Shown in pieces: positions 1 through 64,000 of a stretch of 64,000 nt of DNA. A program made the translations under genes and the position numbers. This DNA is from Roseofilum casamattae BLCC-M143 (GTDB lineage Bacteria > Cyanobacteriota > Cyanobacteriia > Cyanobacteriales > Desertifilaceae). The notes below the pieces were generated by a model. That model did not search any database. It was not told the origin of the DNA and saw only the letters and a list, made by a program, of their open reading frames with translations. The stretch's first letter is position 1. Each line of letters begins with the position of its first letter. Location: assembly GCF_030068455.1 (NCBI RefSeq), contig NZ_JAQOSQ010000001.1:434001-498000 (forward strand). The letters run 5' to 3'.

Positions 1-1711
1 CTTGTCGCAATCTTTTCTCGTCGGCAACGATCCATTCAGGCACTTGAGGATCGAGAGAGTAATTAAATTCGATATTTTTCTGAATGGCGCGTACGCGACA
101 AATTTCAGCAACCCCTTGTAATAAGGCGCGTAAGTTAATTTCGTGCGGGTTTAAATCGAGTTTTCTGGCTTCGATCTTTGCGAGATCGAGAATATCGTTA
201 ATTAAGGTGAGCAAATGAGTCGCGCATTCATGAATAATGTTAATTCCATTTTGTTCTTTCTCTGCTAGGTTTGAGGAACGCTGCAAGATTTGCGTATATC
301 CTAAAATTCCATTGAGTGGGGTGCGGAGTTCGTGGCTCATATTTGCCAGAAATTCACTTTTAGCTGAGTTGGCAGAATCGGCGGCTTCTTTGGCTTCTTT
401 GAGTTCAAACGTGCGCAGGGCGACTCGAATTTCTAGCTCTTCATAGGATTGGCGGAAGCGAGCTGCCATTGTATTAAAAGAATCAGCAAGAATCTCCAAT
501 TCGCGAATGTGCGGAAATCGAGTGGTTTGAGTCGGAAGAACGCGCTCTAAATCTCCGGTAGAAATTCCTTGTAATGCTTCAATGACATTGAGGATGGGTT
601 TGGAAATCCAGCGGGAGCTGACTAATGCGAAACTGCCGGCAACGATCGAGGCGATAAAACAGAATAAAATCGTGTTGCGAATATTGTCGTGACTGAATTC
701 GAGAAAGTCGATATCGGGAATAATGACGGCGATCGCCCATTGAAGATCGCGATCGCCATCTGCTACCGTCATGGGAGTTATGCTGACCCAATAGTTTTGG
801 TGCTTGAAGAGAACATCGAGTTGATGATTGCCATCGATCGCATTCCAGTCACCCACAGCGGACTCAACCTGTCGCGCGATCGTTCTCAGCAGCGCATGAG
901 AGCTGCGATTAACTGGAGTTAATGGCGAGTCGGGTTCCGGAATCGAACTGGCGATCGCGTATCCTTGGCCATCGATAATAAATGCTTGTCCCGATTCTCC
1001 AATGTCTAAACCTTGCAGAAACTGACTCATCTCGGACAGCTCAATGGTGCTGTGTAGGACGCCGAACAACCGGTTTTGACTGTCATATAACGGGTGGCTC
1101 GCCGTCAGTTGTAACGGGCCATTTCCCTGCAGTTCTCGACTCCAAACCGGTATTTTTTCTGCCGTTGCTTGTCGATACCCAGACTGTTTGCGAATGTCGA
1201 ACCCCGATTGTTTAATAGTCTCAGTGGTTAGATTTCCCAGGGGATCGAGAATATTAATAATTAATTGGTCGGGGCGATTGGGATGGGTGACTAACCATCG
1301 TAATGAGCCATCGTCTCGGTCTCGAGCAATCCCGTAATAATTTCCGGTTGAGGCGACCCATCCAAGGTTTGCAATACGGGGAAAGAGTTGAATTTGCTGC
1401 CATAAATATCCTCGTGTTGCTGAGGGATTATTGGGATTAATCTGACCGCTAGCGATCGCTCTGGCATTGAGCTGATTAATTAAATCTGTAGCGCTGAGAT
1501 AGCTCTGGAGGCGATCGTCAATCCGAGCCGTTAACTCGCTTCCTAATTTGGCTCTGACGCTGGTGATTGCGCTCTGTCCGTTTTGTAAAGAGAACCAACC
1601 CGTTAAACCCACAGCAGCAAACATCTGTACCAGAAATGGAACGATCGGAATCCAACCAAGGGGGAGTTGTCTGGGTTCGGCGGATACAGGCGATTTAAGT
1701 TTCCCTGGCAT
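1..1711 (-). CDS. Cache/HAMP sensor histidine kinase (3' end outside window)
   Basis: The reading frame is open from an ATG at 1711 to the window edge, giving about 570 residues; the C-terminus is missing. It has an N-terminal membrane segment (about residues 20-42), a long extracytoplasmic dCache-like sensor (about 60-340, with [15 protein letters not shown] typical of Cache domains), a second membrane segment (about 345-365), a HAMP linker, a short helical region and a HisKA domain with the H-box [15 protein letters not shown], the phospho-acceptor being His460. The start of the N-box region (VADEKRLRQ) is just visible at the edge. It should sense a small extracellular ligand and pass phosphate to a response regulator; the missing part would hold the ATPase domain and perhaps receiver domains (hybrid kinase). 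No strong ribosome-binding site precedes the ATG. Ligand and partner are unknown. Confidence 0.88.
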
Positions 1712-1925
1712 GAAAGGCGTTGAAGAGAGGAGAAAACAATAGATGCCATTGTAGTCGATTGGCGATCGGCTTTATTACAGTCTGAGTGAAAGACAATTAA
1801 ATTTACATGCATCATTTTTTCTCTAGAATAAGGGAAAAGAGGGAGGAAGAAGTGTTCGAGGCGAACAATATCAGAGTTAAGGTGAATGTTTCCTCCCAGA
1901 GACCATCCCAACATGGCTGATTCCC

Positions 1926-3182
1926 TTACGAATTGGATTGGTTGCGAGTTTTCCAAGCCCACTCGAGTAATTTGTTCCACCGTTTTTGCAGTTGTTTGGG
2001 AGTGCAGCGCAGTGTGGTAGCAATTTGTGCATCCTCAATTCCAGCTTGTTTCAGTTGGAATAATTGCTGTTGCTCGGGCGCGAGGGCATTGAAGAAGGCT
2101 TGCCATTTGGAGGGAGACATGCCCAGATTTTGATCCAAATCTGCTCCTAACCATTGGTGGACTAAGTGCCAGTTGTGCAAGCGAGAGAATTTTTCGACAT
2201 GGTACTTGAACCGTTGTTGTAAATAGTCCCGTTGCCGAGGAGTCAGTCCCAAGGTTTCGTCAATCTCGGTTGCGGAGAAATCTTGCAGTTTCAGCTTCAG
2301 GTAGTCAACGCAGTCGAATTGTTCTTGCTCTTGCAGGTATTGGGTTAACTCGCGAATGACGCGATCGCGCAGGACGGAGTCGGAAGGATCGATGGCTCCA
2401 GCAACCATTTTCTCGCGAATTTGGTGCAGTGCGGGGTCGCGGCTGTATTGTTGTGCTTCTTCTCCTTTTCCAGACTCGACTGCCATTTCGATATCAACTG
2501 ACATTTCTTGGGGCAAGCGGCGGGAGAAGTTTTGCGCTCTCAGGACAATTAACCGTTGGGCAACGCCACCAGGGAGTCCGATGCGTCGTTTAGCATACTG
2601 TTCGGTGAATGCCATGTACTCGGCTAATTCCAAACGAGTGCGAGGGCTGTATTCGGGAGCCACATCATTTTCGCGACGGAAGGCTTTCAAGGTTTCGACA
2701 TAGAAGCTTTGCATGAAGTCTTCAATTAAGTTATAACGAGCCTTGAATCCTAAGCGAGCGCCGCTTTTGGCAATATGGCGGTAAACCATGACGCTGAGGT
2801 TACCGTGCAGTTCGCTACGACCTTGGTAGGAACCGAGCTGATAGTAATGCAAGCATTTTTCGACGCGGTTGTTGCCTAGGGTTTGTTGCCAAGACTTAAT
2901 GACTCCAGATTTTTGAATGCGATCGCTTTTCAGGCAAATTCGATCCACTTCGTTTGCCATGCGATCGGCAACGGAATTGACGGAGCGGCACTTAATCCGG
3001 ATTTGGTTGCGAATTTGCTGGCTGATGTATTCAGTTAAGGCAATGATGTCCATCACCCCATGAGAAGATTGAGAACTCTCCGGAATTTCAGTGGCAGGGG
3101 TTGCAGAATGGTTAAGAGCAGTTAAGCGTTGTCCATTGTCAGACTGATGAGTGGTAGAAGTTATGCAGCTTTGGGTATTCAT
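1926..3182 (-). CDS. HetZ-like regulatory protein
   Basis: A 418-residue soluble protein. The first 40 residues are Ser/Thr-rich and probably disordered. The core from about residue 45 carries the cyanobacterial HetZ-family pattern, including HYYQLGSYQGRSELHGNLS, LIEDFMQSFYVETLKAFRREN and LELAEYMAFTEQYAKRRI. The C-terminus (about 300-410) contains two helix-turn-helix-like blocks (EIDETLGLTPRQRDYLQQRF and AQIATTLRCTPKQLQKRW) resembling sigma-factor region 4, so DNA binding is likely. In heterocyst formers HetZ acts early in differentiation, but homologues also occur in strains without heterocysts, where their role is unclear. The gene stands alone, with a 760-base upstream gap that must hold its promoter. 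HetZ itself and HetZ-related paralogues cannot be told apart by eye. Confidence 0.62.
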   Translation of the reverse strand: MNTQSCITSTTHQSDNGQRLTALNHSATPATEIPESSQSSHGVMDIIALTEYISQQIRNQIRIKCRSVNSVADRMANEVDRICLKSDRIQKSGVIKSWQQTLGNNRVEKCLHYYQLGSYQGRSELHGNLSVMVYRHIAKSGARLGFKARYNLIEDFMQSFYVETLKAFRRENDVAPEYSPRTRLELAEYMAFTEQYAKRRIGLPGGVAQRLIVLRAQNFSRRLPQEMSVDIEMAVESGKGEEAQQYSRDPALHQIREKMVAGAIDPSDSVLRDRVIRELTQYLQEQEQFDCVDYLKLKLQDFSATEIDETLGLTPRQRDYLQQRFKYHVEKFSRLHNWHLVHQWLGADLDQNLGMSPSKWQAFFNALAPEQQQLFQLKQAGIEDAQIATTLRCTPKQLQKRWNKLLEWAWKTRNQSNS

Positions 3183-3944
3183 TACTTAATCTCCTTTGGG
3201 GTGAATGCACCGGTTGTCGGACAGTCGCTTCGGTTGAATCCCTTGCGCTGTCTATATTCTGACTTTAGGGGGCTTGCCTGAAAATCTGGGGGTTTGCTGT
3301 GGCACTACTGCGATCGGGCTGGTTGCAGCGGCGATCGCTCGTTGCAGTCGGATCTGGAGGTTGCAGCCAGTACTCCAATCTCGAAAAACCTTATCCCATC
3401 TATAGTTGAAGCCGTTTGTCGTTCCATTTTTTACGGAAATGAAACCTCAGAACTGGAAGAATGACTCAGTGGACAATTCCACGAGTGGTTTTTGGGCGCG
3501 ATGCCCCAGGAAATAGAGAATAATTCTGAGTGCCGTTGAAGAGGGCGGAACTGGGGAATAGATTTGTAGATGCGATGACGATCGTTCCCAATGTGCTGCC
3601 CTGATGGTTTGCCCTGATGTTGTTTTGCGATGCAATACGGCCGGTTTTCTTGCTATCTCTTGTTCGTTCCCTAAGGGAAGTCATCAGGAGACTTTGTCGA
3701 AAACTTGCCCTCCCCCGAGCTGCTTCAGATGCCTAATCCGATGCTGCTGCTCATCTGAGACCTCTGGAACCTCTCTTTAGTTCCAGTGGATGGTTGGAGA
3801 AGATGATGATGAGAATAAGAACCACAGAGGTACGGAGGAAGCGGAGAGGGGTGTTGGTGGGATGTGAAGATTGTTTTAGCTATCTATTTCGATTTAATTG
3901 CTATACTTTGTCGGGGCGATCGCCATGACGATTGCCCCATCGGT
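3183..3944. other. Long intergenic region
   Basis: About 760 bases between the start of the HetZ-like gene and the end of ndhO. Short open frames occur here, but none has a recognisable protein pattern, a ribosome-binding site or cyanobacterial-looking codon use. The part next to 3182 must carry the HetZ-like gene's promoter and 5' leader. A hairpin with 10-bp arms at 3913-3938, built around a HIP1-like core (GGGGCGATCG / CGATTGCCCC), lies just past the ndhO stop and could help end that transcript, although no T-run follows. Purine-rich sequence at 3790-3870 looks like degenerate repeat DNA. Confidence 0.6.
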
Positions 3945-4163
3945 TTAAAATAGTTCTAATTGATCGATGTGCAACCAAATATTGGGAGTCGGTACTTGAC
4001 CGAATTTGACTAATGCATACTCTCCCTTAATCTCCATAATCTCGCCTTTGGTTTCAAAAATATAGGGAGGAAACCGGGTATCGCTAGCAGAGGCTTCTAC
4101 GGAGTTTTCCAGTTGTTCTTGCAGAGCGCGTACCATTGCGCCTTTTTTGATTGCTGCTGCCAT
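3945..4163 (-). CDS. ndhO: NAD(P)H-quinone oxidoreductase subunit O
   Basis: A 72-residue protein matching NdhO, a small peripheral subunit of the cyanobacterial and chloroplast NDH-1 complex, over its whole length. Characteristic stretches are [37 protein letters not shown] and [23 protein letters not shown]-1 sits in the thylakoid membrane and works in respiration, cyclic electron flow around photosystem I and CO2 uptake; NdhO is an oxygenic-photosynthesis-specific subunit of the hydrophilic arm, facing the cytoplasm. Its length is normal for the family. It is transcribed alone, as is usual for scattered ndh genes, with the DALR-domain gene upstream on the same strand about 290 bases away. 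Confidence 0.95.
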
Positions 4164-4329
4164 AACCGATTTTAGGATAAATTGCTCAACCCTCTTATCT
4201 TATCCTAAGAGTTACTTCACTAGTGCTTCTGCCGGGGGAACGGGATTATAGGGAGAGAGTTTTTCTCTGCTTGGCTTGCAGCGATCGCATTTAATACTTT
4301 TCTTTGGAAATTTTCCCTTTAAATCAGAA

Positions 4330-4368
4330 AGGACACCGACGACTGGCCGTGTTTCGTCTCGGTGTCCT
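4330..4368 (-). terminator. Hairpin downstream of the DALR-domain gene
   Basis: Perfect 10-bp inverted arms AGGACACCGA (4330-4339) and TCGGTGTCCT (4359-4368). On the minus strand the hairpin lies about 85 bases past the stop of the DALR gene and is followed by TTTCTGATTT, a weak T-rich tail. It may be a terminator or a 3'-end stabilising hairpin. Confidence 0.4.
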
Positions 4369-4452
4369 TACTGGTTCGCTCCTCACACGCTTGCCAATAT
4401 AGCGCACTCGACTGGGTTTGTCATCCCTCCTGCAAAAAAATTTTTGCTCCCC

Positions 4453-5283
4453 CTACAGTTCGTCTGGGGCATGGAGATTCAACCCGCGCTCTAGCAAGCA
4501 TTTGAGCGTTTGGCCGGCCACAGAGCTTACGGCCAAACGTCCTATAGCTAATGTCGGATTCTCTTGCAGAATAGTTCCCCAAATCCGACAATGGCGATCG
4601 CACCTCATCCAATCTTCGCTCAACCGTTGCGTCAGTTGTGCCACCCGGTTGCGAGAGGGACGAGTTGGAGCAATGCTGAGGGTATCGACAATATGCAATA
4701 GGCTGACAATTAATTGCCGCTCGGCAGGATGATGCAGTTGCAATATGCCATTGCGCAACCAAGGAACGGGAGATGGGGAGTGCCAAGCTAAGGAAACCGG
4801 ATCGCAAATGATATCCTTGCGATCGCAAGCCAAACGCAGCAGAGCGCAACAGCGAGCGCGAGCGGCTTGCCAGGTAAAGACTTGGGGAGCATTTGGATCG
4901 ATGCTAGAGCACCACTGGGGATGGATGGCGAAGGGGTTGTCCAGATGGGCTTGTAGCCAAGTTGCGATCGCTTCATCTCTGAGATGCCACTCGATCCAAC
5001 CCGATGGTGCCATAACTATTTTCCCATCGGAGAATGTTCTTTGGGCGAGCAAGCGTTCGGCAATGTTTGCTGCCGAGTGAGAACTGCGAGCTGCTAATGC
5101 CAGAGCAATGGGCGATCGATAGCCAAATCTTTGGTTTTCTGGGAGTAACTCCACAGAGATCGGCGGACAATTGCCCTCCTCTAATTCTAATCCGGCGAGA
5201 GCGAGCTGTAGCTGGTCTTGTAGTTGTTGGGCGATCGAGAAGCTCATCGTCAAACCGTTCCCATTGCAGTCAGTGTTGGCCAT
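4453..5283 (-). CDS. DALR anticodon-binding domain protein (ArgRS-like, no catalytic core)
   Basis: A 276-residue protein. The N-terminal third resembles the additional domain of arginyl-tRNA synthetase (RFGYRSPIALALAAR). The C-terminal half resembles the DALR anticodon-binding bundle, with an ARARCCALLRLA-type helix and the ending AVSSVAGQTLKCLLERGLNL. The HIGH and KMSKS catalytic signatures of class I synthetases are absent and the length is far below the roughly 580 residues of ArgRS, so this is not an active synthetase. Stand-alone proteins of this type are known in cyanobacteria but have no assigned role; tRNA binding is an inference. The start is uncertain: a second in-frame ATG at 5247 would remove 12 residues, and neither has a clear ribosome-binding site. 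The nearest gene upstream is the TPR-CHAT gene on the same strand. Confidence 0.7.
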   Translation of the reverse strand: MANTDCNGNGLTMSFSIAQQLQDQLQLALAGLELEEGNCPPISVELLPENQRFGYRSPIALALAARSSHSAANIAERLLAQRTFSDGKIVMAPSGWIEWHLRDEAIATWLQAHLDNPFAIHPQWCSSIDPNAPQVFTWQAARARCCALLRLACDRKDIICDPVSLAWHSPSPVPWLRNGILQLHHPAERQLIVSLLHIVDTLSIAPTRPSRNRVAQLTQRLSEDWMRCDRHCRIWGTILQENPTLAIGRLAVSSVAGQTLKCLLERGLNLHAPDEL

Positions 5284-5344
5284 ATTGTCTCATATGTGCT
5301 ACAAAGAGGTGCGATCGCGGTAAAGATGGGAAAGGACTCACCAT

Positions 5345-8233
5345 TTATTGACGATCGCTTGCCGATGCAAGAGGATTCCATTCTCCTTGTAAGGTAAAGG
5401 ATGCCCAATAATAGGGTTGTCGCCATTGGGAGTTTTGCAATAGTTCTAGTTGTGCTTGTCGCAACGCTTCAGGAGGAGACATTTCTTGTTGCAAGAGATT
5501 TCGATAAAATGCGATCGCCAACTGCGCCGTTGCTTCATCATCTACGCTCCACAAACTCACTGCCAACCGAGGCGCTCCTGCATACATAAACCCTCGAGTT
5601 AACCCCACCAGTCCTTCACCGCGAATTTCTTTACCCAAACCCGTCTCGCAAGCACTTAATACGATTAACTCGGCAGGGAGATTGAGATTAAAGACTTCAT
5701 GCAAGCGCAAAAATCCGTTCAAGGGGTTGCCGTCGGGATTTACTAGAGAAAAGACTAATCCAGATAAGGCAGGATTGGTACTATTGAGTAATCCGTGAGT
5801 AGCAAAATGAACGATTTGATAGTCGGAAAGTTGCGCGCTCGTGGCTAACTCTCGACTCGCTTTAAACCCGAATCCTTGCAAGCTTTCCTCCGCAGGAACT
5901 AAATCGAGGATGGTTTCTGCTTCCTGTTGCGTATAGGGCAAACGGTCAAATAAAACACCAGACTCGCGCGCCGATCGCTCCAAGTCTGGTGGCAGCACTG
6001 GTGTGATATCTTCCTCTGATGATATCACTCTCGTGTCATTTTGTCCAAATACCGGATCGGCGAGAATGGCTAGGGTTTTTGCGGCTGGAGTTCGCTGCTG
6101 GGTATCTCGGCGCAAGAGAGCTACTGTCGAGGCTGAGGGGAGATGCACCAACTCGTGGCTGGCAATTAATGGAGTGTATTCGGGAGTCTTGGGAACGGAA
6201 AGCGCGGCAAAGGGAATGTATTGCAGAGCGCCATGAGCGACGATCGCCAATCGTTTATTTTGCAAGCGATCGCCAACCGGTGCTAAAATTTGCTCGCTCA
6301 GCTCCATAGCCAGATTTTCGCTAATTTTGCGGCGAATGCGTTGGCGAGGAATAATAATGCTATCGCGAAATTGGCGGGCTAGGGTTTCTACGTCCTCTCG
6401 TGGGGGAAGTTCGTAGCTGGTTATTTCTGTGGAACTGACTGCCCAAAGATAACTGCGTTCTGCTCCGAGAAAGTATTCCAAAAGAATGGTATCCGAGTCG
6501 AGCACTTGCTGTTGGATTTGTGCCAAACTTAACGGTTGCGGTTGGGTGAGAGCAGCATAGCGAGGGCTAGAGGCGCGGATGAGCGCTTGTATTCCGCGAT
6601 ACCGATCGAGCAGGAGTTTAATCTCCGTAGCGATCGCATCGGCTTGCTGTTTCGTATGAGGACGGCTGAGAATGTCGATCCGTCGCTCTTCTTTCAGGTT
6701 CAGTTGTTGCTGTAACATTTGTTTTTGTTGCAACAATCCGGGAGCCACCCCAGCGCTCACGTCTCCTTGAGCTTCCGCTAAGATATCTAAGAGCGATCGC
6801 GCTCTGGCTTGTTCGCTTACCTGCAATGCTCGAGCATCGTATCCTTGTTCGGGAAACTGCCGGTGCAGTTGCATGAGCAAATCGATGTAGAGTTCGTAAT
6901 AATCTTGTTTCGCGGCAAAAAAGCTGGTGCGCAACTCTTGACTGGCCACATTAATGCGCAAATCTTCGATAATTGCGATCGCCGGTTGCAAGGTTTCCAG
7001 CGCCGTTTCTAGCTCGCCTTCGGTTTGTTGCACTTGTGCGATACGATACAAACTTAACGCGGCTTTCGGGCGATCGCCAATTTCTTCGCGAATCTGCAAC
7101 GCTTGTTGATAATAGTCTAAGGCTTGCTGAGATTCTCCGCGATTGGCATAGACATAACCCAGATTATTCAGCGTACTTGCTTTTCCTTTGCGATCGCCAA
7201 CTTCTTCCCATAAGGGTAGAGCGCGCTCGTAATAAGGCAAAGCGCGATCGAACTGCCGCCGCGCTGCATAAGCATAACCGATATTATTCAACGTCGTCGC
7301 CGTCCCCGGAATATCTCCCACCTCTTCCCATAACGGTAAAGCGCGCTCGTAATAAATCAGCGCCTGTTGTCGCAATTCGATCGCATCATAATAAAGTCCG
7401 ATATTATTCAACGTGCGCGCCATACCCAACTTGTTGTCTAGCTCCTTATACGTCGCCAGCGCTCGTTCGTAAGCGTCCACCGAACGCTCGTAGTCCCCTA
7501 AATGGTCGTAAATAACGCCAATATTATTCAGCGTCGTGGCTTCCCCATAACCATCTTCCACCTCTCGCCATAAGGGCAGCGCGCGGTTGTAGCGATCTAA
7601 GGCTTCCTGATATTTTCCCAGGCGATCGTAAACGACTCCGATATTATTAAACGTATAAGCCGCTCCTCCCACATCTTCCAAATCTTGATAATGTACCAAA
7701 GCTTGGCGATACACCTCGAGAGCGGGTTCCATTTCTCCCTGAATTTGATAAATTAAGCCCACTTGGTTTAAGCTATCGGCCGAGCCAATGCGATCGCCAG
7801 TTGCGTCGTATAGCTCTACTGCTTCCTTGCCATAGTCCAGCGCCGTCGGTAACTGGCCGATATTCTTATAAATAATTCCCAATAATAAAGCACTTAACGC
7901 CGATTGAGATTGGTTTTCCTGCTCTCGATACAACTCGTAAGCAGTTTCTAACTGTGGAATGGCTTGCTTAAATGTTTCTAAAGTTCCTTGCTGATACAAC
8001 TCCAGTCCTTCAGCGAATGCGGAGTCAGCTTGGTTCGTTGCATCTGGAGCTTGTCCGAGGAGTTGGCGCTCTGGCGAGAAAGTAGTAAAAATCTGCTGTT
8101 GTCGCGATCGCCAAAACCGATCGCCCGAAGTTGCCGAAAATGCTACAGCCGCTGCATCCTGAGACATTGAGGCACTGAGAAGAGCGCAGGTTGTAAGAGT
8201 GAAGAAACCTAGCATGGATATCATCAGTCCCAT
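5345..8233 (-). CDS. TPR-CHAT caspase-like protein, exported
   Basis: A 962-residue protein. A hydrophobic N-terminus (MLGFFTLTTCALLSASMS) looks like a signal peptide. About nine TPR units follow (about residues 70-430), most with the LNNIG...YDRLGKYQEALDRY pattern of the kinesin-light-chain-like class. A helical region leads to a CHAT domain (about 640-955). The caspase-like dyad is present: His813 in VHFATHGLL and Cys862 in VLSACETGLG, followed by GLVGLTRGFMYAGAPRLAVS. CHAT domains are caspase-like peptidases or inactive relatives, and the TPR part probably binds partners. The gene is divergent from the FecR-domain gene, a common cyanobacterial neighbourhood. TPR-CHAT proteins also serve as proteases in some type III CRISPR systems, but exported cyanobacterial members like this one are numerous and mostly unconnected to CRISPR. 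Substrate unknown. Confidence 0.88.
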   Translation of the reverse strand: MGLMISMLGFFTLTTCALLSASMSQDAAAVAFSATSGDRFWRSRQQQIFTTFSPERQLLGQAPDATNQADSAFAEGLELYQQGTLETFKQAIPQLETAYELYREQENQSQSALSALLLGIIYKNIGQLPTALDYGKEAVELYDATGDRIGSADSLNQVGLIYQIQGEMEPALEVYRQALVHYQDLEDVGGAAYTFNNIGVVYDRLGKYQEALDRYNRALPLWREVEDGYGEATTLNNIGVIYDHLGDYERSVDAYERALATYKELDNKLGMARTLNNIGLYYDAIELRQQALIYYERALPLWEEVGDIPGTATTLNNIGYAYAARRQFDRALPYYERALPLWEEVGDRKGKASTLNNLGYVYANRGESQQALDYYQQALQIREEIGDRPKAALSLYRIAQVQQTEGELETALETLQPAIAIIEDLRINVASQELRTSFFAAKQDYYELYIDLLMQLHRQFPEQGYDARALQVSEQARARSLLDILAEAQGDVSAGVAPGLLQQKQMLQQQLNLKEERRIDILSRPHTKQQADAIATEIKLLLDRYRGIQALIRASSPRYAALTQPQPLSLAQIQQQVLDSDTILLEYFLGAERSYLWAVSSTEITSYELPPREDVETLARQFRDSIIIPRQRIRRKISENLAMELSEQILAPVGDRLQNKRLAIVAHGALQYIPFAALSVPKTPEYTPLIASHELVHLPSASTVALLRRDTQQRTPAAKTLAILADPVFGQNDTRVISSEEDITPVLPPDLERSARESGVLFDRLPYTQQEAETILDLVPAEESLQGFGFKASRELATSAQLSDYQIVHFATHGLLNSTNPALSGLVFSLVNPDGNPLNGFLRLHEVFNLNLPAELIVLSACETGLGKEIRGEGLVGLTRGFMYAGAPRLAVSLWSVDDEATAQLAIAFYRNLLQQEMSPPEALRQAQLELLQNSQWRQPYYWASFTLQGEWNPLASASDRQ

Positions 8234-8402
8234 GGTTACGGACTGTCGATCGTCAATCGTGAACCCAGTATAACGGGAGAGGAAAGGCTGGTTCTTTTAA
8301 TGTAGCCGACGGCGATAAATTATCCCGATTATTCCAGAAGCTGGCGAACAAGCAAACATATTTTAGGGTGCGATCGCTTGTTCTGTTCTTTACTATATAT
8401 AT

Positions 8403-9491
8403 GTGATGACCCGATACTTTAATCCCGACCGCGTAAAACCCCTAAACTATGTGACTCGTTGGGGAATTTCTCTGGCATTGTTGGCGCCTTCGTTCCTCGC
8501 GGAAGCCAGTTATGCCAGTTCTCCAGAAGAATCTTTAGAACCCGCAACTGCTAAATCGACGCAGATTCAGTTAAAAGCAGGGGAGAGCTTGTCTTGGACT
8601 TCAGGAGGTTTGGCGCAAGCGCTGTCGCCTCCGGATGCGTTTGCTCCGGATGTTTACTTAGCTCAAAGTGCTTTAGGGCGATCGCTCACCATTGAAGAAA
8701 TTAAAGGAACCGTGTTGCTCAACGGCCAACCCGCTCGCGTCGGCGACCAACTCACGAGTGCGGATGATGAAATTGTTACGGGCGATCGCTCTACAGTGCG
8801 GTTGCGCATTGACAGCCAGATTGGTGTCGTGGAACTCGCACCCCGCACTACGTTTCGCGTCGATACCTTGTCGGGAGGCGATCGTCCCATCAGCGGCTTT
8901 TACATTCCCCTCGGACGGGCGCGATTTTCCATTTCCAAGTTTGTGACCGATCCCGATCGCTTGTTAGGACGAGAAGATTACCCTATTGCCAGTTTAACCG
9001 CGAAGCAGTTAGAGCGGGAGCAACTCCTGGCGCAAACTGCTACCGAAACTGCACCGGTACGAGTACGAACTCCCGCAGGGGTGGCTGGGGTGCGCGGAAC
9101 CTCCTTTGGGGTGAATGTGGGACCGACGGGTAAAACTGGAATTACCACCCTCGATGGGGTGGTTGGCGTCTTTAGCCAAGGCACGGAAGTCTTGGTTAAT
9201 CCCGGATTTTATGCCGTCATTAATCCCGGCGAACCGCCTACCGTTGAAAAAATTACTCCCGAGTTGTCTATCCTGCGGTTGCGCGCTATTGCGAGAGCGG
9301 GCGCTGGAGTGCGCATTGTCGGGCGGGCCGATCCCATGGATTTGGTGTATGTTAACGGTCGAGAAGTACCCACCGATCCCGACGGTAAGTTCTCAATTGT
9401 AGTTCGTTCCGGCGATCGGGTTCGCATTACCTTGAGAGGTCCTTCCGTGCGCGAGCGTCGCTACAACTTCAGCGTTAATCTCAGCGATTAA
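8403..9491 (+). CDS. FecR-domain protein, exported
   Basis: A 362-residue protein with an N-terminal hydrophobic segment (WGISLALLAPSFLAEASYA) that fits a signal peptide cleaved after AxxA. A FecR domain covers about residues 95-260: IEEIKGTVLLNGQPARVGDQ, a VRLRIDSQIGVVELAP strand and RVRTPAGVAGVRGTSFGV. The C-terminus (about 300-360) looks like a small beta-sandwich (VYVNGREVPTDPDGKFSIVV). In cyanobacteria such FecR proteins are found beside CHAT and CHASE2 genes rather than iron-uptake sigma factors, so a periplasmic scaffold or sensing role with the divergent TPR-CHAT protein is plausible but unproven. The start is GTG at 8403 or the adjacent ATG at 8406. The CRISPR leader begins directly after the stop codon. 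Confidence 0.85.
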   Translation: MMTRYFNPDRVKPLNYVTRWGISLALLAPSFLAEASYASSPEESLEPATAKSTQIQLKAGESLSWTSGGLAQALSPPDAFAPDVYLAQSALGRSLTIEEIKGTVLLNGQPARVGDQLTSADDEIVTGDRSTVRLRIDSQIGVVELAPRTTFRVDTLSGGDRPISGFYIPLGRARFSISKFVTDPDRLLGREDYPIASLTAKQLEREQLLAQTATETAPVRVRTPAGVAGVRGTSFGVNVGPTGKTGITTLDGVVGVFSQGTEVLVNPGFYAVINPGEPPTVEKITPELSILRLRAIARAGAGVRIVGRADPMDLVYVNGREVPTDPDGKFSIVVRSGDRVRITLRGPSVRERRYNFSVNLSD

Positions 9492-9724
9492 GTAGGGTTA
9501 ATTAAGGGTCGGAGGAGAGATGAGTTGAACGAGTTTGCGTTCTTCGACGCAGTAAGAGAAATCGCTGAAACCCTTATTTTCTCGTTGTACTGCGTCGATG
9601 CCTTACGGGGCAAGGGTTTGAGGGCTGTTGTTGCGACGTTTGCAAAGGCGATTTATACTGTTTTTAGTTACTGCGTCGAATCGACGCTTGAAACCCTTGT
9701 CCCGTCTGGTCTCTCAGACGAACA
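9492..9724 (+). promoter_or_regulatory. CRISPR leader
   Basis: A 233-base non-coding stretch directly before the first repeat. It contains a duplicated motif: TCGACGCAGTAAGAGAAATC then GCTGAAACCCTT (9543-9574), and TCGACGCTTGAAACCCTT (9681-9698). TACTGCGTCGA occurs at 9588-9598 and 9669-9679. The palindrome GCGTCGA-A-TCGACGC spans 9673-9687. Repeated short motifs next to the first repeat are usual for leaders, where promoter and integration signals sit. The degenerate repeat lies at the opposite end of the array, which supports this polarity and transcription on the plus strand. No sigma70-type promoter could be placed with confidence. Confidence 0.65.
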
Positions 9725-10788
9725 CCCTACCGATTGGGTTAAATCGGATTAGTTGTAAACGGGAGGATGTTATACAAGAGGTAAGTCTTTACACAGTAGC
9801 CCTACCGATTGGGTTAAATCGGATTAGTTGTAAACGGTAGCTCACACTCACCACATCATTTTTTGAGTTTCCCCTACCGATTGGGTTAAATCGGATTAGT
9901 TGTAAACGTTATCGTTGCTCCTCTACCTGCTGTGGTGCGGGTTGCTCTTCACCCTACCGATTGGGTTAAATCGGATTAGTTGTAAACGTTTGAAAGCAAA
10001 AGCTTCCAGCTCAAAAGTGCTTAAGCTACCCTACCGATTGGGTTAAATCGGATTAGTTGTAAACCCAGTGGAGTGATTATCCAAAACCACTTCACCATCT
10101 AACCCTACCGATTGGGTTAAATCGGATTAGTTGTAAACTTAAAGCAGCCCCCATTTGCATCCTTACCATGCGGCCCTACCGATTGGGTTAAATCGGATTA
10201 GTTGTAAACTCGAGGACAAACTTGCCCCCTGCAATTTCCTTCTTCCCCTACCGATTGGGTTAAATCGGATTAGTTGTAAACGCGACTTCCTGCGTCCGCC
10301 GTTTTAGGCGGAGCCCCACGGCCCTACCGATTGGGTTAAATCGGATTAGTTGTAAACTTTCCACCTCTTGGAGCGACCATTATATCGATCAAACCCTACC
10401 GATTGGGTTAAATCGGATTAGTTGTAAACTTCTAGCCCCGATGTCAGGAAGAACGCAAACGCTGCTGCTACCCTACCGATTGGGTTAAATCGGATTAGTT
10501 GTAAACTTGCATTTACTGCTCCGAAAGCCTCTGAGGCTACACCCTACCGATTGGGTTAAATCGGATTAGTTGTAAACACTCACGCATGATAGCGTAGGCT
10601 TTTTTTTGCTCGGCCCCTACCGATTGGGTTAAATCGGATTAGTTGTAAACAAGCTCACCCAGGGCGAAGAGCCCTGCTATACCCTACCGATTGGGTTAAA
10701 TCGGATTAGTTGTAAACTTGCAGCCACTTACGGAACAACCTCCATTGCTTACCCCTACCGATTGGGTTAAATCGGATTAGTTGTAAAC
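9725..10788 (+). CRISPR. CRISPR array, 15 repeats and 14 spacers, no adjacent cas genes
   Basis: Fifteen 36-base repeats, identical as read, start at 9725, 9800, 9872, 9952, 10029, 10103, 10174, 10246, 10322, 10394, 10471, 10542, 10615, 10682 and 10753. Each begins CCCTACCGATTGGGTTAAAT and ends CGGATTAGTTGTAAAC. The repeat can fold with CCGATT paired to AATCGG around a GGGTTA loop. The 14 spacers differ from one another and vary from 31 to 44 bases (most 35-41), a wide spread typical of type III or mixed I/III arrays. The 3' end GTTGTAAAC resembles the GTTGAAAC/GTTGGAAAC handles of type I and III repeats, favouring plus-strand transcription. No cas1, cas2 or cas6 is present in the window; the only cas genes are the cmr3-cmr2 pair about 12 kb to the right. 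Confidence 0.97.
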
Positions 10789-10827
10789 AAAAATAAGTTC
10801 TACTCCTCCCAGTAGGTAGGAGATCTC

Positions 10828-10946
10828 ATACCAAATCCAGTTACCACAGACTATATTCAAGAATTAACCAAAATCCCGTAGAGACAAGGCATGCCTTGTC
10901 TCTACAGCAGACCCCGAAAACATCCTCAATAAAACGGATTTGGTAT
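10828..10946. mobile_element. MITE-like element at the leader-distal end of the array
   Basis: A 119-base element bounded by perfect 11-bp terminal inverted repeats, ATACCAAATCC (10828-10838) and GGATTTGGTAT (10936-10946). It has no coding capacity and may have duplicated a TA dinucleotide. Inside is a perfect 28-base palindrome at 10878-10905 (left arm GTAGAGACAAGGCA), a motif I recall as widespread in cyanobacterial intergenic DNA. The element lies 39 bases after the last intact repeat, a normal spacer length, and only a few bases before a degenerate repeat, so it seems to have inserted inside the terminal spacer. Confidence 0.65.
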
Positions 10947-10951
10947 CATCC

Positions 10952-10985
10952 CCCTACTGATTGAGTTAAATCGGTAGGGAGTAAT
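10952..10985 (+). repeat. Degenerate terminal CRISPR repeat
   Basis: CCCTACTGATTGAGTTAAAT at 10952-10971 matches the first 20 bases of the array repeat with two changes, then the sequence diverges (CGGTAGGGAGTAATATT). The divergence creates a longer hairpin: CCCTACTGATT pairs with AATCGGTAGGG around GAGTTA. Degenerate repeats usually mark the old, leader-distal end of an array, consistent with the leader on the left. It is separated from the intact array by the MITE-like element. Confidence 0.6.
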
Positions 10986-11004
10986 ATTAATTGCTACCAA
11001 GCAT

Positions 11005-11032
11005 GTAGGGGCGAACGGCCGTTCGCCCCTAC
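11005..11032. repeat. Perfect 28-base palindrome
   Basis: GTAGGGGCGAACGG followed immediately by its exact reverse complement. It lies between the CRISPR remnant and the 3' end of the WD40 kinase gene, about 35 bases past that gene's stop. I recall this sequence as a common dispersed palindrome in cyanobacterial genomes. A degenerate relative occurs at 15547-15570 upstream of recQ. Without a T-run its value as a terminator is doubtful, though the RNA would form a very stable hairpin. Confidence 0.7.
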
Positions 11033-11067
11033 GAATGTTTCGCTCTTACCAGTGCGAACGTTATGTC

Positions 11068-12999
11068 TTAATCTCCTTGGCGATAACTCCAGCGCCAGAC
11101 TTTAATCGCCGCATCGCCGCTTCCGCTGACTAAGGTGCGGCCATCTTGACTGAGCGCGATCGCCTTTACCCACCAAGAATGATCGTCTAAAGTCGCGATC
11201 GCCTTACTTTTGTGCAAGTCCCAAATCTTAATCGTGCGATCGCGACTGCTGCTGAACAACAGTTGACCGTCGGGACTAAATGCCAAACTAAATACGGAAT
11301 CTCCATGTTCGGTTAACGTGCGCAAACTATAACCGCTGGCCGTATCCCAAAGACGAATACTGCCATCATCGCTACCTGCAGCCAGCATGGGGTTTTTCGG
11401 ACTAAAGGCGATCGCATTTATCCGTTGAGACTGACGGGGTAAACTCAGTCGCAGCTCTCCGGTAGGAATCTCCCAAATCTTGACGATGCGGTCTTCTCCA
11501 CCGCTAGCTAAGGCCTTACCATTGGCGCTAAAGGCGATCGCATTTACCCCATCGCTATGACCGGTAAGAGTCAGCAGGGATAACTGTTGCCATTCTCCAT
11601 TTGGAGTTACCGCTAACCGACGCACGCGCACCGTCTTATCATTGGAGCCGCTGGCCAATAAACTGCCATTGGGACTAAAGTCCAGAGCATTCACCCAATC
11701 GCGATGATCGTCGAGGATTAAAATGGGTTGGGTAGGAATCGGTTGCCGTTCTGGAAACTCGGGCAAGTGCCAAAAGAAAATCCGCTTGTCATGACTGCCG
11801 CTAGCTAAGAGTTCTCCGTCCGGATGAATCGCGACAGCTCCCACCGTTGCATCGTGGCCGCGCAATGTTGAAACCAAGGAAACCTCTTGTAATGCTTCTC
11901 CCTGCATCGTCCACAAGCACAACGTCTTATCGTCGCTCGAGCTAACCAGTAACTTTCCTTCCGGGTGAATCGCAATATCTTGTACCTTGCCTTGATGTCC
12001 TTCCAGGGTATGCACGCAATACCAATCTTGAGCAGAAACTGCCAGGGGAGCCGATGCCAGTTGGGGGGTTTGCGGCAGCCGAACCGGTACGGGTCTGATA
12101 TCTGCCATCACGGCTTTAGCGGACTGATAGCGATCGCTAACCACATCCTTAAGCAGTTTATCCAAAATTTGCCCCAGGCGATCGCTAATAATCGTCCCTT
12201 TCTCTCGCAAAGACTCTCGCCACAACCAACTTCCCGTCAGCGGATCGAACAAATGGTCGGGAGATAACTCCGTCAGCAAATGAATACAGGTCACCCCCAA
12301 ACTATACAAATCGCTGGCAGGATACACTCGTCCGCTGCGGATTTGTTCCATCGGTGCATAGCCTTCCGTACCAATTTTCGTCCCCGCTTTGACTATCCCC
12401 GTAGCCGTCACCTGCTTTGCAATGCCAAAATCAATCAAGACTAACTTTCGATCTCGCTTGCGACGAATAATATTCGCGGGTTTAATATCGCGATGTACCA
12501 CCTTGCGATCGTGGATATATTGCAATACGGGCAATAACTCTTCCAACACCGTCCAAATTTGCGGTTCGCTAAAAGCTCCTCGGTGTCGCAACTCCTGCCA
12601 TAAAGTCGGGCCGCGAATTAACTGCTGAACTAAATAGAGCTGCTCTTGATGTTTGAAATACGCCAGCAAGGTGGGAATTTGCGAATGCTCTCCCAACTCG
12701 TGCAACCGCATGGCCTCTTGATAAAACAAATCTGTCGATTTTTGCAGAGATTGTTTTCGTCGCTCTCCCGTAAATGGAACCTGGGGAAAAAATTGTTTAA
12801 TCACGCAAAAACTGCGCAGCTTATCTTCATCCACCGCCAGATAGGTCCGAGCCATTCCCCCTCGTCCCAAGGGTTTCAGTACGCGATAGCGTCCCCGCAA
12901 CAGTTCGGTTAAGGGTTTTCCACAGCTTTGACAAACCTCTACATTCTGTGGATTTTCGGGATTAGAGCAAGCGGGGTTCAAGCAGTAGGCCATAGCCAA
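11068..12999 (-). CDS. Serine/threonine protein kinase with zinc ribbon and WD40 repeats
   Basis: A 643-residue protein. Residues 5-30 form a zinc-ribbon-like four-Cys motif (CLNPAC...VCQSCGKPL). A Hanks-type kinase domain follows (about 33-305): glycine loop LGRGGMARTYLAV, ATP lysine in CVIKQFF, catalytic loop VVHRDIKPANII and LIDFGIAK in place of DFG with the Asp kept. From about residue 335 there are seven WD40 repeats (LEGHQGKVQDIAIHPEGKLL, LASGSNDKTVRVRRL, LFSSSRDRTIKIWDL), enough for one complete propeller. There is no membrane segment, so it should be cytoplasmic; the propeller probably docks substrates. This architecture is common in filamentous cyanobacteria. It is monocistronic, with a 350-base gap to recQ. 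Signal and targets are unknown. Confidence 0.93.
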   Translation of the reverse strand: MAMAYCLNPACSNPENPQNVEVCQSCGKPLTELLRGRYRVLKPLGRGGMARTYLAVDEDKLRSFCVIKQFFPQVPFTGERRKQSLQKSTDLFYQEAMRLHELGEHSQIPTLLAYFKHQEQLYLVQQLIRGPTLWQELRHRGAFSEPQIWTVLEELLPVLQYIHDRKVVHRDIKPANIIRRKRDRKLVLIDFGIAKQVTATGIVKAGTKIGTEGYAPMEQIRSGRVYPASDLYSLGVTCIHLLTELSPDHLFDPLTGSWLWRESLREKGTIISDRLGQILDKLLKDVVSDRYQSAKAVMADIRPVPVRLPQTPQLASAPLAVSAQDWYCVHTLEGHQGKVQDIAIHPEGKLLVSSSDDKTLCLWTMQGEALQEVSLVSTLRGHDATVGAVAIHPDGELLASGSHDKRIFFWHLPEFPERQPIPTQPILILDDHRDWVNALDFSPNGSLLASGSNDKTVRVRRLAVTPNGEWQQLSLLTLTGHSDGVNAIAFSANGKALASGGEDRIVKIWEIPTGELRLSLPRQSQRINAIAFSPKNPMLAAGSDDGSIRLWDTASGYSLRTLTEHGDSVFSLAFSPDGQLLFSSSRDRTIKIWDLHKSKAIATLDDHSWWVKAIALSQDGRTLVSGSGDAAIKVWRWSYRQGD

Positions 13000-13220
13000 G
13001 AGGGGAAAACAATAGCGGCACTTTACTCTATTTTGACAGAGGATGAGAAGTTCGGGGAGAGGAAGTCGGGAGCGAATGGAGTAGAGATGTGAGGGTAAGA
13101 TAAAATGTCTTCACTATCCCGTGTAATATTCTACGAGATTAACTCCGAATTCAAGCAGCGGGTTGGGTCTGGCTCGCTACCACAGTCTAAAACCAATAAT
13201 TTAGCGAAGGTATTGGACGG

Positions 13221-13256
13221 AGAAACTCGGTTTTTCCAACAAAAAACCGGGTTTCT
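13221..13256. repeat. Hairpin of the AGAAACC(C)GGTTTCT dispersed repeat family
   Basis: AGAAACTCGGTTTTT and AAAAAACCGGGTTTCT form a long imperfect hairpin around CCAAC. It lies in the 350-base gap (13000-13349) between the WD40 kinase start and the recQ stop, with no credible gene around it. On the minus strand it is about 100 bases past recQ and ends in a run of T, so it could terminate recQ transcripts. Relatives occur at 21467-21530, 54826-54889 and 56616-56628. Confidence 0.5.
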
Positions 13257-13349
13257 AAGCCTATTAATCTGGATAGATCGTTTGAGAAAGCAAGAATACG
13301 ATCGAGTATTATTCACCAATGCGGAAATACTAAGATTGGAAAAGCTTTG

Positions 13350-15512
13350 CTATAGTTGGGAACGATTTTTCCATTTTCCTCGGACTAAACGGATTTCATC
13401 ATAACCATAACTTTCTCCCAGAGTATCTTTAAGTATCGACAGAGAAACGGCGCCGCGCTCCTCTAAGACTTTGATAATGGCAGCTTGGCGATCGCGATCG
13501 ACTAACCGATCTAAATCCACGGGTTGCCCTAATTCAATTAAGTCGGATAAATGTCGGATAATTGTAGTCTTGCGCACCCCACGCCGTTCGGCAATTTGAC
13601 CGATACTCAATCCCGCTTGATAGAGTTCGAGAGTTATTTGTTGAGTTTCTGAAGGTTCTCGATCGCTAGGAAGCGAAGGAACGTCTGCGGTGGGTTCGGA
13701 GGCTTCAGCAAGGCCTTGTTCTTGACAATACTCGCGAATGGTAGCGATAAAGCGATCGCCATATTGCCGCAGTTTATAACTTCCCACTCCAGAAATTTTG
13801 GAGAATTCTTCCATATTTTGCGGGCGGCGTTGTGCCATTTGCATCAAAGTCGAATCCGCAAAAACTACATAGGGAGGAACCCCTTGCTCGTCGGCTAACT
13901 CTTTGCGCAGTTTCTTTAAGGTTTGGAATAATATTTCGGATTCGGCAGCTAAACGGCTGGATGGCTTCTCCTGCTTCGGTTTTGGCGGTAGAGAAACCCG
14001 GACGGAGCGCTGACGCCGCATCACCGCCCAACTTTCGGAATTGAGTTTGAGAACGCTGTAACCATCCGTGGTTTGACTGAGCAAACCTTGGTGTAAGAGC
14101 GATCGCGCTAAAATTCGCCATTCATCCTTGCTATGGTCTTTCCCAATGCCGTGAGTCGAAAGCTTATCGTGACCGTTGCGCAACACTTTCTCGCTCATGG
14201 AACCGCGCAATATGTCAATAATATAACTCATGCCGAACCGCTCTTTGCTGCGGGCGATGCACGAGAGGAACTTCATCGCCTCCACCGTCCAATCTTCCGT
14301 GGGTTTCGGGTTCAGACAATTATCGCAACCATTGCAGTCCCCAGGAAAGTCTTCGCCAAAGTAGCGCAACACCACGCTGCGCCGGCAGTCCGTGGCTTCC
14401 GCATAATCGATAACTTGTCGCATTTGTTGCTTGGCGATGCGCTGTTCGTCCGGGTCGCCCTTTTGGTCGATAATCCATTCCACTCGCTTAATATCGCTAT
14501 AGCTAAAAAAGACGACGCAGCGGGAAGGTTCTCCATCTCGTCCGGCTCGTCCCGCTTCTTGGTAGTAGCTTTCTAGGCTGCGCGGAATCGCATAATGCGC
14601 CACAAAACGGACATCGGGTTTATTAATTCCCATGCCAAATGCCACCGTTGCCACCATGACTTGCACGTCATCGCGAATAAACCGCCGTTGGTTTGCTTGA
14701 CGCACGCTATCCTCGAGTCCCGCATGGTAGGGTAGGGCAGCAACCCCATCTTTTTGCAACCGAGAGGCTAGCTCGTTCACCTGACGGCGACTGAGACAGT
14801 AAACAATACCGGAACCTCCCGTTTGGATGAGTTGAAAGAGTTCGGCATAGCTTTGCCGAGTTTTATTGCGCACTTCATAGAACAGGTTGGGACGGTTAAA
14901 ACTGGCAACGTGGATGTAGGGATGGTGCAGTTGCAGTTGATGGACGATATCTTGGCGGACTCGTTTCGTGGCAGTAGCGGTGAGGGCGATAATTGGAACT
15001 TGGGGATACCATTGGCGAAACCGTGCCATTTGTCGGTATTCCGGGCGAAAGTCGTGACCCCATTCCGAGACGCAGTGAGCTTCGTCTACGGTGAAAGCGG
15101 AGATTCCGACGCGATCGTGCAGGGTTTCGAGGAACGGTTGAAACCATTCGGCCATTAGCCGTTCGGGAGCGATGTAGAGCAGTTTAATGCTGCCGTTGAG
15201 CAAGGCGCTTTGTCGCGATCGCACTTCTTCCGCGCTCAGGGTACTATTGAGAAACGTCGCCCCTATCCCATTTTCGACTAAGCTATCCACTTGGTCTTGC
15301 ATCAGCGCTATCAATGGCGATACCACTAATGTAACTCCAGAGCGCAATAAGGCAGGCAGTTGAAAGCACAGAGATTTCCCGCCTCCAGTTGGCATAATGG
15401 CCAGCACATCTTGCTGCTGTAGGGAGCGATCGATAATCTCTTTTTGGCCGGGACGGAAGGTGTCGTAGCCAAAGTAGTGTTTCAGGGTGACTTCTAGGGG
15501 AAATGACACCAT
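13350..15512 (-). CDS. recQ: ATP-dependent DNA helicase RecQ
   Basis: About 720 residues from an ATG at 15512; a TTG two codons further upstream is also open. The helicase core shows motif 0 ([14 protein letters not shown]), Walker A ([12 protein letters not shown]), Ia ([13 protein letters not shown]), II ([17 protein letters not shown]), III (ALTATAT) and V/VI ([33 protein letters not shown]). The RecQ-C-terminal zinc site is visible ([20 protein letters not shown]), followed by a winged helix and an HRDC domain (about 515-600). An extra C-terminal segment (about 620-720) has a helix-turn-helix-like block ([20 protein letters not shown]), also seen in other bacterial RecQ proteins. It unwinds DNA 3'-5' in recombination and replication-fork repair in the cytoplasm. 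The protein looks intact. Confidence 0.95.
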
Positions 15513-15627
15513 AAGCAACGGTAGTACGCTAGGTAAGACACTATATGTAGGGGTAATCGTTCGCCCCTGCCCTTTATCTTAGCGCTAATCTTGTTGGCAT
15601 AGCCTGGGCGTTTGAATGCTGTCGGGT

Positions 15628-16422
15628 TTATCCTCGATAGCGGACGGGAATACCGGTTTTGGCTTGAATGCGATCGCCAAATTCTTGCAAGACTTCTACC
15701 TCAACGCATTTTAACTGGCGCACTTCGTAAGGGCGATCGTTATAATGATTGCCCCGTCCGTCTAACTGTCGTTTCACCGGTTTGGGACGAGAGGGCGTAT
15801 TCAGTTGAATCTCTACAGGGGATAGCTCTGCCATCATTGCGATATAGCGCTCTTGAGTGTCTGATGTCCAAGGACTGAGAATCATGGTTTGTACGCCAAT
15901 GTCTCCAGAATAATGGCGGCGAAACTCGAGAATGCCCGCCCACATTTGCTCTAAGTCTAAGCCTTCTACAGGACGGTTAACGCCGCTGAGAGGACGGTCA
16001 GAGATCGCATCTAACTTCACCGAAACGCGATCGGCAAAGTCCAGATCGGCGCGCACTTGTGGATTATCTAATAAGGTGCCGTTGGTTAACACTAACGTCG
16101 GCTTCCCGGTCATTTGCTTAATCCCTTGCAGAATTTCTTTTAAATTCAGGGCTAAGGTGGGTTCGCCGCTGCCACTGAGAGTCACGATATCCACATCCCA
16201 GGGTGCGAATTCTTGTAGATCTTGTAAGATAGTTTCCGTGGGGACGTAGATGGCGCGATCGCTCGTCACTATTTCAATTTCGCCTAACTGACAGTACACG
16301 CAGTTAAACGAGCACACTGAGGTTTGCCCAATGGGATCGATACCCAGCGATCGCCCGTAGCGCCATGAAACCACCGGCCCGTAAACGCTCGAAAACTCTT
16401 TTGTTAATTCTGTAGCGACCAT
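15628..16422 (-). CDS. Radical SAM protein
   Basis: About 264 residues. The radical SAM cluster motif CSFNCVYCQ lies near residue 35, and the Gly-rich SAM-binding strand TLSGSGEPTLALNLKEI follows. Both place it in the superfamily that cleaves S-adenosylmethionine with a [4Fe-4S] cluster. The overall pattern (YGPVVSWRYGRSLGIDPIG, VSVKLDAISDRPLSGVNRP) resembles the COG0731-like group distantly related to tRNA wyosine synthases, whose bacterial substrates are not established. The ATG at 16422 is preferred because GGAGAAGGG lies five bases upstream; a TTG at 16449 extends the frame by nine residues without such a site. It is divergent from the NTF2-like gene, and a perfect 18-bp palindrome lies 32 bases upstream of this start. 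Confidence 0.85.
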   Translation of the reverse strand: MVATELTKEFSSVYGPVVSWRYGRSLGIDPIGQTSVCSFNCVYCQLGEIEIVTSDRAIYVPTETILQDLQEFAPWDVDIVTLSGSGEPTLALNLKEILQGIKQMTGKPTLVLTNGTLLDNPQVRADLDFADRVSVKLDAISDRPLSGVNRPVEGLDLEQMWAGILEFRRHYSGDIGVQTMILSPWTSDTQERYIAMMAELSPVEIQLNTPSRPKPVKRQLDGRGNHYNDRPYEVRQLKCVEVEVLQEFGDRIQAKTGIPVRYRG

Positions 16423-16453
16423 TAACCCTTCTCCACTGTTGCCCGACAAACAC

Positions 16454-16471
16454 TTTCTACTATAGTAGAAA
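16454..16471. promoter_or_regulatory. 18-bp perfect palindrome between divergent genes
   Basis: TTTCTACTATAGTAGAAA is perfectly self-complementary and sits in the gap between the divergent radical SAM and NTF2-like genes. Its centre contains CTATAG/TATAGT, which could double as a -10 element on either strand. A symmetric site at this position is what a dimeric regulator would bind to control both genes. No regulator gene is adjacent, so this is inference from symmetry and position. Confidence 0.4.
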
Positions 16472-16512
16472 TACCAGAGAAATACGATCGAGCCGCCTTG
16501 ACTGCACTACCT

Positions 16513-16902
16513 ATGCCTACCGAACTCATACAAGCCACCATTGATGGTTACTTTACCCAAATGAGCGCAATGAATCCGCAAGGATGGATGGACTTGTTTG
16601 TTCCGGAAGCAACCATTACCGATCCCGTCGGAAAACCTCCGGCGATCGCCCATGAAAAAGCAACTGCATTTTTCCAACTCCTCGCCCAATTCTACGATCG
16701 CTTTGATATTATTCCCGAACCTGCTTTTATCTCGGGTAATGGTGCTGCCGTTAAATGGAAGATGACCGTCGTTGCCAAAACGGGTAAAACCGCTGAAGCT
16801 GAAGGCATTAGCGTCTTTACATTTAACGAACATGGTAAAATAACAGCCCTCTCTTCCTATTGGGCAGAAGCAGAACTCATGCGGCAACTCAAAGGAGAGT
16901 GA
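16513..16902 (+). CDS. NTF2-like / SnoaL-like protein
   Basis: About 129 residues from the ATG at 16513; an upstream TTG at 16498 would add five. The pattern is that of the nuclear-transport-factor-2-like cone fold: an N-terminal helix (IDGYFTQMSAMNPQGWMDLF), PEATITDPVGKPPAIAHEKA, a strand with VKWKMTVVAK and SVFTFNEHGKITALSSYW near the end. Members are small ligand-binding proteins or enzymes such as ketosteroid-isomerase-like isomerases; function cannot be read from sequence alone. The ABC importer genes start 31 bases after its stop on the same strand, so it may be co-transcribed with them. Confidence 0.75.
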   Translation: MPTELIQATIDGYFTQMSAMNPQGWMDLFVPEATITDPVGKPPAIAHEKATAFFQLLAQFYDRFDIIPEPAFISGNGAAVKWKMTVVAKTGKTAEAEGISVFTFNEHGKITALSSYWAEAELMRQLKGE

Positions 16903-16933
16903 ATTCTCCTACTGTTGAACGGAATAACTTGTC

Positions 16934-17983
16934 ATGAACAACCTCAACTCACTCAATCGTCGAGATTTTTTACGACTGATGTCTCTCGCCTGTGGGAGTG
17001 GGTTTTTGGCGGCATGTACTTCTCCTAACTTAAGTAGTCAGCCCTCAGACAATACTACCTCAGTTCGATTTGCTTTGAGTTGGAAAGCCGAAGCCGAGTA
17101 CGGTGGATTTTATCAAGCTTTAGCAACTGGAATTTATCAGACGTTTGGCCTCGACGTAACCATTCGTCCCATTAATCCGCAAACGAATAACACTCAATTA
17201 CTCCTCGGGAACGTAATCGATCTAACCATGGGTGGATCCCTCAGTTCCATCAAAGCCGTTGCCGAAGATCTGCCTCTGATTACGGTTGCGGCTATTTTCC
17301 AGAAAGAGATCCAAGTTCTGCTCAGCCATCCCAATGTTGGGAATAATTCTCTGTCAGATTTGAAGGGAAAACCCATATTTATTGCACCGAGTTCGCGCAC
17401 CTCGTTTTGGCAACTGCTGAAAACTAAATATGGCTTTAGCGATACTCAAATTCGCTCCTATAACTTTAATGCTGCTCCATTTCTGAAGAACAAAAATTCG
17501 TCACAGCAAGGAATATTAACATCAGAACCTTATCTCATTGAGAAAGAAGGCGGCTTTAAACCCATCGTGCATTTGTTGCAAGACTCGGGCTACAATCCCT
17601 ATGCGTTTACGATTAATACAACGAAAGCTTTAGTCAATCATTATCCAGATGTTGTAGATCGATTTGTTGATGCATCGATTGTGGGATGGTACAGCTATTT
17701 AGACGATCCGGCTCCAGGCAACGAACTGATTAAACAAGATAATCCAGATATGACGGATGAGTTGCTTGCTTATGGCTTGAAAACGCTGAAAGAGTACGGA
17801 ATTATTACCTCTGGAGATGCGGCGCATTTGGGAATTGGGGCAATGATCGACCAACGATGGCAGAAGTTTTTTAGTAGTATGGTTGAGATAGGACTGTTCG
17901 ATCGCACGGTCGATTATCGCAAAGCTTATACGTTGCAATTTGTCAATAAGGGCGTTGATTATTATCAAAGTTATCGGACATAA
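16934..17983 (+). CDS. ABC transporter substrate-binding lipoprotein, NMT1/THI5-like
   Basis: 349 residues. The N-terminus carries a Tat-like motif (RRDFLRLMS) and a lipobox ending at Cys28 (GFLAAC), so it is probably an exported lipoprotein. The mature part has the NMT1/THI5 fold signature: VRFALSWKAEAEYGGFYQAL, GIYQTFGLDVTIRPINP and LGNVIDLTMGGSLSSIKAVA. Such proteins bring pyrimidine (thiamine precursor), nitrate, sulfonate or other small substrates to NitT/TauT-type importers; the THI5-like character slightly favours a thiamine-related pyrimidine. The stop codon overlaps the ATG of the ATPase gene by one base (TAATG), showing translational coupling. No thiamine riboswitch is recognisable upstream. 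Confidence 0.88.
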   Translation: MNNLNSLNRRDFLRLMSLACGSGFLAACTSPNLSSQPSDNTTSVRFALSWKAEAEYGGFYQALATGIYQTFGLDVTIRPINPQTNNTQLLLGNVIDLTMGGSLSSIKAVAEDLPLITVAAIFQKEIQVLLSHPNVGNNSLSDLKGKPIFIAPSSRTSFWQLLKTKYGFSDTQIRSYNFNAAPFLKNKNSSQQGILTSEPYLIEKEGGFKPIVHLLQDSGYNPYAFTINTTKALVNHYPDVVDRFVDASIVGWYSYLDDPAPGNELIKQDNPDMTDELLAYGLKTLKEYGIITSGDAAHLGIGAMIDQRWQKFFSSMVEIGLFDRTVDYRKAYTLQFVNKGVDYYQSYRT

Positions 17984-18747
17984 TGAATTCCCAAGAACCG
18001 ATTCTTTCTCTGAAAAATATTAGTAAAGTCTTTGGGAAGAATACGACTGCGATCGCGAATCTCGACCTCAAAATTTATCCCTCCGAGTTTATTAGTTTGG
18101 TCGGACCGTCCGGTTGCGGAAAAAGTACGCTCTTGCGCGCGATCGCGGGCTTGACTGAGGTCAGTTCTGGTACCATAACATGGCACGATTTGGAGCACAA
18201 AGATAACTTAGGGTTTGTGTTCCAAGAACCTGCTCTGATGCCTTGGTCAACCGTTTACAATAATGTTTATCTGCCGCTCAAACTGGCAGGAAAATCTGTA
18301 ACCCAAGCGGATGCTGCGATCCAAAATGCTCTCGAATTAGTGAAACTCAGTGATGTCAAAAAATCTTATCCCCGGCAACTGTCGGGAGGGATGAAAATGC
18401 GCGTCTCCATTGCTAGAGCGTTAGTGAATAATCCGCAATTATTGTTGATGGACGAACCCTTTGGCGCTCTCGACGATATTACGCGGACGCAACTGAATGA
18501 CGAGCTATTAAGGTTATGGAGTCAAAAACAATGGACGATTGTCTTTGTTACCCATAACATTTACGAAGCCGTCTATTTATCCCGTCGCGTCATTGTCATG
18601 GGTGCCCGTCCCGGACGGATTATTGCCGACGTTGAAATTGACGAACCTTATCCGCGCCAACCCAGTTTTCGCTCGGCGATCGCCTATACTCAATATTGTC
18701 AGCAAGTTTCCGAACAACTCGAGCAAGCTTTCCAGAATAAAGCATAG
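17983..18747 (+). CDS. ABC transporter ATP-binding protein, NitT/TauT type
   Basis: 254 residues with all ABC ATPase motifs: Walker A GPSGCGKST (about residues 43-51), Q-loop LGFVFQEPALMPW, signature LSGGMKMRVSIARAL, Walker B LLLMDEPFGALDD and the H-loop VTHNIYEA. The tail (VIVMGARPGRIIADVEIDEP) is typical of nitrate/taurine-type importers. As the cytoplasmic energy unit it should pair with the permease encoded 37 bases downstream and the lipoprotein directly upstream. Length and motifs indicate a functional protein. Confidence 0.93.
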   Translation: MNSQEPILSLKNISKVFGKNTTAIANLDLKIYPSEFISLVGPSGCGKSTLLRAIAGLTEVSSGTITWHDLEHKDNLGFVFQEPALMPWSTVYNNVYLPLKLAGKSVTQADAAIQNALELVKLSDVKKSYPRQLSGGMKMRVSIARALVNNPQLLLMDEPFGALDDITRTQLNDELLRLWSQKQWTIVFVTHNIYEAVYLSRRVIVMGARPGRIIADVEIDEPYPRQPSFRSAIAYTQYCQQVSEQLEQAFQNKA

Positions 18748-18784
18748 AGACAATAACTCCATTATTAATTTTTAATTGTTCCTG

Positions 18785-19594
18785 ATGGGCGATCGCACTC
18801 TTCTCCAACGTCTATTTTCTCTAGAAATCCTTGCGCCAGTCGCAATCGGCATTTTGTTTTTGTGCAGTTGGGAATTCGGAGTACAACTGACCCATATTCC
18901 CTCGTATATTTTACCGAGACCGACGGAAATTATTCAGGCCGCGATCGCCGACCGAGCCATCCTCTTCCCCGCTGCCTTAATTACCCTCAAAATTACGATT
19001 GTTGCCTTTCTTACCGCCACCATCTCCGGCGTACTTCTAGCGATGCTAATGGCTCAGAGTAAATGGATTGAGAAAAGCCTCTATCCTTACGCTATTATCC
19101 TGCAAACTATTCCCATTGCCGCGATCGCGCCCCTCATCATTATCTGGCTGGGCGATAATACATTTGCGGCGATCGTGCTTTGTGCGTGGATAGTTGCCTT
19201 CTTCCCCATCGTCGCCAATACTACCTTCGGTCTCAATAGTCTCGACCCCAACCTACAAGACCTCTTCCGACTTTACAATGCCTCCCCCTGGCAAACCATG
19301 CTCTATCTCAGACTACCCAGCGCCCTTCCCTACTTCTTTGCCGGACTGCGCATTAGTGGCGGACTCTCCCTCATTGGTGCCGTAGTCGCCGAGATTGTTG
19401 CCGGAGCGGGAGGCAGCAACTCCGGACTGGCGTATCAAATTCTCATGGCCAGCTACGATCTGAAAATTCCCCGGCTCTTTGCTGCCGTGTTACTCATTAG
19501 TACCCTCGGCATTACCATCTTTATCATTCTCAACTCTCTCTCCAATCTCGTCTTGGGTTCGTGGCACGATAGCTCCAGAGGCTTAGAGCGCTAA
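18785..19594 (+). CDS. ABC transporter permease, NitT/TauT type
   Basis: About 269 residues from an ATG at 18785; a TTG at 18776 is also in frame. Six hydrophobic segments are visible, starting with VAIGILFLCSWEFGVQL. The ITLKITIVAFLTATISGVLL region and the BPD-type EAA loop (NLQDLFRLYNASPWQTMLYL followed by LPSALPYFFAGLRISGGLSL) are characteristic of this inner-membrane permease class. It completes the three-gene importer. The nature of the substrate depends on the binding protein and is not settled by this sequence. A 136-base gap separates it from the toxin-antitoxin pair. Confidence 0.92.
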   Translation: MGDRTLLQRLFSLEILAPVAIGILFLCSWEFGVQLTHIPSYILPRPTEIIQAAIADRAILFPAALITLKITIVAFLTATISGVLLAMLMAQSKWIEKSLYPYAIILQTIPIAAIAPLIIIWLGDNTFAAIVLCAWIVAFFPIVANTTFGLNSLDPNLQDLFRLYNASPWQTMLYLRLPSALPYFFAGLRISGGLSLIGAVVAEIVAGAGGSNSGLAYQILMASYDLKIPRLFAAVLLISTLGITIFIILNSLSNLVLGSWHDSSRGLER

Positions 19595-19730
19595 TACCGA
19601 GCAGTATCGAGCCTGCTGTTCTCTGTTCCTCGTTCCCTAAGGTGAAACACTGCATTTTAGCCAATTAGCCGGAGTTGATATTAAAATCAAACTAAGAGTA
19701 CCGAAGAGCGATCGCAAAATTGTCCGAGCA

Positions 19731-20096
19731 ATGAATGAATCTCGAAAGCCAGTTGAGTGGATGGGCAGTTGCCGGGAAGATTTAAAAGATTTCCCGGATG
19801 AAGTTCGGAAAGATATTGGTTTTGCGCTGCATCTAGCGCAGTGTGGCGAGAAACATCCATCGGCCAAACCCCTCAAAGGCTTTAAAGGTGCTGGGGTACT
19901 GGAAGTGGTAGAAAATTTTGATGGAGATACTTATCGAACCGTTTATACTTTAAAGTTAGCTGGCGCGATCTATGTCCTTCATGCTTTTCAAAAGAAGTCC
20001 AACAAAGGTATTGCAACACCTAAGCACGATCTCGAGCTAATCGAGAGAAGGTTTAAACGCGCTCAAGAACATCATTCGGAGCATTACATAAGTTAG
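19731..20096 (+). CDS. HigB-like toxin (phage-derived Gp49-like family)
   Basis: 121 residues. The pattern CREDLKDFPDEVRKDIGFAL, then AKPLKGFKGAGVLEVVE, YRTVYTLKLAGAIYVLHAFQ and KKSNKGIATPKHDLELIERR is the Gp49/HigB branch of the RelE superfamily, ribosome-dependent mRNA interferases. The basic C-terminal half with the KKSxKGI motif is kept. The toxin gene precedes its antitoxin by nine bases, the usual order for HigBA-type modules. Regulation is probably by the antitoxin binding its own promoter in the 136-base upstream gap. It appears intact. Confidence 0.87.
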   Translation: MNESRKPVEWMGSCREDLKDFPDEVRKDIGFALHLAQCGEKHPSAKPLKGFKGAGVLEVVENFDGDTYRTVYTLKLAGAIYVLHAFQKKSNKGIATPKHDLELIERRFKRAQEHHSEHYIS

Positions 20097-20105
20097 TAAA
20101 ACACT

Positions 20106-20375
20106 ATGAATCAACCTATCCAAATTCAAACAGGAAGTGGTAATGTTTTTGCCGATTTAGAGTTAGAGAAATCTGAAGAGTTACTGCTTAAGGCAGAACT
20201 TACTCGGAAAATTACCCGCACGATCGCGGATCGAGACATGACTGAAATAGAAGTGGAAAAATTTCTAGAGATTGACCGGTCGAAGGTGTTAGCATTTGTC
20301 AATGGAAAGCTATCTATTTCTTCGACTTTTTCGACAACTGAGTTGTTTCGTTTCTTAAATATATTAGGTCGGTAA
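20106..20375 (+). CDS. HigA-like XRE-family antitoxin
   Basis: 89 residues with a helix-turn-helix of the XRE class in the middle: LTRKITRTIADRDMTEIEVE, then KFLEIDRSKVLAFVNGKL, where canonical members read LG(I/V)(S/D)QPKVSxLxxGK. The C-terminal FSTTELFRFLNILG matches the helix that ends HigA-type antitoxins partnering Gp49-like toxins. It should neutralise the toxin encoded directly upstream and repress the operon. The N-terminus is acidic, typical of the toxin-binding part. Confidence 0.85.
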   Translation: MNQPIQIQTGSGNVFADLELEKSEELLLKAELTRKITRTIADRDMTEIEVEKFLEIDRSKVLAFVNGKLSISSTFSTTELFRFLNILGR

Positions 20376-20461
20376 TTCAAACGCTTATTGAGCAATCTTA
20401 GAGTATGCGTTTGCCCTGCTTGTTCCCCATTCCCTGTTCTCTATTCTCTGTTTAATCGTTT

Positions 20462-21436
20462 ATGCTGGACTCAACTTCTGCCGCAAATCTCAGCGAAACC
20501 TTCCGTGCTGCCTATCCCATGGGAAGTCTGATTTCGGAACTATTGCACGTTCATGAAAACCAATATGTGGTGCGGGTACAAGTGCAAACCGGAGGCATTA
20601 TTTTAGCGACGGGATTATCCGCTCATACGAATATCGAAATGGCAGAAGAGCGAGCCAGAGAGCGGGCGATCGCACTATTATTGGGTAATGGACAATTAGC
20701 GCATGAGCCTGCTCCAATAGTCGAACCGGCCCCCCCCACTCCCGAACCCACACCAGCACCAGCTCCTGTTCCTGCTAAAGCGGCGAAAAAATCCTCGGCT
20801 AAATCGACAAAAAAACCGGCCCCTCCCAAACTCGAACCCGTTCCCGCGATCGAGCCAGAACCATTACCAGAACCAGAGGTGACAGCTCCCCCCACTCCCG
20901 CAGTCATTGCTGAAACTATCCCCGAACCCGAACCACTGGTAGAACTTCCACCAGACCTCCTATCCGAACCCACCTTATCTGTTCCCGACAGCCAAGCTAA
21001 AGAGTCGGAGCCGGAACCAGAACCAATAGAATCTCTCTCTTCTCCAGAACCGGATAGCTTGCCCGATAGCGCATCCGACGATTTAGACGAGAAATTCGAT
21101 TTCTCCTACGTTAGTTTGCAAATTGAAATGCAACTCGAGCGCATTAAATGGGATGAAAAACGAGAAGCAGAATATTTGCAACGGATGTATGGTAAAAAGA
21201 AACGTCTCGTCTTGCACGATGCAGAAATGAAAGAGTTTTTAACTTATCTCGAAACCTACGCGCAAACGACAGTGGAACTCAATCGCGTGGGGTGGACGAA
21301 CGAACAAGGCAGCAGCTATTTAAAAGAACAATATCCCGAGAGTAAAGGCTCGCGCATGTTGCTCAAGTGCAGTGAAATTCAAGAATTCCTCGCTCATCTA
21401 CAACAGCAAGATGCCGGTATCCACGAATATATTTAA
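20462..21436 (+). CDS. dsRBD-like protein with Pro/Glu linker and two C-terminal repeats
   Basis: 324 residues in three parts. Residues about 10-80 resemble a double-stranded-RNA-binding fold (YPMGSLISELLHVHENQYVV, VQTGGIILATGLSAHTNIEM, AEERARERAIALLLG). A low-complexity linker (about 83-215) is rich in PEPxP, with a Lys/Ala patch (AAKKSSAKSTKKPAPP). The C-terminal 110 residues hold two copies of a roughly 45-residue unit: LERIKWDEKREAEYLQRMYG...FLTYLETY and LNRVGWTNEQGSSYLKEQYP...FLAHLQQQ. No enzyme motif is present. RNA or DNA binding is a guess from the first domain. Cyanobacterial proteins of this layout are annotated as hypothetical. A repeat pair follows as a shared convergent end with clpP. 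Confidence 0.6.
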   Translation: MLDSTSAANLSETFRAAYPMGSLISELLHVHENQYVVRVQVQTGGIILATGLSAHTNIEMAEERARERAIALLLGNGQLAHEPAPIVEPAPPTPEPTPAPAPVPAKAAKKSSAKSTKKPAPPKLEPVPAIEPEPLPEPEVTAPPTPAVIAETIPEPEPLVELPPDLLSEPTLSVPDSQAKESEPEPEPIESLSSPEPDSLPDSASDDLDEKFDFSYVSLQIEMQLERIKWDEKREAEYLQRMYGKKKRLVLHDAEMKEFLTYLETYAQTTVELNRVGWTNEQGSSYLKEQYPESKGSRMLLKCSEIQEFLAHLQQQDAGIHEYI

Positions 21437-21466
21437 CTTGAGGCTATTTCAGTTGTGAAGGATCTG

Positions 21467-21530
21467 AGAAACCGGGTTTCTTGCTCTACCTCAAATCAAA
21501 AGTTGAATGAGTTAGAGAAACCCGGTTTCT
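21467..21530. repeat. Repeat pair between convergent genes, possible bidirectional terminator
   Basis: Two near-palindromes, AGAAACCGGGTTTCT (21467-21481) and AGAAACCCGGTTTCT (21516-21530), are inverted relative to each other around 34 bases. They fill the gap between the dsRBD-like gene and clpP, which converge here. The same arrangement occurs at 54826-54889, also between convergent genes, suggesting that this dispersed family serves or tolerates transcript ends. Confidence 0.55.
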
Positions 21531-21547
21531 AGCCTCATGAGGTTACG

Positions 21548-22156
21548 CTAGCTAACGGCGGCTACGGGTTGGCTGGCAGAAGGACGGCGATCGATCGCGC
21601 GATCGATCAATCCATATTCCATAGCCTCAGTTGCCGACATAAAGAAATCTCGTTCTGTATCTTCTTGAATGCGCTCGAGAGGCTGTCCCGTGTGGTCGGC
21701 TAATAACTCATTCAAGCGTTGTTTGTGATAGAGAATTTCCTTCGCTTGAATTTCAATATCCGTTGCTTGTCCTTGAGCGCCTCCAAGGGGTTGGTGAATC
21801 ATAATCCGAGAATGGGGCAAACTCATTCGTTTGCCTTTGGTTCCAGCACTGAGCAAAAAGGCTCCCATACTTGCCGCCAAACCGACGCAAATAGTAGAAA
21901 CATCCGGTCGAATCTGATTCATCGTATCAAAAATTCCCATCCCTGCGGTTACCGATCCGCCAGGAGAATTAATATACACATAGATATCTTTTTCCGGATC
22001 GTCAGCGTCCAGATAGAGCAGTTGGGCAACCACTAAGTTCGCCACATCGGCATCAATGGCCTGGCCGAGAAAGACAATTCTTTCCCGCAACAGTCGGGAA
22101 TAGATATCAAAGGCACGTTCGCCTCGTCCAGATTGTTCGATAACGGTCGGAATCAT
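21548..22156 (-). CDS. clpP: ATP-dependent Clp protease proteolytic subunit
   Basis: 202 residues with the full ClpP signature. The catalytic Ser lies in [14 protein letters not shown], the His in [20 protein letters not shown] and the Asp in [20 protein letters not shown]. The N-terminus [20 protein letters not shown] is the axial-pore region and [19 protein letters not shown] the oxyanion/substrate strand. It forms the tetradecameric barrel degrading proteins fed by ClpX or ClpC. Cyanobacteria carry several clpP paralogues; the paralogue number cannot be decided here, and clpX is not adjacent. The start has an A/T-rich leader and no obvious Shine-Dalgarno. cmr3 lies 96 bases upstream on the same strand. 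Confidence 0.96.
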
Positions 22157-22252
22157 CGCGTTTTACCCAATCTTTGTAATTTTTTTTGATTGTTACACTT
22201 TTTCTGTACCAATGGGAGTAGCGATATCACCACCACGAGCCGTGAGGGGCCG

Positions 22253-23227
22253 CTAGGGGATTGATTTCTCGGCGATCGCATTTTCGAGCGGCAGAACGAG
22301 ACTGCACCCCCAACGCTTGAATGAATAAGCTTCCTTGGGAAACCAATCATCGGGCCAATCTTGCCAAGGTTGCTCGAGAGGAGATCGGAGAATGTAGACG
22401 CTGCCTGCAGGTACGGCATAACGTCCGCGAGATAAGCGCTTAACTTTCCCTTGTCCTCCAAGCCGATATCGAAATACCTTCGGAGGTGAGGAAAGCATGG
22501 TTTCAATGTCCCAAGCGGGTTGCCATTGCGGACTTTTTGCGATCGCTGGCTCTTGGTAAGATAACCGCCTTGACCCCCAAACCGCAGGAGTAATGAGAGC
22601 AAAACTTTTCCCAGGATATTGATTTAATTGCTGTTGAGTCGCTTCTTCCAGCTCATGGCAACAGAGATTAACAATATGACCTTTTCCGCCAAATCTATAC
22701 CAACCATCGGGTAACTCTAAATTAGCCAGATAAACTATACAGGTATCTTCTTGCATCTGGACGGCATCCTCTCGAAATACGGGGTTGCGCTCTCCATTGA
22801 CATTGAGGGTGCGCTCGTTCTTGTCTAAACAAGCATGGGAGAATGAAGATATAACCCAAGGGTTGGGTTCGGCATATTGGGGGTTATGCCAGTCCTGAAT
22901 GGCAATCCAATAGTTAGAATTGATGGATGGTTTCGGCAAAAACAAGCCCGATCTCGTCTGCCACTGTTGACCGTTCCATGTAGCTCGATCGTCTATCCTT
23001 CTGCTATTAATCACGTAATTAAATGGAGAAGGCACATAAAACCTTTGCGGAGCTTCTTTTTTTGCCCAAAATGGTCCGGAAAGTTGTAGTTCTTTTAAAT
23101 CGTCACCATTATACTCCATTGCATAGATTCCAGAAAGAGTTGGGGTATCTGGCGGAAACTGACTGAGGTTGCTATTGAGTAATCCCAAGAGTTCAATAGT
23201 AATGAGATACTTAAAGTCTAGGGACAT
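22253..23227 (-). CDS. cmr3: Type III-B CRISPR protein Cmr3, shortened near the N-terminus
   Basis: 324 residues matching the cyanobacterial Cmr3 pattern: LSGPFWAKKEAPQRFYVPSP, DTCIVYLANLELPDGWYRFG, KSFALITPAVWGSRRLSY, FRYRLGGQGKVKRLSRGRYA, VPAGSVYILRSPLEQPW and WFPKEAYSFKRWGCSLVLPL. Cmr3 is a Cas5-like RAMP protein that caps the crRNA 5' handle and contacts Cas10 in the Cmr complex. The N-terminal ferredoxin-like strand (YLITIELLGLL, residues 7-17) runs into FPPDTPTLSG (24-33) after only six residues; as I recall the family, an insertion of roughly 20 residues containing a conserved GRFLSPENL-type segment normally lies there. The gene overlaps the Cas10 gene by ten bases, so the two are translated together. 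Cmr1, Cmr4, Cmr5 and Cmr6 are absent. Confidence 0.8.
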   Translation of the reverse strand: MSLDFKYLITIELLGLLNSNLSQFPPDTPTLSGIYAMEYNGDDLKELQLSGPFWAKKEAPQRFYVPSPFNYVINSRRIDDRATWNGQQWQTRSGLFLPKPSINSNYWIAIQDWHNPQYAEPNPWVISSFSHACLDKNERTLNVNGERNPVFREDAVQMQEDTCIVYLANLELPDGWYRFGGKGHIVNLCCHELEEATQQQLNQYPGKSFALITPAVWGSRRLSYQEPAIAKSPQWQPAWDIETMLSSPPKVFRYRLGGQGKVKRLSRGRYAVPAGSVYILRSPLEQPWQDWPDDWFPKEAYSFKRWGCSLVLPLENAIAEKSIP

Positions 23228-24756
23228 AAATGATAACCTACTTTTGATAATTTAATTACCCAATTTGTCAGAGATTGACTGGAACCGTCATCATCTGTTT
23301 GAGGAATTCCCAGAATACCTGTTTTTTGTTCTGTATTCCACAAATGTTCCGCCAAAAGTTTACGGTTATTCTGACCGAAATAAATTTCAAATAGGGCTAA
23401 GGCGACTTTCCCTTCATTGTCAAAGCCATGGCGAGATTCTAATTGAGCAACATCTCGATAAATGTGCGTCCAGTTTTTTCCACCACCGCGATCGCGATAT
23501 CCTTGCAATACCCGAGGAAGAAACCACCAAGGACAAACCCATTCGAGATAATTTCCACTGGAGAATAAGATGCGCAATGCCAGGCGATCGCCTCCTTGCT
23601 GTTTAGCAGATTTTTCGGCAGCAAAACAATGGTGCAGCACATCTTGCTCGGAGGTTTTCGGAGCCGCCCAAACCCATCCAGAACTGAGAGTAATTGGCTG
23701 TTGATGTTGTTTCCAAATACTCTCGTTTGTTGCAGAATTGAATTCGTAGATCCATTGCAGATATCGAGCAGCAGATAACTCTAATGAATTCTGAAAACAA
23801 ACCAAAAAATCATCTCCTCTACCATAGATAAGACTTCCTTGAATCGGATCTAAACTCGGTTCGAGATAATCTGTTGCCCATCGATTGATCCTGCGGCTAA
23901 ATTCGGTGAGGTATTCAGTTTGATCTTCGGCTTGCGCGAGGGATTGGAGAAGGAATGAGTTGACGCGATCGCCATTTCCTTTTAACCAGCCTTTCCAGGA
24001 TTTGCGATCGTTGCGATCGCGGTCTAAACTAGCTGGAAAAACTTTAACCCCAGGAGATAAATAAAGTTCTCGTTTCAGTCGCTGAAACACCGGTTTCTGG
24101 ATAATTAACCGTTGTACGAGTTCGGGAATACTAAGATATTCTCCCTCTTGCACGAAACCATGACCTAGAACATCAACTAGCTCGTTGTAAAATGGCTCAA
24201 TTTCTGCGATTTCTGCATCTGGATCTTCTCCTGGGCGATCGCGATATATATCCATACCATTCCATGCGATCGCATTTATCTTAGAAATAGAAGAACTTTC
24301 TCCTTGCCAATTAATTCCTGTCCAGGGATAAGAGTATTTAGCAATAGTTGTTTTTTTATAGACATCACTAATACTTTCTCCTCGAACGGAAATAACGCTC
24401 AAGCCATGTTTTTCCCATAGCTTCCAAGATTGCTGCCAGCGATATTCTATGGGAATATTATCTTCGATCCAATAACGACAGGTTCGCAGGATTGCTTTCC
24501 AGGTTTCATTGAGGGTAGAAGTAGCGAAATTGCGATCGAGATTGCCCTCAATAATAATCGGCAATGAAGTCCCCCAAATTCCATTATTCTTTGTTGACGA
24601 GATCGCTAAATAACCTAGCTGTTCAGCTCTATGACATAGTTGATTGACGAGCACAGAAATAATAGTCAATTCTCCATATAATTTATGTGTATTTTTAATC
24701 GATTGAATTTGGTCAATCTGCCAAAAATCGATAGCCGTATAAGTACAATATTCCAT
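23218..24756 (-). CDS. cmr2: Cas10/Cmr2-like protein, 512 residues, altered palm motifs
   Basis: The C-terminal half matches cyanobacterial Cas10/Cmr2 clearly: DVLHHCFAAEKSAKQQGGDR, LALRILFSSGNYLEWVCPWW, NWTHIYRDVAQLESRHGF and the end LTNWVIKLSKVGYHLCP. The N-terminal part (KLYGELTIISVLVNQLCHRA, WKAILRTCRYWIEDNIPIEY, YPWTGINWQGESSSISK) is the first palm-like domain. No HD nuclease domain is present. The usual GGDD cyclase motif reads G312-R313-G314-D315-D316, keeping both aspartates but replacing the first glycine with arginine; the GDGD-type motif of the other palm reads GNGD (260-263). Cas10 normally makes cyclic oligoadenylates on target-RNA binding. With these changes, the missing partners and the overlap only with cmr3, activity is uncertain: the protein may be decaying or repurposed. 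Confidence 0.8.
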   Translation of the reverse strand: MEYCTYTAIDFWQIDQIQSIKNTHKLYGELTIISVLVNQLCHRAEQLGYLAISSTKNNGIWGTSLPIIIEGNLDRNFATSTLNETWKAILRTCRYWIEDNIPIEYRWQQSWKLWEKHGLSVISVRGESISDVYKKTTIAKYSYPWTGINWQGESSSISKINAIAWNGMDIYRDRPGEDPDAEIAEIEPFYNELVDVLGHGFVQEGEYLSIPELVQRLIIQKPVFQRLKRELYLSPGVKVFPASLDRDRNDRKSWKGWLKGNGDRVNSFLLQSLAQAEDQTEYLTEFSRRINRWATDYLEPSLDPIQGSLIYGRGDDFLVCFQNSLELSAARYLQWIYEFNSATNESIWKQHQQPITLSSGWVWAAPKTSEQDVLHHCFAAEKSAKQQGGDRLALRILFSSGNYLEWVCPWWFLPRVLQGYRDRGGGKNWTHIYRDVAQLESRHGFDNEGKVALALFEIYFGQNNRKLLAEHLWNTEQKTGILGIPQTDDDGSSQSLTNWVIKLSKVGYHLCP

Positions 24757-24807
24757 TTTCAGATAACTTGTTTTTTAAGCAGTAACTGACTAGAGATCGA
24801 ATATTAA

Positions 24808-24838
24808 ATGTTTCAGCCGTCAAAAACGACTGAAACAT
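24808..24838 (-). terminator. Hairpin upstream of the Cas10 gene
   Basis: ATGTTTCAG (24808-24816) and CTGAAACAT (24830-24838) form a 9-bp stem, extended by CGT/ACG after one mismatch, around CAAAA. On the minus strand it is followed by TTTAATATT and lies about 50 bases before the Cas10 start. It and the hairpin at 24850-24875 probably separate the two small genes from the cas pair, as a terminator pair or attenuator. Confidence 0.4.
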
Positions 24839-24849
24839 CAATAAATAGA

Positions 24850-24875
24850 GGTGCCCTTAAGAGAATTAGGGCACC
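24850..24875 (-). terminator. Hairpin downstream of the 126-residue ORF
   Basis: Perfect 8-bp arms GGTGCCCT (24850-24857) and AGGGCACC (24868-24875) with a 10-base loop. On the minus strand it lies 40 bases past the stop of the small membrane protein gene. The sequence after it is A/T-rich but lacks a continuous T-run. Confidence 0.42.
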
Positions 24876-24914
24876 GATTTTACAAAGCAATGGCAATTAC
24901 CGCTGATGACAGAA

Positions 24915-25295
24915 TCAGAGTTTCAGTATATTCCAAACTAAAATGATTAGGTCTATGATTAGCTTGCCTAAGAAATCAATAGCCTGAATAGCCTGAATAA
25001 CCTGAATAGCCTTTGGGAAGTTCTTGATACAGGACTTCCTAAAAGATCTGTATTGAATCCGCGCAGCTTCATACTTCTGTCTTATCTTTTTAAGTCCCTT
25101 CCTCCGATAGCCATTGAGTTGGCTGGTAATCATTTTGCCAGATTCGATCAGATCGTAGAACCATCGCTCTCCCCATACACTTTGGATGATGGGAATAGCT
25201 AGGCCAACGCAGCTTCGCGTTTCTGGTGGCAGGACAACCACTAGAAATGATACCAGGCACAGAAGTGCTGGTAGAGCAAATTTATTTAGTTTCAT
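24915..25295 (-). CDS. Small predicted membrane protein, unknown function
   Basis: 126 residues, not recognised. An N-terminal hydrophobic segment (FALPALLCLVSFLVVVLP, about 6-23) could be a signal peptide or membrane anchor. A basic middle follows (GYRRKGLKKIRQKYEAARIQ, then YRSFRKSCIKNF), and the C-terminus ends in a second hydrophobic helix (FLGKLIIDLIILVWNIL). At DNA level three tandem 9-base units (AGCCTGAAT-like, 24981-25007) encode the IQAIQA run. The gene lies 20 bases after the preceding small ORF on the same strand and about 160 bases before the Cas10 gene, separated by two hairpins. A basic protein with two hydrophobic ends could be a membrane-active effector or toxin, but nothing proves it. 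Start and reality of the gene are moderately supported. Confidence 0.45.
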   Translation of the reverse strand: MKLNKFALPALLCLVSFLVVVLPPETRSCVGLAIPIIQSVWGERWFYDLIESGKMITSQLNGYRRKGLKKIRQKYEAARIQYRSFRKSCIKNFPKAIQVIQAIQAIDFLGKLIIDLIILVWNILKL

Positions 25296-25315
25296 AGTGC
25301 TGTTATCCCCTACCC

Positions 25316-25618
25316 TTAATTAACTGCTGCAAGTAGGGACACATTTAGCACTAGGATTCGAGTCTCAATAGCATCTCGAAGGTTTACGAGACTAAAGCTA
25401 GGAGCGCGTTTCACCGGAGCTTCAGTAACTTTTGAAACGTCAGAGAATGGAGGTCGATTGTTGTAGGAAGCATACTGAGTCAGGACAGGCTTGGTAGAGG
25501 TTGACTGCCTGAGGTGTGTTTTATTGTCCATTTTGCGATCGAGAGTGAGTTCAGTGATATGAAGGTGAAATTCTTTTGCTCTATCAGTTGAGGAACGCCC
25601 AGGGTCTATGGTTTTCAT
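25316..25618 (-). CDS. Hypothetical small protein
   Basis: 100 residues, not recognised. It is polar, Ser/Thr-rich and probably disordered for the first 75 residues (MDNKTHLRQSTSTKPVLTQY occurs at about 30-49, and its Met could be an alternative start at 25531). The C-terminus is more hydrophobic (LRDAIETRILVLNVSLLAAV). It precedes the 126-residue ORF by 20 bases, so the two probably form one transcript running toward the cas pair. The predicted ribosome-binding site (AAGAG before ATG) is weak. It could be a small secreted or modified peptide precursor or a spurious frame; no family motif supports either. Confidence 0.35.
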   Translation of the reverse strand: MKTIDPGRSSTDRAKEFHLHITELTLDRKMDNKTHLRQSTSTKPVLTQYASYNNRPPFSDVSKVTEAPVKRAPSFSLVNLRDAIETRILVLNVSLLAAVN

Positions 25619-25702
25619 ACTCTTAGTTTTTAGCTAGTGTGACTGCTACTATTAGCTTAACTAATATAGTGTAGAAACGTCAAACTCACTAGATTTCAGC
25701 TC

Positions 25703-25732
25703 TTGAGACCAAGCAGCTTGCTAGTGTATGAT
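25703..25732 (+). promoter_or_regulatory. Predicted sigma70-type promoter
   Basis: TTGAGA (25703-25708) and TATGAT (25727-25732) are separated by 18 bases, close to the consensus -35/-10 layout. Transcription would start near 25739 and run straight into the paired hairpins at 25746-25802. It is the best-looking promoter in the 500-base gap before the FHA-CHAT gene. Confidence 0.45.
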
Positions 25733-25745
25733 AGTGGTAATCCCG

Positions 25746-25802
25746 CCAACTGGGTGAAGTTGGTTTGTTGACAACACAGTTAGTATAAAGGCCAACTTTT
25801 TT
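25746..25802 (+). ncRNA. Possible attenuator or terminated small RNA
   Basis: Two mutually exclusive hairpins share one arm. CCAACT (25746-25751) can pair with AGTTGG (25758-25763) around GGGTGA. Alternatively AAGTTGG (25757-25763) pairs with CCAACTT (25792-25798), directly followed by T residues to 25802, the form of an intrinsic terminator with a 28-base loop. A good promoter lies just upstream, giving a transcript of about 62 bases if terminated. Read-through would continue about 320 bases to the FHA-CHAT start. A further inverted repeat, AGGAGC/GCTCCT (25811-25846), follows. No known riboswitch class is recognised. Confidence 0.35.
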
Positions 25803-26119
25803 GCTCTGCCAGGAGCTGTTAGCAGCTTTTGCTACTGATGGCTCCTCGATCGCCTTTTCCAGTCCCAACTACGATCGCCCCACTGCCATCATAGATTGCT
25901 TAACAATAAGTCATTTTGCTACAGCACCCCAGCCGCCACAGTCCCAGTGAGTAAATGCTATCTTAAGAATTGGGACATCACTTAAGCCAAAATACACCAC
26001 AGGGCCATAATCTCCTCTCTGATGCGATCCAAATGCTGTAGGGCAGTCTAGCCACTGAACCATGCCAGGATTGCCCCTTGTTGATTCAACTGACTCTTCC
26101 TCCATCCTGAAACAAAGCT

Positions 26120-29100
26120 ATGGCTTCATCATCAACTCGCCTGCCTTCAGGTTCTGCCCTCTTCTGGTTCTCTCTTTTCCCTTGCTTAGCTTGGTTGGGA
26201 ACTCTTCCAGCCTCGGCTCAACCCATGCCTATCGTTCCAGCGGCAGATGGGACGGGAACTCAAGTTATTCCTATGGGCAACCAATACCAAATTACTGGCG
26301 GACAGTTATCTGGAGATGGAGCCAACCTCTTCCATAGCTTTACTCAGTTCGGACTCTCTCCCGCACAAATTGCTAATTTTCTCGCTACTCCCAACATTGA
26401 GAATATTCTCGGGCGCATTAATGGCGGAGATCCTTCGATTATTAATGGACTGTTGCAAGTGAGCGGTGGTAATTCTAACTTGTATTTAGTTAATCCTGCT
26501 GGCATTCTCTTCGGTCCCGATGCTCGTTTAGATGTGCCTGCTGCCTTTAATGCGAGTACTGCTACAGCTATTGGGTTCGATGGAACCAATGGAACCACAA
26601 ACTGGTTTGATGCGTTTGGCTCGAATGATTATAGTTCGTTGGTGGGTACGCCAACTGCCTTTCAATTTAGTGCAACCTCTAGCGGCCAAATTGTCAACTT
26701 GGGGAATTTAACTGTTTCTGAGGGGGAAAGCTTAACCTTACTCGGTGCTTCGGCGATGAGTGCGGGAGAACTAACCGCTCCTGGAGGAACCATTACTCTC
26801 ATGGCAGTTCCCGGAGAGCAGCGCGTCAGAATTTCTCAACCCGGCCATTTATTAAGCTTAGAACTTCCGTTGCAGGCTGGGACGCCCGGTACTATTGGAC
26901 TGACATCTGCCAATATAGTCGATCTACTTGCTTATTCTGGTATTAATGGTGGCGCGCAACTAGCCGTTAACGAGCAAGGAGAGATCGCGATCGCCGGTTC
27001 TGGATTTATTCTGCCACAACAGGCTGGAGTTGCGATCGCCTCGGGAACCGTAGATGTTTCCACAACTGACCCCACCGCGTCTGCTGGAACCATAAATCTT
27101 TTCGGCGAACACGTAGGAGTTATCGACGCTCGCCTCAATGCTGCAAGTCCCTCTCAAGGCGGCGTTATCAGGGTTGGTGGAGGACTTCGAGGTGAAGAAC
27201 CTTTCCCGAATGCTGCTCATACTCTTGTTGATGCTCAATCTCTCATTCAAGCCAACAGCACTGACTATGGAGACGGCGGCCAAATTCTCATTTGGTCGGA
27301 TCGACTCACTCAGTTTCAGGGCACAGTGACAGCAACCGGCGGGCCAACCTCTGGTCATGGTGGCTTTGTGGAAGTATCTAGTGGCGATCGATTGCATTTT
27401 CACGGAAAGGTTGATGTTAGTGCAGTCAATGGGGACTGGGGAACTCTATTGCTCGACCCAAAGAATATTACGATTTCTGAAGAACAAACTCCTTTGATTC
27501 CCGCCGTTGCATTTGCTGTCACCGGTTCGATCGTGCAAGGCTTTCTTGAGGAAGATGATGTGACCTTGAATACCGGTCTGTTAGAGCAACAAAAGGGTAA
27601 TATTTTCCTGGAAGCGACGAACAATATTACGATCGCGGACGGTATTTCACTCAATTTCGTTCCAGGCAACGGCTCGATCTCCTTTATTGCTGATGGAGAT
27701 AACAGTGGCACTGGCTCGTTTCAGATGGACTCAACAGCTTCCATTAATACATCAGGACGGTCTCTACAAATCTCTGCGGCAAGTATTACAGCCGGTACAT
27801 TAAATACCAGCGGTAATAATAGTGCTGGAAATGTCGTGTTGAGTGCTACAACTGGAGCGATCGCGACAGAGTCCATTTTAACCGGAATGGAGAATGGCAA
27901 TGGCGGTAATATTTCGCTTTCTACTAATGGTGGAGATATTACAACGGGTAATCTTTGGTCTGGGGTCGAACAATCTGGAAATGGAGGCGATATTTCCCTC
28001 ACCATTAATGGCGGGAGCGGTAATATTGATACGACGGCAGGTAGTGTTATCTCTGCGGTAACTGATGGGAATGGTGGCGATATTACCTTGAAAATTAATG
28101 AGGGAAGTGGGGCGATCGCTATCGGTACTTTAGAGGCACTCTCTCAAAATGGCAATCCCGGCATAATTACTATCGATCCACTGACTGTACCAACTCCAGC
28201 GCCTACACCAGCACCGACTCCAACTCCAGCGCCAGCACCGACTCCAACTCCAGCGCCAGCACCAACCCCAACTCCAACGCCTACGCCAGCACCGACTCCA
28301 ACTCCAGCGCCTACGCCAGCACCGACTCCAACCCCAGCGCCAGCTCCAGCACCGACTCCAACCCCAGCGCCTACGCCAGCACCGACTCCAACCCCAGCGC
28401 CTACGCCAGCACCGACTCCAACCCCAGCGCCAGCTCCAGCACCGACTCCAACCCCAGCTCCGGCACCAGTCCTAACTCCATTTCCGACTCCCGTACCAGA
28501 AGTGACGATAGAACCCGAAATAGCTCCTCCGACTCCAGTTTCCACCCCAGAACCAACTCCAGAGACCGAGCTATCAGGTATTGAGTTAGACTCCAATTTC
28601 GACACAACAAGCAGAGCAAATTCTCTGGAACCACAGCTCCATACCAATTCTGAATTACCTCAATTGCAGATAGAAACGCCAGAGAAATCTGCGACTTCTG
28701 AGGTTGCAATTGCCGTTTCTTCAAGCACAGTTCCCACTCTGTTCGGTATAGCATCTACTGAGTTCTTTTCTCCAGAATTTTCTCCCTCGATTGGAGCGGA
28801 AGAGACAGAAACATCCGATTCAGAATCCGATGGAAAAGAAAGCGCGCTCAATGGGGCGATCGCGCTTTCTATCCAGCAGTTTAATGCCATAGTGCAGCAA
28901 CGAGAAGAGTTGATTCGGCAAGAATATGCCAGTTATTTAGGATTAGAAGTACAACCAACATCGAGGGATTCTGTTGAAAAAATACAAGCAGAATTGAGTG
29001 CAATTGCAGAGGAAACGAGGATAAATACAGCCATTGTTTATCTGGGATTTTCGGTAACGAGTCCTATAGCATCCAAACAGGAAAAATCGAAGGAATTAGG

Positions 29101-30142
29101 CGATCGCTATTTGGAGATTATGATGGTGACGGCTGAAGGAAAACCCTTTCGCAAGCTTATCTCCGGCGCTACCCAAGAAAAAGTACTCGAACGAGTTACT
29201 GCTTTAAACTTAGAATTAACCAATCCGAGACGGCGATATACTCAAAGTTATTTGCCGATGGCGCAAGAGTTATATCGTTGGGCGATCGCGCCCTTACAAG
29301 CAGAATTGGAGCAGCAAAAAATTACTCATTTAAGCTTTGTTTTAGAGGAAGGATTGCGATCGCTACCGATGGCAGCTCTTCATGATGGCGATCGCTTTTT
29401 AGTTGAAGACTATAGTTTGGGAGTCATGCCCAGTTTCTCCTTAACCAACCGACAGCCTTCTCGCCTGCAGAACGGTCAAGTTTTAGCCATGGGAGCCTCT
29501 CAATTCTCCAATCTGTCTCCCTTACCTGCCGTGCCTATTGAACTGAGAACAATCGCGCAAAAATGGAATGGTCGAGAATTTCTTGATGACGATTTTACTT
29601 TAGCAAATTTACAATCCATTCGTCAGCAACATGATTACCCAATTCTGCATTTCGCGACTCATGGAGAATTCCTTCCGGGAAGTCCCGATCGCTCTTATAT
29701 TCAATTATGGGATGGTCAATTAACCTTAAGTGAATTGGATCGGTTGGGACTAGACGATTCCATCGTAGAATTATTAGTATTAAGTGCCTGTCGCACGGCA
29801 TTAGGCGATCGCGATGCCGAATTAGGATTTACTGGATTAGCGGTGAAAGCTGGAGTAAAATCTGCATTGGGCAGTTTATGGCATGTTAGCGATGAAGGCA
29901 CCTTGGCGTTGATGAGCGAGTTTTATGCCATGCTCAAGAGCGCGCCGATGAAAGCGAAAGCCTTGCAACGCGCTCAAATTGCTATGCTCAAAGGTGAAGT
30001 AACCGTTCGCAACGGACAGTTAATCGTTCCGGGTTTGGAAACCCCTATTCCTTTACCAGAAGGCTTACAAGAGTTGGATAATGAAGTTCTCAATCATCCC
30101 TATTTTTGGTCGGGATTTACCTTAATTGGTTCTCCTTGGTAA
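26120..30142 (+). CDS. FHA/TPS-domain protein fused to a CHAT domain
   Basis: 1340 residues. A signal peptide ([20 protein letters not shown]) is followed by a two-partner-secretion haemagglutination domain (about 35-290: [60 protein letters not shown]). A beta-helix-type region (to about 690) carries GNGGDI-like units. A Pro-rich linker of APTPTP repeats fills about 690-790 (DNA 28188-28470). After a variable segment, the C-terminus (about 990-1340) is a CHAT domain with His1181 in HFATHGEF and Cys1224 in [10 protein letters not shown]. The TPS domain implies export through an outer-membrane TpsB porin, which would place a caspase-like domain at or outside the cell surface. No TpsB gene is in the window. 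Autoproteolysis or target cleavage is inference. Confidence 0.9.
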
Positions 30143-30172
30143 CGTTATTAAATGGAATTGCGGAGAAAAGTC

Positions 30173-30730
30173 ATGACGTATATGTGCGATTTAGATGGGG
30201 GAATTCGGATATATTTAGATGAAACAGGAGGACAAACTACGGTTACTGTTCTCTCGAGTCAACCGGGACAGCAACAGCAGTCGAGCAGTTCTTGGCAAAC
30301 GGGAGCCTGGACTGCGGTACCGGAGGTCTTTCCTCGTCCCGGGGGCGCGATCGTTAAAATTAGTACAGCAGAAGGCGATCGCTTTCTGCAAGTGCAAGGA
30401 ATGCAGGTCGGTATCGCCGCTGTTTCCAGTCCGACAGAGCCAGGAGTAGCACTGCAACCGGTGGAGTCTATGCCCTCAATGCCAGCAATGCAACCCATGT
30501 CAATGCAACCGATGCAACCCATGTCGTCAATGAAACCCATGCAACCGATGAAGATGGGAGATATGGAGATGAATATGTCACCAATGACGATGAAAATGGG
30601 TAATATGGAACTGAGTATGGGAGAGAGCGCTAACCGAGAATCTCAGAAGCGTTTTTGCAGTCAATGCGGCGCACCGGTGCAACCGGACGATCGCTTTTGC
30701 TCCAGTTGCGGTAACCAACTGCGATCGTAA
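30173..30730 (+). CDS. Met-rich protein with C-terminal zinc ribbon
   Basis: About 185 residues from the ATG at 30173, chosen because GGAG lies eight bases upstream; an upstream ATG at 30152 lacks such a site. The N-terminal half (about 1-95) looks like a beta-rich domain (CDLDGGIRIYLDETGGQTTV, AIVKISTAEGDRFLQVQGMQ). The middle (about 100-150) is unusually rich in Met and Pro (MQPMSMQPMQPMSSMKPMQP). The C-terminus is a zinc ribbon: FCSQCGAPVQPDDRFCSSCG. Met-rich stretches can bind copper or be flexible linkers; neither is established here. It follows the FHA-CHAT gene by 30 bases on the same strand, so the two are probably co-transcribed, although this protein has no signal peptide and should be cytoplasmic. 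Convergent with the carotenoid oxygenase gene, which ends at the next base. Confidence 0.65.
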   Translation: MTYMCDLDGGIRIYLDETGGQTTVTVLSSQPGQQQQSSSSWQTGAWTAVPEVFPRPGGAIVKISTAEGDRFLQVQGMQVGIAAVSSPTEPGVALQPVESMPSMPAMQPMSMQPMQPMSSMKPMQPMKMGDMEMNMSPMTMKMGNMELSMGESANRESQKRFCSQCGAPVQPDDRFCSSCGNQLRS

Positions 30731-32170
30731 TTATCGCATTTGTGCTTTCCACGTTCCATGAAACCCAATCGGGATAACACTAGGCAGTTGCAAGCGACAG
30801 ACTGGAGCATCGCTCAAACGGGCGGCATCATACACCCAAACTTCGCTGGTATGGCTGGAGCTGCAATAGACAACAGTTAGGAGCCAACCGCGATCGCTAT
30901 TTTCTAAGTCGGTAACATAAATGGGTTCGGTGGGGTACAATCCGCTACCGGGATCGGCAATTTCCAGAGTTTGAGTGCGATCGTCCCAACGGGCGATCGC
31001 ATCGAGCAAATCTTCCGCTAAACTGGTTCCTTCTCGACGCACGGATAAATAAGTATAGCGCGCGTAGTTTCCGACTTCCGAGGGAGCAACGCTTGGAAAT
31101 TCACTACTTAGCTCTACCAGAGGATAACTGTCTGTGAGTTCTCCGGTTTTCGGATTCAGATGCGATCGCCACAGTCGCGATAGTGCTGCCGTTTTCGTTT
31201 TCCCGGAGGCAACCTCGCGCAAAAATTCATTGGTTTGGAAATCGTCGTAGCGGGCAAAATCGATAATAATCGAGCCGCGATCGTCAACAAATCCATTGCT
31301 AAAATGCCACTGATACCAAGATTCTGCCGTACTTTGGCTGACTAATTCCAGACTATGGCGATCGAAGATTAAAATTTGCGTTCCTTGACTCGGCTGCCAT
31401 TTTAATGAGTCGGCAAAACTGCGATACCCAAACAGAATGGGTAAAAGCTGGATTTCGACGGGAGGAATAAAGAAGACCAGATAGGGGCCGGCGATCGCAA
31501 AATCGTGCAGAACTGGCGAACTCTGCAATGGGTGTTTGGCTTGTTGGGTAATGGTGCCGTTGCGATCGCTCTTATATAAATGTAACTGCGGCGAAGGTCC
31601 GGGACTGACCCCAAAATTAAAAATCTCTCCAGTTGCTCCATCCACCTTCGGATGAGCCGAATAAACCATCTCTGGTTCCAGTTGCGATAGGGAGTCTAAA
31701 CCCAAAGTTTCTAATGTTTCCAAGTCCAACCCATAGGGATGTCCTCCTTCCCAAAGCGCCAAAAGCTTATCCGGTAGAGCCAAAACTGACGTATTCGCGC
31801 AATGTTTCGGAAATTTTCCCCACCGTTTCCAAAACGGCCCGGGTGCTCTCATGCCAAACCCCGGATACAAAAACCGACCCGCTGCGCTTTCTTCCCGGTA
31901 TCCTTGAGTTTGCACGTAGCGATAAACCCCAGTCGCTCCTCCATCGCTGAAGCGGACGGCTAAAATCGCTCCATCGCCATCAAACCAATGACCGACGCGC
32001 GCTCCTCCTCGCTCGAGTCGGCCCGGCCCGTTACGATACAGAGTTCCTCGCAGTCCTGGAGGAATTTCTCCTTCCAGAAGAGGCAAAGGAGTTAGGGGAA
32101 ACTCCCGGCCGGGTTGAGTGACGGCCGCACTCCAACTTGGCGGTGCAGTTGTTGGGGAAGATGCAGACAT
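30731..32170 (-). CDS. Carotenoid oxygenase family protein
   Basis: 479 residues matching the RPE65/carotenoid cleavage dioxygenase family: N-terminal LPLLEGEIPPGLRGTLYRNG, GHWFDGDGAILAVRFSDG, then the four iron-binding His regions in order (YSAHPKVDGATGEIFNFG, LHDFAIAGPYLVFFIPP, YQWHFSNGFVDDRGSIIIDF and the C-terminal IPIGFHGTWKAQ). All four ligand histidines appear present, so an active non-haem Fe(II) enzyme is expected. Cyanobacterial members cleave apocarotenals or carotenoids oxidatively; the exact substrate, for example retinal formation by Diox1-like enzymes, cannot be read from sequence. It seems monocistronic, and its stop abuts that of the convergent zinc-ribbon gene. Confidence 0.92.
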   Translation of the reverse strand: MSASSPTTAPPSWSAAVTQPGREFPLTPLPLLEGEIPPGLRGTLYRNGPGRLERGGARVGHWFDGDGAILAVRFSDGGATGVYRYVQTQGYREESAAGRFLYPGFGMRAPGPFWKRWGKFPKHCANTSVLALPDKLLALWEGGHPYGLDLETLETLGLDSLSQLEPEMVYSAHPKVDGATGEIFNFGVSPGPSPQLHLYKSDRNGTITQQAKHPLQSSPVLHDFAIAGPYLVFFIPPVEIQLLPILFGYRSFADSLKWQPSQGTQILIFDRHSLELVSQSTAESWYQWHFSNGFVDDRGSIIIDFARYDDFQTNEFLREVASGKTKTAALSRLWRSHLNPKTGELTDSYPLVELSSEFPSVAPSEVGNYARYTYLSVRREGTSLAEDLLDAIARWDDRTQTLEIADPGSGLYPTEPIYVTDLENSDRGWLLTVVYCSSSHTSEVWVYDAARLSDAPVCRLQLPSVIPIGFHGTWKAQMR

Positions 32171-32246
32171 GGAAAGTTTGGAGAGCGATCGACAAACTCT
32201 AGTATCCTACAACAGAAATTTATCGACTTGAAATACTCGTAACGTT

Positions 32247-32708
32247 TTAAGGTAGCCAGTGTTCGTCTAAGGCTTCCTCTAGGGTAAACTTAGGACAATT
32301 CGGAATCTCATCGGGATCTAACTCACTCGACTTGAGAAAGAGCTTTCTACCATTTTGATATTGCTTCACAAAAATATCTTCTAAAAAGGGTTTCAAACTG
32401 GGACTACTCTCCAATTCCGCTGCAATTTCAATCCGAAAATTTGCAATTTCCCGACTCCATCCCGGCAAGCAACGTTCTCGTTCGGTATCCCAATACTCAA
32501 CTTTGAGCAGATGTTCGCACAGTCGCATTAAATAACTAGAAATCGCTCGTCTTTCTCGCTTTCCCAAACTTTCTAACTCCTCGAGTAAGTTTTCCACATC
32601 GACCATATCCCAAGCATGAGATTGTAGCTGAATTATAGTTTTTTCTAGCCAAACTTGATAGTCTATTTCGTATAAAGATAGTGATTTGCTCTTAACTCGA
32701 TCGTTCAT
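32247..32708 (-). CDS. DUF29 family protein
   Basis: About 153 residues from the ATG at 32708; an upstream in-frame Met at 32732 adds eight unlikely residues. The pattern is that of DUF29, abundant in cyanobacteria: SLYEIDYQVWLEKTIIQLQS, VDVENLLEELESLGKRERRA, SYLMRLCEHLLKVEYWDTER and a C-terminal region ending FTLEEALDEHWLP. It is an all-helical, soluble, acidic protein of unknown function, often present in many paralogues per genome. Gene context gives no clue. Confidence 0.85.
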   Translation of the reverse strand: MNDRVKSKSLSLYEIDYQVWLEKTIIQLQSHAWDMVDVENLLEELESLGKRERRAISSYLMRLCEHLLKVEYWDTERERCLPGWSREIANFRIEIAAELESSPSLKPFLEDIFVKQYQNGRKLFLKSSELDPDEIPNCPKFTLEEALDEHWLP

Positions 32709-32824
32709 ATTCGCCTCTTTTATTGAATGCAATAATGTTTGTTTTCGATATTAATTTTATTGAGATACAATATTTGGCAGTGGCAGGATATACATACAGT
32801 CTAACCGGCAAATCAATTTCTATC

Positions 32825-33790
32825 TCATGGATTAGTCGCATTCAGAATTGCCATCATGGCACGAATACACACAATTAACACTAAATTCGCCAGAGCCAAG
32901 AAACTAATTAAACGCAAACTCGTGTTTAAGAAGCTCAAACCTTTATTCAGTTCGCCTTGATAGTAGCGCGCAATATTTTCCCAAGCAGCAGCTAAATCTC
33001 CGGTTTCTTCTCCGGTTCGCAAAAACTCGAAGGCGATCGCCGGAACTTTTTTGTAAAAGCTTTCGCTTAGGGTTTGTCCTCGACGCATTTGCCGAGTTGC
33101 CATACTCAAATTATGGCGCATTGTAATGTTGGGAACTTGTTCTCGAACTAGCTCTAAAGCTGTGAGAATGGGCATAGCACAACTTAAGGGCAAGCGCACT
33201 TGAGCTAAGTTACACAAGGCATAAGCTTCAATAAATTGGCGAGCCAAGGGCAGATACATGCCGATGGGAGCGAGGAATGAGGGTAAATAGCGGGCAACGG
33301 AGATGAGGAGAATCCATAGAAGGAGGGCAATGCCCGCACTTTGCAACCAAAATTGAGGTTCTAAAAGAGCTGTGGGGTTGGGGCTAAGTACTCCCATAGC
33401 CAGGGTGAGCAAACTCCAGAGAGCAATAAGGGTACTGCTACGCATGGAACGATGGTATTTAGCCCATTCTGCTTGAGTTTGCCAAGTTTCAGCGAGGAGC
33501 AGACAAGTTTCTGGCAAAGTTCCTTGGTTTTCAGCGAGACGAATGAGAGCGATCGCCCAAGGGTCGAAATATCCCTCGGCTTTGCGGTTCCGGGAGAGAT
33601 GAACGGTGAGCGCAGAAGCCAGATCTGTGCCGTTGCGCAGGGAGCGACTGGCAGCTTGTAAATAGCATTGAAAATTGCGATCGCACTCTCTCCCGGCTAA
33701 GGTTAAGCCTTGCTTCAGGCTAACTCCTGCCTCAAGCAATTCGGCTAAATTTCTCAAGAAGAGTATTTTTTCTTGGGGTTTTACGGCCAT
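32825..33790 (-). CDS. Type II secretion F / PilC-like membrane protein
   Basis: 321 residues with two copies of the T2SSF fold. The first starts at LRNLAELLEAGVSLKQGLTL and the second at LCNLAQVRLPLSCAMPILTA, each followed by a G-rich helix pair (LIRLAENQGTLPETCLLLAE; FLRTGEETGDLAAAWENIAR). Three membrane segments are visible (about 120-140, 150-168, 295-315). It is shorter than typical PilC/GspF (about 400 residues), lacking the usual N-terminal extension. Such platform proteins anchor pilus or secretion assembly ATPases in the inner membrane; no pilB/pilT-type gene is in this window, so it is an orphan copy. Four bases separate it from the AEC transporter gene upstream, so they share a transcript. 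Confidence 0.82.
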   Translation of the reverse strand: MAVKPQEKILFLRNLAELLEAGVSLKQGLTLAGRECDRNFQCYLQAASRSLRNGTDLASALTVHLSRNRKAEGYFDPWAIALIRLAENQGTLPETCLLLAETWQTQAEWAKYHRSMRSSTLIALWSLLTLAMGVLSPNPTALLEPQFWLQSAGIALLLWILLISVARYLPSFLAPIGMYLPLARQFIEAYALCNLAQVRLPLSCAMPILTALELVREQVPNITMRHNLSMATRQMRRGQTLSESFYKKVPAIAFEFLRTGEETGDLAAAWENIARYYQGELNKGLSFLNTSLRLISFLALANLVLIVCIRAMMAILNATNP

Positions 33791-33794
33791 CTTC

Positions 33795-34688
33795 CTAAAG
33801 CAACAGCGACAACCAGAGAATTAAGGGCAGAGTCGCTAAAGACATTACTGTAGAGACTACCACTGTCCGTGCCGCTCGCGATGCATCGCCACCAAATTGG
33901 GTAATTAAGACGACGGTATTTACTGCGGTTGGCATAGCGCTCTGTAAAATTAGCACTTGCGCGTCTAAAGTATCTAATTCTAAAACATGACCGACTCCAT
34001 AGGCGATCGCCGGAGCCACCAATAAGCGAATAACGGCAGTTAATCCTTCGTAGAGTCCCAGTTGAAAGCGAGTGGCGCTCAGTTGAATACCGAGCACAAT
34101 TAAGGCAATGGGAATGGCAGCGCCTCCCAATAACTCCAGTCCGTCATCGAGTCGTAAGGGCAATTGAATGGAGAAGAAACGCAAGAGCAAACCTGCCATA
34201 ATTGCCCAAATTAATGGCAGTTTTATAGTTAGCCGAAGGCTTTCTTTCCATCCACCGCCTTGTAACAGTCCCGGTCCGGTGGAAAAGATAACTAAACTAG
34301 AAATAATGAGGCAAATGATAGCTCGCTCTAGTCCGGCTTCTCCTAAGGCAAAGGTGACAAAAGGCAGCCCCATATTACCGGTATTGGCAAATACAGAACT
34401 GGCAATCAGGCTTTTTTGCGATCGCGAAGGCAATTTCAGCAATTTGCCTAAGCTTTGTGCGATCGCAAAAACGCAGAGAGAGACGATAAGATAGCCGAGA
34501 ATTAAACCGAAAGTGCTATCGCTGGATAAGGTAGTTTCGTAAAGGCTGCTGGCAATTAGCGCTGGCGTGAGAATATAGACAGCAAGCTGGGAGAGAGTCG
34601 AACGTTCTAAGCTGAGAGTGCGCCCGGCAACGATACCAATCGCAATAATAAAACTAACCGGGACTAAGGCCGATAAGATAACGTTCAT
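33795..34688 (-). CDS. AEC family transporter
   Basis: 297 residues, almost entirely membrane-embedded, with about ten hydrophobic helices in two halves. Family features include VSFIIAIGIVAGRTLSLERS at the start, FANTGNMGLPFVTFALGEAG in the middle with the conserved N-G-P unwound helix, and LILQSAMPTAVNTVVLITQF in the second half. The auxin efflux carrier (AEC) family exports or imports small organic anions; substrates of cyanobacterial members are mostly unknown. It lies first in a two-gene unit with the PilC-like gene, a pairing with no obvious functional logic. Confidence 0.88.
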   Translation of the reverse strand: MNVILSALVPVSFIIAIGIVAGRTLSLERSTLSQLAVYILTPALIASSLYETTLSSDSTFGLILGYLIVSLCVFAIAQSLGKLLKLPSRSQKSLIASSVFANTGNMGLPFVTFALGEAGLERAIICLIISSLVIFSTGPGLLQGGGWKESLRLTIKLPLIWAIMAGLLLRFFSIQLPLRLDDGLELLGGAAIPIALIVLGIQLSATRFQLGLYEGLTAVIRLLVAPAIAYGVGHVLELDTLDAQVLILQSAMPTAVNTVVLITQFGGDASRAARTVVVSTVMSLATLPLILWLSLLL

Positions 34689-34812
34689 GCTGAATATAGC
34701 GCTGGGAACTCGGGAATAAGCAAATGGCGATCGCCCTTTAGAGACTTAAACCTCTTGGCGATCGCCATTTCAATCTAACGAATGTATGGGATAGTTTCAG
34801 ACCCGCAATTCT

Positions 34813-37800
34813 CTAGAAAGGAATGGGTAAAGACGCTGAAGTAAAGCGGCCGTTTAACTGTCCGGGAGTTGTCCGTTCAACAATTCCCAAGACCAGATTA
34901 TTAAACCGGATTTCCGTATCAGAACCAACTTGCAGTAATTGCAGATTGGCTTGAGTTAACCCATTAGTTAAACCAATTAAATTAAACCCATTACCAAAAT
35001 CAGAAATGCGATCGGCTTGGAAATTACTCGTTACCGCTCCAGCGCGATCGAGCACGAATACATCATTACCAAAGCCACCACTAAGTCGATCCGTACCCGT
35101 GCCTCCTTCGAGCCAATCATTGCCGAAATCGCCATTGAGATTATCATTGCCAGTACTTCCACGGAGCGTATCGTTATTTTGACCGCCATAGATAAAGTCA
35201 TTACCCGCCGCACCAAAGAGCGAATCATTACCCTGATTGCCGTTAATGAAATCATTCGCCGGAGACCCAAAGACAACATCATCACCTTGCAGTGCCGAGA
35301 TATTACTGAGTCCAGAAACTGCCAAATTAAGCTCATCATTACCTGGAGTTGCCACGCCACCCGAAGGTGCCGGTGCAGGAGTTGGCGCCGGAGCTGGTGC
35401 TGGAGTCGGAGCTGGGGTTGGCGAGAATCCAGGGAAGCTCGGGAAACTGGGGAAGCTCGGGAATCCAGGGAAACTTGGCGTCGGTGTTGGAGTTGGTGTT
35501 GGCGCCGGTGCTGGTGGCGGATTAATCGTACCCGTTGGGCGAGCCGTATCGTTATCGAGTACGGTCACCTCAACCGGACTGATAACCGCGCCATTATAGT
35601 CGCCATCGGTAGACGTCACGACAAAATTAATCGTGCTAGAGTGCGTGCCTTCCACAATCTGATCGTCAAATCCAGTAACGTTAACCGTCTGTACTTGATT
35701 AAAGTTGGTCGAGGTAAACGTCAGAGTTTGTGGAGTGACCAGAGCATCTGCATCCGGCTGAATAGAAATTGTTACATCGGCACTCGGACGACTTTGCAGA
35801 GATACGGAGTATTGAATGCCAGTACCGCCCTCGCTAACCGTGGTATTACCACTAACTGAATTGAAGTTAATCCCAATACTATCTACATCAGTATTGGTCG
35901 CCGCCACATTTTCCACCGGTACATTATTAAAACTCTGATCCGTACTAATGGTTGGCGTACTCAAGATCGTAAACGGTTGGTTGCCATCAACCACACCATC
36001 GGCTACCCCGCGCACCGTTACCGTTTGCGGAGCATTAAAGTTTTGCGAGTTAAACGTCACCGATGCCGTTTCCGCAAAGGTTTGCCCATCCGAGGAAATT
36101 AAGCCCTCCGTCGGTACAGAACTGGTAAAGTCTATCTGCACTGGCGATAGGGGAGCTTGAGAGCTAGAGAGCACCACCTCAAACGTCGCCGTTGTTCCCT
36201 CCTCAGATACTGTCAGACCGCTCGTGGGAGTAACATTCACCCCAAACGTATCGATATCCAAATTAGTAACGGTAAACTCGCGGTTGTCCGCAACCCCTGG
36301 CAGTCGTCCGCTATAGTTCGGATCGGCACTTTGAGCCGCTCCAATTCCCACGACAAATTGTTGATTGCCGTCGATAATATTATCGGGAATACCGGTAATC
36401 GCAACGGTTTGCAGTTGCGTGGCATTAGCGGCAGTAAACGTGAGACTCGCAGGAACCGATTGGGCTTCACTAGTATCGCTGATGACAATGGGAATAGTGA
36501 CGTCACTGGTCGGAATGCTACCCAATCTCAGCGAAAGATTAAAGCTCGTCCCATCTTCACTGGTAATCAAGTCTCCTGTCGGAGCCGAAACAAAGATATC
36601 CGGTTGGTCGTTATCAGAAATCGCGACATTCAGCGTACTCCGCTGATTTTGCTCTTGAGTGGTGGGAGTATCGTTAACTAAAATCGCGGTAGTGTTGTTA
36701 AACTGCCCGTCGGTACTGGTGACTGCCAGTTGAATGGTTCCGGTATGGTCGCCTTCTTGCACTTGGTCGTCAACTGCACCCACGGTTACGGTTTGCGGAA
36801 TATTCCACAAATTACGAGGGTCGGTCGGACTAAAGGTTAGGGTTAGAGGAGTCGTCGCCAGAGCATTTGCATCAGCACCGACAGTGACTTGATTGTTTGG
36901 AGTTGCAATAACTTGAACGTCTGTAGTCGGTTGTTGGGCGAGCTGCACCGTGTAGGTGTTTGTATCTCCATTCTCGGAAACTAACAAACTGTTCGTACCA
37001 TCCGGTTGCTGATTTTCGTTAACGAAGACTCGCGTATCGTTATCCGTAACGTTAGCCGTTAAGTTCGGGATAAAGAGCTGATTGTAATTGGGGTCGCCGC
37101 TAACTGTGAGGAAACTAATTGTACTTTGATGCGCTCCCTCAACCGTTCCATCATCAACCGCACTGATTTGTACGACTTGCGGTTGATTGAAGTTTTGTGG
37201 GGTAAAGGTAACGATATTGGGCGAGATAGTTGCTTCATTGTCTGGAGACAAAACAATGGTTACATCTGCCGTTGGCGGAGTGGTGAGTTCTAGAGCAATA
37301 AAGTCTGTTGTTCCACCTTCGGTAATATCTAGACTGCCGCCAAATGGGGTAACTCTCACGCCTTCAAAGGCAAACTTGGCCACAAACCCATCATCGAAGT
37401 TAGGAACCAGTAGACTATCAACTGCTGCTCTGGCACCTGGGAATGGATTGACTTCGACGATATAAGGACCGGTAACTTCACCCGTTTGCGGATCTCGCGT
37501 CCCTAAAGTTGGGCTGGGGTCGTCTAGTTGGAAGGATTGGAATCCATTGGCCGGATTGCGATTTTGGTTCAGGTTACTCGAACCCGTTTGACCGGTGATA
37601 TAAGCAGCACCAAATTGATCGACAGCGAGACCGTAACCGAAGTCATCCCCATCAGCGGTTAAGTCGGCTCCATCGCCTCCATAAAATGAGGAGTAGAGAA
37701 TATCGCTTCCGGTACTGTTTAACTTCGCCAGGAAAGCATCTGTCCGGCCGCCGGCAAAATTGGGCTGTTCGGCATTGCGGAGGGGGAATGTATTCTCGGT

Positions 37801-39912
37801 GGAGGTTGTGGTTCCGATGATGTAGGCTTGTCCGGCTTGGTCGATGCCGATACTGGAAGCTGTCAGGGGTAGGAATGCTACGCCTTCATTACCGCTGCCA
37901 CCAAAGAAGGTTGAATAGTCGAGGGAGGTTCCATCAGGGCTAAATTTGGTGACAAAGCCATCAAAAGCACCTCCTTGATAGTTGCTTTGGAAGGCAGGTG
38001 CATTAAAATTACGAATCGTCCCGGCAGCTAGATTTTGCCCTGTGGGAAAGTCGGCTGAAGGGGTAATTCCGGTCAGATATGCTGCGCCACTATCATCAAC
38101 AGCAATTCCTCCAGCAACATCGCCACCGCCACCGCCAAGGTAGGAGAAGTAGGTTTGTTGGGTGGCATCGGCATTGATTTTGGAGACAAAGACATCGCTG
38201 CCGCCAACTAGATTGGTTTGATAGGCTCCGGCTGTGGCTAGACCTGCTGATTCGGTGGTTCCGGAGATATAAGCGTTGCCCGTACTATCGATATCGATAC
38301 CGATGCCTTCTTCAAATCCGGGGCCGCCAACGTAGGTGAAGTACTCCAACTGGGTTCCTGTGGCATTAACTTTAGCGACAAATGCGTCACTACCGTTAGT
38401 GGAGTCGGTATTTTGTTGAAAGACTCCAGCCGTTCCCAGTCCGGTTGATGTGGTTTGTCCGGTAATGTAGGCCGCGCCGTTACTATCGACGGCCAAACCA
38501 GACCCGCGCTCGAAGCCAGTTCCGCCCAGATAAGAGGCGTAGTCGATTTGGGTTCCGGTCGGATTGAGCTTCAGAATAAAGGCATCTTGAGAGCCGCCGG
38601 CAAAGGGTTGGAATGGAGTGGTGGTACGTCCCACCTGCACTGGGAGGTCTGGAGATTCAGTTTCGCCGACAATGTAGGCATTTCCGGCACTATCTACGGC
38701 GATGTCGTTGGCTCGGTCTTTATCAACTCCGCCAATGTAGGTGGAGTAAACTAGGGTACCGTCGTTGTTTATTTTGGTGATGAATGTGTCTCGGACATCA
38801 TTGCCGCTGCTGGGGTCGGGCAACGGTCGGGCAAACGGTGCTGTTGTGTCTTCTTCCGGTCGCGTGGGGAAGGTGACCGATCGCGTTTCTCCAGTAATAT
38901 AAGATGCGCCGAATTTATCGACGGCGATCGCATATCCCGCATCTTCTGAGGGGACGGGTTCCGCTAGATATTCGGCGCTGGCAATGAACGTCCCATTTTG
39001 GAATGATTCAGTAACCTGAGTATTTATCGTGACAATTGTTGTTTCTCCAGTCACGGGATTAACAACAACTTGCTCTTGTGGAACGATAACCGTTCGCGTA
39101 TCAATAAACGGCTGAGTATCAATCTCAACAATTCCGCCACCATTTGGCGCACTTTCGAGAACAAAGCCTCCCAAGTAACTCGAATATTCAAGAATCGGGT
39201 CAATCACTAATTCATGGGCTTGGTCGTATTCTCCAACTTCAAAGCCGATCGTTGTTTCGTCAAGGAGTTTGTAGGCAACGTCAACAGAGATCTGTTCGCC
39301 ATCAATAATTTGATAGGCGATCGGAGTTTTGTCTGTCAGTTCTCCTGATTCAGTAATTAAAGCTAGGGAACCATCTTCGCGAATTTCAATGCTTTCAACG
39401 CCGTTGTAGGCTATTTGAATGACATCAACATTGGCACCTGGCTTAACGTGAAAATCCCGCCTTAATGCACCCTGTTTACCTGAATACTTAACATCAATAT
39501 CTGCATAAGCTTCTTCGATCCAAACTTCTTGATAGGTAGCAATTTCCGTACGCCACTTAGACGGGTCGTTACCAATAAAGTAATTGACAATACCGGAATT
39601 TTTTTCACTTCCGACAATGCTTGAGTTAGGGTTTGCGCCCACAAAATGAGAGCTAATCACACCATCAACGGTGCTGATGACAATTTCGTCTGGGGTGAAG
39701 AAAACTTCTCCTACGTCTCCATCGCGGACGTGAAAAGCAACGGAATCATCGACTTGTCCTTCGTTGCGAATGAAGTTCAAAGGTCGCTCGCTGCTCAGAG
39801 GATTACCGCTGCTGCTAGCAGGAGTCGGGGCACCGACGGAGCTAGACGCGAGTAGCGGGTCTTCCGGTAGCGTTTGCGCAATGCTTGATGGCAGTTGATT
39901 GTTACTTCCCAT
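34813..39912 (-). CDS. Giant SBBP / Calx-beta-like / RTX surface protein
   Basis: About 1700 residues from the ATG at 39912, preferred because GAGGA lies just upstream; the frame is open to 39948. No classical signal peptide is present, consistent with type I secretion. The order is: a DUF7948-type head (about 35-240, RPLNFIRNEGQVDDSVAFHV), SBBP beta-propeller repeats (about 310-840, units such as GNAYISGTTES and YSSYLGG), six or so roughly 110-residue beta-sandwich repeats (about 860-1480, e.g. TVSEGGTGIQYSVSLQSRPS), a Pro-rich linker with PSFPSFPSFPGF, then RTX Ca-binding nonapeptides (about 1570-1680, GNDFIYGGQNNDTLRGSTGN). The C-terminal RTX block should carry the secretion signal. Probably an exported adhesin or sheath protein. 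No T1SS genes are nearby. Confidence 0.88.
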   Translation of the reverse strand: MGSNNQLPSSIAQTLPEDPLLASSSVGAPTPASSSGNPLSSERPLNFIRNEGQVDDSVAFHVRDGDVGEVFFTPDEIVISTVDGVISSHFVGANPNSSIVGSEKNSGIVNYFIGNDPSKWRTEIATYQEVWIEEAYADIDVKYSGKQGALRRDFHVKPGANVDVIQIAYNGVESIEIREDGSLALITESGELTDKTPIAYQIIDGEQISVDVAYKLLDETTIGFEVGEYDQAHELVIDPILEYSSYLGGFVLESAPNGGGIVEIDTQPFIDTRTVIVPQEQVVVNPVTGETTIVTINTQVTESFQNGTFIASAEYLAEPVPSEDAGYAIAVDKFGASYITGETRSVTFPTRPEEDTTAPFARPLPDPSSGNDVRDTFITKINNDGTLVYSTYIGGVDKDRANDIAVDSAGNAYIVGETESPDLPVQVGRTTTPFQPFAGGSQDAFILKLNPTGTQIDYASYLGGTGFERGSGLAVDSNGAAYITGQTTSTGLGTAGVFQQNTDSTNGSDAFVAKVNATGTQLEYFTYVGGPGFEEGIGIDIDSTGNAYISGTTESAGLATAGAYQTNLVGGSDVFVSKINADATQQTYFSYLGGGGGDVAGGIAVDDSGAAYLTGITPSADFPTGQNLAAGTIRNFNAPAFQSNYQGGAFDGFVTKFSPDGTSLDYSTFFGGSGNEGVAFLPLTASSIGIDQAGQAYIIGTTTSTENTFPLRNAEQPNFAGGRTDAFLAKLNSTGSDILYSSFYGGDGADLTADGDDFGYGLAVDQFGAAYITGQTGSSNLNQNRNPANGFQSFQLDDPSPTLGTRDPQTGEVTGPYIVEVNPFPGARAAVDSLLVPNFDDGFVAKFAFEGVRVTPFGGSLDITEGGTTDFIALELTTPPTADVTIVLSPDNEATISPNIVTFTPQNFNQPQVVQISAVDDGTVEGAHQSTISFLTVSGDPNYNQLFIPNLTANVTDNDTRVFVNENQQPDGTNSLLVSENGDTNTYTVQLAQQPTTDVQVIATPNNQVTVGADANALATTPLTLTFSPTDPRNLWNIPQTVTVGAVDDQVQEGDHTGTIQLAVTSTDGQFNNTTAILVNDTPTTQEQNQRSTLNVAISDNDQPDIFVSAPTGDLITSEDGTSFNLSLRLGSIPTSDVTIPIVISDTSEAQSVPASLTFTAANATQLQTVAITGIPDNIIDGNQQFVVGIGAAQSADPNYSGRLPGVADNREFTVTNLDIDTFGVNVTPTSGLTVSEEGTTATFEVVLSSSQAPLSPVQIDFTSSVPTEGLISSDGQTFAETASVTFNSQNFNAPQTVTVRGVADGVVDGNQPFTILSTPTISTDQSFNNVPVENVAATNTDVDSIGINFNSVSGNTTVSEGGTGIQYSVSLQSRPSADVTISIQPDADALVTPQTLTFTSTNFNQVQTVNVTGFDDQIVEGTHSSTINFVVTSTDGDYNGAVISPVEVTVLDNDTARPTGTINPPPAPAPTPTPTPTPSFPGFPSFPSFPSFPGFSPTPAPTPAPAPAPTPAPAPSGGVATPGNDELNLAVSGLSNISALQGDDVVFGSPANDFINGNQGNDSLFGAAGNDFIYGGQNNDTLRGSTGNDNLNGDFGNDWLEGGTGTDRLSGGFGNDVFVLDRAGAVTSNFQADRISDFGNGFNLIGLTNGLTQANLQLLQVGSDTEIRFNNLVLGIVERTTPGQLNGRFTSASLPIPF

Positions 39913-40225
39913 GTTGTCCTCACCCCATACCGTTTTGTACAGAACCAAACTATAGCAAAAGTTACTGGCGCTCTTGGAGAAGGGTTACTCTCCAAGCAAT
40001 CCGTTCCAATGATAGCTTGCGATCGCCTCAATTTGGGAAAATCCAGCAGAACTTAATCGTTGCGATCGCAGGTACGCTGACGTTGAGTTCCGCGCCAATA
40101 TTATGTCATTTTTTTCGTCAGCCTGAGAAAAATGGTAGTTCTCACTTTACTAGAAAAACTTTCTAATGGGTAAGGTAGGCATTGCCCACCCTACGTTTTT
40201 GATTTTATTTCTATTGATTTTTGGT

Positions 40226-41278
40226 TTATTTTAAGTCTTCTAATTTGATGCGCGGATCGGCAACTTTGAGCAGGATATCGGCAATTAAATTACCGACAAT
40301 TAACATCACCGCTCCCATCATTAAGCTCGCCATAATCAAGTATAGATCTTGGGATTGTACGGCGCTGAGAATTAATCGTCCGAGTCCGGGCCAGTTAAAG
40401 AAAAACTCGGTAATAAACGAGCCGCTGAGCAAACTGGCAAATTCAAATCCGAGTAAGGTGATGAGAGGATTAATTGCATTGCGCAGTGCATGAATATAAA
40501 TCACGCGATGTTCGGGAAGTCCTTTTGCGCGAGCCGTCCGAATATAATCTTGCCGGAGAACGTCTAGTAACTGCCCTCGCGTCAGCCGTTGCAGCCCGGC
40601 AAAGCCAGTAATACTTAAGGCAAATACGGGTAAGAGTCCGTGCCAAATAATATCTAAGAATTTGCCCAAAGGAGTCAGATCGGCATAGTTAATACTGGTC
40701 ATGCCACCAACGGGCAGCAGAGGAGACACGCTTTGGGCAAAAAAGAGTAAGGCAAGGGCGGTAATAAAGCTGGGAAATCCTTGACCGATATAGCTGAGAA
40801 CGCGCAAGATTTTATCGAGAGGTGCATTCTGTTTAAGAGCGGCAAGAATTCCCAGAGGAAGGGCGATCGCCCAATTCGCAAATAAAGCAATAATGGCTAA
40901 AATCAGGGTGTTGCCCATGCGCTCCCAAAGCAGGGAAGCGACGGTTCTTTGATAGACAAAACTTTCGCCAAAATTGCCGTGGAGAATATTCCACAACCAG
41001 CGGAAATATTGCTCGTAAGCGGGCTTATCTAATCCAAATTGGCGCGAGAGTTGTTCCAAGGTTTCCGGAGCAATTTGCGGATTTTGCCGTAGAGTATCGA
41101 GATAATTTCCCGGCGCCAATTGAATAATGGTAAAACTTAAGGCGGATGCCAAAAGCAGCGTAATTAATCCTTGGAAGATGCGCTTGCCAGCATAGAGCAG
41201 CATATCGGTGGCGATCGCCTCGCGCAAGCGATCCCAGAGATGAGCGACCTTTTCAGAGAAGACAGAGGCAGAAGTCAT
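40226..41278 (-). CDS. Peptide/nickel-type ABC transporter permease (DppB-like)
   Basis: 350 residues with six membrane helices and the DppB hallmark at the N-terminus: FQGLITLLLASALSFTIIQL, then APGNYLDTLRQNPQIAPETL and QLSRQFGLDKPAYEQYFRWL. The EAA-type loop is DYIRTARAKGLPEHRVIYIH followed by ALRNAINPLITLLGFEFASL, and the end (LGRLILSAVQSQDLYLIMAS) is typical. It is the inner-membrane subunit of an oligopeptide-type importer; DppC, ATPase and binding-protein genes are not adjacent, which is common in cyanobacteria where such genes are scattered. It starts 19 bases after apt on the same strand, implying co-transcription. Confidence 0.92.
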   Translation of the reverse strand: MTSASVFSEKVAHLWDRLREAIATDMLLYAGKRIFQGLITLLLASALSFTIIQLAPGNYLDTLRQNPQIAPETLEQLSRQFGLDKPAYEQYFRWLWNILHGNFGESFVYQRTVASLLWERMGNTLILAIIALFANWAIALPLGILAALKQNAPLDKILRVLSYIGQGFPSFITALALLFFAQSVSPLLPVGGMTSINYADLTPLGKFLDIIWHGLLPVFALSITGFAGLQRLTRGQLLDVLRQDYIRTARAKGLPEHRVIYIHALRNAINPLITLLGFEFASLLSGSFITEFFFNWPGLGRLILSAVQSQDLYLIMASLMMGAVMLIVGNLIADILLKVADPRIKLEDLK

Positions 41279-41297
41279 GGGCGGGAAAGTTAAGAGT

Positions 41298-41819
41298 TTA
41301 ATATTGAATTAAGCTAGCGATGGGAACCTCCGGGAGATTCTGGCGACCGCCTAGGGCTTCTAATTCAATAACAAAAACACATCCAACGAGCTGGCCTTCC
41401 GCTTTTTCGATTAGCTCGGCTGCTGCCTTCGCCGTTCCTCCAGTAGCCATAAGGTCGTCAACAATGACAATGCGATCGCCAGAGCTAATCGCATCTTGAT
41501 GAATTTCGAGCTGGTCTTGACCGTATTCGAGATCGTAGCTGACTCGATGCACCGGAGCTGGCAATTTTTTCGGTTTGCGGACGGGAACAAAACCGCATCC
41601 GAGCTGATGAGCCACGGGAGTCCCAAAAATAAATCCTCGCGATTCAATACCGACAATATAATCCGGGTTCAGCGGAGCACAAGTCCCAGCCAAGAGATCG
41701 ATGGTCGATCGCAAGCCTTGGGGATCGCACAACAACGTCGTAATGTCACGAAACAAAATTCCGGGTTTCGGAAAATCAGGAATATCGCGAATGAGAGACT
41801 TAATCTCTTGAATGTCCAT
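41298..41819 (-). CDS. apt: Adenine phosphoribosyltransferase
   Basis: 173 residues matching Apt along the full length: [60 protein letters not shown] and the PRPP-binding loop [20 protein letters not shown]. It converts adenine and phosphoribosyl pyrophosphate to AMP in the cytoplasm (purine salvage). The length is standard. It is the first gene of a probable two-gene unit with the DppB-like permease, possibly linking purine salvage and uptake by chance rather than function. Confidence 0.96.
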
Positions 41820-42133
41820 AATTTTGGTAGTTAACGCCGTCGGGGCCGGTCGATCTTGAATTTGATTAAGAGTCTATGCTTCCAAATCCTATCTCAAGGC
41901 TCTGGCTTTGAAAACGATCGCGCAAGAAAACCACCAGCCTTTTGCCTTTTCCATGAAACTCTTGGCTATCCTACAGGTATCATAGGTTTGTATAGTAAGG
42001 CGCGCGATCGCACTTGAAGTGATGCGGGCGCGGTTGCTCCCTGGCGATCGATCCCGATCTGGCGCGATCGCCCTTGGAAAAGATCGCCATAAGAGTCACC
42101 GACAGCCAAAAATGAATCGTTTCTCAGACCCCA
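41820..42133. other. Intergenic region between divergent genes
   Basis: About 310 bases between apt (minus) and the DUF3038 gene (plus), so promoters for both should lie here. It has an unusual density of HIP1-type GCGATCG/CGATCGC sites between about 41910 and 42090. A short frame from the ATG at 42111 runs only ten codons to a stop, so it is not the start of the DUF3038 gene. No RNA gene is recognised. Confidence 0.6.
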
Positions 42134-42739
42134 ATGCCAACTAATAGTCCACCGATTAACTCGACTCCCATCATTCTAGAGACTCTGGTCGATCCTCCCC
42201 TAAATTCCCTAGAATGCCCTCGCCGTACTCGATGGCATCTGGATCTCATCTTACTCGCTCTTGAAGCCCTAGATTTGGGGGGATCGGAAGCCATGTTAGT
42301 CGCTTGCCGAGATCTGAACCTGCAAGATATCATTCCCAACCGAGTGGTCTTATGGCGGTTGCGCAGCACCAACCCTTTCCGCCGGGCCCATACCCGCCGT
42401 TCCTTGAGTCTGGAAGAAGCCAAAGCTCTAGTGGCGATCGCCTCTACCCTAGCGCGCAAACGTACGGTCTTAATTCGAGAACTCCTAATTGCCTACGATA
42501 CCCTCCAACAAAAACATTTCTCCGTCGAACACCACGTGCGCCTCTCGGAATACTTAGACCGGTTCCGGGCCCATTTTCGCAGTCGCATGAATCTCAAACG
42601 TTCCGGGATGGTGCAATATCAAGATGACGATCGCTTGAACGAACTGGGATTATCTCTACTGACTCAGCTACTATTTTGTACGGGGACGAAAGGAATGCAA
42701 CGGTTTTGGAGCGGTTTATTTGATGGAGAAGTGGCATGA
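42134..42739 (+). CDS. DUF3038 family protein
   Basis: 201 residues, the cyanobacteria-specific DUF3038 family. Recognisable stretches are CPRRTRWHLDLILLALEALD, RDLNLQDIIPNRVVLWRLRS and SEYLDRFRAHFRSRMNLKRS. It is soluble and helical with many Arg residues. Function is unknown, but it is almost always coupled to a DUF4335 gene, as here, where the stop TGA overlaps the next ATG (ATGA). That coupling implies that the two proteins act together. Confidence 0.85.
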   Translation: MPTNSPPINSTPIILETLVDPPLNSLECPRRTRWHLDLILLALEALDLGGSEAMLVACRDLNLQDIIPNRVVLWRLRSTNPFRRAHTRRSLSLEEAKALVAIASTLARKRTVLIRELLIAYDTLQQKHFSVEHHVRLSEYLDRFRAHFRSRMNLKRSGMVQYQDDDRLNELGLSLLTQLLFCTGTKGMQRFWSGLFDGEVA

Positions 42740-44157
42740 GTATCGAACGTCAATATAGTCTACCCAATTGCCGATTAACCTTATTTGGCTGGAGCGAAGC
42801 TGAAGATTCGGTGATGTCGGTTCTATCTAATGTGGAATGCCATATTGCCGGAGAAAAACTAACGGGGGGACGAGACTTTTTTGAAGGATTAGTGTGGACG
42901 GTTAGTTATTATGCCCAAGAGATATTAAGCGGGGTACATTGTCCGGAAGAGAGCATTCCCGGACCGAAATCGGTACATTTAGAAAAATCGGGAGATTGTA
43001 CTCATCGTCTTTCCCTCAAACCCGGTGGGGAAGAAATGGCTGCCAACCCAACAGAAGTAAAGCTGACTGACGTACAGCTCTTCGATTTGGTTGAGGCGAT
43101 CGATCAAATTTTTGCCGATAATCAAACTCTACCCGATCTGTCCTGGCAGTTAACTCCAACGTCCAAACGCTATGTGAAATCGGCCATTCCTATCGCTCAA
43201 CAAGCGGCACCGGCGACTCTGGGCATTGCGGGCGTTGCCTTTGCTGCTGCATTTTTCTTTATACTGCCCATCCCCACGGTCGAACGGCCGGCGGAAATTG
43301 AAGAAGTACGCCAGGAAGAGGAATTAAGCTCGGAAGGATCGGCAACTGAATCTTCTCAACCAGGAGAAGGCGATCGCCGCGATCCTCCCTTAACAAATCG
43401 AAGCAGTTCTCTGAGTGCCTCGGAAGTGACTTCAGAGAGCGCGAATAGTTCTCGAAGGGAACGGAAAGAAGCTCTAGATAGCGCTCCATCGATTAACGAT
43501 CCAACTGATATTACTCGGCTTAATCGCAGGCTGCATGAAGATATCGATCGCGCCTGGGACAAGCGCGATGAGTTAGCTCGAGATTTGACCTATCGAGTCG
43601 CTGTGGGGCAAGATGGAGCGATTTTGGGATATAAACCCGGTGACGAGAATACGGGGACGAACGACGATCGCCGAACGCCTCTATCGGACTTAATCTATAT
43701 CCCGACCTCGGAAGGGGGAGTATCTGCGGAGGCGATCGCCGAATTTAAGGTCGTTTTCCGAGAGGCGGGAATTGTTGAAGTTAGTCCCTGGAACGGATTT
43801 CCTCCCGAATCTCAAAGTTTGGGGCCGGAAATTACCGATCCGTTTTTGTTAGAAAATTTAAACCAAGAACTCTACAGTCGCATCAGTGAATCTCAAACTT
43901 CCGATACGGAATATCAGACCGAACTTAATTACCGAGTTGCCGTACAACAGGACGGAGAAATTATTGATTATGAAGCACTGAATCAAGCGGCGTTTGATTA
44001 TCTCGATCTCACTCCTTTACCCAATTTATTAGAGTTGGAAAGTAGCGATTCTGCCGATGGCCAAACTCTGTCTAATCGTCCTCTAGCTCAGTTTAAGGTT
44101 GTCTTTACTCCCGATGGGGTCTTGCAAGTGAGTCCTTGGCGAGGGATTGATTTTTAA
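42736..44157 (+). CDS. DUF4335 family membrane-anchored protein
   Basis: 473 residues. The N-terminal domain (about 1-150) has the DUF4335 pattern (YSLPNCRLTLFGWSEAEDSV, LTGGRDFFEGLVWTVSYYAQ, LTDVQLFDLVEAIDQIFADN). One membrane segment follows (about 160-178, TLGIAGVAFAAAFFFILPIP), then a disordered Glu/Ser-rich stretch. The C-terminal half contains two copies of a roughly 110-residue unit, each with LTYRVAVGQDGAILGYKPGD or LNYRVAVQQDGEIIDYEALN and ending in FKVVF...VSPW. With the N-terminus in the cytoplasm, the duplicated domain would be periplasmic or lumenal. Function unknown; it is translationally coupled to the DUF3038 gene. Confidence 0.85.
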   Translation: MSIERQYSLPNCRLTLFGWSEAEDSVMSVLSNVECHIAGEKLTGGRDFFEGLVWTVSYYAQEILSGVHCPEESIPGPKSVHLEKSGDCTHRLSLKPGGEEMAANPTEVKLTDVQLFDLVEAIDQIFADNQTLPDLSWQLTPTSKRYVKSAIPIAQQAAPATLGIAGVAFAAAFFFILPIPTVERPAEIEEVRQEEELSSEGSATESSQPGEGDRRDPPLTNRSSSLSASEVTSESANSSRRERKEALDSAPSINDPTDITRLNRRLHEDIDRAWDKRDELARDLTYRVAVGQDGAILGYKPGDENTGTNDDRRTPLSDLIYIPTSEGGVSAEAIAEFKVVFREAGIVEVSPWNGFPPESQSLGPEITDPFLLENLNQELYSRISESQTSDTEYQTELNYRVAVQQDGEIIDYEALNQAAFDYLDLTPLPNLLELESSDSADGQTLSNRPLAQFKVVFTPDGVLQVSPWRGIDF

Positions 44158-44181
44158 GTTATCCCCATTCCCTATTTCAGA

Positions 44182-45300
44182 TTAATCGTCCCATAACCGC
44201 CGTCTGGATTTCCCTTTGAGCAACTCGTGAGTTTCGCTTAACAGTTGGGGAATCTCGAGCTGGACGGGGCAGCGAGGCAAACAGTCGCCGCACTCGTTGC
44301 AGCGAGACGCTTTATTTCCCGGAAACCAGTGACCGGCTTGCTCGAACATGGCATAGCGGTATTTACCGTAATCAACCATGTCATAGGCGAGGGCGAGATT
44401 CCGCAAGCGCAAGACTTCGGGAATATTAATGTCTTGCGGACAAGGCAAACAGCGATCGCATTGATGGCATTGGGTGGCTCCTAAAAGGGCGCTCATATAA
44501 GCATTGAGGTGAAAGAGAACGGCTTCTTCTTCGGAGGTTAGGGTTTCGTCGCGATCGCAGATCGGCTTCATACAGTCCAACTCTTCCGGGCGAGCGGGGC
44601 CGATACTTAAGGTGGTAATGCGGCGATCGCTTAATAAGAACCGATAGGTCAATTCTAGAGGATTAAAGGGAGCGCATAACTGTTGCAACCGTTCCGGGGG
44701 ATTATAGAGCTGTCCTCCCTTGTCGGCTGGAGAAATAATAAAAATGCCCATATCTCTCTCGCGAGCCAGTTCTAGGGCATTAGCGTGGCGTTGTAGAGAC
44801 CAATAGTAATGTAGATTAACAAACTCAAATAAATTCGTTTGAATGGCAGCTTCAATTAACGGGGTCGATCCATGGGTCGAAAACCCGACATGGCCGACTT
44901 TCCCGGCTGCGATCGCATCTCGAACGGCTCCGAGTCCCCCTTCAACTACCGACTCCAACTGTTCCCAAGTATTAATCCCGTGAATGGCAACACAATCAAT
45001 GGTCTTAACTTGTAAGCGTGTCAGTGACTCCTCAATCCACCCGGCCATCATTTCGGGATCGGCTGTGGGAGGCAGTTTGGTTGTGATATAGAGTTGCTCG
45101 CGATCGAGTTGAGAGAGAGAGCGACCCAAATAACTCTCGCTGCGGCCGTATCCTCTCGCGGTTTCCAGATGATTTATCCCCAACTCCAGGGCGTGCAGGA
45201 CAGTTTGATGGAACGCATCCTCAGAACTGAGCGATCGCATCGTCCCCAATGAAAACACCGATAAATTGAGGTTGGTTTGCCCAAAACGTCGATACTGCAC
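44182..45300 (-). CDS. Aldo/keto reductase with C-terminal 4Fe-4S ferredoxin domain
   Basis: 372 residues from a GTG at 45300. The N-terminal 270 residues form an aldo/keto-reductase TIM barrel (RRFGQTNLNLSVFSLGTMRS, GINHLETARGYGRSESYLGR, LYITTKLPP, VDCVAIHG-like IDCVAIHG). The C-terminus holds Cys clusters for iron-sulfur centres, CHQCDRCLPCPQDINIPEVL and CNECGDCLPRCPVQLEIPQL. Proteins of this build are widespread, use an unknown redox partner and have no firm substrate. The nicotinamide-site residues look kept (D in LETARGYG, Y, K). It converges with the DUF4335 gene with 24 bases between stops. Confidence 0.9.
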   Translation of the reverse strand: MQYRRFGQTNLNLSVFSLGTMRSLSSEDAFHQTVLHALELGINHLETARGYGRSESYLGRSLSQLDREQLYITTKLPPTADPEMMAGWIEESLTRLQVKTIDCVAIHGINTWEQLESVVEGGLGAVRDAIAAGKVGHVGFSTHGSTPLIEAAIQTNLFEFVNLHYYWSLQRHANALELARERDMGIFIISPADKGGQLYNPPERLQQLCAPFNPLELTYRFLLSDRRITTLSIGPARPEELDCMKPICDRDETLTSEEEAVLFHLNAYMSALLGATQCHQCDRCLPCPQDINIPEVLRLRNLALAYDMVDYGKYRYAMFEQAGHWFPGNKASRCNECGDCLPRCPVQLEIPQLLSETHELLKGKSRRRLWDD

Positions 45301-45325
45301 GAGACTGTTTGCACCCTAAATGGAA

Positions 45326-45832
45326 TTACTCTCCATTGACCGAGCGTCCTTTCCCTTGTCGGGTAAAATCTTCCGGTCGCAATCCAGAGAGGAAATCGCG
45401 AAAAGCCTCGCGCTCGGCTTCATCTGCCTCTTGATCGACGGGAATCGAGGCATCGGCAATCACTTCTTCGAGAACCCAAATAGAAGCTCCAGTGCGCAAG
45501 GCCATGGCGATCGCATCTGACGGACGAGCATCTATTTCGCGCAGGTGTTCTCCCTGACGCAAACTGAGCAGAGCATAAAACGTATTATCTTGCAGGGCAT
45601 GAATCACGACTTTTTCCAGCGCCATTTCCCAAGTATCGAGCACGTTCACCATCAGATCGTGGGTGAGGGGGCGCGGCGGCTTTTGTCGTTCTAAGGCATT
45701 AATAATCGCTCTGGCTTGATCTTGGCCGATATAGATCGGCAATGCTCTGCGGTCAGTTGTATCCTTCAATAGTACAATTGGGCTGCGCGTACCAGCGTCT
45801 AACGCAATTCCAGCAACTCTCATCTCAATCAT
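45326..45832 (-). CDS. Bifunctional nuclease family protein (DUF151)
   Basis: About 168 residues from the ATG at 45832, chosen because family members begin MIEMRVAGIALDAGTRSPIV; the open frame extends to 45871. Family motifs are LPIYIGQDQARAIINALERQ, RPLTHDLMVNVLDTWEMALE, NTFYALLSLRQGEHLREIDA and RPSDAIAMALRTGASIWVLE. Homologues show DNase and RNase activity in plants, and bacterial members are thought to act in nucleic-acid processing or stress response. The Asp/Arg-containing ARPSDAIAMALR stretch is intact. A C-terminal Glu/Arg-rich tail is additional. Confidence 0.88.
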   Translation of the reverse strand: MIEMRVAGIALDAGTRSPIVLLKDTTDRRALPIYIGQDQARAIINALERQKPPRPLTHDLMVNVLDTWEMALEKVVIHALQDNTFYALLSLRQGEHLREIDARPSDAIAMALRTGASIWVLEEVIADASIPVDQEADEAEREAFRDFLSGLRPEDFTRQGKGRSVNGE

Positions 45833-46056
45833 TACTAAAGCCTCTCGATCGCTTTTTGGCAAGGAACCCACTTCGTTATCGGGCCGGGCCGCTCGTGGAC
45901 GAGCAACTGCGTCGGCTGAATCGGCTCAGCGTCTGCATATCGTATTTTCTACCTCAAAATCGATTATCCTAATTAGACCATAGTATTCGATAATATCCTC
46001 TTTCTTCTCATCTTAAGTTCACCTTTAAAGTTTGACATTACATTTTACCTATTCCC

Positions 46057-46719
46057 GTGTTTACTGGATTAATTCAAGCCCTAGGGACCATTGTGCCTCA
46101 AAATGATTACCAAGTCGAAATTACCTGTTCTTTGCCAGAGAGGGAGCTAATTTTGGCGGATTTAGCCATTGGTGATAGTGTAGCGGTCGATGGAGTTTGT
46201 TTGACGGCAGATCGGTTGCACTCCCAAGGCTTTATTGCCGCTGTTTCCCCAGAAACGCTCCGTCGAACTACCTTAAACTACAGAGCGACCTCGCAAACTC
46301 CGGTTAATTTAGAAACGTCCTTGCGAGTGGGTAGCAAGCTGGGCGGGCATTTTGTCACCGGCCACGTGGATGGAACGGGAACGGTAAGCGCGATCGCGCG
46401 AAGGGCGATCGCCTGGGAAATCTCGTTTACTGTCAGCGCCGCAGCCATTTCGCGCTACATTGTTCCGAAAGGAAGTATTGCCATCAATGGCATTAGCCTA
46501 ACCATTGCCGAATGCGATCGGCAAGGAACCCAATTCAAAGTAGCGATTATTCCGCAAACCTTTGAATGCACGAATCTGAAATACTTACAAGTTGGCAGTC
46601 TGGTTAATCTGGAAGGAGATATTCTCGGCAAATATGTAGAGCGATTTTTGCGATCCTCTCCCAGCCAGAGCGAGCAGCCCATTACTGCGGATTTCCTCAG
46701 CGACCACGGCTATATTTAA
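46057..46719 (+). CDS. ribE: Riboflavin synthase, alpha chain
   Basis: 220 residues from a GTG at 46057, with the standard start MFTGLIQALGTIVPQ. Two lumazine-binding repeats are visible: the first has LAIGDSVAVDGVCLTADRLH and the second KGSIAINGISLTIAECDRQG. The linking LGGHFVTGHVDGTGTVSAIA, with the conserved GHVD, is present. The enzyme dismutates two 6,7-dimethyl-8-ribityllumazine molecules to riboflavin in the cytoplasm. The length is normal for the family. No FMN riboswitch is recognisable upstream, and it is not next to other rib genes. Confidence 0.96.
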   Translation: MFTGLIQALGTIVPQNDYQVEITCSLPERELILADLAIGDSVAVDGVCLTADRLHSQGFIAAVSPETLRRTTLNYRATSQTPVNLETSLRVGSKLGGHFVTGHVDGTGTVSAIARRAIAWEISFTVSAAAISRYIVPKGSIAINGISLTIAECDRQGTQFKVAIIPQTFECTNLKYLQVGSLVNLEGDILGKYVERFLRSSPSQSEQPITADFLSDHGYI

Positions 46720-46852
46720 TTAATAATTAATAATTAACAGTTAATAACGGCCTGGCGGTGGGAGAAGGTTTTGGGAGGTTGGGGATAGGGAGATAGATAG
46801 TATTGCGCTATTCCCCATTCCCTTGCCTTGAGCGGAGCCGAAGGGCTATTCC

Positions 46853-48484
46853 CTACATCGGACGGATCTCGACAAAGGGTAGCTCTTCTGTAGATAGTTC
46901 GGGAGCCGGAAGTTTTTGCAGTTCTTTCGCATTCCCGCCAGTATAAGGAGTAGCGGATGCAGTTTCCCAAGATTGGATAAACCGAGCTAAAGCATATTCC
47001 AATTGCGCTCCCGCATCAATAGCAACCCATCCATCTTCAGTTTGCTCGCGCAGCTCGAAATGCAGGTGGGGGCCGGTGGAATTTCCGGTACTGCCAACGC
47101 TACCGATGACAGTTCCCTGCTCCACGGTTTCGCCGGGTTCGACAAATACCTCAGATAAGTGAGCGTAGAGGGTTTCTTGAGTTCCGTTATCGTGCACGAG
47201 CACTACCGTCAGGCCGTAACCGCCGAGGAAATTAGCGATTTCGACTTTTCCAGCAAGAGCTGCTAGAACGTGAGTTCCTGTAGCCGCAGCGAGATCGGTA
47301 CCGCTGTGCATTCTCCACTCTCCAGAAATGGGGTGGATTCTCCAACCAAAATGAGAGCTGATTTGAGCGGGAACAGCTAAAGGATAAAGCAGGCGCGTAT
47401 TCCCATTTCCGGGCAATCCCACCGGTTGGCGAGAGTTGAAATAAGACCGACCGCTGGCCGTACTTCCGCCGACGACGGGAGCCGGGGAACTGGCGGCATA
47501 TCCTCCACTGCTTCTTTGGGGAGCGGGGGCAGGTTGATGGTTGTCTGGAGACCAGGTAGGGATGGGTTGAGAAGGTTGAGCGTGGTAATTGGAGTTGTTG
47601 TAATTGGAGTTATGGTGCGTCGGTTCTGAGGCAACGGTAGGTGGCTGAGCGGCGGGGATGTCAGCCGGGGTATATCCTCCTCCACAGACGGCATCAACCA
47701 TTGTGCCGCCGCTGACGACGGCTTCGCAGCCACTGGAACGCTCGGAGACGACCACTTGTGCGGGTTCTTCATAAGAGTCGTAGTGGGTGGCGGTGGCTCC
47801 GGTCTCAAAATCACCGGATGCATCGATGTAACCGTTACCCGTTTCTGCCACTTCCGTACCGACTGGCATTAAGTCTTCTGCGGAGTAAGACACGGGTGCG
47901 GATTCGTCATAGGTTTCGACGACGACGGGTACGGAACTATCGTCAATGGGCGCGCTGTCGTAAGCCGTGGGTTCTGGAGTCCATTCCGGTTCTACTGCTG
48001 TCGGTTCTGGAGTCCATTCGGGTTCGTAAGCGGTAGGTTCGGGGGCCCACTCTGGTTCTACTGCCGCTGGTTCGTAGGCGGGTTCTTCGTAGTAAGCCGG
48101 TTCTTCATAGTAGGTAGGTTCTTGGTAAACTGGCTCTTCGTATGCCGGTTCTTCGTAGTAGGTGGGTTCTTGGTAAACTGGCTCTTCGTAATAAGCCGGT
48201 TCTTCGTAGTAGACGGGTTCTTCGTATGCTGGGGCTTCGTATGCCGGTTCTACCCAGGGTTCAGGTGCTGTATCATAAGCGACAGGATCGATGGCGATGT
48301 CTTGTTCGTAAGCTGCCACGTAGCGAGGAATCCAGAAAGTACTGCTGCCGATTAGTCCTAGGGCCCCTAACCATCCCATACCCTGCATTAGTAAGGAGCG
48401 GTGGCAGGTTAGGCGAAAGAAGGTTCGAGCGTAAGGATTCGCTGGTTTGGGTGAGTTAGGGTTTTTTTGGGTACTCATCGACAT
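46853..48484 (-). CDS. M23 family metallopeptidase with Tyr/Glu/Pro-rich repeat region
   Basis: 543 residues. A membrane segment or uncleaved signal lies at about 35-55 (LMQGMGWLGALGLIGSSTFW). Residues about 75-165 are a low-complexity repeat of YEEPAYYEEPVYQEP-type units followed by WTPEPTAVEPE units. A long Ser/Pro-rich linker leads to a C-terminal LytM/M23 domain (about 375-510): SHFGWRIHPISGEWRMHSGT with the first zinc His and Asp, LYAHLSEVFVEPGETVEQGT and GPHLHFELREQ. All zinc and catalytic residues seem present, so it probably trims peptidoglycan cross-links in the periplasm. The repeats may position it in the wall. The two upstream neighbouring genes are transcribed away from it. Confidence 0.92.
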   Translation of the reverse strand: MSMSTQKNPNSPKPANPYARTFFRLTCHRSLLMQGMGWLGALGLIGSSTFWIPRYVAAYEQDIAIDPVAYDTAPEPWVEPAYEAPAYEEPVYYEEPAYYEEPVYQEPTYYEEPAYEEPVYQEPTYYEEPAYYEEPAYEPAAVEPEWAPEPTAYEPEWTPEPTAVEPEWTPEPTAYDSAPIDDSSVPVVVETYDESAPVSYSAEDLMPVGTEVAETGNGYIDASGDFETGATATHYDSYEEPAQVVVSERSSGCEAVVSGGTMVDAVCGGGYTPADIPAAQPPTVASEPTHHNSNYNNSNYHAQPSQPIPTWSPDNHQPAPAPQRSSGGYAASSPAPVVGGSTASGRSYFNSRQPVGLPGNGNTRLLYPLAVPAQISSHFGWRIHPISGEWRMHSGTDLAAATGTHVLAALAGKVEIANFLGGYGLTVVLVHDNGTQETLYAHLSEVFVEPGETVEQGTVIGSVGSTGNSTGPHLHFELREQTEDGWVAIDAGAQLEYALARFIQSWETASATPYTGGNAKELQKLPAPELSTEELPFVEIRPM

Positions 48485-48730
48485 CTGTTTCTGGGTTGAG
48501 TTGGCGTTGCGATCGCGGGTTCCTTGGGGTTATCCGGTCAAACACCCGGTGACGATCTCTTCGACCAGTTTTACCACAGTTTACCGATATTGGGCCGGGG
48601 AACCGGAGGATTGCTTTTTTCTGAGAGTTGACGGATTAAAAATTAATTTTTTTTGACCTCTGCCTCAAGAGAGAGGCTGGAGTTGCTAACCTGAGTTGGC
48701 ATAAAGCAAGAGAGCGAGACGATTAACATA

Positions 48731-49759
48731 ATGAAGTTGAGTGAAATTGTTGCCTATCTTGGTGCGGGAGCTGCTGAGAATAGCTTGGATTCTGGCGATC
48801 CGGAGATTGCTGGGGTGGCGCCAATAGACCGAGCGACTCCCGATGCATTGAGTTTTGTGGAAGGGGCGAAGTTTGCGAGGGAAATTGAGACGACTGATGC
48901 GATCGCATTAATCGTACCGCCAAATCTGGTGGAGGGCGTCCGCGAGAGGGGTATCGCTTGGATTGCGACGAAGGAACCGCGATTGCTGTTTGCGCGGGCG
49001 ATCGATTTATTCTATCAACCGTTTCGTCCGCAACCGGGGATTCATCCAACGGCGGTTATTGCTCCGGAGGTGCAACTGGGAGAGGAGGTTTATATCGGCC
49101 CCCATGTCGTTATTTATGCGGGGACAAAAATTGGCGATCGCGCTATTGTTCATGCCAATGTAGTTATTTATCCCGATGTAGAAATTGGCGATGGCACGAT
49201 TCTGCACGCGAATTGTACGATTCACGAACGGTCTCGCTTGGGCAAAAATTGCGTTATCCACAGCGGTGCGGTTATTGGAGCGGAGGGGTTTGGATTTGTG
49301 CCGACATCTCAAGGCTGGTACAAGATGCAACAGTCGGGATGTACGGTGTTGGAAGATGGGGTAGAAGTCGGTTGCAATAGCGCGATCGATCGCCCTGCGG
49401 TGGGAGAAACTCGAATTGGACAACACACAAAAATTGATAACTTGGTGCAAATCGGTCACGGATCTCACATTGGCTCGAATTGCGCGATCGCCGGACAAGC
49501 GGGAATGGCAGGAGGCTCGAAAGTTGGGAATAATGTCCTGTTAGCGGGTCAAGTCGGGATTGCCAATAATACGACGGTTGGGGATAATGCGATCGCATCG
49601 GCGAAGGCTGGAGTTCACGGAACTGTACCCTCAGGAAGCGTGGTGTCTGGCAATCCGGCGGTAAATCATCCGATTTACTTGAAGGCTTCTGCTATCTACA
49701 AGCGTTTGCCCGAGATGTATCAAACTCTGAAGCAGTTGCAACGCAAGTTGAGCGATTGA
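48731..49759 (+). CDS. lpxD: UDP-3-O-acylglucosamine N-acyltransferase
   Basis: 342 residues. An N-terminal uridine-binding domain (VAPIDRATPDALSFVEGAKF, LLFARAIDLFYQPFRPQPGI) is followed by a left-handed beta-helix of hexapeptide repeats (about 100-300). The catalytic His lies in NLVQIGHGSHIGSNCAIAGQ and the C-terminal helix (YKRLPEMYQTLKQLQRKL) is present. LpxD adds the amide-linked acyl chain to the lipid A precursor on the cytoplasmic face of the inner membrane. Cyanobacteria usually encode it with lpxC, fabZ and lpxA, but here it stands alone. Its length and motifs are standard. Confidence 0.95.
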   Translation: MKLSEIVAYLGAGAAENSLDSGDPEIAGVAPIDRATPDALSFVEGAKFAREIETTDAIALIVPPNLVEGVRERGIAWIATKEPRLLFARAIDLFYQPFRPQPGIHPTAVIAPEVQLGEEVYIGPHVVIYAGTKIGDRAIVHANVVIYPDVEIGDGTILHANCTIHERSRLGKNCVIHSGAVIGAEGFGFVPTSQGWYKMQQSGCTVLEDGVEVGCNSAIDRPAVGETRIGQHTKIDNLVQIGHGSHIGSNCAIAGQAGMAGGSKVGNNVLLAGQVGIANNTTVGDNAIASAKAGVHGTVPSGSVVSGNPAVNHPIYLKASAIYKRLPEMYQTLKQLQRKLSD

Positions 49760-49835
49760 GTTAAGATACTTAGACCCAAACTCTCTCAATTCAATTTTGG
49801 AACCCTAAGAGCAAACATCTGGCAGAAGTTGAGGA

Positions 49836-50402
49836 ATGCACGTTAATCCACCCGTTCGCGAAATGCCTTATCCTCCGGTACAATCGGCGCAGACCCCCAT
49901 GTCGCGATCGCCAGAGGGAAATCTTCCAGGTCGCTCTCCCCGTGTCTCCACTCAACTGCCCCGTTTTCCGAAAAATAAGGCCCTGCGGTTTACTCGCCAT
50001 CACAACCGCGCTTATCCCGATCGGGTGGCCGATCTGCTGGTTAGTATTGGGGAGCGATCGCAACAATGGCAAGAACAACTGGCGATCGTGCATCAGCAAA
50101 TTGAAATTCTCTACAATCAAGGGCCGATTCTGGAAGCGTGGTTAGAGTCTACTCCAAAGGGAAGGTCTGTTAATCGTGCCGGAGCCGAACCGCTCTCGAG
50201 TTCCTATCGGTTATGCGGATTAGACGAACAAGGGAATGCGTGGAGTCGTCCTTGTCCTCCGGAAGAGATCGCCGCAGCGAGTTTGGCCATTCATCGCTAT
50301 CAGCAATTACGCCAGTTTCTCAATCAAAAGCATATGCTAGAAGCACGGCTGTCTCAGTTGGCTCAGTCGTTGATGCTCTTAGAGACTCAAATGGCGGATT
50401 AA
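49836..50402 (+). CDS. Conserved cyanobacterial hypothetical protein
   Basis: 188 residues. The first 50 residues are Pro/Ser/Arg-rich and probably disordered. The rest is mainly helical: YPDRVADLLVSIGERSQQWQ, EQLAIVHQQIEILYNQGPIL and HRYQQLRQFLNQKHMLEARL, likely a coiled-coil hairpin. The middle contains SSYRLCGLDEQGNAWSRPCP, which looks conserved, with two Cys. No enzyme motif and no membrane segment are present. The pattern is familiar from cyanobacterial hypotheticals next to cell-envelope genes, but no function is known. It lies between lpxD and the glycosyltransferase on the same strand. Confidence 0.7.
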   Translation: MHVNPPVREMPYPPVQSAQTPMSRSPEGNLPGRSPRVSTQLPRFPKNKALRFTRHHNRAYPDRVADLLVSIGERSQQWQEQLAIVHQQIEILYNQGPILEAWLESTPKGRSVNRAGAEPLSSSYRLCGLDEQGNAWSRPCPPEEIAAASLAIHRYQQLRQFLNQKHMLEARLSQLAQSLMLLETQMAD

Positions 50403-50460
50403 TCGCTGGAGTGGGAGCGAGGGGTGTAGGCGCTATGTTGTTTTCGTGGGCTATTTCCAA

Positions 50461-51390
50461 ATGACTGTGAAACTTTCAGCTATTATTTGCACTCATAATC
50501 GCGATCGCTATCTGGGAGCGGCGATTGATAGTTTGCTCGAGCAGGATTATCCGAATTTCGAGGTTATTGTCGTTGATAATGCTTCGAGCGATCGCACCAG
50601 CGAGGTAATTGAGTCGAAACAACCTCACCCGTTGCTGAAATCTGTCTACGAACCGGTGACGGGGTTGTCGGTGGCGCGGAATACGGGCGCGCAAACGGCG
50701 ACGGGAGAGATTTTAGCCTATTTGGATGACGATGCGATCGCCTCTCGGTCGTGGTTGAGTTGTCTGGCGCGGGCTTATGCTGAGAATGAGAAATTGGCGA
50801 TCGCGGGTGGAAAAGTGACGCTGATTTGGCCGGAAGGAATTAGCCCGCCAAGTTGGCTTTCCGACGGTTTAGCGGGCAATCTCGGGGCGTACGACCTGGG
50901 CGACGAGATCCAACTCATTACCCAGCCCAATCTCACTCCTCGGGGCTTAAATTACTCCTTGCGGCGCAGTTTCCTCGAGGAGATTGGCGGATTTGACCCC
51001 AACTTGGGACGAGTGGGGAAAAAGTTGCTCTCCAATGAAGAATTAGTGATGACCGAATTGGCTTTAAAATCTGGATGGCAAGTGGCTTATCTTCCCCAGG
51101 CTTTAGTGCAACATAATGTGGCTCCCGAACGGATTAATCGCGCCTGGTTTTTGCGTCGGGGATGGTGGCAAGGAGTGAGCGAATGTTACCGCGAACAACT
51201 GAGCAACCGCGCCGGAATGGGTCAATTTTCGCGAGCGGGAGAGCGCATTGTTCGAGGGTTGTATAAGTCCGTAAAATTCTTTCGCGATCCTGCCCTGCGG
51301 TTCGATAACTTTGTTTATGCTTACGGTCAAATTGGGTATTTGGTGACGGCAATTGAAGGAATGCGATCGCAAAACTCATCCGTTGAGTAA
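50461..51390 (+). CDS. Family 2 glycosyltransferase, HpsE-like
   Basis: About 309 residues from the ATG at 50461; a GTG at 50446 is also in frame. The GT-A fold starts at LSAIICTHNRDRYLGAAIDS, followed by VIVVDNASSDRTSEVIE, the DXD equivalent LAYLDDDAIAS and the acceptor region SNEELVMTELALKSGWQVAY with the ED-like catalytic pair. The C-terminal region (RAWFLRRGWWQGVSECYREQ) is typical of polysaccharide-synthesis enzymes, and the overall pattern resembles HpsE from hormogonium polysaccharide loci, though I cannot confirm orthology. It should transfer a sugar from a nucleotide donor on the cytoplasmic membrane face. A second GT2 and an acetyltransferase follow about 0.6 kb downstream. Confidence 0.85.
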   Translation: MTVKLSAIICTHNRDRYLGAAIDSLLEQDYPNFEVIVVDNASSDRTSEVIESKQPHPLLKSVYEPVTGLSVARNTGAQTATGEILAYLDDDAIASRSWLSCLARAYAENEKLAIAGGKVTLIWPEGISPPSWLSDGLAGNLGAYDLGDEIQLITQPNLTPRGLNYSLRRSFLEEIGGFDPNLGRVGKKLLSNEELVMTELALKSGWQVAYLPQALVQHNVAPERINRAWFLRRGWWQGVSECYREQLSNRAGMGQFSRAGERIVRGLYKSVKFFRDPALRFDNFVYAYGQIGYLVTAIEGMRSQNSSVE

Positions 51391-52047
51391 GCCGACTAAT
51401 GTTGATGCTTGTTTGGATTTAGCAAGCCGTTCCATTTATTTCCTTGGGGAAAGGAGGAAGCAACGATATAAGTAACTTACAAACCCCGTGCAGTAGTTGC
51501 AACCAACAGAAAAGCGATCGCAGCGATCGCAGATTTAAAAGAAGATTTACCTAAATTAAAAACTATAGTCGATTCAAATAACAGTGAGATATAAAATCGC
51601 AAAACCAATGAGAGCTGAGCGAATGGTAGCTGAGCGAAGTCGAAGCTGTCGAAGCTCGGACATCATAAACAGTCCGGACTTCGACTTCGCTCAGTCCTCA
51701 CACTATCGTTTGTCTCACTGTTAATCTGATTTACTATATCATTCTCTAGTGCGTCGTACTGCGAATAGAAAATGGGTTCACAAAACAGACAATATTAGAC
51801 GCTAAGGAGGTAAAATTGGGGTCGGCTACTCTCTAATCTTAACCTCAGGAGATAACCTCGATTGCAGTTAGAGCATGGCACTTGGAGGCGATCGGTGTTA
51901 CTGTGAGAAGTCAGAGAGGTTTTATCTCTCGTTATCTCTCGCGATGTACAATCGGTGGGAAATACGAGGTTAAACCAAACCTACCGGAATGCATTTGCTA
52001 TCCTAGGGTATTCTAAGTTGTACAACAACCTCCTCTCCTGTGCCATT
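51391..52047. other. Intergenic region with MITE and possible gene remnant
   Basis: About 650 bases between the two glycosyltransferase genes. It holds a 144-base inverted-repeat element (51579-51722). Just left of it, 51497-51592 reads in frame as a short tail (AIAAIADLKEDLPKLKTIVD and then a stop inside the element), which may be the last piece of a lost gene. The remaining part before 52047 is A/T-rich and probably contains the promoter of the second glycosyltransferase. No RNA gene is seen. Confidence 0.55.
51579..51722. mobile_element. MITE-like element with TA-flanked inverted repeats
   Basis: Terminal inverted repeats ACAGTGAGA and TCTCACTGT are each flanked by TA (TA-ACAGTGAGA at 51579-51589 and TCTCACTGT-TA at 51712-51722), matching the TA target preference of IS630/Tc1-mariner elements. 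The 144-base interior has no coding capacity and contains further imperfect inverted repeats (CTGAGCGAAGTCGAAG and CTTCGACTTCGCTCAG). A transposase in trans would be needed, and none is in the window. Confidence 0.6.
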
Positions 52048-53001
52048 ATGACCTCTGAATCTTCTAAACTCCCGGTTTCGATTTTAATTCCGGCAAAAGA
52101 TGAAGAAGACAACATTGCAGCTTGCCTCAACAGCGTTGCACCAGCAGATGAAGTATTTGTCGTCGATTCGCAAAGTGGCGATCGCACGGTAGAAATTGCA
52201 GAACGTATGGGCGCCAATGTCGTCCAATTCCAGTTTAATGGATCGTGGCCCAAAAAGAAAAATTGGTCGTTGGATAACTTACCATTTCGCAATGAATGGG
52301 TGTTGATTGTCGATTGCGACGAACGGATTACCCCAGCACTTTGGGAACAGATTGCCGAAGCGATTCAAAATCCAGAGATGAACGGCTATTATCTCAATCG
52401 TAGAGTCATTTTCCTCGGAGCTTGGATTCGCCACGGCGGACGCTATCCCGATTGGAATTTACGCTTGTTTCGGCATCAGAAAGGACGGTATGAAAATCTC
52501 AATGTTGAAGATGTGAGAAATGCAGGAGATAATGAAGTTCACGAGCACGTAATTCTTGAGGGGAATGTAGGGTATTTGCAAGAAGATATGCTCCATGAAG
52601 ATTTCCGCGATATTTATGCTTGGCTCGCTCGCCACAACCGCTACTCCAACTGGGAAGCCAAGGTTTACTATAACCTGATTGAAGGCATGGACGAAGGCAA
52701 CACTATTGGTGCTAACTTGTTTGGAGATGCCGTACAGCGGAAGCGATGGCTGAAGAAAATTTGGGTGCGTTTGCCTTTTAAACCCGCACTTCGGTTTGTT
52801 TTGCACTACATTATCCAACTGGGATTTCTCGACGGTCGAGCTGGGTTTATCTATTCCACTCTGCTCAGTCACTACGAATACAATATCGGGGTAAAATTAT
52901 TCGAGCTGCGTCAATTTGGCGGCCATATTAACCCTGCAAAAAAACAATCATCGGTATCTGAATCTGCAACGACTCATGTCAAGTCTCCCATCCAATCCTG
53001 A
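52048..53001 (+). CDS. Family 2 glycosyltransferase
   Basis: 317 residues from the ATG at 52048; the open frame extends upstream to 51955, but that part shows no family similarity. The N-terminal GT-A fold reads VSILIPAKDEEDNIAACLNS, EVFVVDSQSGDRTVEIAERM, then WVLIVDCDERITPALWEQI with the metal-binding DCDE. The second half (YYLNRRVIFLGAWIRHGGRY, PDWNLRLFRHQKGRYENLNV, HEHVILEGNVGYLQEDMLHE) matches the waaE/KdtX-like branch that acts on lipid-linked or lipopolysaccharide acceptors. A C-terminal hydrophobic stretch (FVLHYIIQLGFLDGRAGFIY) may anchor it to the membrane. It overlaps the acetyltransferase gene by 26 bases, implying coupled translation. Confidence 0.9.
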   Translation: MTSESSKLPVSILIPAKDEEDNIAACLNSVAPADEVFVVDSQSGDRTVEIAERMGANVVQFQFNGSWPKKKNWSLDNLPFRNEWVLIVDCDERITPALWEQIAEAIQNPEMNGYYLNRRVIFLGAWIRHGGRYPDWNLRLFRHQKGRYENLNVEDVRNAGDNEVHEHVILEGNVGYLQEDMLHEDFRDIYAWLARHNRYSNWEAKVYYNLIEGMDEGNTIGANLFGDAVQRKRWLKKIWVRLPFKPALRFVLHYIIQLGFLDGRAGFIYSTLLSHYEYNIGVKLFELRQFGGHINPAKKQSSVSESATTHVKSPIQS

Positions 53002-53587
53002 ACCGGAATCTTCTATCGATATAAACTCTACTTCTTGGGTCGATTTGCGTCAATATAGTCAAGCCGGTTTCGATCGAGGCCGGCCGGCTTGGTATATCGT
53101 GCTTTGGTGGTTGATTCAAGGCGTTGTTTTTCCGTTAACCTTGCATAATGCTCATGGCATTCGAGTGCGTCTTTTGCGTTGGTTTGGCGCCCAGATCGGA
53201 GATGGTGTCGTGATTCGGCCGAGCGCTCGGTTTACTTATCCTTGGAAAGTGGAAATCGGGGATTATAGTTGGATTGGTGAAGATGTGGTTTTCTATAGTC
53301 TAGAAACCATAAAAATCGGTCGGCATTGTGTTATTTCGCAAAAGAGCTATCTTTGTACCGGTTCCCACAATATTGAAGACTCCTCATTTCCCCTCGTCAC
53401 TTCCCCTATTTGCATGGGTAATGGGGTATGGGTGGCAACAGACTGTTTTGTGGCGCCAGGGGTTGAGATTGGGTCAAATACGGTGGTTGGCGCTCGCAGT
53501 AGCGTGTTCCGCAGTTTGCCAGCAGCCTATATATGTTGGGGAACTCCAGCTAAACCTCGTACCCCTCGAATATTCGATCGGACTTGA
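52976..53587 (+). CDS. WcaF-like sugar O-acetyltransferase
   Basis: About 203 residues from the ATG at 52976; an ATG at 52916 lies deep inside the previous gene. The pattern is the colanic-acid type (WcaF-like) left-handed beta-helix transferase: SWVDLRQYSQAGFDRGRPAW, NAHGIRVRLLRWFGAQIGDG, FTYPWKVEIGDYSWIGEDVV, SQKSYLCTGSHNIEDSSFPL (with the catalytic His) and GSNTVVGARSSVFRSLPAAY. It transfers acetyl from acetyl-CoA to a sugar in exopolysaccharide synthesis. The start overlaps the end of the GT2 gene, and together with HpsE-like GT2 upstream they form a small polysaccharide cluster. Confidence 0.88.
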   Translation: MSSLPSNPEPESSIDINSTSWVDLRQYSQAGFDRGRPAWYIVLWWLIQGVVFPLTLHNAHGIRVRLLRWFGAQIGDGVVIRPSARFTYPWKVEIGDYSWIGEDVVFYSLETIKIGRHCVISQKSYLCTGSHNIEDSSFPLVTSPICMGNGVWVATDCFVAPGVEIGSNTVVGARSSVFRSLPAAYICWGTPAKPRTPRIFDRT

Positions 53588-53711
53588 TTAAGAATGACGA
53601 TCGCCGATCGCTTATCTCGAAAATATAGTAGTATCATAACTTCCATTGCTCGGCGATCGCGCGCAAGACTTCCTCATTGTGTCGATCTCGATAAACCAAT
53701 AGGATAAAGGG

Positions 53712-54770
53712 ATGAAGTCAATAAGAGATGGTTTCGTTAAGTTTCTCGGTGTAGGAGCAATAAGTACAACATTACTCCTGGGTGCGATCGCCTGCCAAGC
53801 TCCTCCGTCAAACGGCGATCGTGCCACCGAAACCACCGATTTACCAGGTGCAGGAATATCCGTTCAACCCGGACGTTCTACAGTTCAAGGAGCGCACTTT
53901 CAAATCATAATTATTAATAAAGCTTTAGAGCAATTGGGTTACACCATTAAAGAGGCGAAAGAACTCGAACCCGCTCCAATATTTGTGGCTGTAGGAAATG
54001 CCGACGTGGATTATATTGCGAATGCCTGGGAAAAAATCCACACTAAGTATTATGAAAATAGTGGTGGCGATGAAAAATTAATTAAAGCTGGAGTGTTGGT
54101 TCGCGATGCGCTACAAGGGTATCAAATTGATAAAGAAACAGCAGAGAAATACAATATTACGAGTATCGAACAGTTAAACGATCCGGAGATTGCCAAACTG
54201 TTCGATACGGATGGCAATGGAAAAGCAAATTTAACCGGATGTAATCCCGGTTGGGGATGCGAATCGGCGATCGAACACCATTTAGATGCTTACGGTTTGC
54301 GAGATTTCATCGACCACGATCGCGGTCAATATTTTGCGTTAATGGCAGATACAATTACTCGCTATGAAAGTGGGAAGCCGATTCTATTCTACACCTGGAC
54401 TCCAATGTGGGTGGGTAGTATTTTAAAACCGGGAACCGATACCATTTGGTTGAGCGTTCCTTATACCGATTTGCCAGAAGTGCAAGGAGAATTATCGGAA
54501 AACGAGACAACAGTAGATGGGACGAACTTAGGGTTTGCGATCGATCGCATCAGAATTGTAGCAAATAAAGAGTTTGCCGAGAAAAATCCGGCGGCTCGCA
54601 AGCTATTTGAAGTGGTACAAATTCCAATTGAAGATATTAACGCACAGAATCGTCTTTTGCGCGATGGAGAGAATACACCGGAAGATGTTGACCGTCATGC
54701 TAATGAGTGGATCGCCAATAATCAAGAGTTATTCGATAGTTGGATAGAGACGGCCAAGCAGGTCGAGTGA
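53712..54770 (+). CDS. Glycine betaine/proline-type ABC substrate-binding lipoprotein (ProX-like)
   Basis: 352 residues with a lipoprotein signal peptide (FLGVGAISTTLLLGAIAC, Cys at about 28). The mature part has the ProX/OpuAC pattern: GRSTVQGAHFQIIIINKALE, FVAVGNADVDYIANAWEKIH, NLTGCNPGWGCESAIEHHLD and GKPILFYTWTPMWVGSILKP, the aromatic residues being the cage that binds quaternary amines. It should capture compatible solutes such as glycine betaine or choline-like compounds outside the membrane. ProV (ATPase) and ProW (permease) partners are not adjacent, so it may work with a transporter encoded elsewhere or be a sensor. It is convergent with the DUF3370 gene. Confidence 0.9.
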   Translation: MKSIRDGFVKFLGVGAISTTLLLGAIACQAPPSNGDRATETTDLPGAGISVQPGRSTVQGAHFQIIIINKALEQLGYTIKEAKELEPAPIFVAVGNADVDYIANAWEKIHTKYYENSGGDEKLIKAGVLVRDALQGYQIDKETAEKYNITSIEQLNDPEIAKLFDTDGNGKANLTGCNPGWGCESAIEHHLDAYGLRDFIDHDRGQYFALMADTITRYESGKPILFYTWTPMWVGSILKPGTDTIWLSVPYTDLPEVQGELSENETTVDGTNLGFAIDRIRIVANKEFAEKNPAARKLFEVVQIPIEDINAQNRLLRDGENTPEDVDRHANEWIANNQELFDSWIETAKQVE

Positions 54771-54825
54771 GATCGACTCCAGTGTACTAATTATAATATC
54801 AACTTGGATTGAGTTGGGGATTCTG

Positions 54826-54889
54826 AGAAACTGGGTTTCTGACTCGACCTCCAAAAGAAGTCCCATCGGTTGTCCAAAACCCGGTTTCT
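54826..54889. repeat. Repeat pair between convergent genes
   Basis: AGAAACTGGGTTTCT (54826-54840) and AAAACCCGGTTTCTG (54876-54890) belong to the same dispersed family as the pair at 21467-21530 and again fill the gap between two convergent genes (ProX-like and DUF3370). A solo partial copy, AAACCCGGTTTCTGG, lies at 56616-56630. Paired, the two arms could form a bidirectional transcript-end hairpin. Confidence 0.5.
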
Positions 54890-54911
54890 GGCCTTATCTT
54901 AAACGCTTTCC

Positions 54912-56450
54912 CTAGGGCGAGCTTTGGGTTTCGACGGTCAATACTTGGGGAGGTGTCGCATCAGGAGGATAAATGAGATCGACCTGTACCTGTTGGCGAT
55001 CGCCCGGTTGCATGGTTAACTCGAGTAAGGTTTCTCCTTGCTGTCCCCGTTGTTGCACCAAATGCACGTAGCGTTCTGTGGAAGCTCTTTCAGTAGTTTG
55101 ATGGCGCACGCGCACGGTTCCTCGGAAGAAAATTCGGTCTTCTGGGGGTTCGAGAAACATTAATAGTCCTTGAGTGGCATCATCTTTCAAAGGGGTTTGC
55201 AGGGCAATAGTTACCTTGTGCGTTCGATCGGTGTTGTTATGCAAGGGCAATGTTAGATTATATTCCACTCCATAATTGCCGTGAGCGTAATAGGCCGTAT
55301 CCGGATAGCGAACCAACATGGGCGCGCTTTGGATCTGTCCCGTGCCCAAGCGGCCTCGATGGAGTAAACTGAGACCGTAGGCGATCGCCCGACCCGGAGG
55401 CGCGATCGTCAAATCCTCGGACTGCGGAGTATCTGTTAGGGTTGCCTCCCATTGCGATCCTTGAGATACCCCAGCGACGCGACCGTAAATAATCTGAGCT
55501 GGAACTCTAACCGACTTGCGATCCAAAGGAGTGGGACGGCGATCGCGCGGACCCGATAACGTACCATTGACCAATAACCGTTTCCATTCGTCTAACGTCG
55601 GGACTCGTTCCGTGCCGTCGGGATTTTTCGGAGAGAGCATCGCCAAATTCGCTACATGCACCGGCCCGTCCGTATGCACCCGCAGCAAAGTAGACCGTCC
55701 GTTAGATGTAGGCAACACGGTTCCGGCAGGCATGGGTAAATTCATTAACTGCTTCACTTCCCCCGGAGCAATAACCATCGTATCCGGCCAGTTTCCCTGC
55801 CTGCGACGGCGCAATACATCGCTGGTCACCCGACTTCCCGGCCCGGAAAACACGGTTCCCAAAGGATTATCAACCATCGGCGGTAACTTCACATAAATCG
55901 CGTCCGGCCGAGTGAGATAGCTCGCTCCTTCCAGGACTTTTAGGGTAATCGGTTTATCGGTGGGATTATAAATTAAAATACCTTGAAAAAATGAGCGAAT
56001 TTCCGCACGAGTTCGAGCGCGAGAAATATGATGGGAGAAAATATCAAATCGTCCTTCTAGAGGATAATTGAGATGAGCTTGGGGAGAACGCATTCCCTGC
56101 TGCGGAAACGTAGATAAAAGAATCCCTTCGGTTTTCACCAGTTCCGGACTGTTGCTATTAAATACGGGAACCTTATCCAATTCTCCCGGAAGGGGCCGGA
56201 TCTCCGTCGGTTGTAGGGATTCAAATTGTGGGAGAGGCTGGAGTTTGGGAATTTGCTCTAAGGGTGTCAGCCGCTCTGGTGGTGGAAGAGGAGGGGGGGT
56301 AGGAGTCGGAACCGGTTGTGGAGCCGGTGCGGGAGACGGCGTGGGAGCTGGCGATCGCCTGGGAGCGGGATTGATAGGAATGGGAGTAATATCGGCAGGG
56401 GGATTGATGGGAATTTGAGCGAGAACGAAGAAAGGAACCAATGGCAGCAT
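54912..56450 (-). CDS. DUF3370 family exported protein
   Basis: 512 residues with an N-terminal signal-like segment (MLPLVPFFVLAQIPINPPA). A Pro-rich region (about 25-75, SPAPTPSPAPAPQPVPTPTP) precedes the DUF3370 core: VKTEGILLSTFPQQGMRSPQ, SHHISRARTRAEIRSFFQGI, NPTDKPITLKVLEGASYLTR and TYNVEYNLTLPL-like YGVEYNLTLPLHNNTDRTHK. Family members are found almost only in cyanobacteria and are of unknown function; a periplasmic or outer-membrane-associated beta-sandwich role is likely from the pattern. No partner gene is apparent in the neighbourhood. Confidence 0.85.
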   Translation of the reverse strand: MLPLVPFFVLAQIPINPPADITPIPINPAPRRSPAPTPSPAPAPQPVPTPTPPPLPPPERLTPLEQIPKLQPLPQFESLQPTEIRPLPGELDKVPVFNSNSPELVKTEGILLSTFPQQGMRSPQAHLNYPLEGRFDIFSHHISRARTRAEIRSFFQGILIYNPTDKPITLKVLEGASYLTRPDAIYVKLPPMVDNPLGTVFSGPGSRVTSDVLRRRRQGNWPDTMVIAPGEVKQLMNLPMPAGTVLPTSNGRSTLLRVHTDGPVHVANLAMLSPKNPDGTERVPTLDEWKRLLVNGTLSGPRDRRPTPLDRKSVRVPAQIIYGRVAGVSQGSQWEATLTDTPQSEDLTIAPPGRAIAYGLSLLHRGRLGTGQIQSAPMLVRYPDTAYYAHGNYGVEYNLTLPLHNNTDRTHKVTIALQTPLKDDATQGLLMFLEPPEDRIFFRGTVRVRHQTTERASTERYVHLVQQRGQQGETLLELTMQPGDRQQVQVDLIYPPDATPPQVLTVETQSSP

Positions 56451-56697
56451 GAGGTTAAAACAATATGTCGATTAGGGATTGATGCTGGGTTGTTGCCTTT
56501 TTCAGGCGATCGCCAGTGAGATCGGGGAAAGTTGACCTAGAACGGTGTGGGATGCATAACACCGCTATATGATAAAGAAGTTTTAACTTAAACACCAGAG
56601 CGAAATCGATCGCACAAACCCGGTTTCTGGCCAGAGCGCGATCGCCCCAACCTATGAGAAAATAGCCTAGCACTCGTCCATTCCCCACTAGCCGAAC

Positions 56698-57861
56698 TTG
56701 AGCGACCTGTCTTGGCCCTTTTGGCCCGTACTCCCCCTCTATCCCTATGGCAAACGGCGCACCCTCCGCCAAGAAATCGTCAAAGACACGATTTGGACAT
56801 TTGACCAGCTTCAGGGGATCTTTTACGTTGTCGTTCCCATCCGGATGACTGTCATTAGGCTCGCTTCTGGAGGGTTACTCGTCTATGCTCCCGTTGCCCC
56901 AACCCCCGAATGCATACAACTGGTAAACGAACTCGTCGATCGCCACGGAGACGTAGAATATATCATTCTCCCCACGGTCTCCGGACTCGAACATAAAGTC
57001 TTCGTCGGCCCCTTCGCGCGCCGTTTTCCCAAAGCGCAAGTCTTCGTCGCTCCCCATCAATGGAGTTTCCCCATCAACTTGCCCCTCACTTGGTTGGGAC
57101 TGCCCGGAAATCGCACTCAGATTCTCCCCTCTCGGAGCGAGGAAGCCCCCTTCAGCCCAGACTTTGACTATCATACCCTAGGGCCGATTGACTTAGGGCC
57201 GGGACAATTTGAAGAAGTCGCCTTGTATCATCGCGCCACTAAGACAGTCTGCCTCACCGATACCATTATCTCTATTTCTGCAGAACCGCCGGCGATCGCC
57301 CAACTCGACCCTTATCCCCTGCTGTTCCACGCCAAAGAAAGCGCCGCAGACCCCATGATAGATACTCCGGAAAATCGGCGTAAAGGATGGCAGCGCATTT
57401 GCCTCTTCGCTCTCTACTTCCAACCCAGCGCCCTGCAACCCATTGACTGGCCGAAAATTCTGCGCAGCGCCCTCACAGCACCAGACCGCTCCAAATCCGC
57501 TTATTTCGGTCTCTTTCCCTTCGAGTGGGCCGCAAACTGGCAGCGCTCCTTTCAACCTCTCCCCGAGCGTCTCTGGGTCGCTCCCGTCCTGCAAACTCTG
57601 ATTCTCAACCGCAGTCCGCACATTACCCTGGACTGGGTTAACCAAATTACTGCTTGGGACTTCGAGCGCTTAATTCCCTGCCATTTCACCGCTCCTATTT
57701 CCGCACAACCCAATGAAGTGCAACAAGCCTTCTCTTTCCTCAAGCAGGATACTCTCATGTCCTACGCTCTGCCCCAAGAAGACTTTGAACTGTTACAAAC
57801 CATTGAAGAGCTTTTATCCGAACGCGGGATTATTCCTCCAACTGGCTCAAACGTTCGATAA
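56698..57861 (+). CDS. DUF4336 family protein
   Basis: 387 residues from a TTG at 56698; no in-frame ATG occurs before residue 50, and the sequence from the TTG already matches the family (SWPFWPVLPLYPYGKRRTLR, IVKDTIWTFDQLQGIFYVVV, IRMTVIRLASGGLLVYAPVA, CIQLVNELVDRHGDVEYIIL and PTVSGLEHKVFVGPFARRFP). The fold is metallo-beta-lactamase-like, with His in SGLEHK, but the classical HxHxDH metal site is not seen. It is a cyanobacterial and plant family of unknown function, related to chloroplast proteins. The last residues are followed directly by gene remnants. Confidence 0.85.
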   Translation: MSDLSWPFWPVLPLYPYGKRRTLRQEIVKDTIWTFDQLQGIFYVVVPIRMTVIRLASGGLLVYAPVAPTPECIQLVNELVDRHGDVEYIILPTVSGLEHKVFVGPFARRFPKAQVFVAPHQWSFPINLPLTWLGLPGNRTQILPSRSEEAPFSPDFDYHTLGPIDLGPGQFEEVALYHRATKTVCLTDTIISISAEPPAIAQLDPYPLLFHAKESAADPMIDTPENRRKGWQRICLFALYFQPSALQPIDWPKILRSALTAPDRSKSAYFGLFPFEWAANWQRSFQPLPERLWVAPVLQTLILNRSPHITLDWVNQITAWDFERLIPCHFTAPISAQPNEVQQAFSFLKQDTLMSYALPQEDFELLQTIEELLSERGIIPPTGSNVR

Positions 57862-57890
57862 TAGCTTAAGAGTGATAGAAGAGGGATTAG

Positions 57891-58179
57891 ATGCACGACA
57901 GCTTACAATATTGGCAAAAATGCACCGGTGGTTTATACTCGATTTCAGAAATTGGGTGACAAAGTGAGCCTCTATTACCAGAGCGCTTCTGAAATAGATA
58001 TTGATAGGATATTTGATGTTTCCTATTCTCGCGGAGGTGCTTGGACTTTTTTTAGAGATGAAACTGAAATGATGCTTGGCAGTCACATTTTGGATTTAGA
58101 GGAAATCCAAAAGAGCTTTCAGTGTGTTTCAGATCGTCTTGAAACAGGAGGGCTATTAATTATCAGTACATCCAAATAA
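57891..58179 (+). pseudogene. SAM-dependent methyltransferase remnant
   Basis: Two short pieces in different frames. From the ATG at 57891 the frame reads MHDSLQYWQKCTGGLYSISE before a stop near 57959. A frameshift later, another frame reads DKVSLYYQSASEIDIDRIFD, then SRGGAWTFFRDETEMMLGSH and QKSFQCVSDRLETGGLLIIS, ending at 58179. The latter resembles the last motifs of class I methyltransferases (acidic residue, membrane-distal strand, GGLLIISTS). The SAM-binding glycine motif is missing, so a deletion plus frameshift has destroyed the gene. Confidence 0.5.
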
Positions 58180-58283
58180 TGGATTTACAGGATTTACTTG
58201 AATGCAAAATCGATCTGGTGACCGATAAAGGATTGAGTCCATTAATTCGAGACCAGGTACTTGCACAGGCCAAACCATTGTGA
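58179..58283 (+). pseudogene. Fragment of MNT-type nucleotidyltransferase C-terminus
   Basis: A 34-codon frame (MDLQDLLECKIDLVTDKGLS then PLIRDQVLAQAKPL) matches the end of small MNT/KNT-type nucleotidyltransferases (pattern LxxLLxxKVDLVTxxGLxPxIRxxVLxEA). The catalytic GSxxxGxxxxxSDxD part is absent, so only the 3' end of a former gene remains. Such proteins are usually the antitoxin half of HEPN-MNT modules. Confidence 0.55.
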
Positions 58284-58485
58284 ATAAAGAATTAAATAGT
58301 CGCTAGTAGTTGTGCGATCGCAAGCATCGATCCTCCTTCTTTGCGATCGCTCCGATTTATTTTACCGCTACTTATCCCACAATTGCAATCGTACTCGGCA
58401 TGGGTTCCCAATCTGCATATTCCTTGGCGCGCCTTAGCTGCTTTTGTCTTGCAATCTCCGCAAGTTTAAATGAGATAGTTTGGTA
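58284..58485. other. Non-coding gap after gene remnants
   Basis: About 200 bases between the nucleotidyltransferase fragment and the end of the LapA-like gene. It contains two HIP1 sites and no frame with family similarity. Together with 57862-58283 it forms about 620 bases without an intact gene. Confidence 0.5.
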
Positions 58486-59175
58486 TTACCACGAGTCTAC
58501 TTCATCATCGGAGGAAGCAGCCTCGCGATTCTCCCAGTCGGAGTTGCCAGAGGGGAATGGCGGTGACTTGGGTTTGTCTTGAATGGAGTCTTGTGCGGGT
58601 TGTTCGGCTGGAGGAGGCGAGCCTGGAGAGTAGGGAGGAACGATGACGCGATAGTCCGTGTCGTAGACGTTTTCGACTCTCCGTTGCGGAGGGGGAGGAG
58701 GGTTCTCGACGGGGAAAGAATCGCTTTGGAAAGAATCGCTTTGGAAAGAATCGCTTTGGAAAGAATCGCTTTGGAAGGAGTTGCTCGTCTTGTCCCATTC
58801 TCGATTATCCCATTCTTCGATTGGCGGGTTTTCTTGCTCCCAATCTGCGGAAGACGTTGAGGATTTGGTAAAGGAGATTCGTTCGGTTGCCGTGGAGGAA
58901 GGAGGATTAGGAGGATTGGTCGAACGATTGCCTCTTCGGCTCTCTTCTTCTCTGCCTTTTGCCGGACTTTGTAGAGTTGCCGACCATCGCACAATACTAC
59001 CCATTAATTTACTGACGATCGCTCCTAAGGTAAAGCCTAGAAATAACCAAATCCCGACGGGTAAAGCAGGCGATCGCATTCCGAGAAAGACGACGGAGAG
59101 TGTTGGGGTGAGGTTTTGCGCGACGAAGACTAAACTGACTCCTAATGCGATCGATAAAATAATTCGTTGATTCAT
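58486..59175 (-). CDS. LapA-like membrane protein with disordered repeat tail
   Basis: 229 residues. Two membrane helices at the N-terminus (IILSIALGVSLVFVAQNLTP, then PVGIWLFLGFTLGAIVSKL) match the LapA/DUF1049 domain layout, with the short FLGMRSPALP loop between. The remainder (about 65-229) is Ser/Pro/Glu-rich, disordered and cytoplasmic by the expected topology. In it, four perfect 15-base DNA units (58714-58773, plus a decayed fifth to 58788) encode a QSDSF repeat. LapA proteins have roles in lipopolysaccharide assembly in enterobacteria; the cyanobacterial versions are uncharacterised. Slippage at the 15-base repeat could change the tail length. Confidence 0.72.
   Translation of the reverse strand: MNQRIILSIALGVSLVFVAQNLTPTLSVVFLGMRSPALPVGIWLFLGFTLGAIVSKLMGSIVRWSATLQSPAKGREEESRRGNRSTNPPNPPSSTATERISFTKSSTSSADWEQENPPIEEWDNREWDKTSNSFQSDSFQSDSFQSDSFQSDSFPVENPPPPPQRRVENVYDTDYRVIVPPYSPGSPPPAEQPAQDSIQDKPKSPPFPSGNSDWENREAASSDDEVDSW
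58714..58788. repeat. Tandem 15-base repeat, four perfect copies
   Basis: GAAAGAATCGCTTTG is repeated without change at 58714, 58729, 58744 and 58759, and a fifth, altered copy follows to 58788. It lies within the LapA-like gene and keeps the reading frame (five codons per unit, QSDSF on the minus strand). Identical copies suggest recent expansion by slippage or unequal crossing-over. Confidence 0.93.
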
Positions 59176-59259
59176 GGCTCGTTCTAATTTTTGTAGAGGC
59201 TTACTTTAGCGTCGATCTTTGTTTAAGTCCCGCGAACTCCTGTGTTCGGAACATTCTAG

Positions 59260-61257
59260 CTATGCTACTTTAGGAGCGACTGATACACCTTCAGCAAATG
59301 ATATTTCCCTAACTGATAGCATTTCTTTAGATCGAACAATCGGTAGCCCGATCGTAAACATCGTTCCTTCATTTATGGTAGACGAACAGACTAATGTTCC
59401 TCCATGTTTCTCGGTAATCACTTGATAGCTAATCGACAGTCCGAGTCCCGTTCCCTTACCAATAGGTTTGGTCGTGAAAAATGGATCGAATAACCGACTT
59501 TGAATCTCTTCTGGAATGCCCGGACCATTATCTGAAATTTGGATAGTAATCCAGTTTTCGCCAGCTTGGGCTGTTTTAATTACGATCGCAGGTTCGATTA
59601 TTGTTTCCGGCGTAGATAAGATAAATTCTTCTAAGGCATCAATAGCATTGCCTAAAATATTCATAAATACTTGGTTGATTTGACCGGCACAACATTCGAT
59701 TAACGGTAGATCGCCGTACTCTTTAACAATTTTAATTTCTCGGCGGTTTCCTTGGCAGGTAAGACGACTATTTAAAATCACTAAAGTATTATCAATACCC
59801 AGATGAATATCCACATCTTTTACCTCGGATTCATCCAATCGCGAAAAATTACGCAGTGACAAGACGATTGTGCGCAGGCGTTCGGTTCCGAGCTGCATTG
59901 AATCTAATAAATCCGGTAAATCTTTAGCTAAAAAATCTAATTCTATATCTTCAATCGCAATAGCGATCGATTCCTTGGGCTGAGGATATTCTTTCTGATA
60001 AAGATCGACCAGGCTTAAAATTTCTCGGAAATACGTTTGGGCGTATTCAAGATTTCCCGAAATAAAATTAACCGGATTATTAATTTCGTGAGCGACACCA
60101 GCAACCAATCTTCCCAAACTGGACATTTTTTCGGTTTGGATGAGTTGCAGTTGCGATTGTTGTAGCTCTTGCAATAATGTTTCTAATTGCTGATTTTTGC
60201 TTTCCAAATTTAACTTAGTCCAGTTCGCGATCGCCAAATACATCACTAAGGATCCTGTGGCGAGCAGGCTGAAGAGCAGTACGGTTCCCGCCCGCACGAG
60301 AGCGAGAGAATATCCTGCCGTTGGCAACACTAATAATGAAAATTCCTGCCTGGCGATCGCGATGGAACGAATGCAAGATTGCCATTGCGAATTATAAGGA
60401 CATTGAGATAATCCATTTTCTAAATTTTCTAATCGCGCGTCTGCCACGGATTGGGTCAATTTCCCATCGCGGTTTTTATAAGCAATTAAAAATCCTTCAG
60501 TCGCGGTAACACTTGTTTTATTTAAGGCTGAATCTAATTGATCTTCAGGTAATTCATAGATGTAGAAATTTATGTTGTTGAGATCCAGATTAGCGATCGC
60601 AGTTTCGACCCAACTTTGCAGTTCGTAGACGCTAAAGACTGCTCCTTCAAAAGTTTCATCCGAACTCAATACGGGATAGTACAACACAAAGCCAGGGTTG
60701 CCACTCTCTAAGGTCACTAACGGAGTGCTGACACTCACTCCTGAATATTTGGCTTTCTCGAGAGAGAGCAAGCGCTTGGGATCGGAACTGGCATCCCAAC
60801 CGAGGTAGTTCTCCCATTGTTCCAGAGGTTCGAGGTGAGTGGTGGGGAAGTAAACATCGCGATCGCCGGCTGCGATAAAATTGCCAGTGTCATCCCATTC
60901 TTTGATGGGAAAAAATTGCTCTTCGTAGCTCTGGCGCTCTCCAGCTTTGACCTGTGAGACCCATCCCAAACCCAATAAGCCGTCATAGTAAGGCAACAAG
61001 GTCTGCGAAAATTCTTGAAATTCCGTCTGATTTACTCGAGAGCGCGCTCTCAAAAACGCTCCCATGGAGCGGGTTAACTGAACATAGCCGTCGAGTTGGT
61101 TTTGTAAGGTTCCCACCAGAACTGTAGATTGTTGCTCGAAGCGATCGCGGCTTTTCGACACTTCTGCTTGATAAACCACAATACTGGCAGTAATCGAGAC
61201 GATAATCCCCATTAAGCCGATCGCGGCCGTATTTCGATATTGTTTCAAAAAATACAC
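59260..61257 (-). CDS. CHASE-domain sensor histidine kinase
   Basis: 665 residues. An N-terminal membrane helix ([20 protein letters not shown]) is followed by a CHASE sensor (about 45-300; [60 protein letters not shown]) and a second membrane helix (about 320-345). A short coiled coil (LESKNQQLETLLQELQQSQL) leads to HisKA with His390 ([20 protein letters not shown]) and a HATPase domain with N-box [19 protein letters not shown]1 ISDNGPGIP and G2 [16 protein letters not shown]. There is no receiver domain. CHASE domains detect small molecules outside the membrane. The nearest downstream paralogue, 61500-63449, has the same layout. The cognate regulator is not in the window. Confidence 0.93.
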   Translation of the reverse strand: MYFLKQYRNTAAIGLMGIIVSITASIVVYQAEVSKSRDRFEQQSTVLVGTLQNQLDGYVQLTRSMGAFLRARSRVNQTEFQEFSQTLLPYYDGLLGLGWVSQVKAGERQSYEEQFFPIKEWDDTGNFIAAGDRDVYFPTTHLEPLEQWENYLGWDASSDPKRLLSLEKAKYSGVSVSTPLVTLESGNPGFVLYYPVLSSDETFEGAVFSVYELQSWVETAIANLDLNNINFYIYELPEDQLDSALNKTSVTATEGFLIAYKNRDGKLTQSVADARLENLENGLSQCPYNSQWQSCIRSIAIARQEFSLLVLPTAGYSLALVRAGTVLLFSLLATGSLVMYLAIANWTKLNLESKNQQLETLLQELQQSQLQLIQTEKMSSLGRLVAGVAHEINNPVNFISGNLEYAQTYFREILSLVDLYQKEYPQPKESIAIAIEDIELDFLAKDLPDLLDSMQLGTERLRTIVLSLRNFSRLDESEVKDVDIHLGIDNTLVILNSRLTCQGNRREIKIVKEYGDLPLIECCAGQINQVFMNILGNAIDALEEFILSTPETIIEPAIVIKTAQAGENWITIQISDNGPGIPEEIQSRLFDPFFTTKPIGKGTGLGLSISYQVITEKHGGTLVCSSTINEGTMFTIGLPIVRSKEMLSVREISFAEGVSVAPKVA

Positions 61258-61499
61258 CAGCCTTTCCTCTCTTTATAAGAATTGTCAATAAAGAGATACA
61301 GCCTCAGCCATCGAGGTTACGATACTAGTAGATCTAACCAGAAAATAGAACAATGGGATTAAAGTATCGTAACTACTTTGGCCGTTGCTATAATTTTTAC
61401 GATTATTGGCATTATACCCCTAAATTGAGGAGAAACGTCAGGTAAGCTGTGGTTCATTATTATTTAACTAAGCGCTCCCGGTGGACTCAATCGTTGTTC

Positions 61500-63449
61500 T
61501 TAACTGGATGACGCATCTTTGAGGCTAGAAACTGGCAGACTAATAGTAAACACCGTTCCTTCGCCAATTTTCGAGGAGCAGGATAGCGATCCCCCATGCT
61601 TCTCTGTAATAATTTGATAGCCAATCGATAGTCCTAGTCCCGTCCCTTTACCAATAGGTTTGGTCGTGAAAAATGGATCGAACAGTCGCGATTTAACCTC
61701 TTCTGGAATCCCCGGGCCATTATCCGAGATTTGGATAACAATCCAGTTCTCATCAATTTGGAGTGTTTTAATTGCGATCGCAGGCTCGAGTGTCTGAGAC
61801 GGTTCAGATTGCAAACATTCTTCTAAGGCATCAATGCCATTACCTAAGATATTCATGAATACTTGGTTGATTTGACCGGCATAGCATTTAATTAACGGGA
61901 GATCTCCATAGTCTTTAAAAACTTGAATTTCCGGACGATGTTCTTGAGCCTTGAGGCGACTATTTAAAATCGTTAAGGTATTGTCAATACCTAAATGAAT
62001 ATCTACAGCTTTGATCTCGGATTCATCCAACCGGGAGAAATTACGCAGTGACAAGACAATTGTGCGCAGCCGTTCGGTTCCCAACTGCATCGAATCTAAT
62101 AAATTGGGCAAATCTTGAGCTAAAAATTCTAATTCTATATCTTCAATCGCAATGGCGATAGATTCTTTCGGTTGAGGATATTCTTTTTGATAAAGAGCGA
62201 TAAGATCTAATATTTCTCGAAAATAAGTTTGGGCATATTCAAGATTTCCCGAAATAAAATTAACTGGATTATTGATTTCGTGAGCGACGCCAGCCACTAA
62301 TCGACCCAAACTCGACATTTTTTCAGTTTGGATGAGTTGGAGCTGCGATTCTTGTAGTTCTTGTAATAACTCTTCTAATTGTTTATTCTTACTTTCCAGA
62401 TTTAATTTTGTCCAGTGTGCGAACGCCAAATACATCACTAATAGTCCTGTTATAAGCAAACTTAGAGTAAGCATAGTGAGCGATCGGGTAAGAGCGAGAG
62501 AATATCCTACTGTTGGTAATACGAGTAAAGATAGCTCTCGCCCGGCCATATTAATAGAATGAATGCAAAATTCCCATTGAGTATTGTAAGGACATTGAGA
62601 CGATCCATCTTCCAGATTATCGAGTTGTGCCTCTTCTACAGATTGGAGTAGGATTTGGTTTTGGGCGCTGTAAGCAATTAAAAAGCCTTCATTGGCACTA
62701 ACAGTTTTTTTATTTAAGGCGGAATCTAATCGATCTTCAGGCAATCCATAGATGTAAAAATCTAGATTTTTCAGATTCAAATTAGCGATCGCAGTTCCTA
62801 TCCAACGTTGCAGTTCGTATAAGCTAAAAACAGCTCCTTGAAATGTGTCATCAGTACTCAACACCGGATGATACAAAACAAAACCAAGGTTACCACTTTC
62901 TAATCTCACTACTGGAGTGCTAACACTTAGCTCTAAATATCCGGCTTTTTCTAGGGAGATCGAGCGTTTGGGATCGGAACCGGCATCCCAACCGAGATAG
63001 TTTTTCCACCGTTCTAGAGGTTCGAGATGAGTGGTGGGGAAGTAAACATCGCGATCGCCAGCTATAATCAAGTCACCATCGTCGTTCCATTCCTGGATTG
63101 GAGCAAACTGCTCTTCATAACTCTGGCGCTCTCCAGCTTCTACCTGCGGCGCCCAACCCAAACCCAATAAGCCATTATAATAGGGTAATAAAATCTGCGA
63201 AAATTCTTGGAACTCCTTACGATTGACTTGAGAGCGAGCGTTGAAGAAAGCCCCCATCGAGCGGGTTAACTGGATATAGCTGTCGAGTTCGCTTTGTAGC
63301 CTGCCAACGAGAACTGTAGATTGTTGCTCGAAGCGATCTCGGCTTTTCGATAGTTCTGCCTGATAAACGACAATGCTGGCAGTAATTGAGATGATAATCC
63401 CGACTAAACCAATAATCCCTATGCCTCGATAGTGTTTGAAGAGATACAA
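61500..63449 (-). CDS. CHASE-domain sensor histidine kinase (paralogue)
   Basis: 649 residues with the same domain order as the kinase encoded at 59260-61257: membrane helix ([20 protein letters not shown]), CHASE sensor ([40 protein letters not shown]), second membrane helix, coiled coil, HisKA with His390 in the same position, and HATPase ([43 protein letters not shown]). The kinase half is nearly identical between the two, whereas the sensor half has diverged more, so they could detect different ligands and share a response regulator. The 240-base gap between them could hold a separate promoter. It is upstream in the shared direction. Confidence 0.93.
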
Positions 63450-63610
63450 CAGTTTTTCCTCTCTATTGAGATTTTTAAATAAAAAACTATCCCCAATCTA
63501 TGGATATATTATAGGTGGGCTAATGGTCTATTGCGATCGCCCCTCCCAAAAAAAACTGCCTTCTATCGAAAATTTTCCCAATTACTGAATCAAAACTAGC
63601 TGTAATTCCC

Positions 63611-64000
63611 CTAAATACCATGACTTTTGCCAATCACCCAGTGGCGGCGGAAAAAACGCGCTAGGGAGGTTTCTTCTAAGGAAAGGTAGATGGGACGGCC
63701 GTGGGGACAGGTATGGGGATGGCGAGTTTGCTGCCAGCGATCGAGAATATCTTGCATTTGTTCGAGAGTCAGAGGCGTACCGTTACGGATGGCGCTGCGA
63801 CACGCAGTTGCGACTTGTGCAGTTTGTAGGTCTTCTCCTGTTGCGAGTTCGCGCAAGGCTTCGGCACAATCATCTCGTTGTTGCAACAGTTGCGGTGCAT
63901 TGCGCACGGCATGGAGTCCATCGCCAAAGGGTTCTACTTCTAAACCAATCCGGAGTAGTTGCTCGACCTGTTTCGGACTGAGGCGATCTAAAACAATGGG
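63611..64000 (-). CDS. mutL: DNA mismatch repair protein MutL, 3' end only
   Basis: The last 130 residues of MutL; the gene begins beyond the window. The frame enters as PIVLDRLSPKQVEQLLRIGL, continues EVEPFGDGLHAVRNAPQLLQ and ends with ILDRWQQTRHPHTCPHGRPI, YLSLEETSLARFFRRHWVIG. The CPHGRP motif near the end is diagnostic of the MutL C-terminal dimerisation domain, including its role near the endonuclease site in many bacteria. MutL couples MutS mismatch recognition to strand incision. The stop lies at 63611, with 160 bases to the kinase start on the same strand. Confidence 0.92.
   Translation of the reverse strand, partial: PIVLDRLSPKQVEQLLRIGLEVEPFGDGLHAVRNAPQLLQQRDDCAEALRELATGEDLQTAQVATACRSAIRNGTPLTLEQMQDILDRWQQTRHPHTCPHGRPIYLSLEETSLARFFRRHWVIGKSHGI

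What the first reader, a model, noticed from the sequence alone, without database searches (positions are those of the whole stretch)
22253..24756. Isolated Cas10-Cmr3 pair without the rest of the Cmr complex
Two overlapping genes (10 bases) match cyanobacterial Cmr2/Cas10 and Cmr3, but Cmr1, Cmr4, Cmr5, Cmr6, Cas6 and an adaptation module are all absent within at least 20 kb on either side. Cas10 and Cmr3 form the head of the type III-B complex and need the Cmr4 backbone to bind target RNA. An intact two-gene head without a backbone is either decaying, supplied in trans, or a minimal module with a new role. Both frames are open over 300-500 residues, which argues against old decay.
Basis: partly seen in the sequence, partly recalled or inferred. 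Interest (0 to 1): 0.85.

Follow-up and report, generated by a model that had tools for sequence, protein, structure and literature searches.

The report
Inactivated CRISPR head with lone repeat
A cyanobacterium carries, far from its apparently working CRISPR complex, a spare copy of that complex's two-protein head that looks enzymatically dead, together with a single leftover CRISPR repeat; selection has kept it, which suggests a decoy or regulatory part rather than a broken gene.

Summary
The pair is real: a type III-B Cas10 (512 aa) and Cmr3 (324 aa) overlapping by 10 bases, with no other cas gene found in the window. It is not an intact head. It belongs to a small paralogous clade (three copies found) that lost the Palm1 motif, a conserved Palm2 aspartate, the GGDD glycine and a Cmr3 loop, yet keeps its fold, its conserved C-terminal residues and purifying selection. 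The genome (Roseofilum) holds a III-B locus on another contig, with a normal head plus a second dead head inserted before cmr4. Window 22207-26117 is absent from 4 of 4 sister genomes spanning the site. It also carries one solitary CRISPR repeat with a covarying hairpin and a small membrane-protein ORF; the other two copies share this layout. A separately derived dead pair (Nostoc S4) also has one such repeat, with a Phd/ParE pair in between. Heads in this lineage are exchangeable: backbones 85-87% identical carry heads 43-53% identical, and genome G164 splits an intact head from its backbone. Best reading: a catalytically dead alternative (decoy or regulatory) head for a backbone supplied in trans; the mechanism is inferred (0.45). 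New variant of a known kind.

The parts
23218..24756 (-). Cas10-Psi (III-B Cas10/Cmr2 paralogue with lost catalytic motifs, 512 aa)
22253..23227 (-). Cmr3-Psi (324 aa, lacks the N-terminal SPENLVGRSG-type loop)
25740..25775 (-). solitary CRISPR repeat (36 nt), 29 of 36 positions identical to the array repeat of III-B loci of relatives; 6-bp hairpin kept with a compensatory change
24915..25295 (-). 126-aa ORF with two hydrophobic segments between repeat and cas10 (putative small membrane protein; coding status inferred)
   Evidence: no family match
25316..25618 (-). 100-aa ORF just upstream of the membrane ORF; begins MKTIDPG, and a 95-aa ORF of the G222 cassette begins MKLIDPG (weak, possibly chance)
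22207..26117 (.). extra segment of about 3.9 kb between clpP and the CHAT/TPS gene, absent from sister genomes (limits good to some tens of bases)

Best explanation
Shown: window 22207-26117 is an extra cassette holding one III-B-type CRISPR repeat, a small membrane-protein-like ORF and an overlapping cas10-cmr3 pair whose catalytic and signature residues are lost but whose fold and conserved C-terminal residues are kept under purifying selection. Inferred: the two proteins still form a Cas10-Cmr3 head that can cap the Cmr4-Cmr5 filament encoded in trans on contig C2, giving a complex that makes no cyclic oligoadenylate. It acts as a non-signalling alternative head: a decoy or brake that competes with the active head (pair A), perhaps loaded with a crRNA-like RNA made from the solitary repeat. 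The neighbouring small membrane protein would be an addiction or effector partner of the cassette. Who profits (the cell, damping autoimmunity; or the cassette itself, as a selfish anti-CRISPR-like unit) is open.
For: (1) Residue pattern: of 138 Cas10 columns conserved in >=90% of 100 canonical sequences, window/B/G222 lost 45/43/46 (canonical median 3, 95th percentile 9, max 29); none of the 23 columns from residue 401 on is lost in any of the three. The first Asp of GDGD is lost in 4 of 4 dead heads, including the separately derived Nostoc S4 one. (2) Selection: dN/dS Cas10 0.29-0.36, Cmr3 0.19-0.21; a neutral simulation over half the path gave 8 or more stops in each of 500 runs, observed none. 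(3) Trans backbone: III-B loci lie elsewhere in G000 and G222 (L158); the Nostoc S4 genome G388 has two more Cas10 places each near a RAMP-family gene (C84, C104). (4) Heads are exchangeable: G000 and G004 backbones are 85-87% identical (Cmr4, Cmr5, Cmr6-type) but their heads 53% (Cas10) and 43% (Cmr3). In G164 the only Cas10 of this family and its Cmr3 (intact motifs) sit on contig C58, while the genome's only RAMP-family match, its Cmr4, heads a Cmr4-Cmr5-Cmr6-type operon on C4, behind a Psi-like Cmr3 fragment (70-71% to window/B over 83-88 aa, 59% to A). (5) The repeat is kept with a covarying hairpin at a similar position in 4 of 4 dead heads. (6) Precedent: AcrIB3 is a Cas5 mimic that displaces native Cas5 (PMC13131331, passages).
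Against: No physical or expression data. Cmr3-Psi lacks a loop conserved in its family, and Cmr3 proteins contact the crRNA 5' tag (PMC7192623, passage), so docking on a crRNA-loaded backbone may fail; that this loop binds the tag, and that the Cas10 C-terminal domain docks on Cmr5, is recalled or assumed, not tested. By count Cmr3-Psi is not clearly outside its family: B and G222 lost 15 and 17 of 94 columns, inside the canonical 95th percentile of 20 (window 27, equal to the canonical maximum). The solitary repeat does not match the one array found in G000 (I-D type). No target was found for the stretch after the repeat. A simple promoter scan found none at the repeat on its strand, and repeat-bearing RNAs do not fold better than shuffles. 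Cas10-Psi is relaxed over Palm1, linker and Palm2 (omega up to 0.76 in residues 171-256), and its C-terminal omega (0.09-0.31) is no lower than in canonical pairs (0.26-0.31) except in one comparison. The G222 row is long and odd in composition in the tree. Only three clade members plus one separate case are known, from three genomes.
Confidence: 0.45

Rival explanations
1. Guard or toxin-antitoxin-like module: the small membrane ORF (ParE in the Nostoc case) is a toxic effector kept silent by the Cas10-Psi/Cmr3-Psi ribonucleoprotein or by the repeat RNA; loss of CRISPR components, or phage action, releases it (CreTA- or Panoptes-like logic with new parts).
For: A same-strand multi-TM ORF of 98-127 aa lies between repeat and cas10 in 3 of 3 Psi cassettes; ORFs with >=2 TM arose in 2, 0 and 1 of 600 shuffles (the criterion was set after seeing the ORFs). 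In Nostoc S4 the same interval holds PhdYefM (32.9 bits, cut-off 29.8) and ParE (41 bits, cut-off 23). CreTA uses one or two degenerate ectopic repeats (PMC9458426, passages); Panoptes pairs a Cas10-like mCpol with a TM effector (PMC12657230, abstract).
Against: The membrane ORFs show no detectable sequence similarity to each other and only weak coding statistics. No complementarity between the stretch after the repeat and the sampled loci. The catalytic residues that a Panoptes-like cyclase would need are lost. TA pairs may sit anywhere by chance.
Confidence: 0.22
2. Slowly decaying relic of a III-B locus (array, cas10, cmr3) that lost its backbone and all but one repeat; no present function.
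For: Repeat type and tree place the ancestor among III-B loci with arrays directly upstream of cas10. Cas10-Psi is relaxed relative to canonical Cas10. Relics exist: G612 has a Cas10 and a Cmr3 each in two frames and no RAMP match in a 96% complete genome, and G164 has a Psi-like Cmr3 fragment.
Against: Both frames are open in three diverged copies (dS about 0.9-1.8) with dN/dS 0.19-0.36; neutral simulation gives 18.5 stops on average. All 23 conserved C-terminal columns are kept. Compensatory change in the repeat hairpin. Residue loss concentrates in signature and active-site motifs.
Confidence: 0.2
3. Autonomous two-subunit protein with a new role (for example an RNA- or nucleotide-binding regulator of its neighbours) that no longer meets any Cmr backbone.
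For: Isolated also by position in G222 and Nostoc S4; loss of the conserved Cmr3 loop.
Against: Copy B sits directly before cmr4 inside the resident III-B locus; the conserved C-terminal residues are those of the canonical head; neighbours differ at each site.
Confidence: 0.13

Closest known systems
Canonical cyanobacterial III-B head (Cas10-Cmr3) with Cmr4, Cmr5 and a Cmr6-type RAMP
   Same: Gene order, short overlap, fold, conserved C-terminal residues; array of the same repeat type directly upstream of cas10 in L035, L054, L160
   Different: No backbone beside it, one repeat instead of an array, catalytic and signature residues lost
[quoted passage not shown]
   Same: Palm catalytic residues replaced (PMC12669027, passages)
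   Different: Those are effector operons of their own; here a lone head, paralogous to active III-B Cas10, in a genome with an intact-looking III-B locus
Racr / solitary repeat units
   Same: One CRISPR-repeat mimic outside arrays (PMC10651486, passages)
   Different: Racr units are described from viruses and plasmids and as not associated with cas genes; here chromosomal and beside cas genes, no exact match in viral contigs
Cas-homologue anti-CRISPRs (AcrIB3, AcrIB4)
   Same: Cas subunit homologue that could displace the native subunit (PMC13131331, passages)
   Different: Not on a recognised mobile element; two subunits; inhibition untested
CreTA
   Same: Degenerate ectopic repeat near a possible toxin and cas genes (PMC9458426, passages)
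   Different: No target complementarity found; CreT is an RNA; CreTA works through Cascade
Panoptes (mCpol-2TMbeta)
   Same: Cas10-like protein beside a small membrane protein (PMC12657230, abstract)
   Different: mCpol is an active cyclase; Pfam mCpol match here only E 0.23

Membership tests
type III-B Cas10/Cmr2 | profile and fold similarity over the whole length | tested here: met
   PADLOC Cas10b 5e-122; Foldseek 3ur3 3.8e-12; tree of 104 Cas10
type III-B Cas10/Cmr2 | active Palm2 (GDGD Asp and GGDD) | tested here: not met
   GDGD to GNGD, GGDD to RGDD
type III-B Cas10/Cmr2 | Palm1 motif PVQxFIExSRKLRDL | tested here: not met
Cmr3 | Cmr3 profile and fold | tested here: met
   Pfam 21.3 bits (cut-off 21), PADLOC 5e-11, Foldseek 9x25_C 4.1e-10; NCBIfam cut-off not reached
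Cmr3 | conserved N-terminal GSAGxFLSPENLVGRSG loop | tested here: not met
   deleted in the window copy, replaced in B and G222
complete III-B effector complex | Cmr4, Cmr5, Cmr6/Cmr1 in the same operon | tested here: not met
   none in the window; Cmr4, Cmr5 and a Cmr6-type RAMP on contig C2
complete III-B effector complex | physical assembly of this head with the backbone | not testable with these tools
   needs pull-down or co-structure
Racr / solitary repeat unit | single CRISPR repeat outside an array | tested here: met
   29 of 36 identities, 0 of 2000 mononucleotide shuffles; one copy in the window on that strand; no other within 3 mismatches in the genome (copy B escapes this by its 2-nt insertion)
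Racr / solitary repeat unit | encoded by virus or plasmid | tested here: inconclusive
   two exact-pattern viral scans without match; the cassette is an insertion, but no mobility gene was seen by eye
Racr / solitary repeat unit | promoter directly upstream of the repeat | tested here: inconclusive
   consensus scan finds none on its strand; a TATACT hexamer lies just upstream by eye
CreTA | crRNA-like guide complementary to the toxin promoter | tested here: inconclusive
   window, L002 and L183 searched; one of six scores for the window copy exceeded 40 of 40 shuffles and was not pursued; whole genome not scanned
Cas-mimic anti-CRISPR | inhibits the native complex by subunit replacement | not testable with these tools
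   inferred only
Panoptes | catalytically active mCpol | tested here: not met

The most novel reading that the evidence does not exclude
A new kind of movable CRISPR accessory cassette: one CRISPR repeat making a crRNA-like RNA, a small membrane toxin or effector, and a dead Cas10-Cmr3 head that together plug into a resident III-B backbone, as an RNA-guided brake or addiction module for type III immunity; it arose at least twice (the Psi clade and Nostoc S4).
Probability: 0.2. Interest if true: 0.92.

Novelty: new variant of a known kind. Interest (0 to 1): 0.68.

Why it matters
About 97% of Cas10s are predicted to be active (PMC12669027, passage), and isolated heads are rare here: 7 of 131 pairs with >=3 kb of visible downstream sequence lack a backbone there (one search lists ten; I set aside L068 and L098, whose Cmr4 lies further on, and pair A of L002, cut off by the inserted dead head). 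A dead head kept in a genome with a live-looking system, with its own repeat, would show how type III signalling can be tuned or hijacked by subunit exchange. The natural head/backbone split in G164 and the head swap between G000 and G004 make subunit exchange directly testable.

Tried and rejected
Homology of the small membrane ORFs: window and C2 copies give no BLASTP alignment; tblastn with all three finds only self and a few chance-level pieces; they are argued from position and hydropathy only. A target for the stretch after the repeat: 24 comparisons, one (window copy against the window's + strand) above all 40 shuffles, which is about what 24 tests can give; not pursued. Rfam: nothing at gathering threshold in window and L002. 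First genome and viral scans with the two-row alignment A1 used poor patterns and found nothing; the second genome scan with A2 gave 188 relatives, of which the tool kept 80. Phage collection: no match; plasmids: 8 records, all <60% identical. A fuzzy-regex scan timed out and was replaced by blastn. Class-wide and family-of-G222 searches listed no match between the known Psi members and canonical scores; but motifs were read only for the loci fetched, so a separately derived dead head like that of Nostoc S4 could sit among the unread hits. Terminal repeats or a transposase at the cassette ends were looked for by eye only; none seen.
Full report
Observation. Two overlapping minus-strand ORFs at 22253-23227 and 23218-24756 are a III-B Cmr3 and Cas10. 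AlphaFold models are confident (pLDDT 89.2 and 87.5), and Foldseek puts solved III-B Cmr3 and Cmr2 chains first. No other cas protein was found among the window ORFs. The window is G000:C1:434001-498000. Genus-mate G004 has a contig of the same length (46615) holding the same locus as a contig of Roseofilum acuticapitatum BLCC-M154, so the genus is Roseofilum by inference.

The rest of the genome. Contig C2 (L002) holds a III-B locus: Cas10 A (599 aa, GGDD) - Cmr3 A - Cas10 B (515 aa) - Cmr3 B - Cmr4 - Cmr5 - [PIN protein on the other strand] - a 560-aa Cmr6-type RAMP - CARF-HEPN - CARF. My scripts call the 560-aa RAMP Cmr6_1, on the assumption that it also covers Cmr1; only Cmr6 profiles were hit. 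Pair B is the nearest relative of the window pair C: 55% identity for Cas10, 64% for Cmr3. The genome also has a I-D system (Cas3d, Cas10d, Cas7d, Cas5d, Cas6, Cas4, Cas1) with a 21-repeat array of unrelated repeat, beyond the window end. No array was found in C2:5000-60000 around the III-B locus.

The heads B and C look dead. Against 100 canonical cyanobacterial Cas10s, 138 columns are >=90% conserved. C, B and the G222 homologue lost 45, 43 and 46 of these, 27 in all three; canonical sequences lose 3 at the median, 9 at the 95th percentile, 29 at most; Nostoc S4 lost 12. Lost are the Palm1 motif (PVQxFIExSRK), the first Asp of GDGD, the first Gly of GGDD, and WEFF and PQRDxLQH positions. All 23 conserved columns from residue 401 to the end are kept in all three. 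In Cmr3 the conserved N-terminal loop is deleted (C) or replaced (B, G222), while the C-terminal RLSRGRYAVPAGSVY block is largely kept. By count Cmr3 is less clear: 27, 15 and 17 of 94 columns lost, against a canonical 95th percentile of 20 and maximum of 27. That Palm1 and Palm2 form the cyclase, which Asp binds metal, and that the Cas10 C-terminal domain touches Cmr5 is recalled knowledge; that Cmr3 contacts the 5' tag and that GGDD is needed for cOA comes from passages of PMC7192623.

They are kept. NG86 dN/dS: Cas10 C-B 0.35, C-G222 0.29, B-G222 0.36; four canonical Cas10 comparisons 0.10-0.18; Cmr3 0.19-0.21 against 0.16-0.17 in two canonical comparisons. By region, residues 171-256 are weakly constrained (0.56-0.76) and residues 399-512 give 0.09-0.31; two canonical controls reach 0.26 and 0.31 in that last region, so its constraint is normal, not special. 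A neutral simulation over half the C-B distance gives 18.5 stops on average and none of 500 runs without a stop.

Family. A quick-method tree of 104 Cas10s puts C, B and G222 in one clade (SH-aLRT 100, stem 0.73; C with B 90). The G222 row was flagged as long and odd in composition, so long-branch attraction within this clade is possible. A fourth dead, isolated pair, Nostoc sp. S4 (L055; GNGD and GGDN), is separate, sister to canonical Iningainema L054 (93), so the state probably arose at least twice. Its dN/dS to L054 is 0.19 for Cas10 and 0.20 for Cmr3.

Cassette. In 4 of 4 sister genomes that span the site (G001, G002, G004, G005; in G003 the contig ends) clpP is followed directly by the CHAT gene; window 22207-26117 is extra. 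Copy B lies in an insertion of similar size between cmr3 A and cmr4: in G222 that gap in homology is 188 nt, here about 4.1 kb. Upstream of all four dead heads, same strand, about 0.85-1.2 kb before cas10, lies one copy of a CRISPR repeat. It is the array repeat found beside III-B operons with Cmr4 (L035, L054, L160, L056) and beside a pair at a contig end (L034). The window copy matches 29 of 36 positions; G222 and S4 match 32; B matches 24 without gaps because of a 2-nt insertion; 0 of 2000 mononucleotide shuffles reach any of these. On nine repeats (four solitary, five from arrays) the hairpin has changes on both sides at 2 of 6 pairs; 0 of 500 shuffles reach the covariation score, though 33 of 500 reach the number of pairs changed on both sides. 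The folds are not more stable than shuffles for the solitary repeats.

Between repeat and cas10. The three Psi cassettes each have a same-strand ORF of 98-127 aa with 2-3 hydrophobic segments; such ORFs (>=2 TM) appear in 2, 0 and 1 of 600 shuffles, a test chosen after seeing them. They are not detectably alike, and codon statistics are weak. Nostoc S4 has PhdYefM and ParE there.

How rare. Genomes with a match at E <= 0.001 to the window Cas10, the own genome counted: 24 of 99 relatives, 121 of 388 genomes of the order, 93 of 388 of the class, 10 of 14 of the G222 family; these sets overlap, and canonical Cas10s match too. Among 131 distinct Cas10-Cmr3 pairs with >=3 kb visible downstream, 10 lack Cmr4 within 3 kb; 18 more could not be judged. 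Of these ten, two (L068, L098) have Cmr4 further on, and one is pair A itself, cut off by cassette B. The seven isolated ones are the window, G222 and Nostoc S4 (dead), L165, L240 and L249 (motif strings intact) and L284 (broken frames, in a genome without any RAMP match). So isolation alone is not tied to a dead head. Of 80 further loci read had Cmr4 in the stretch and all three motif strings; 7 were flagged: L240 and L249 (isolated), L250 (contig edge), L284, L247 and L264 (extra or split frames), and L262 (no exact GDGD string, not looked into). None of the 80 had the repeat core.

Heads move against backbones. G004 against G000: Cmr4 87%, Cmr5 85%, Cmr6-type 86%, but Cas10 53% and Cmr3 43%. 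In G164 the head (intact motif strings) is on C58, and Cmr4-Cmr5-Cmr6-type-CARF on C4 behind a Psi-like Cmr3 remnant (70-71% to C/B over 83-88 aa, 59% to A); it is the only RAMP match and the only Cas10 of this family in that genome. So a head encoded apart from its backbone is not hypothetical in this lineage, although function was not shown.

Interpretation. I commit to a non-signalling alternative head on the backbone supplied in trans (0.45): a decoy or brake. The repeat RNA and the membrane protein are possible partners, not shown. Rivals are a guard module (0.22), a relic (0.20) and an autonomous new role (0.13).

Literature. Nine searches of the open library listed no title or abstract start describing isolated dead Cas10-Cmr3 pairs with a solitary repeat. 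I saw passages of PMC9676260, PMC9458426, PMC10651486, PMC13131331, PMC12669027, PMC7192623 and PMC8682760, and the abstract and start of PMC12657230. Subscription journals are mostly not covered.

Noticed in passing
L292 6607-12175 and L294 4480-8021 (genome G164): A naturally split III-B system: Cas10-Cmr3 with intact motif strings on one contig, Cmr4-Cmr5-Cmr6-type-CARF on another behind a remnant of a dead-type Cmr3.
   Followed up: partly
L036 against L002: Head swap within the genus: backbone 85-87% identical, Cas10 53% and Cmr3 43%.
   Followed up: partly
L165 (178-kb contig of G281, same length as plasmid record CP150887.1): Isolated Cas10-Cmr3 with intact motif strings beside ORFs that look by eye like E2, E1-JAB and Cas2 proteins (no profile search done).
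   Followed up: no
window 21453-21545: An intergenic repeat of about 75-90 nt beside clpP, with some 40 similar places listed across G000 and two in sister genome G005.
   Followed up: no
window 26120-30142: Protein of 1340 aa with an N-terminal TPS secretion domain, a Pro-Ala-Thr-rich middle and a C-terminal CHAT domain.
   Followed up: no
window 19731-20375: Gp49-like protein plus HTH_37 protein (probable toxin-antitoxin pair) about 1.8 kb before the insertion.
   Followed up: no
L284 4705-7385 (genome G612): Cas10 and Cmr3 each split over two frames in a genome without any RAMP match: what real decay of such a pair may look like.
   Followed up: partly
L002 7772-8215: PIN-domain (VapC-like) gene antisense within the cmr operon of G000, also antisense in G164 (L292 8429-8872).
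   Followed up: no
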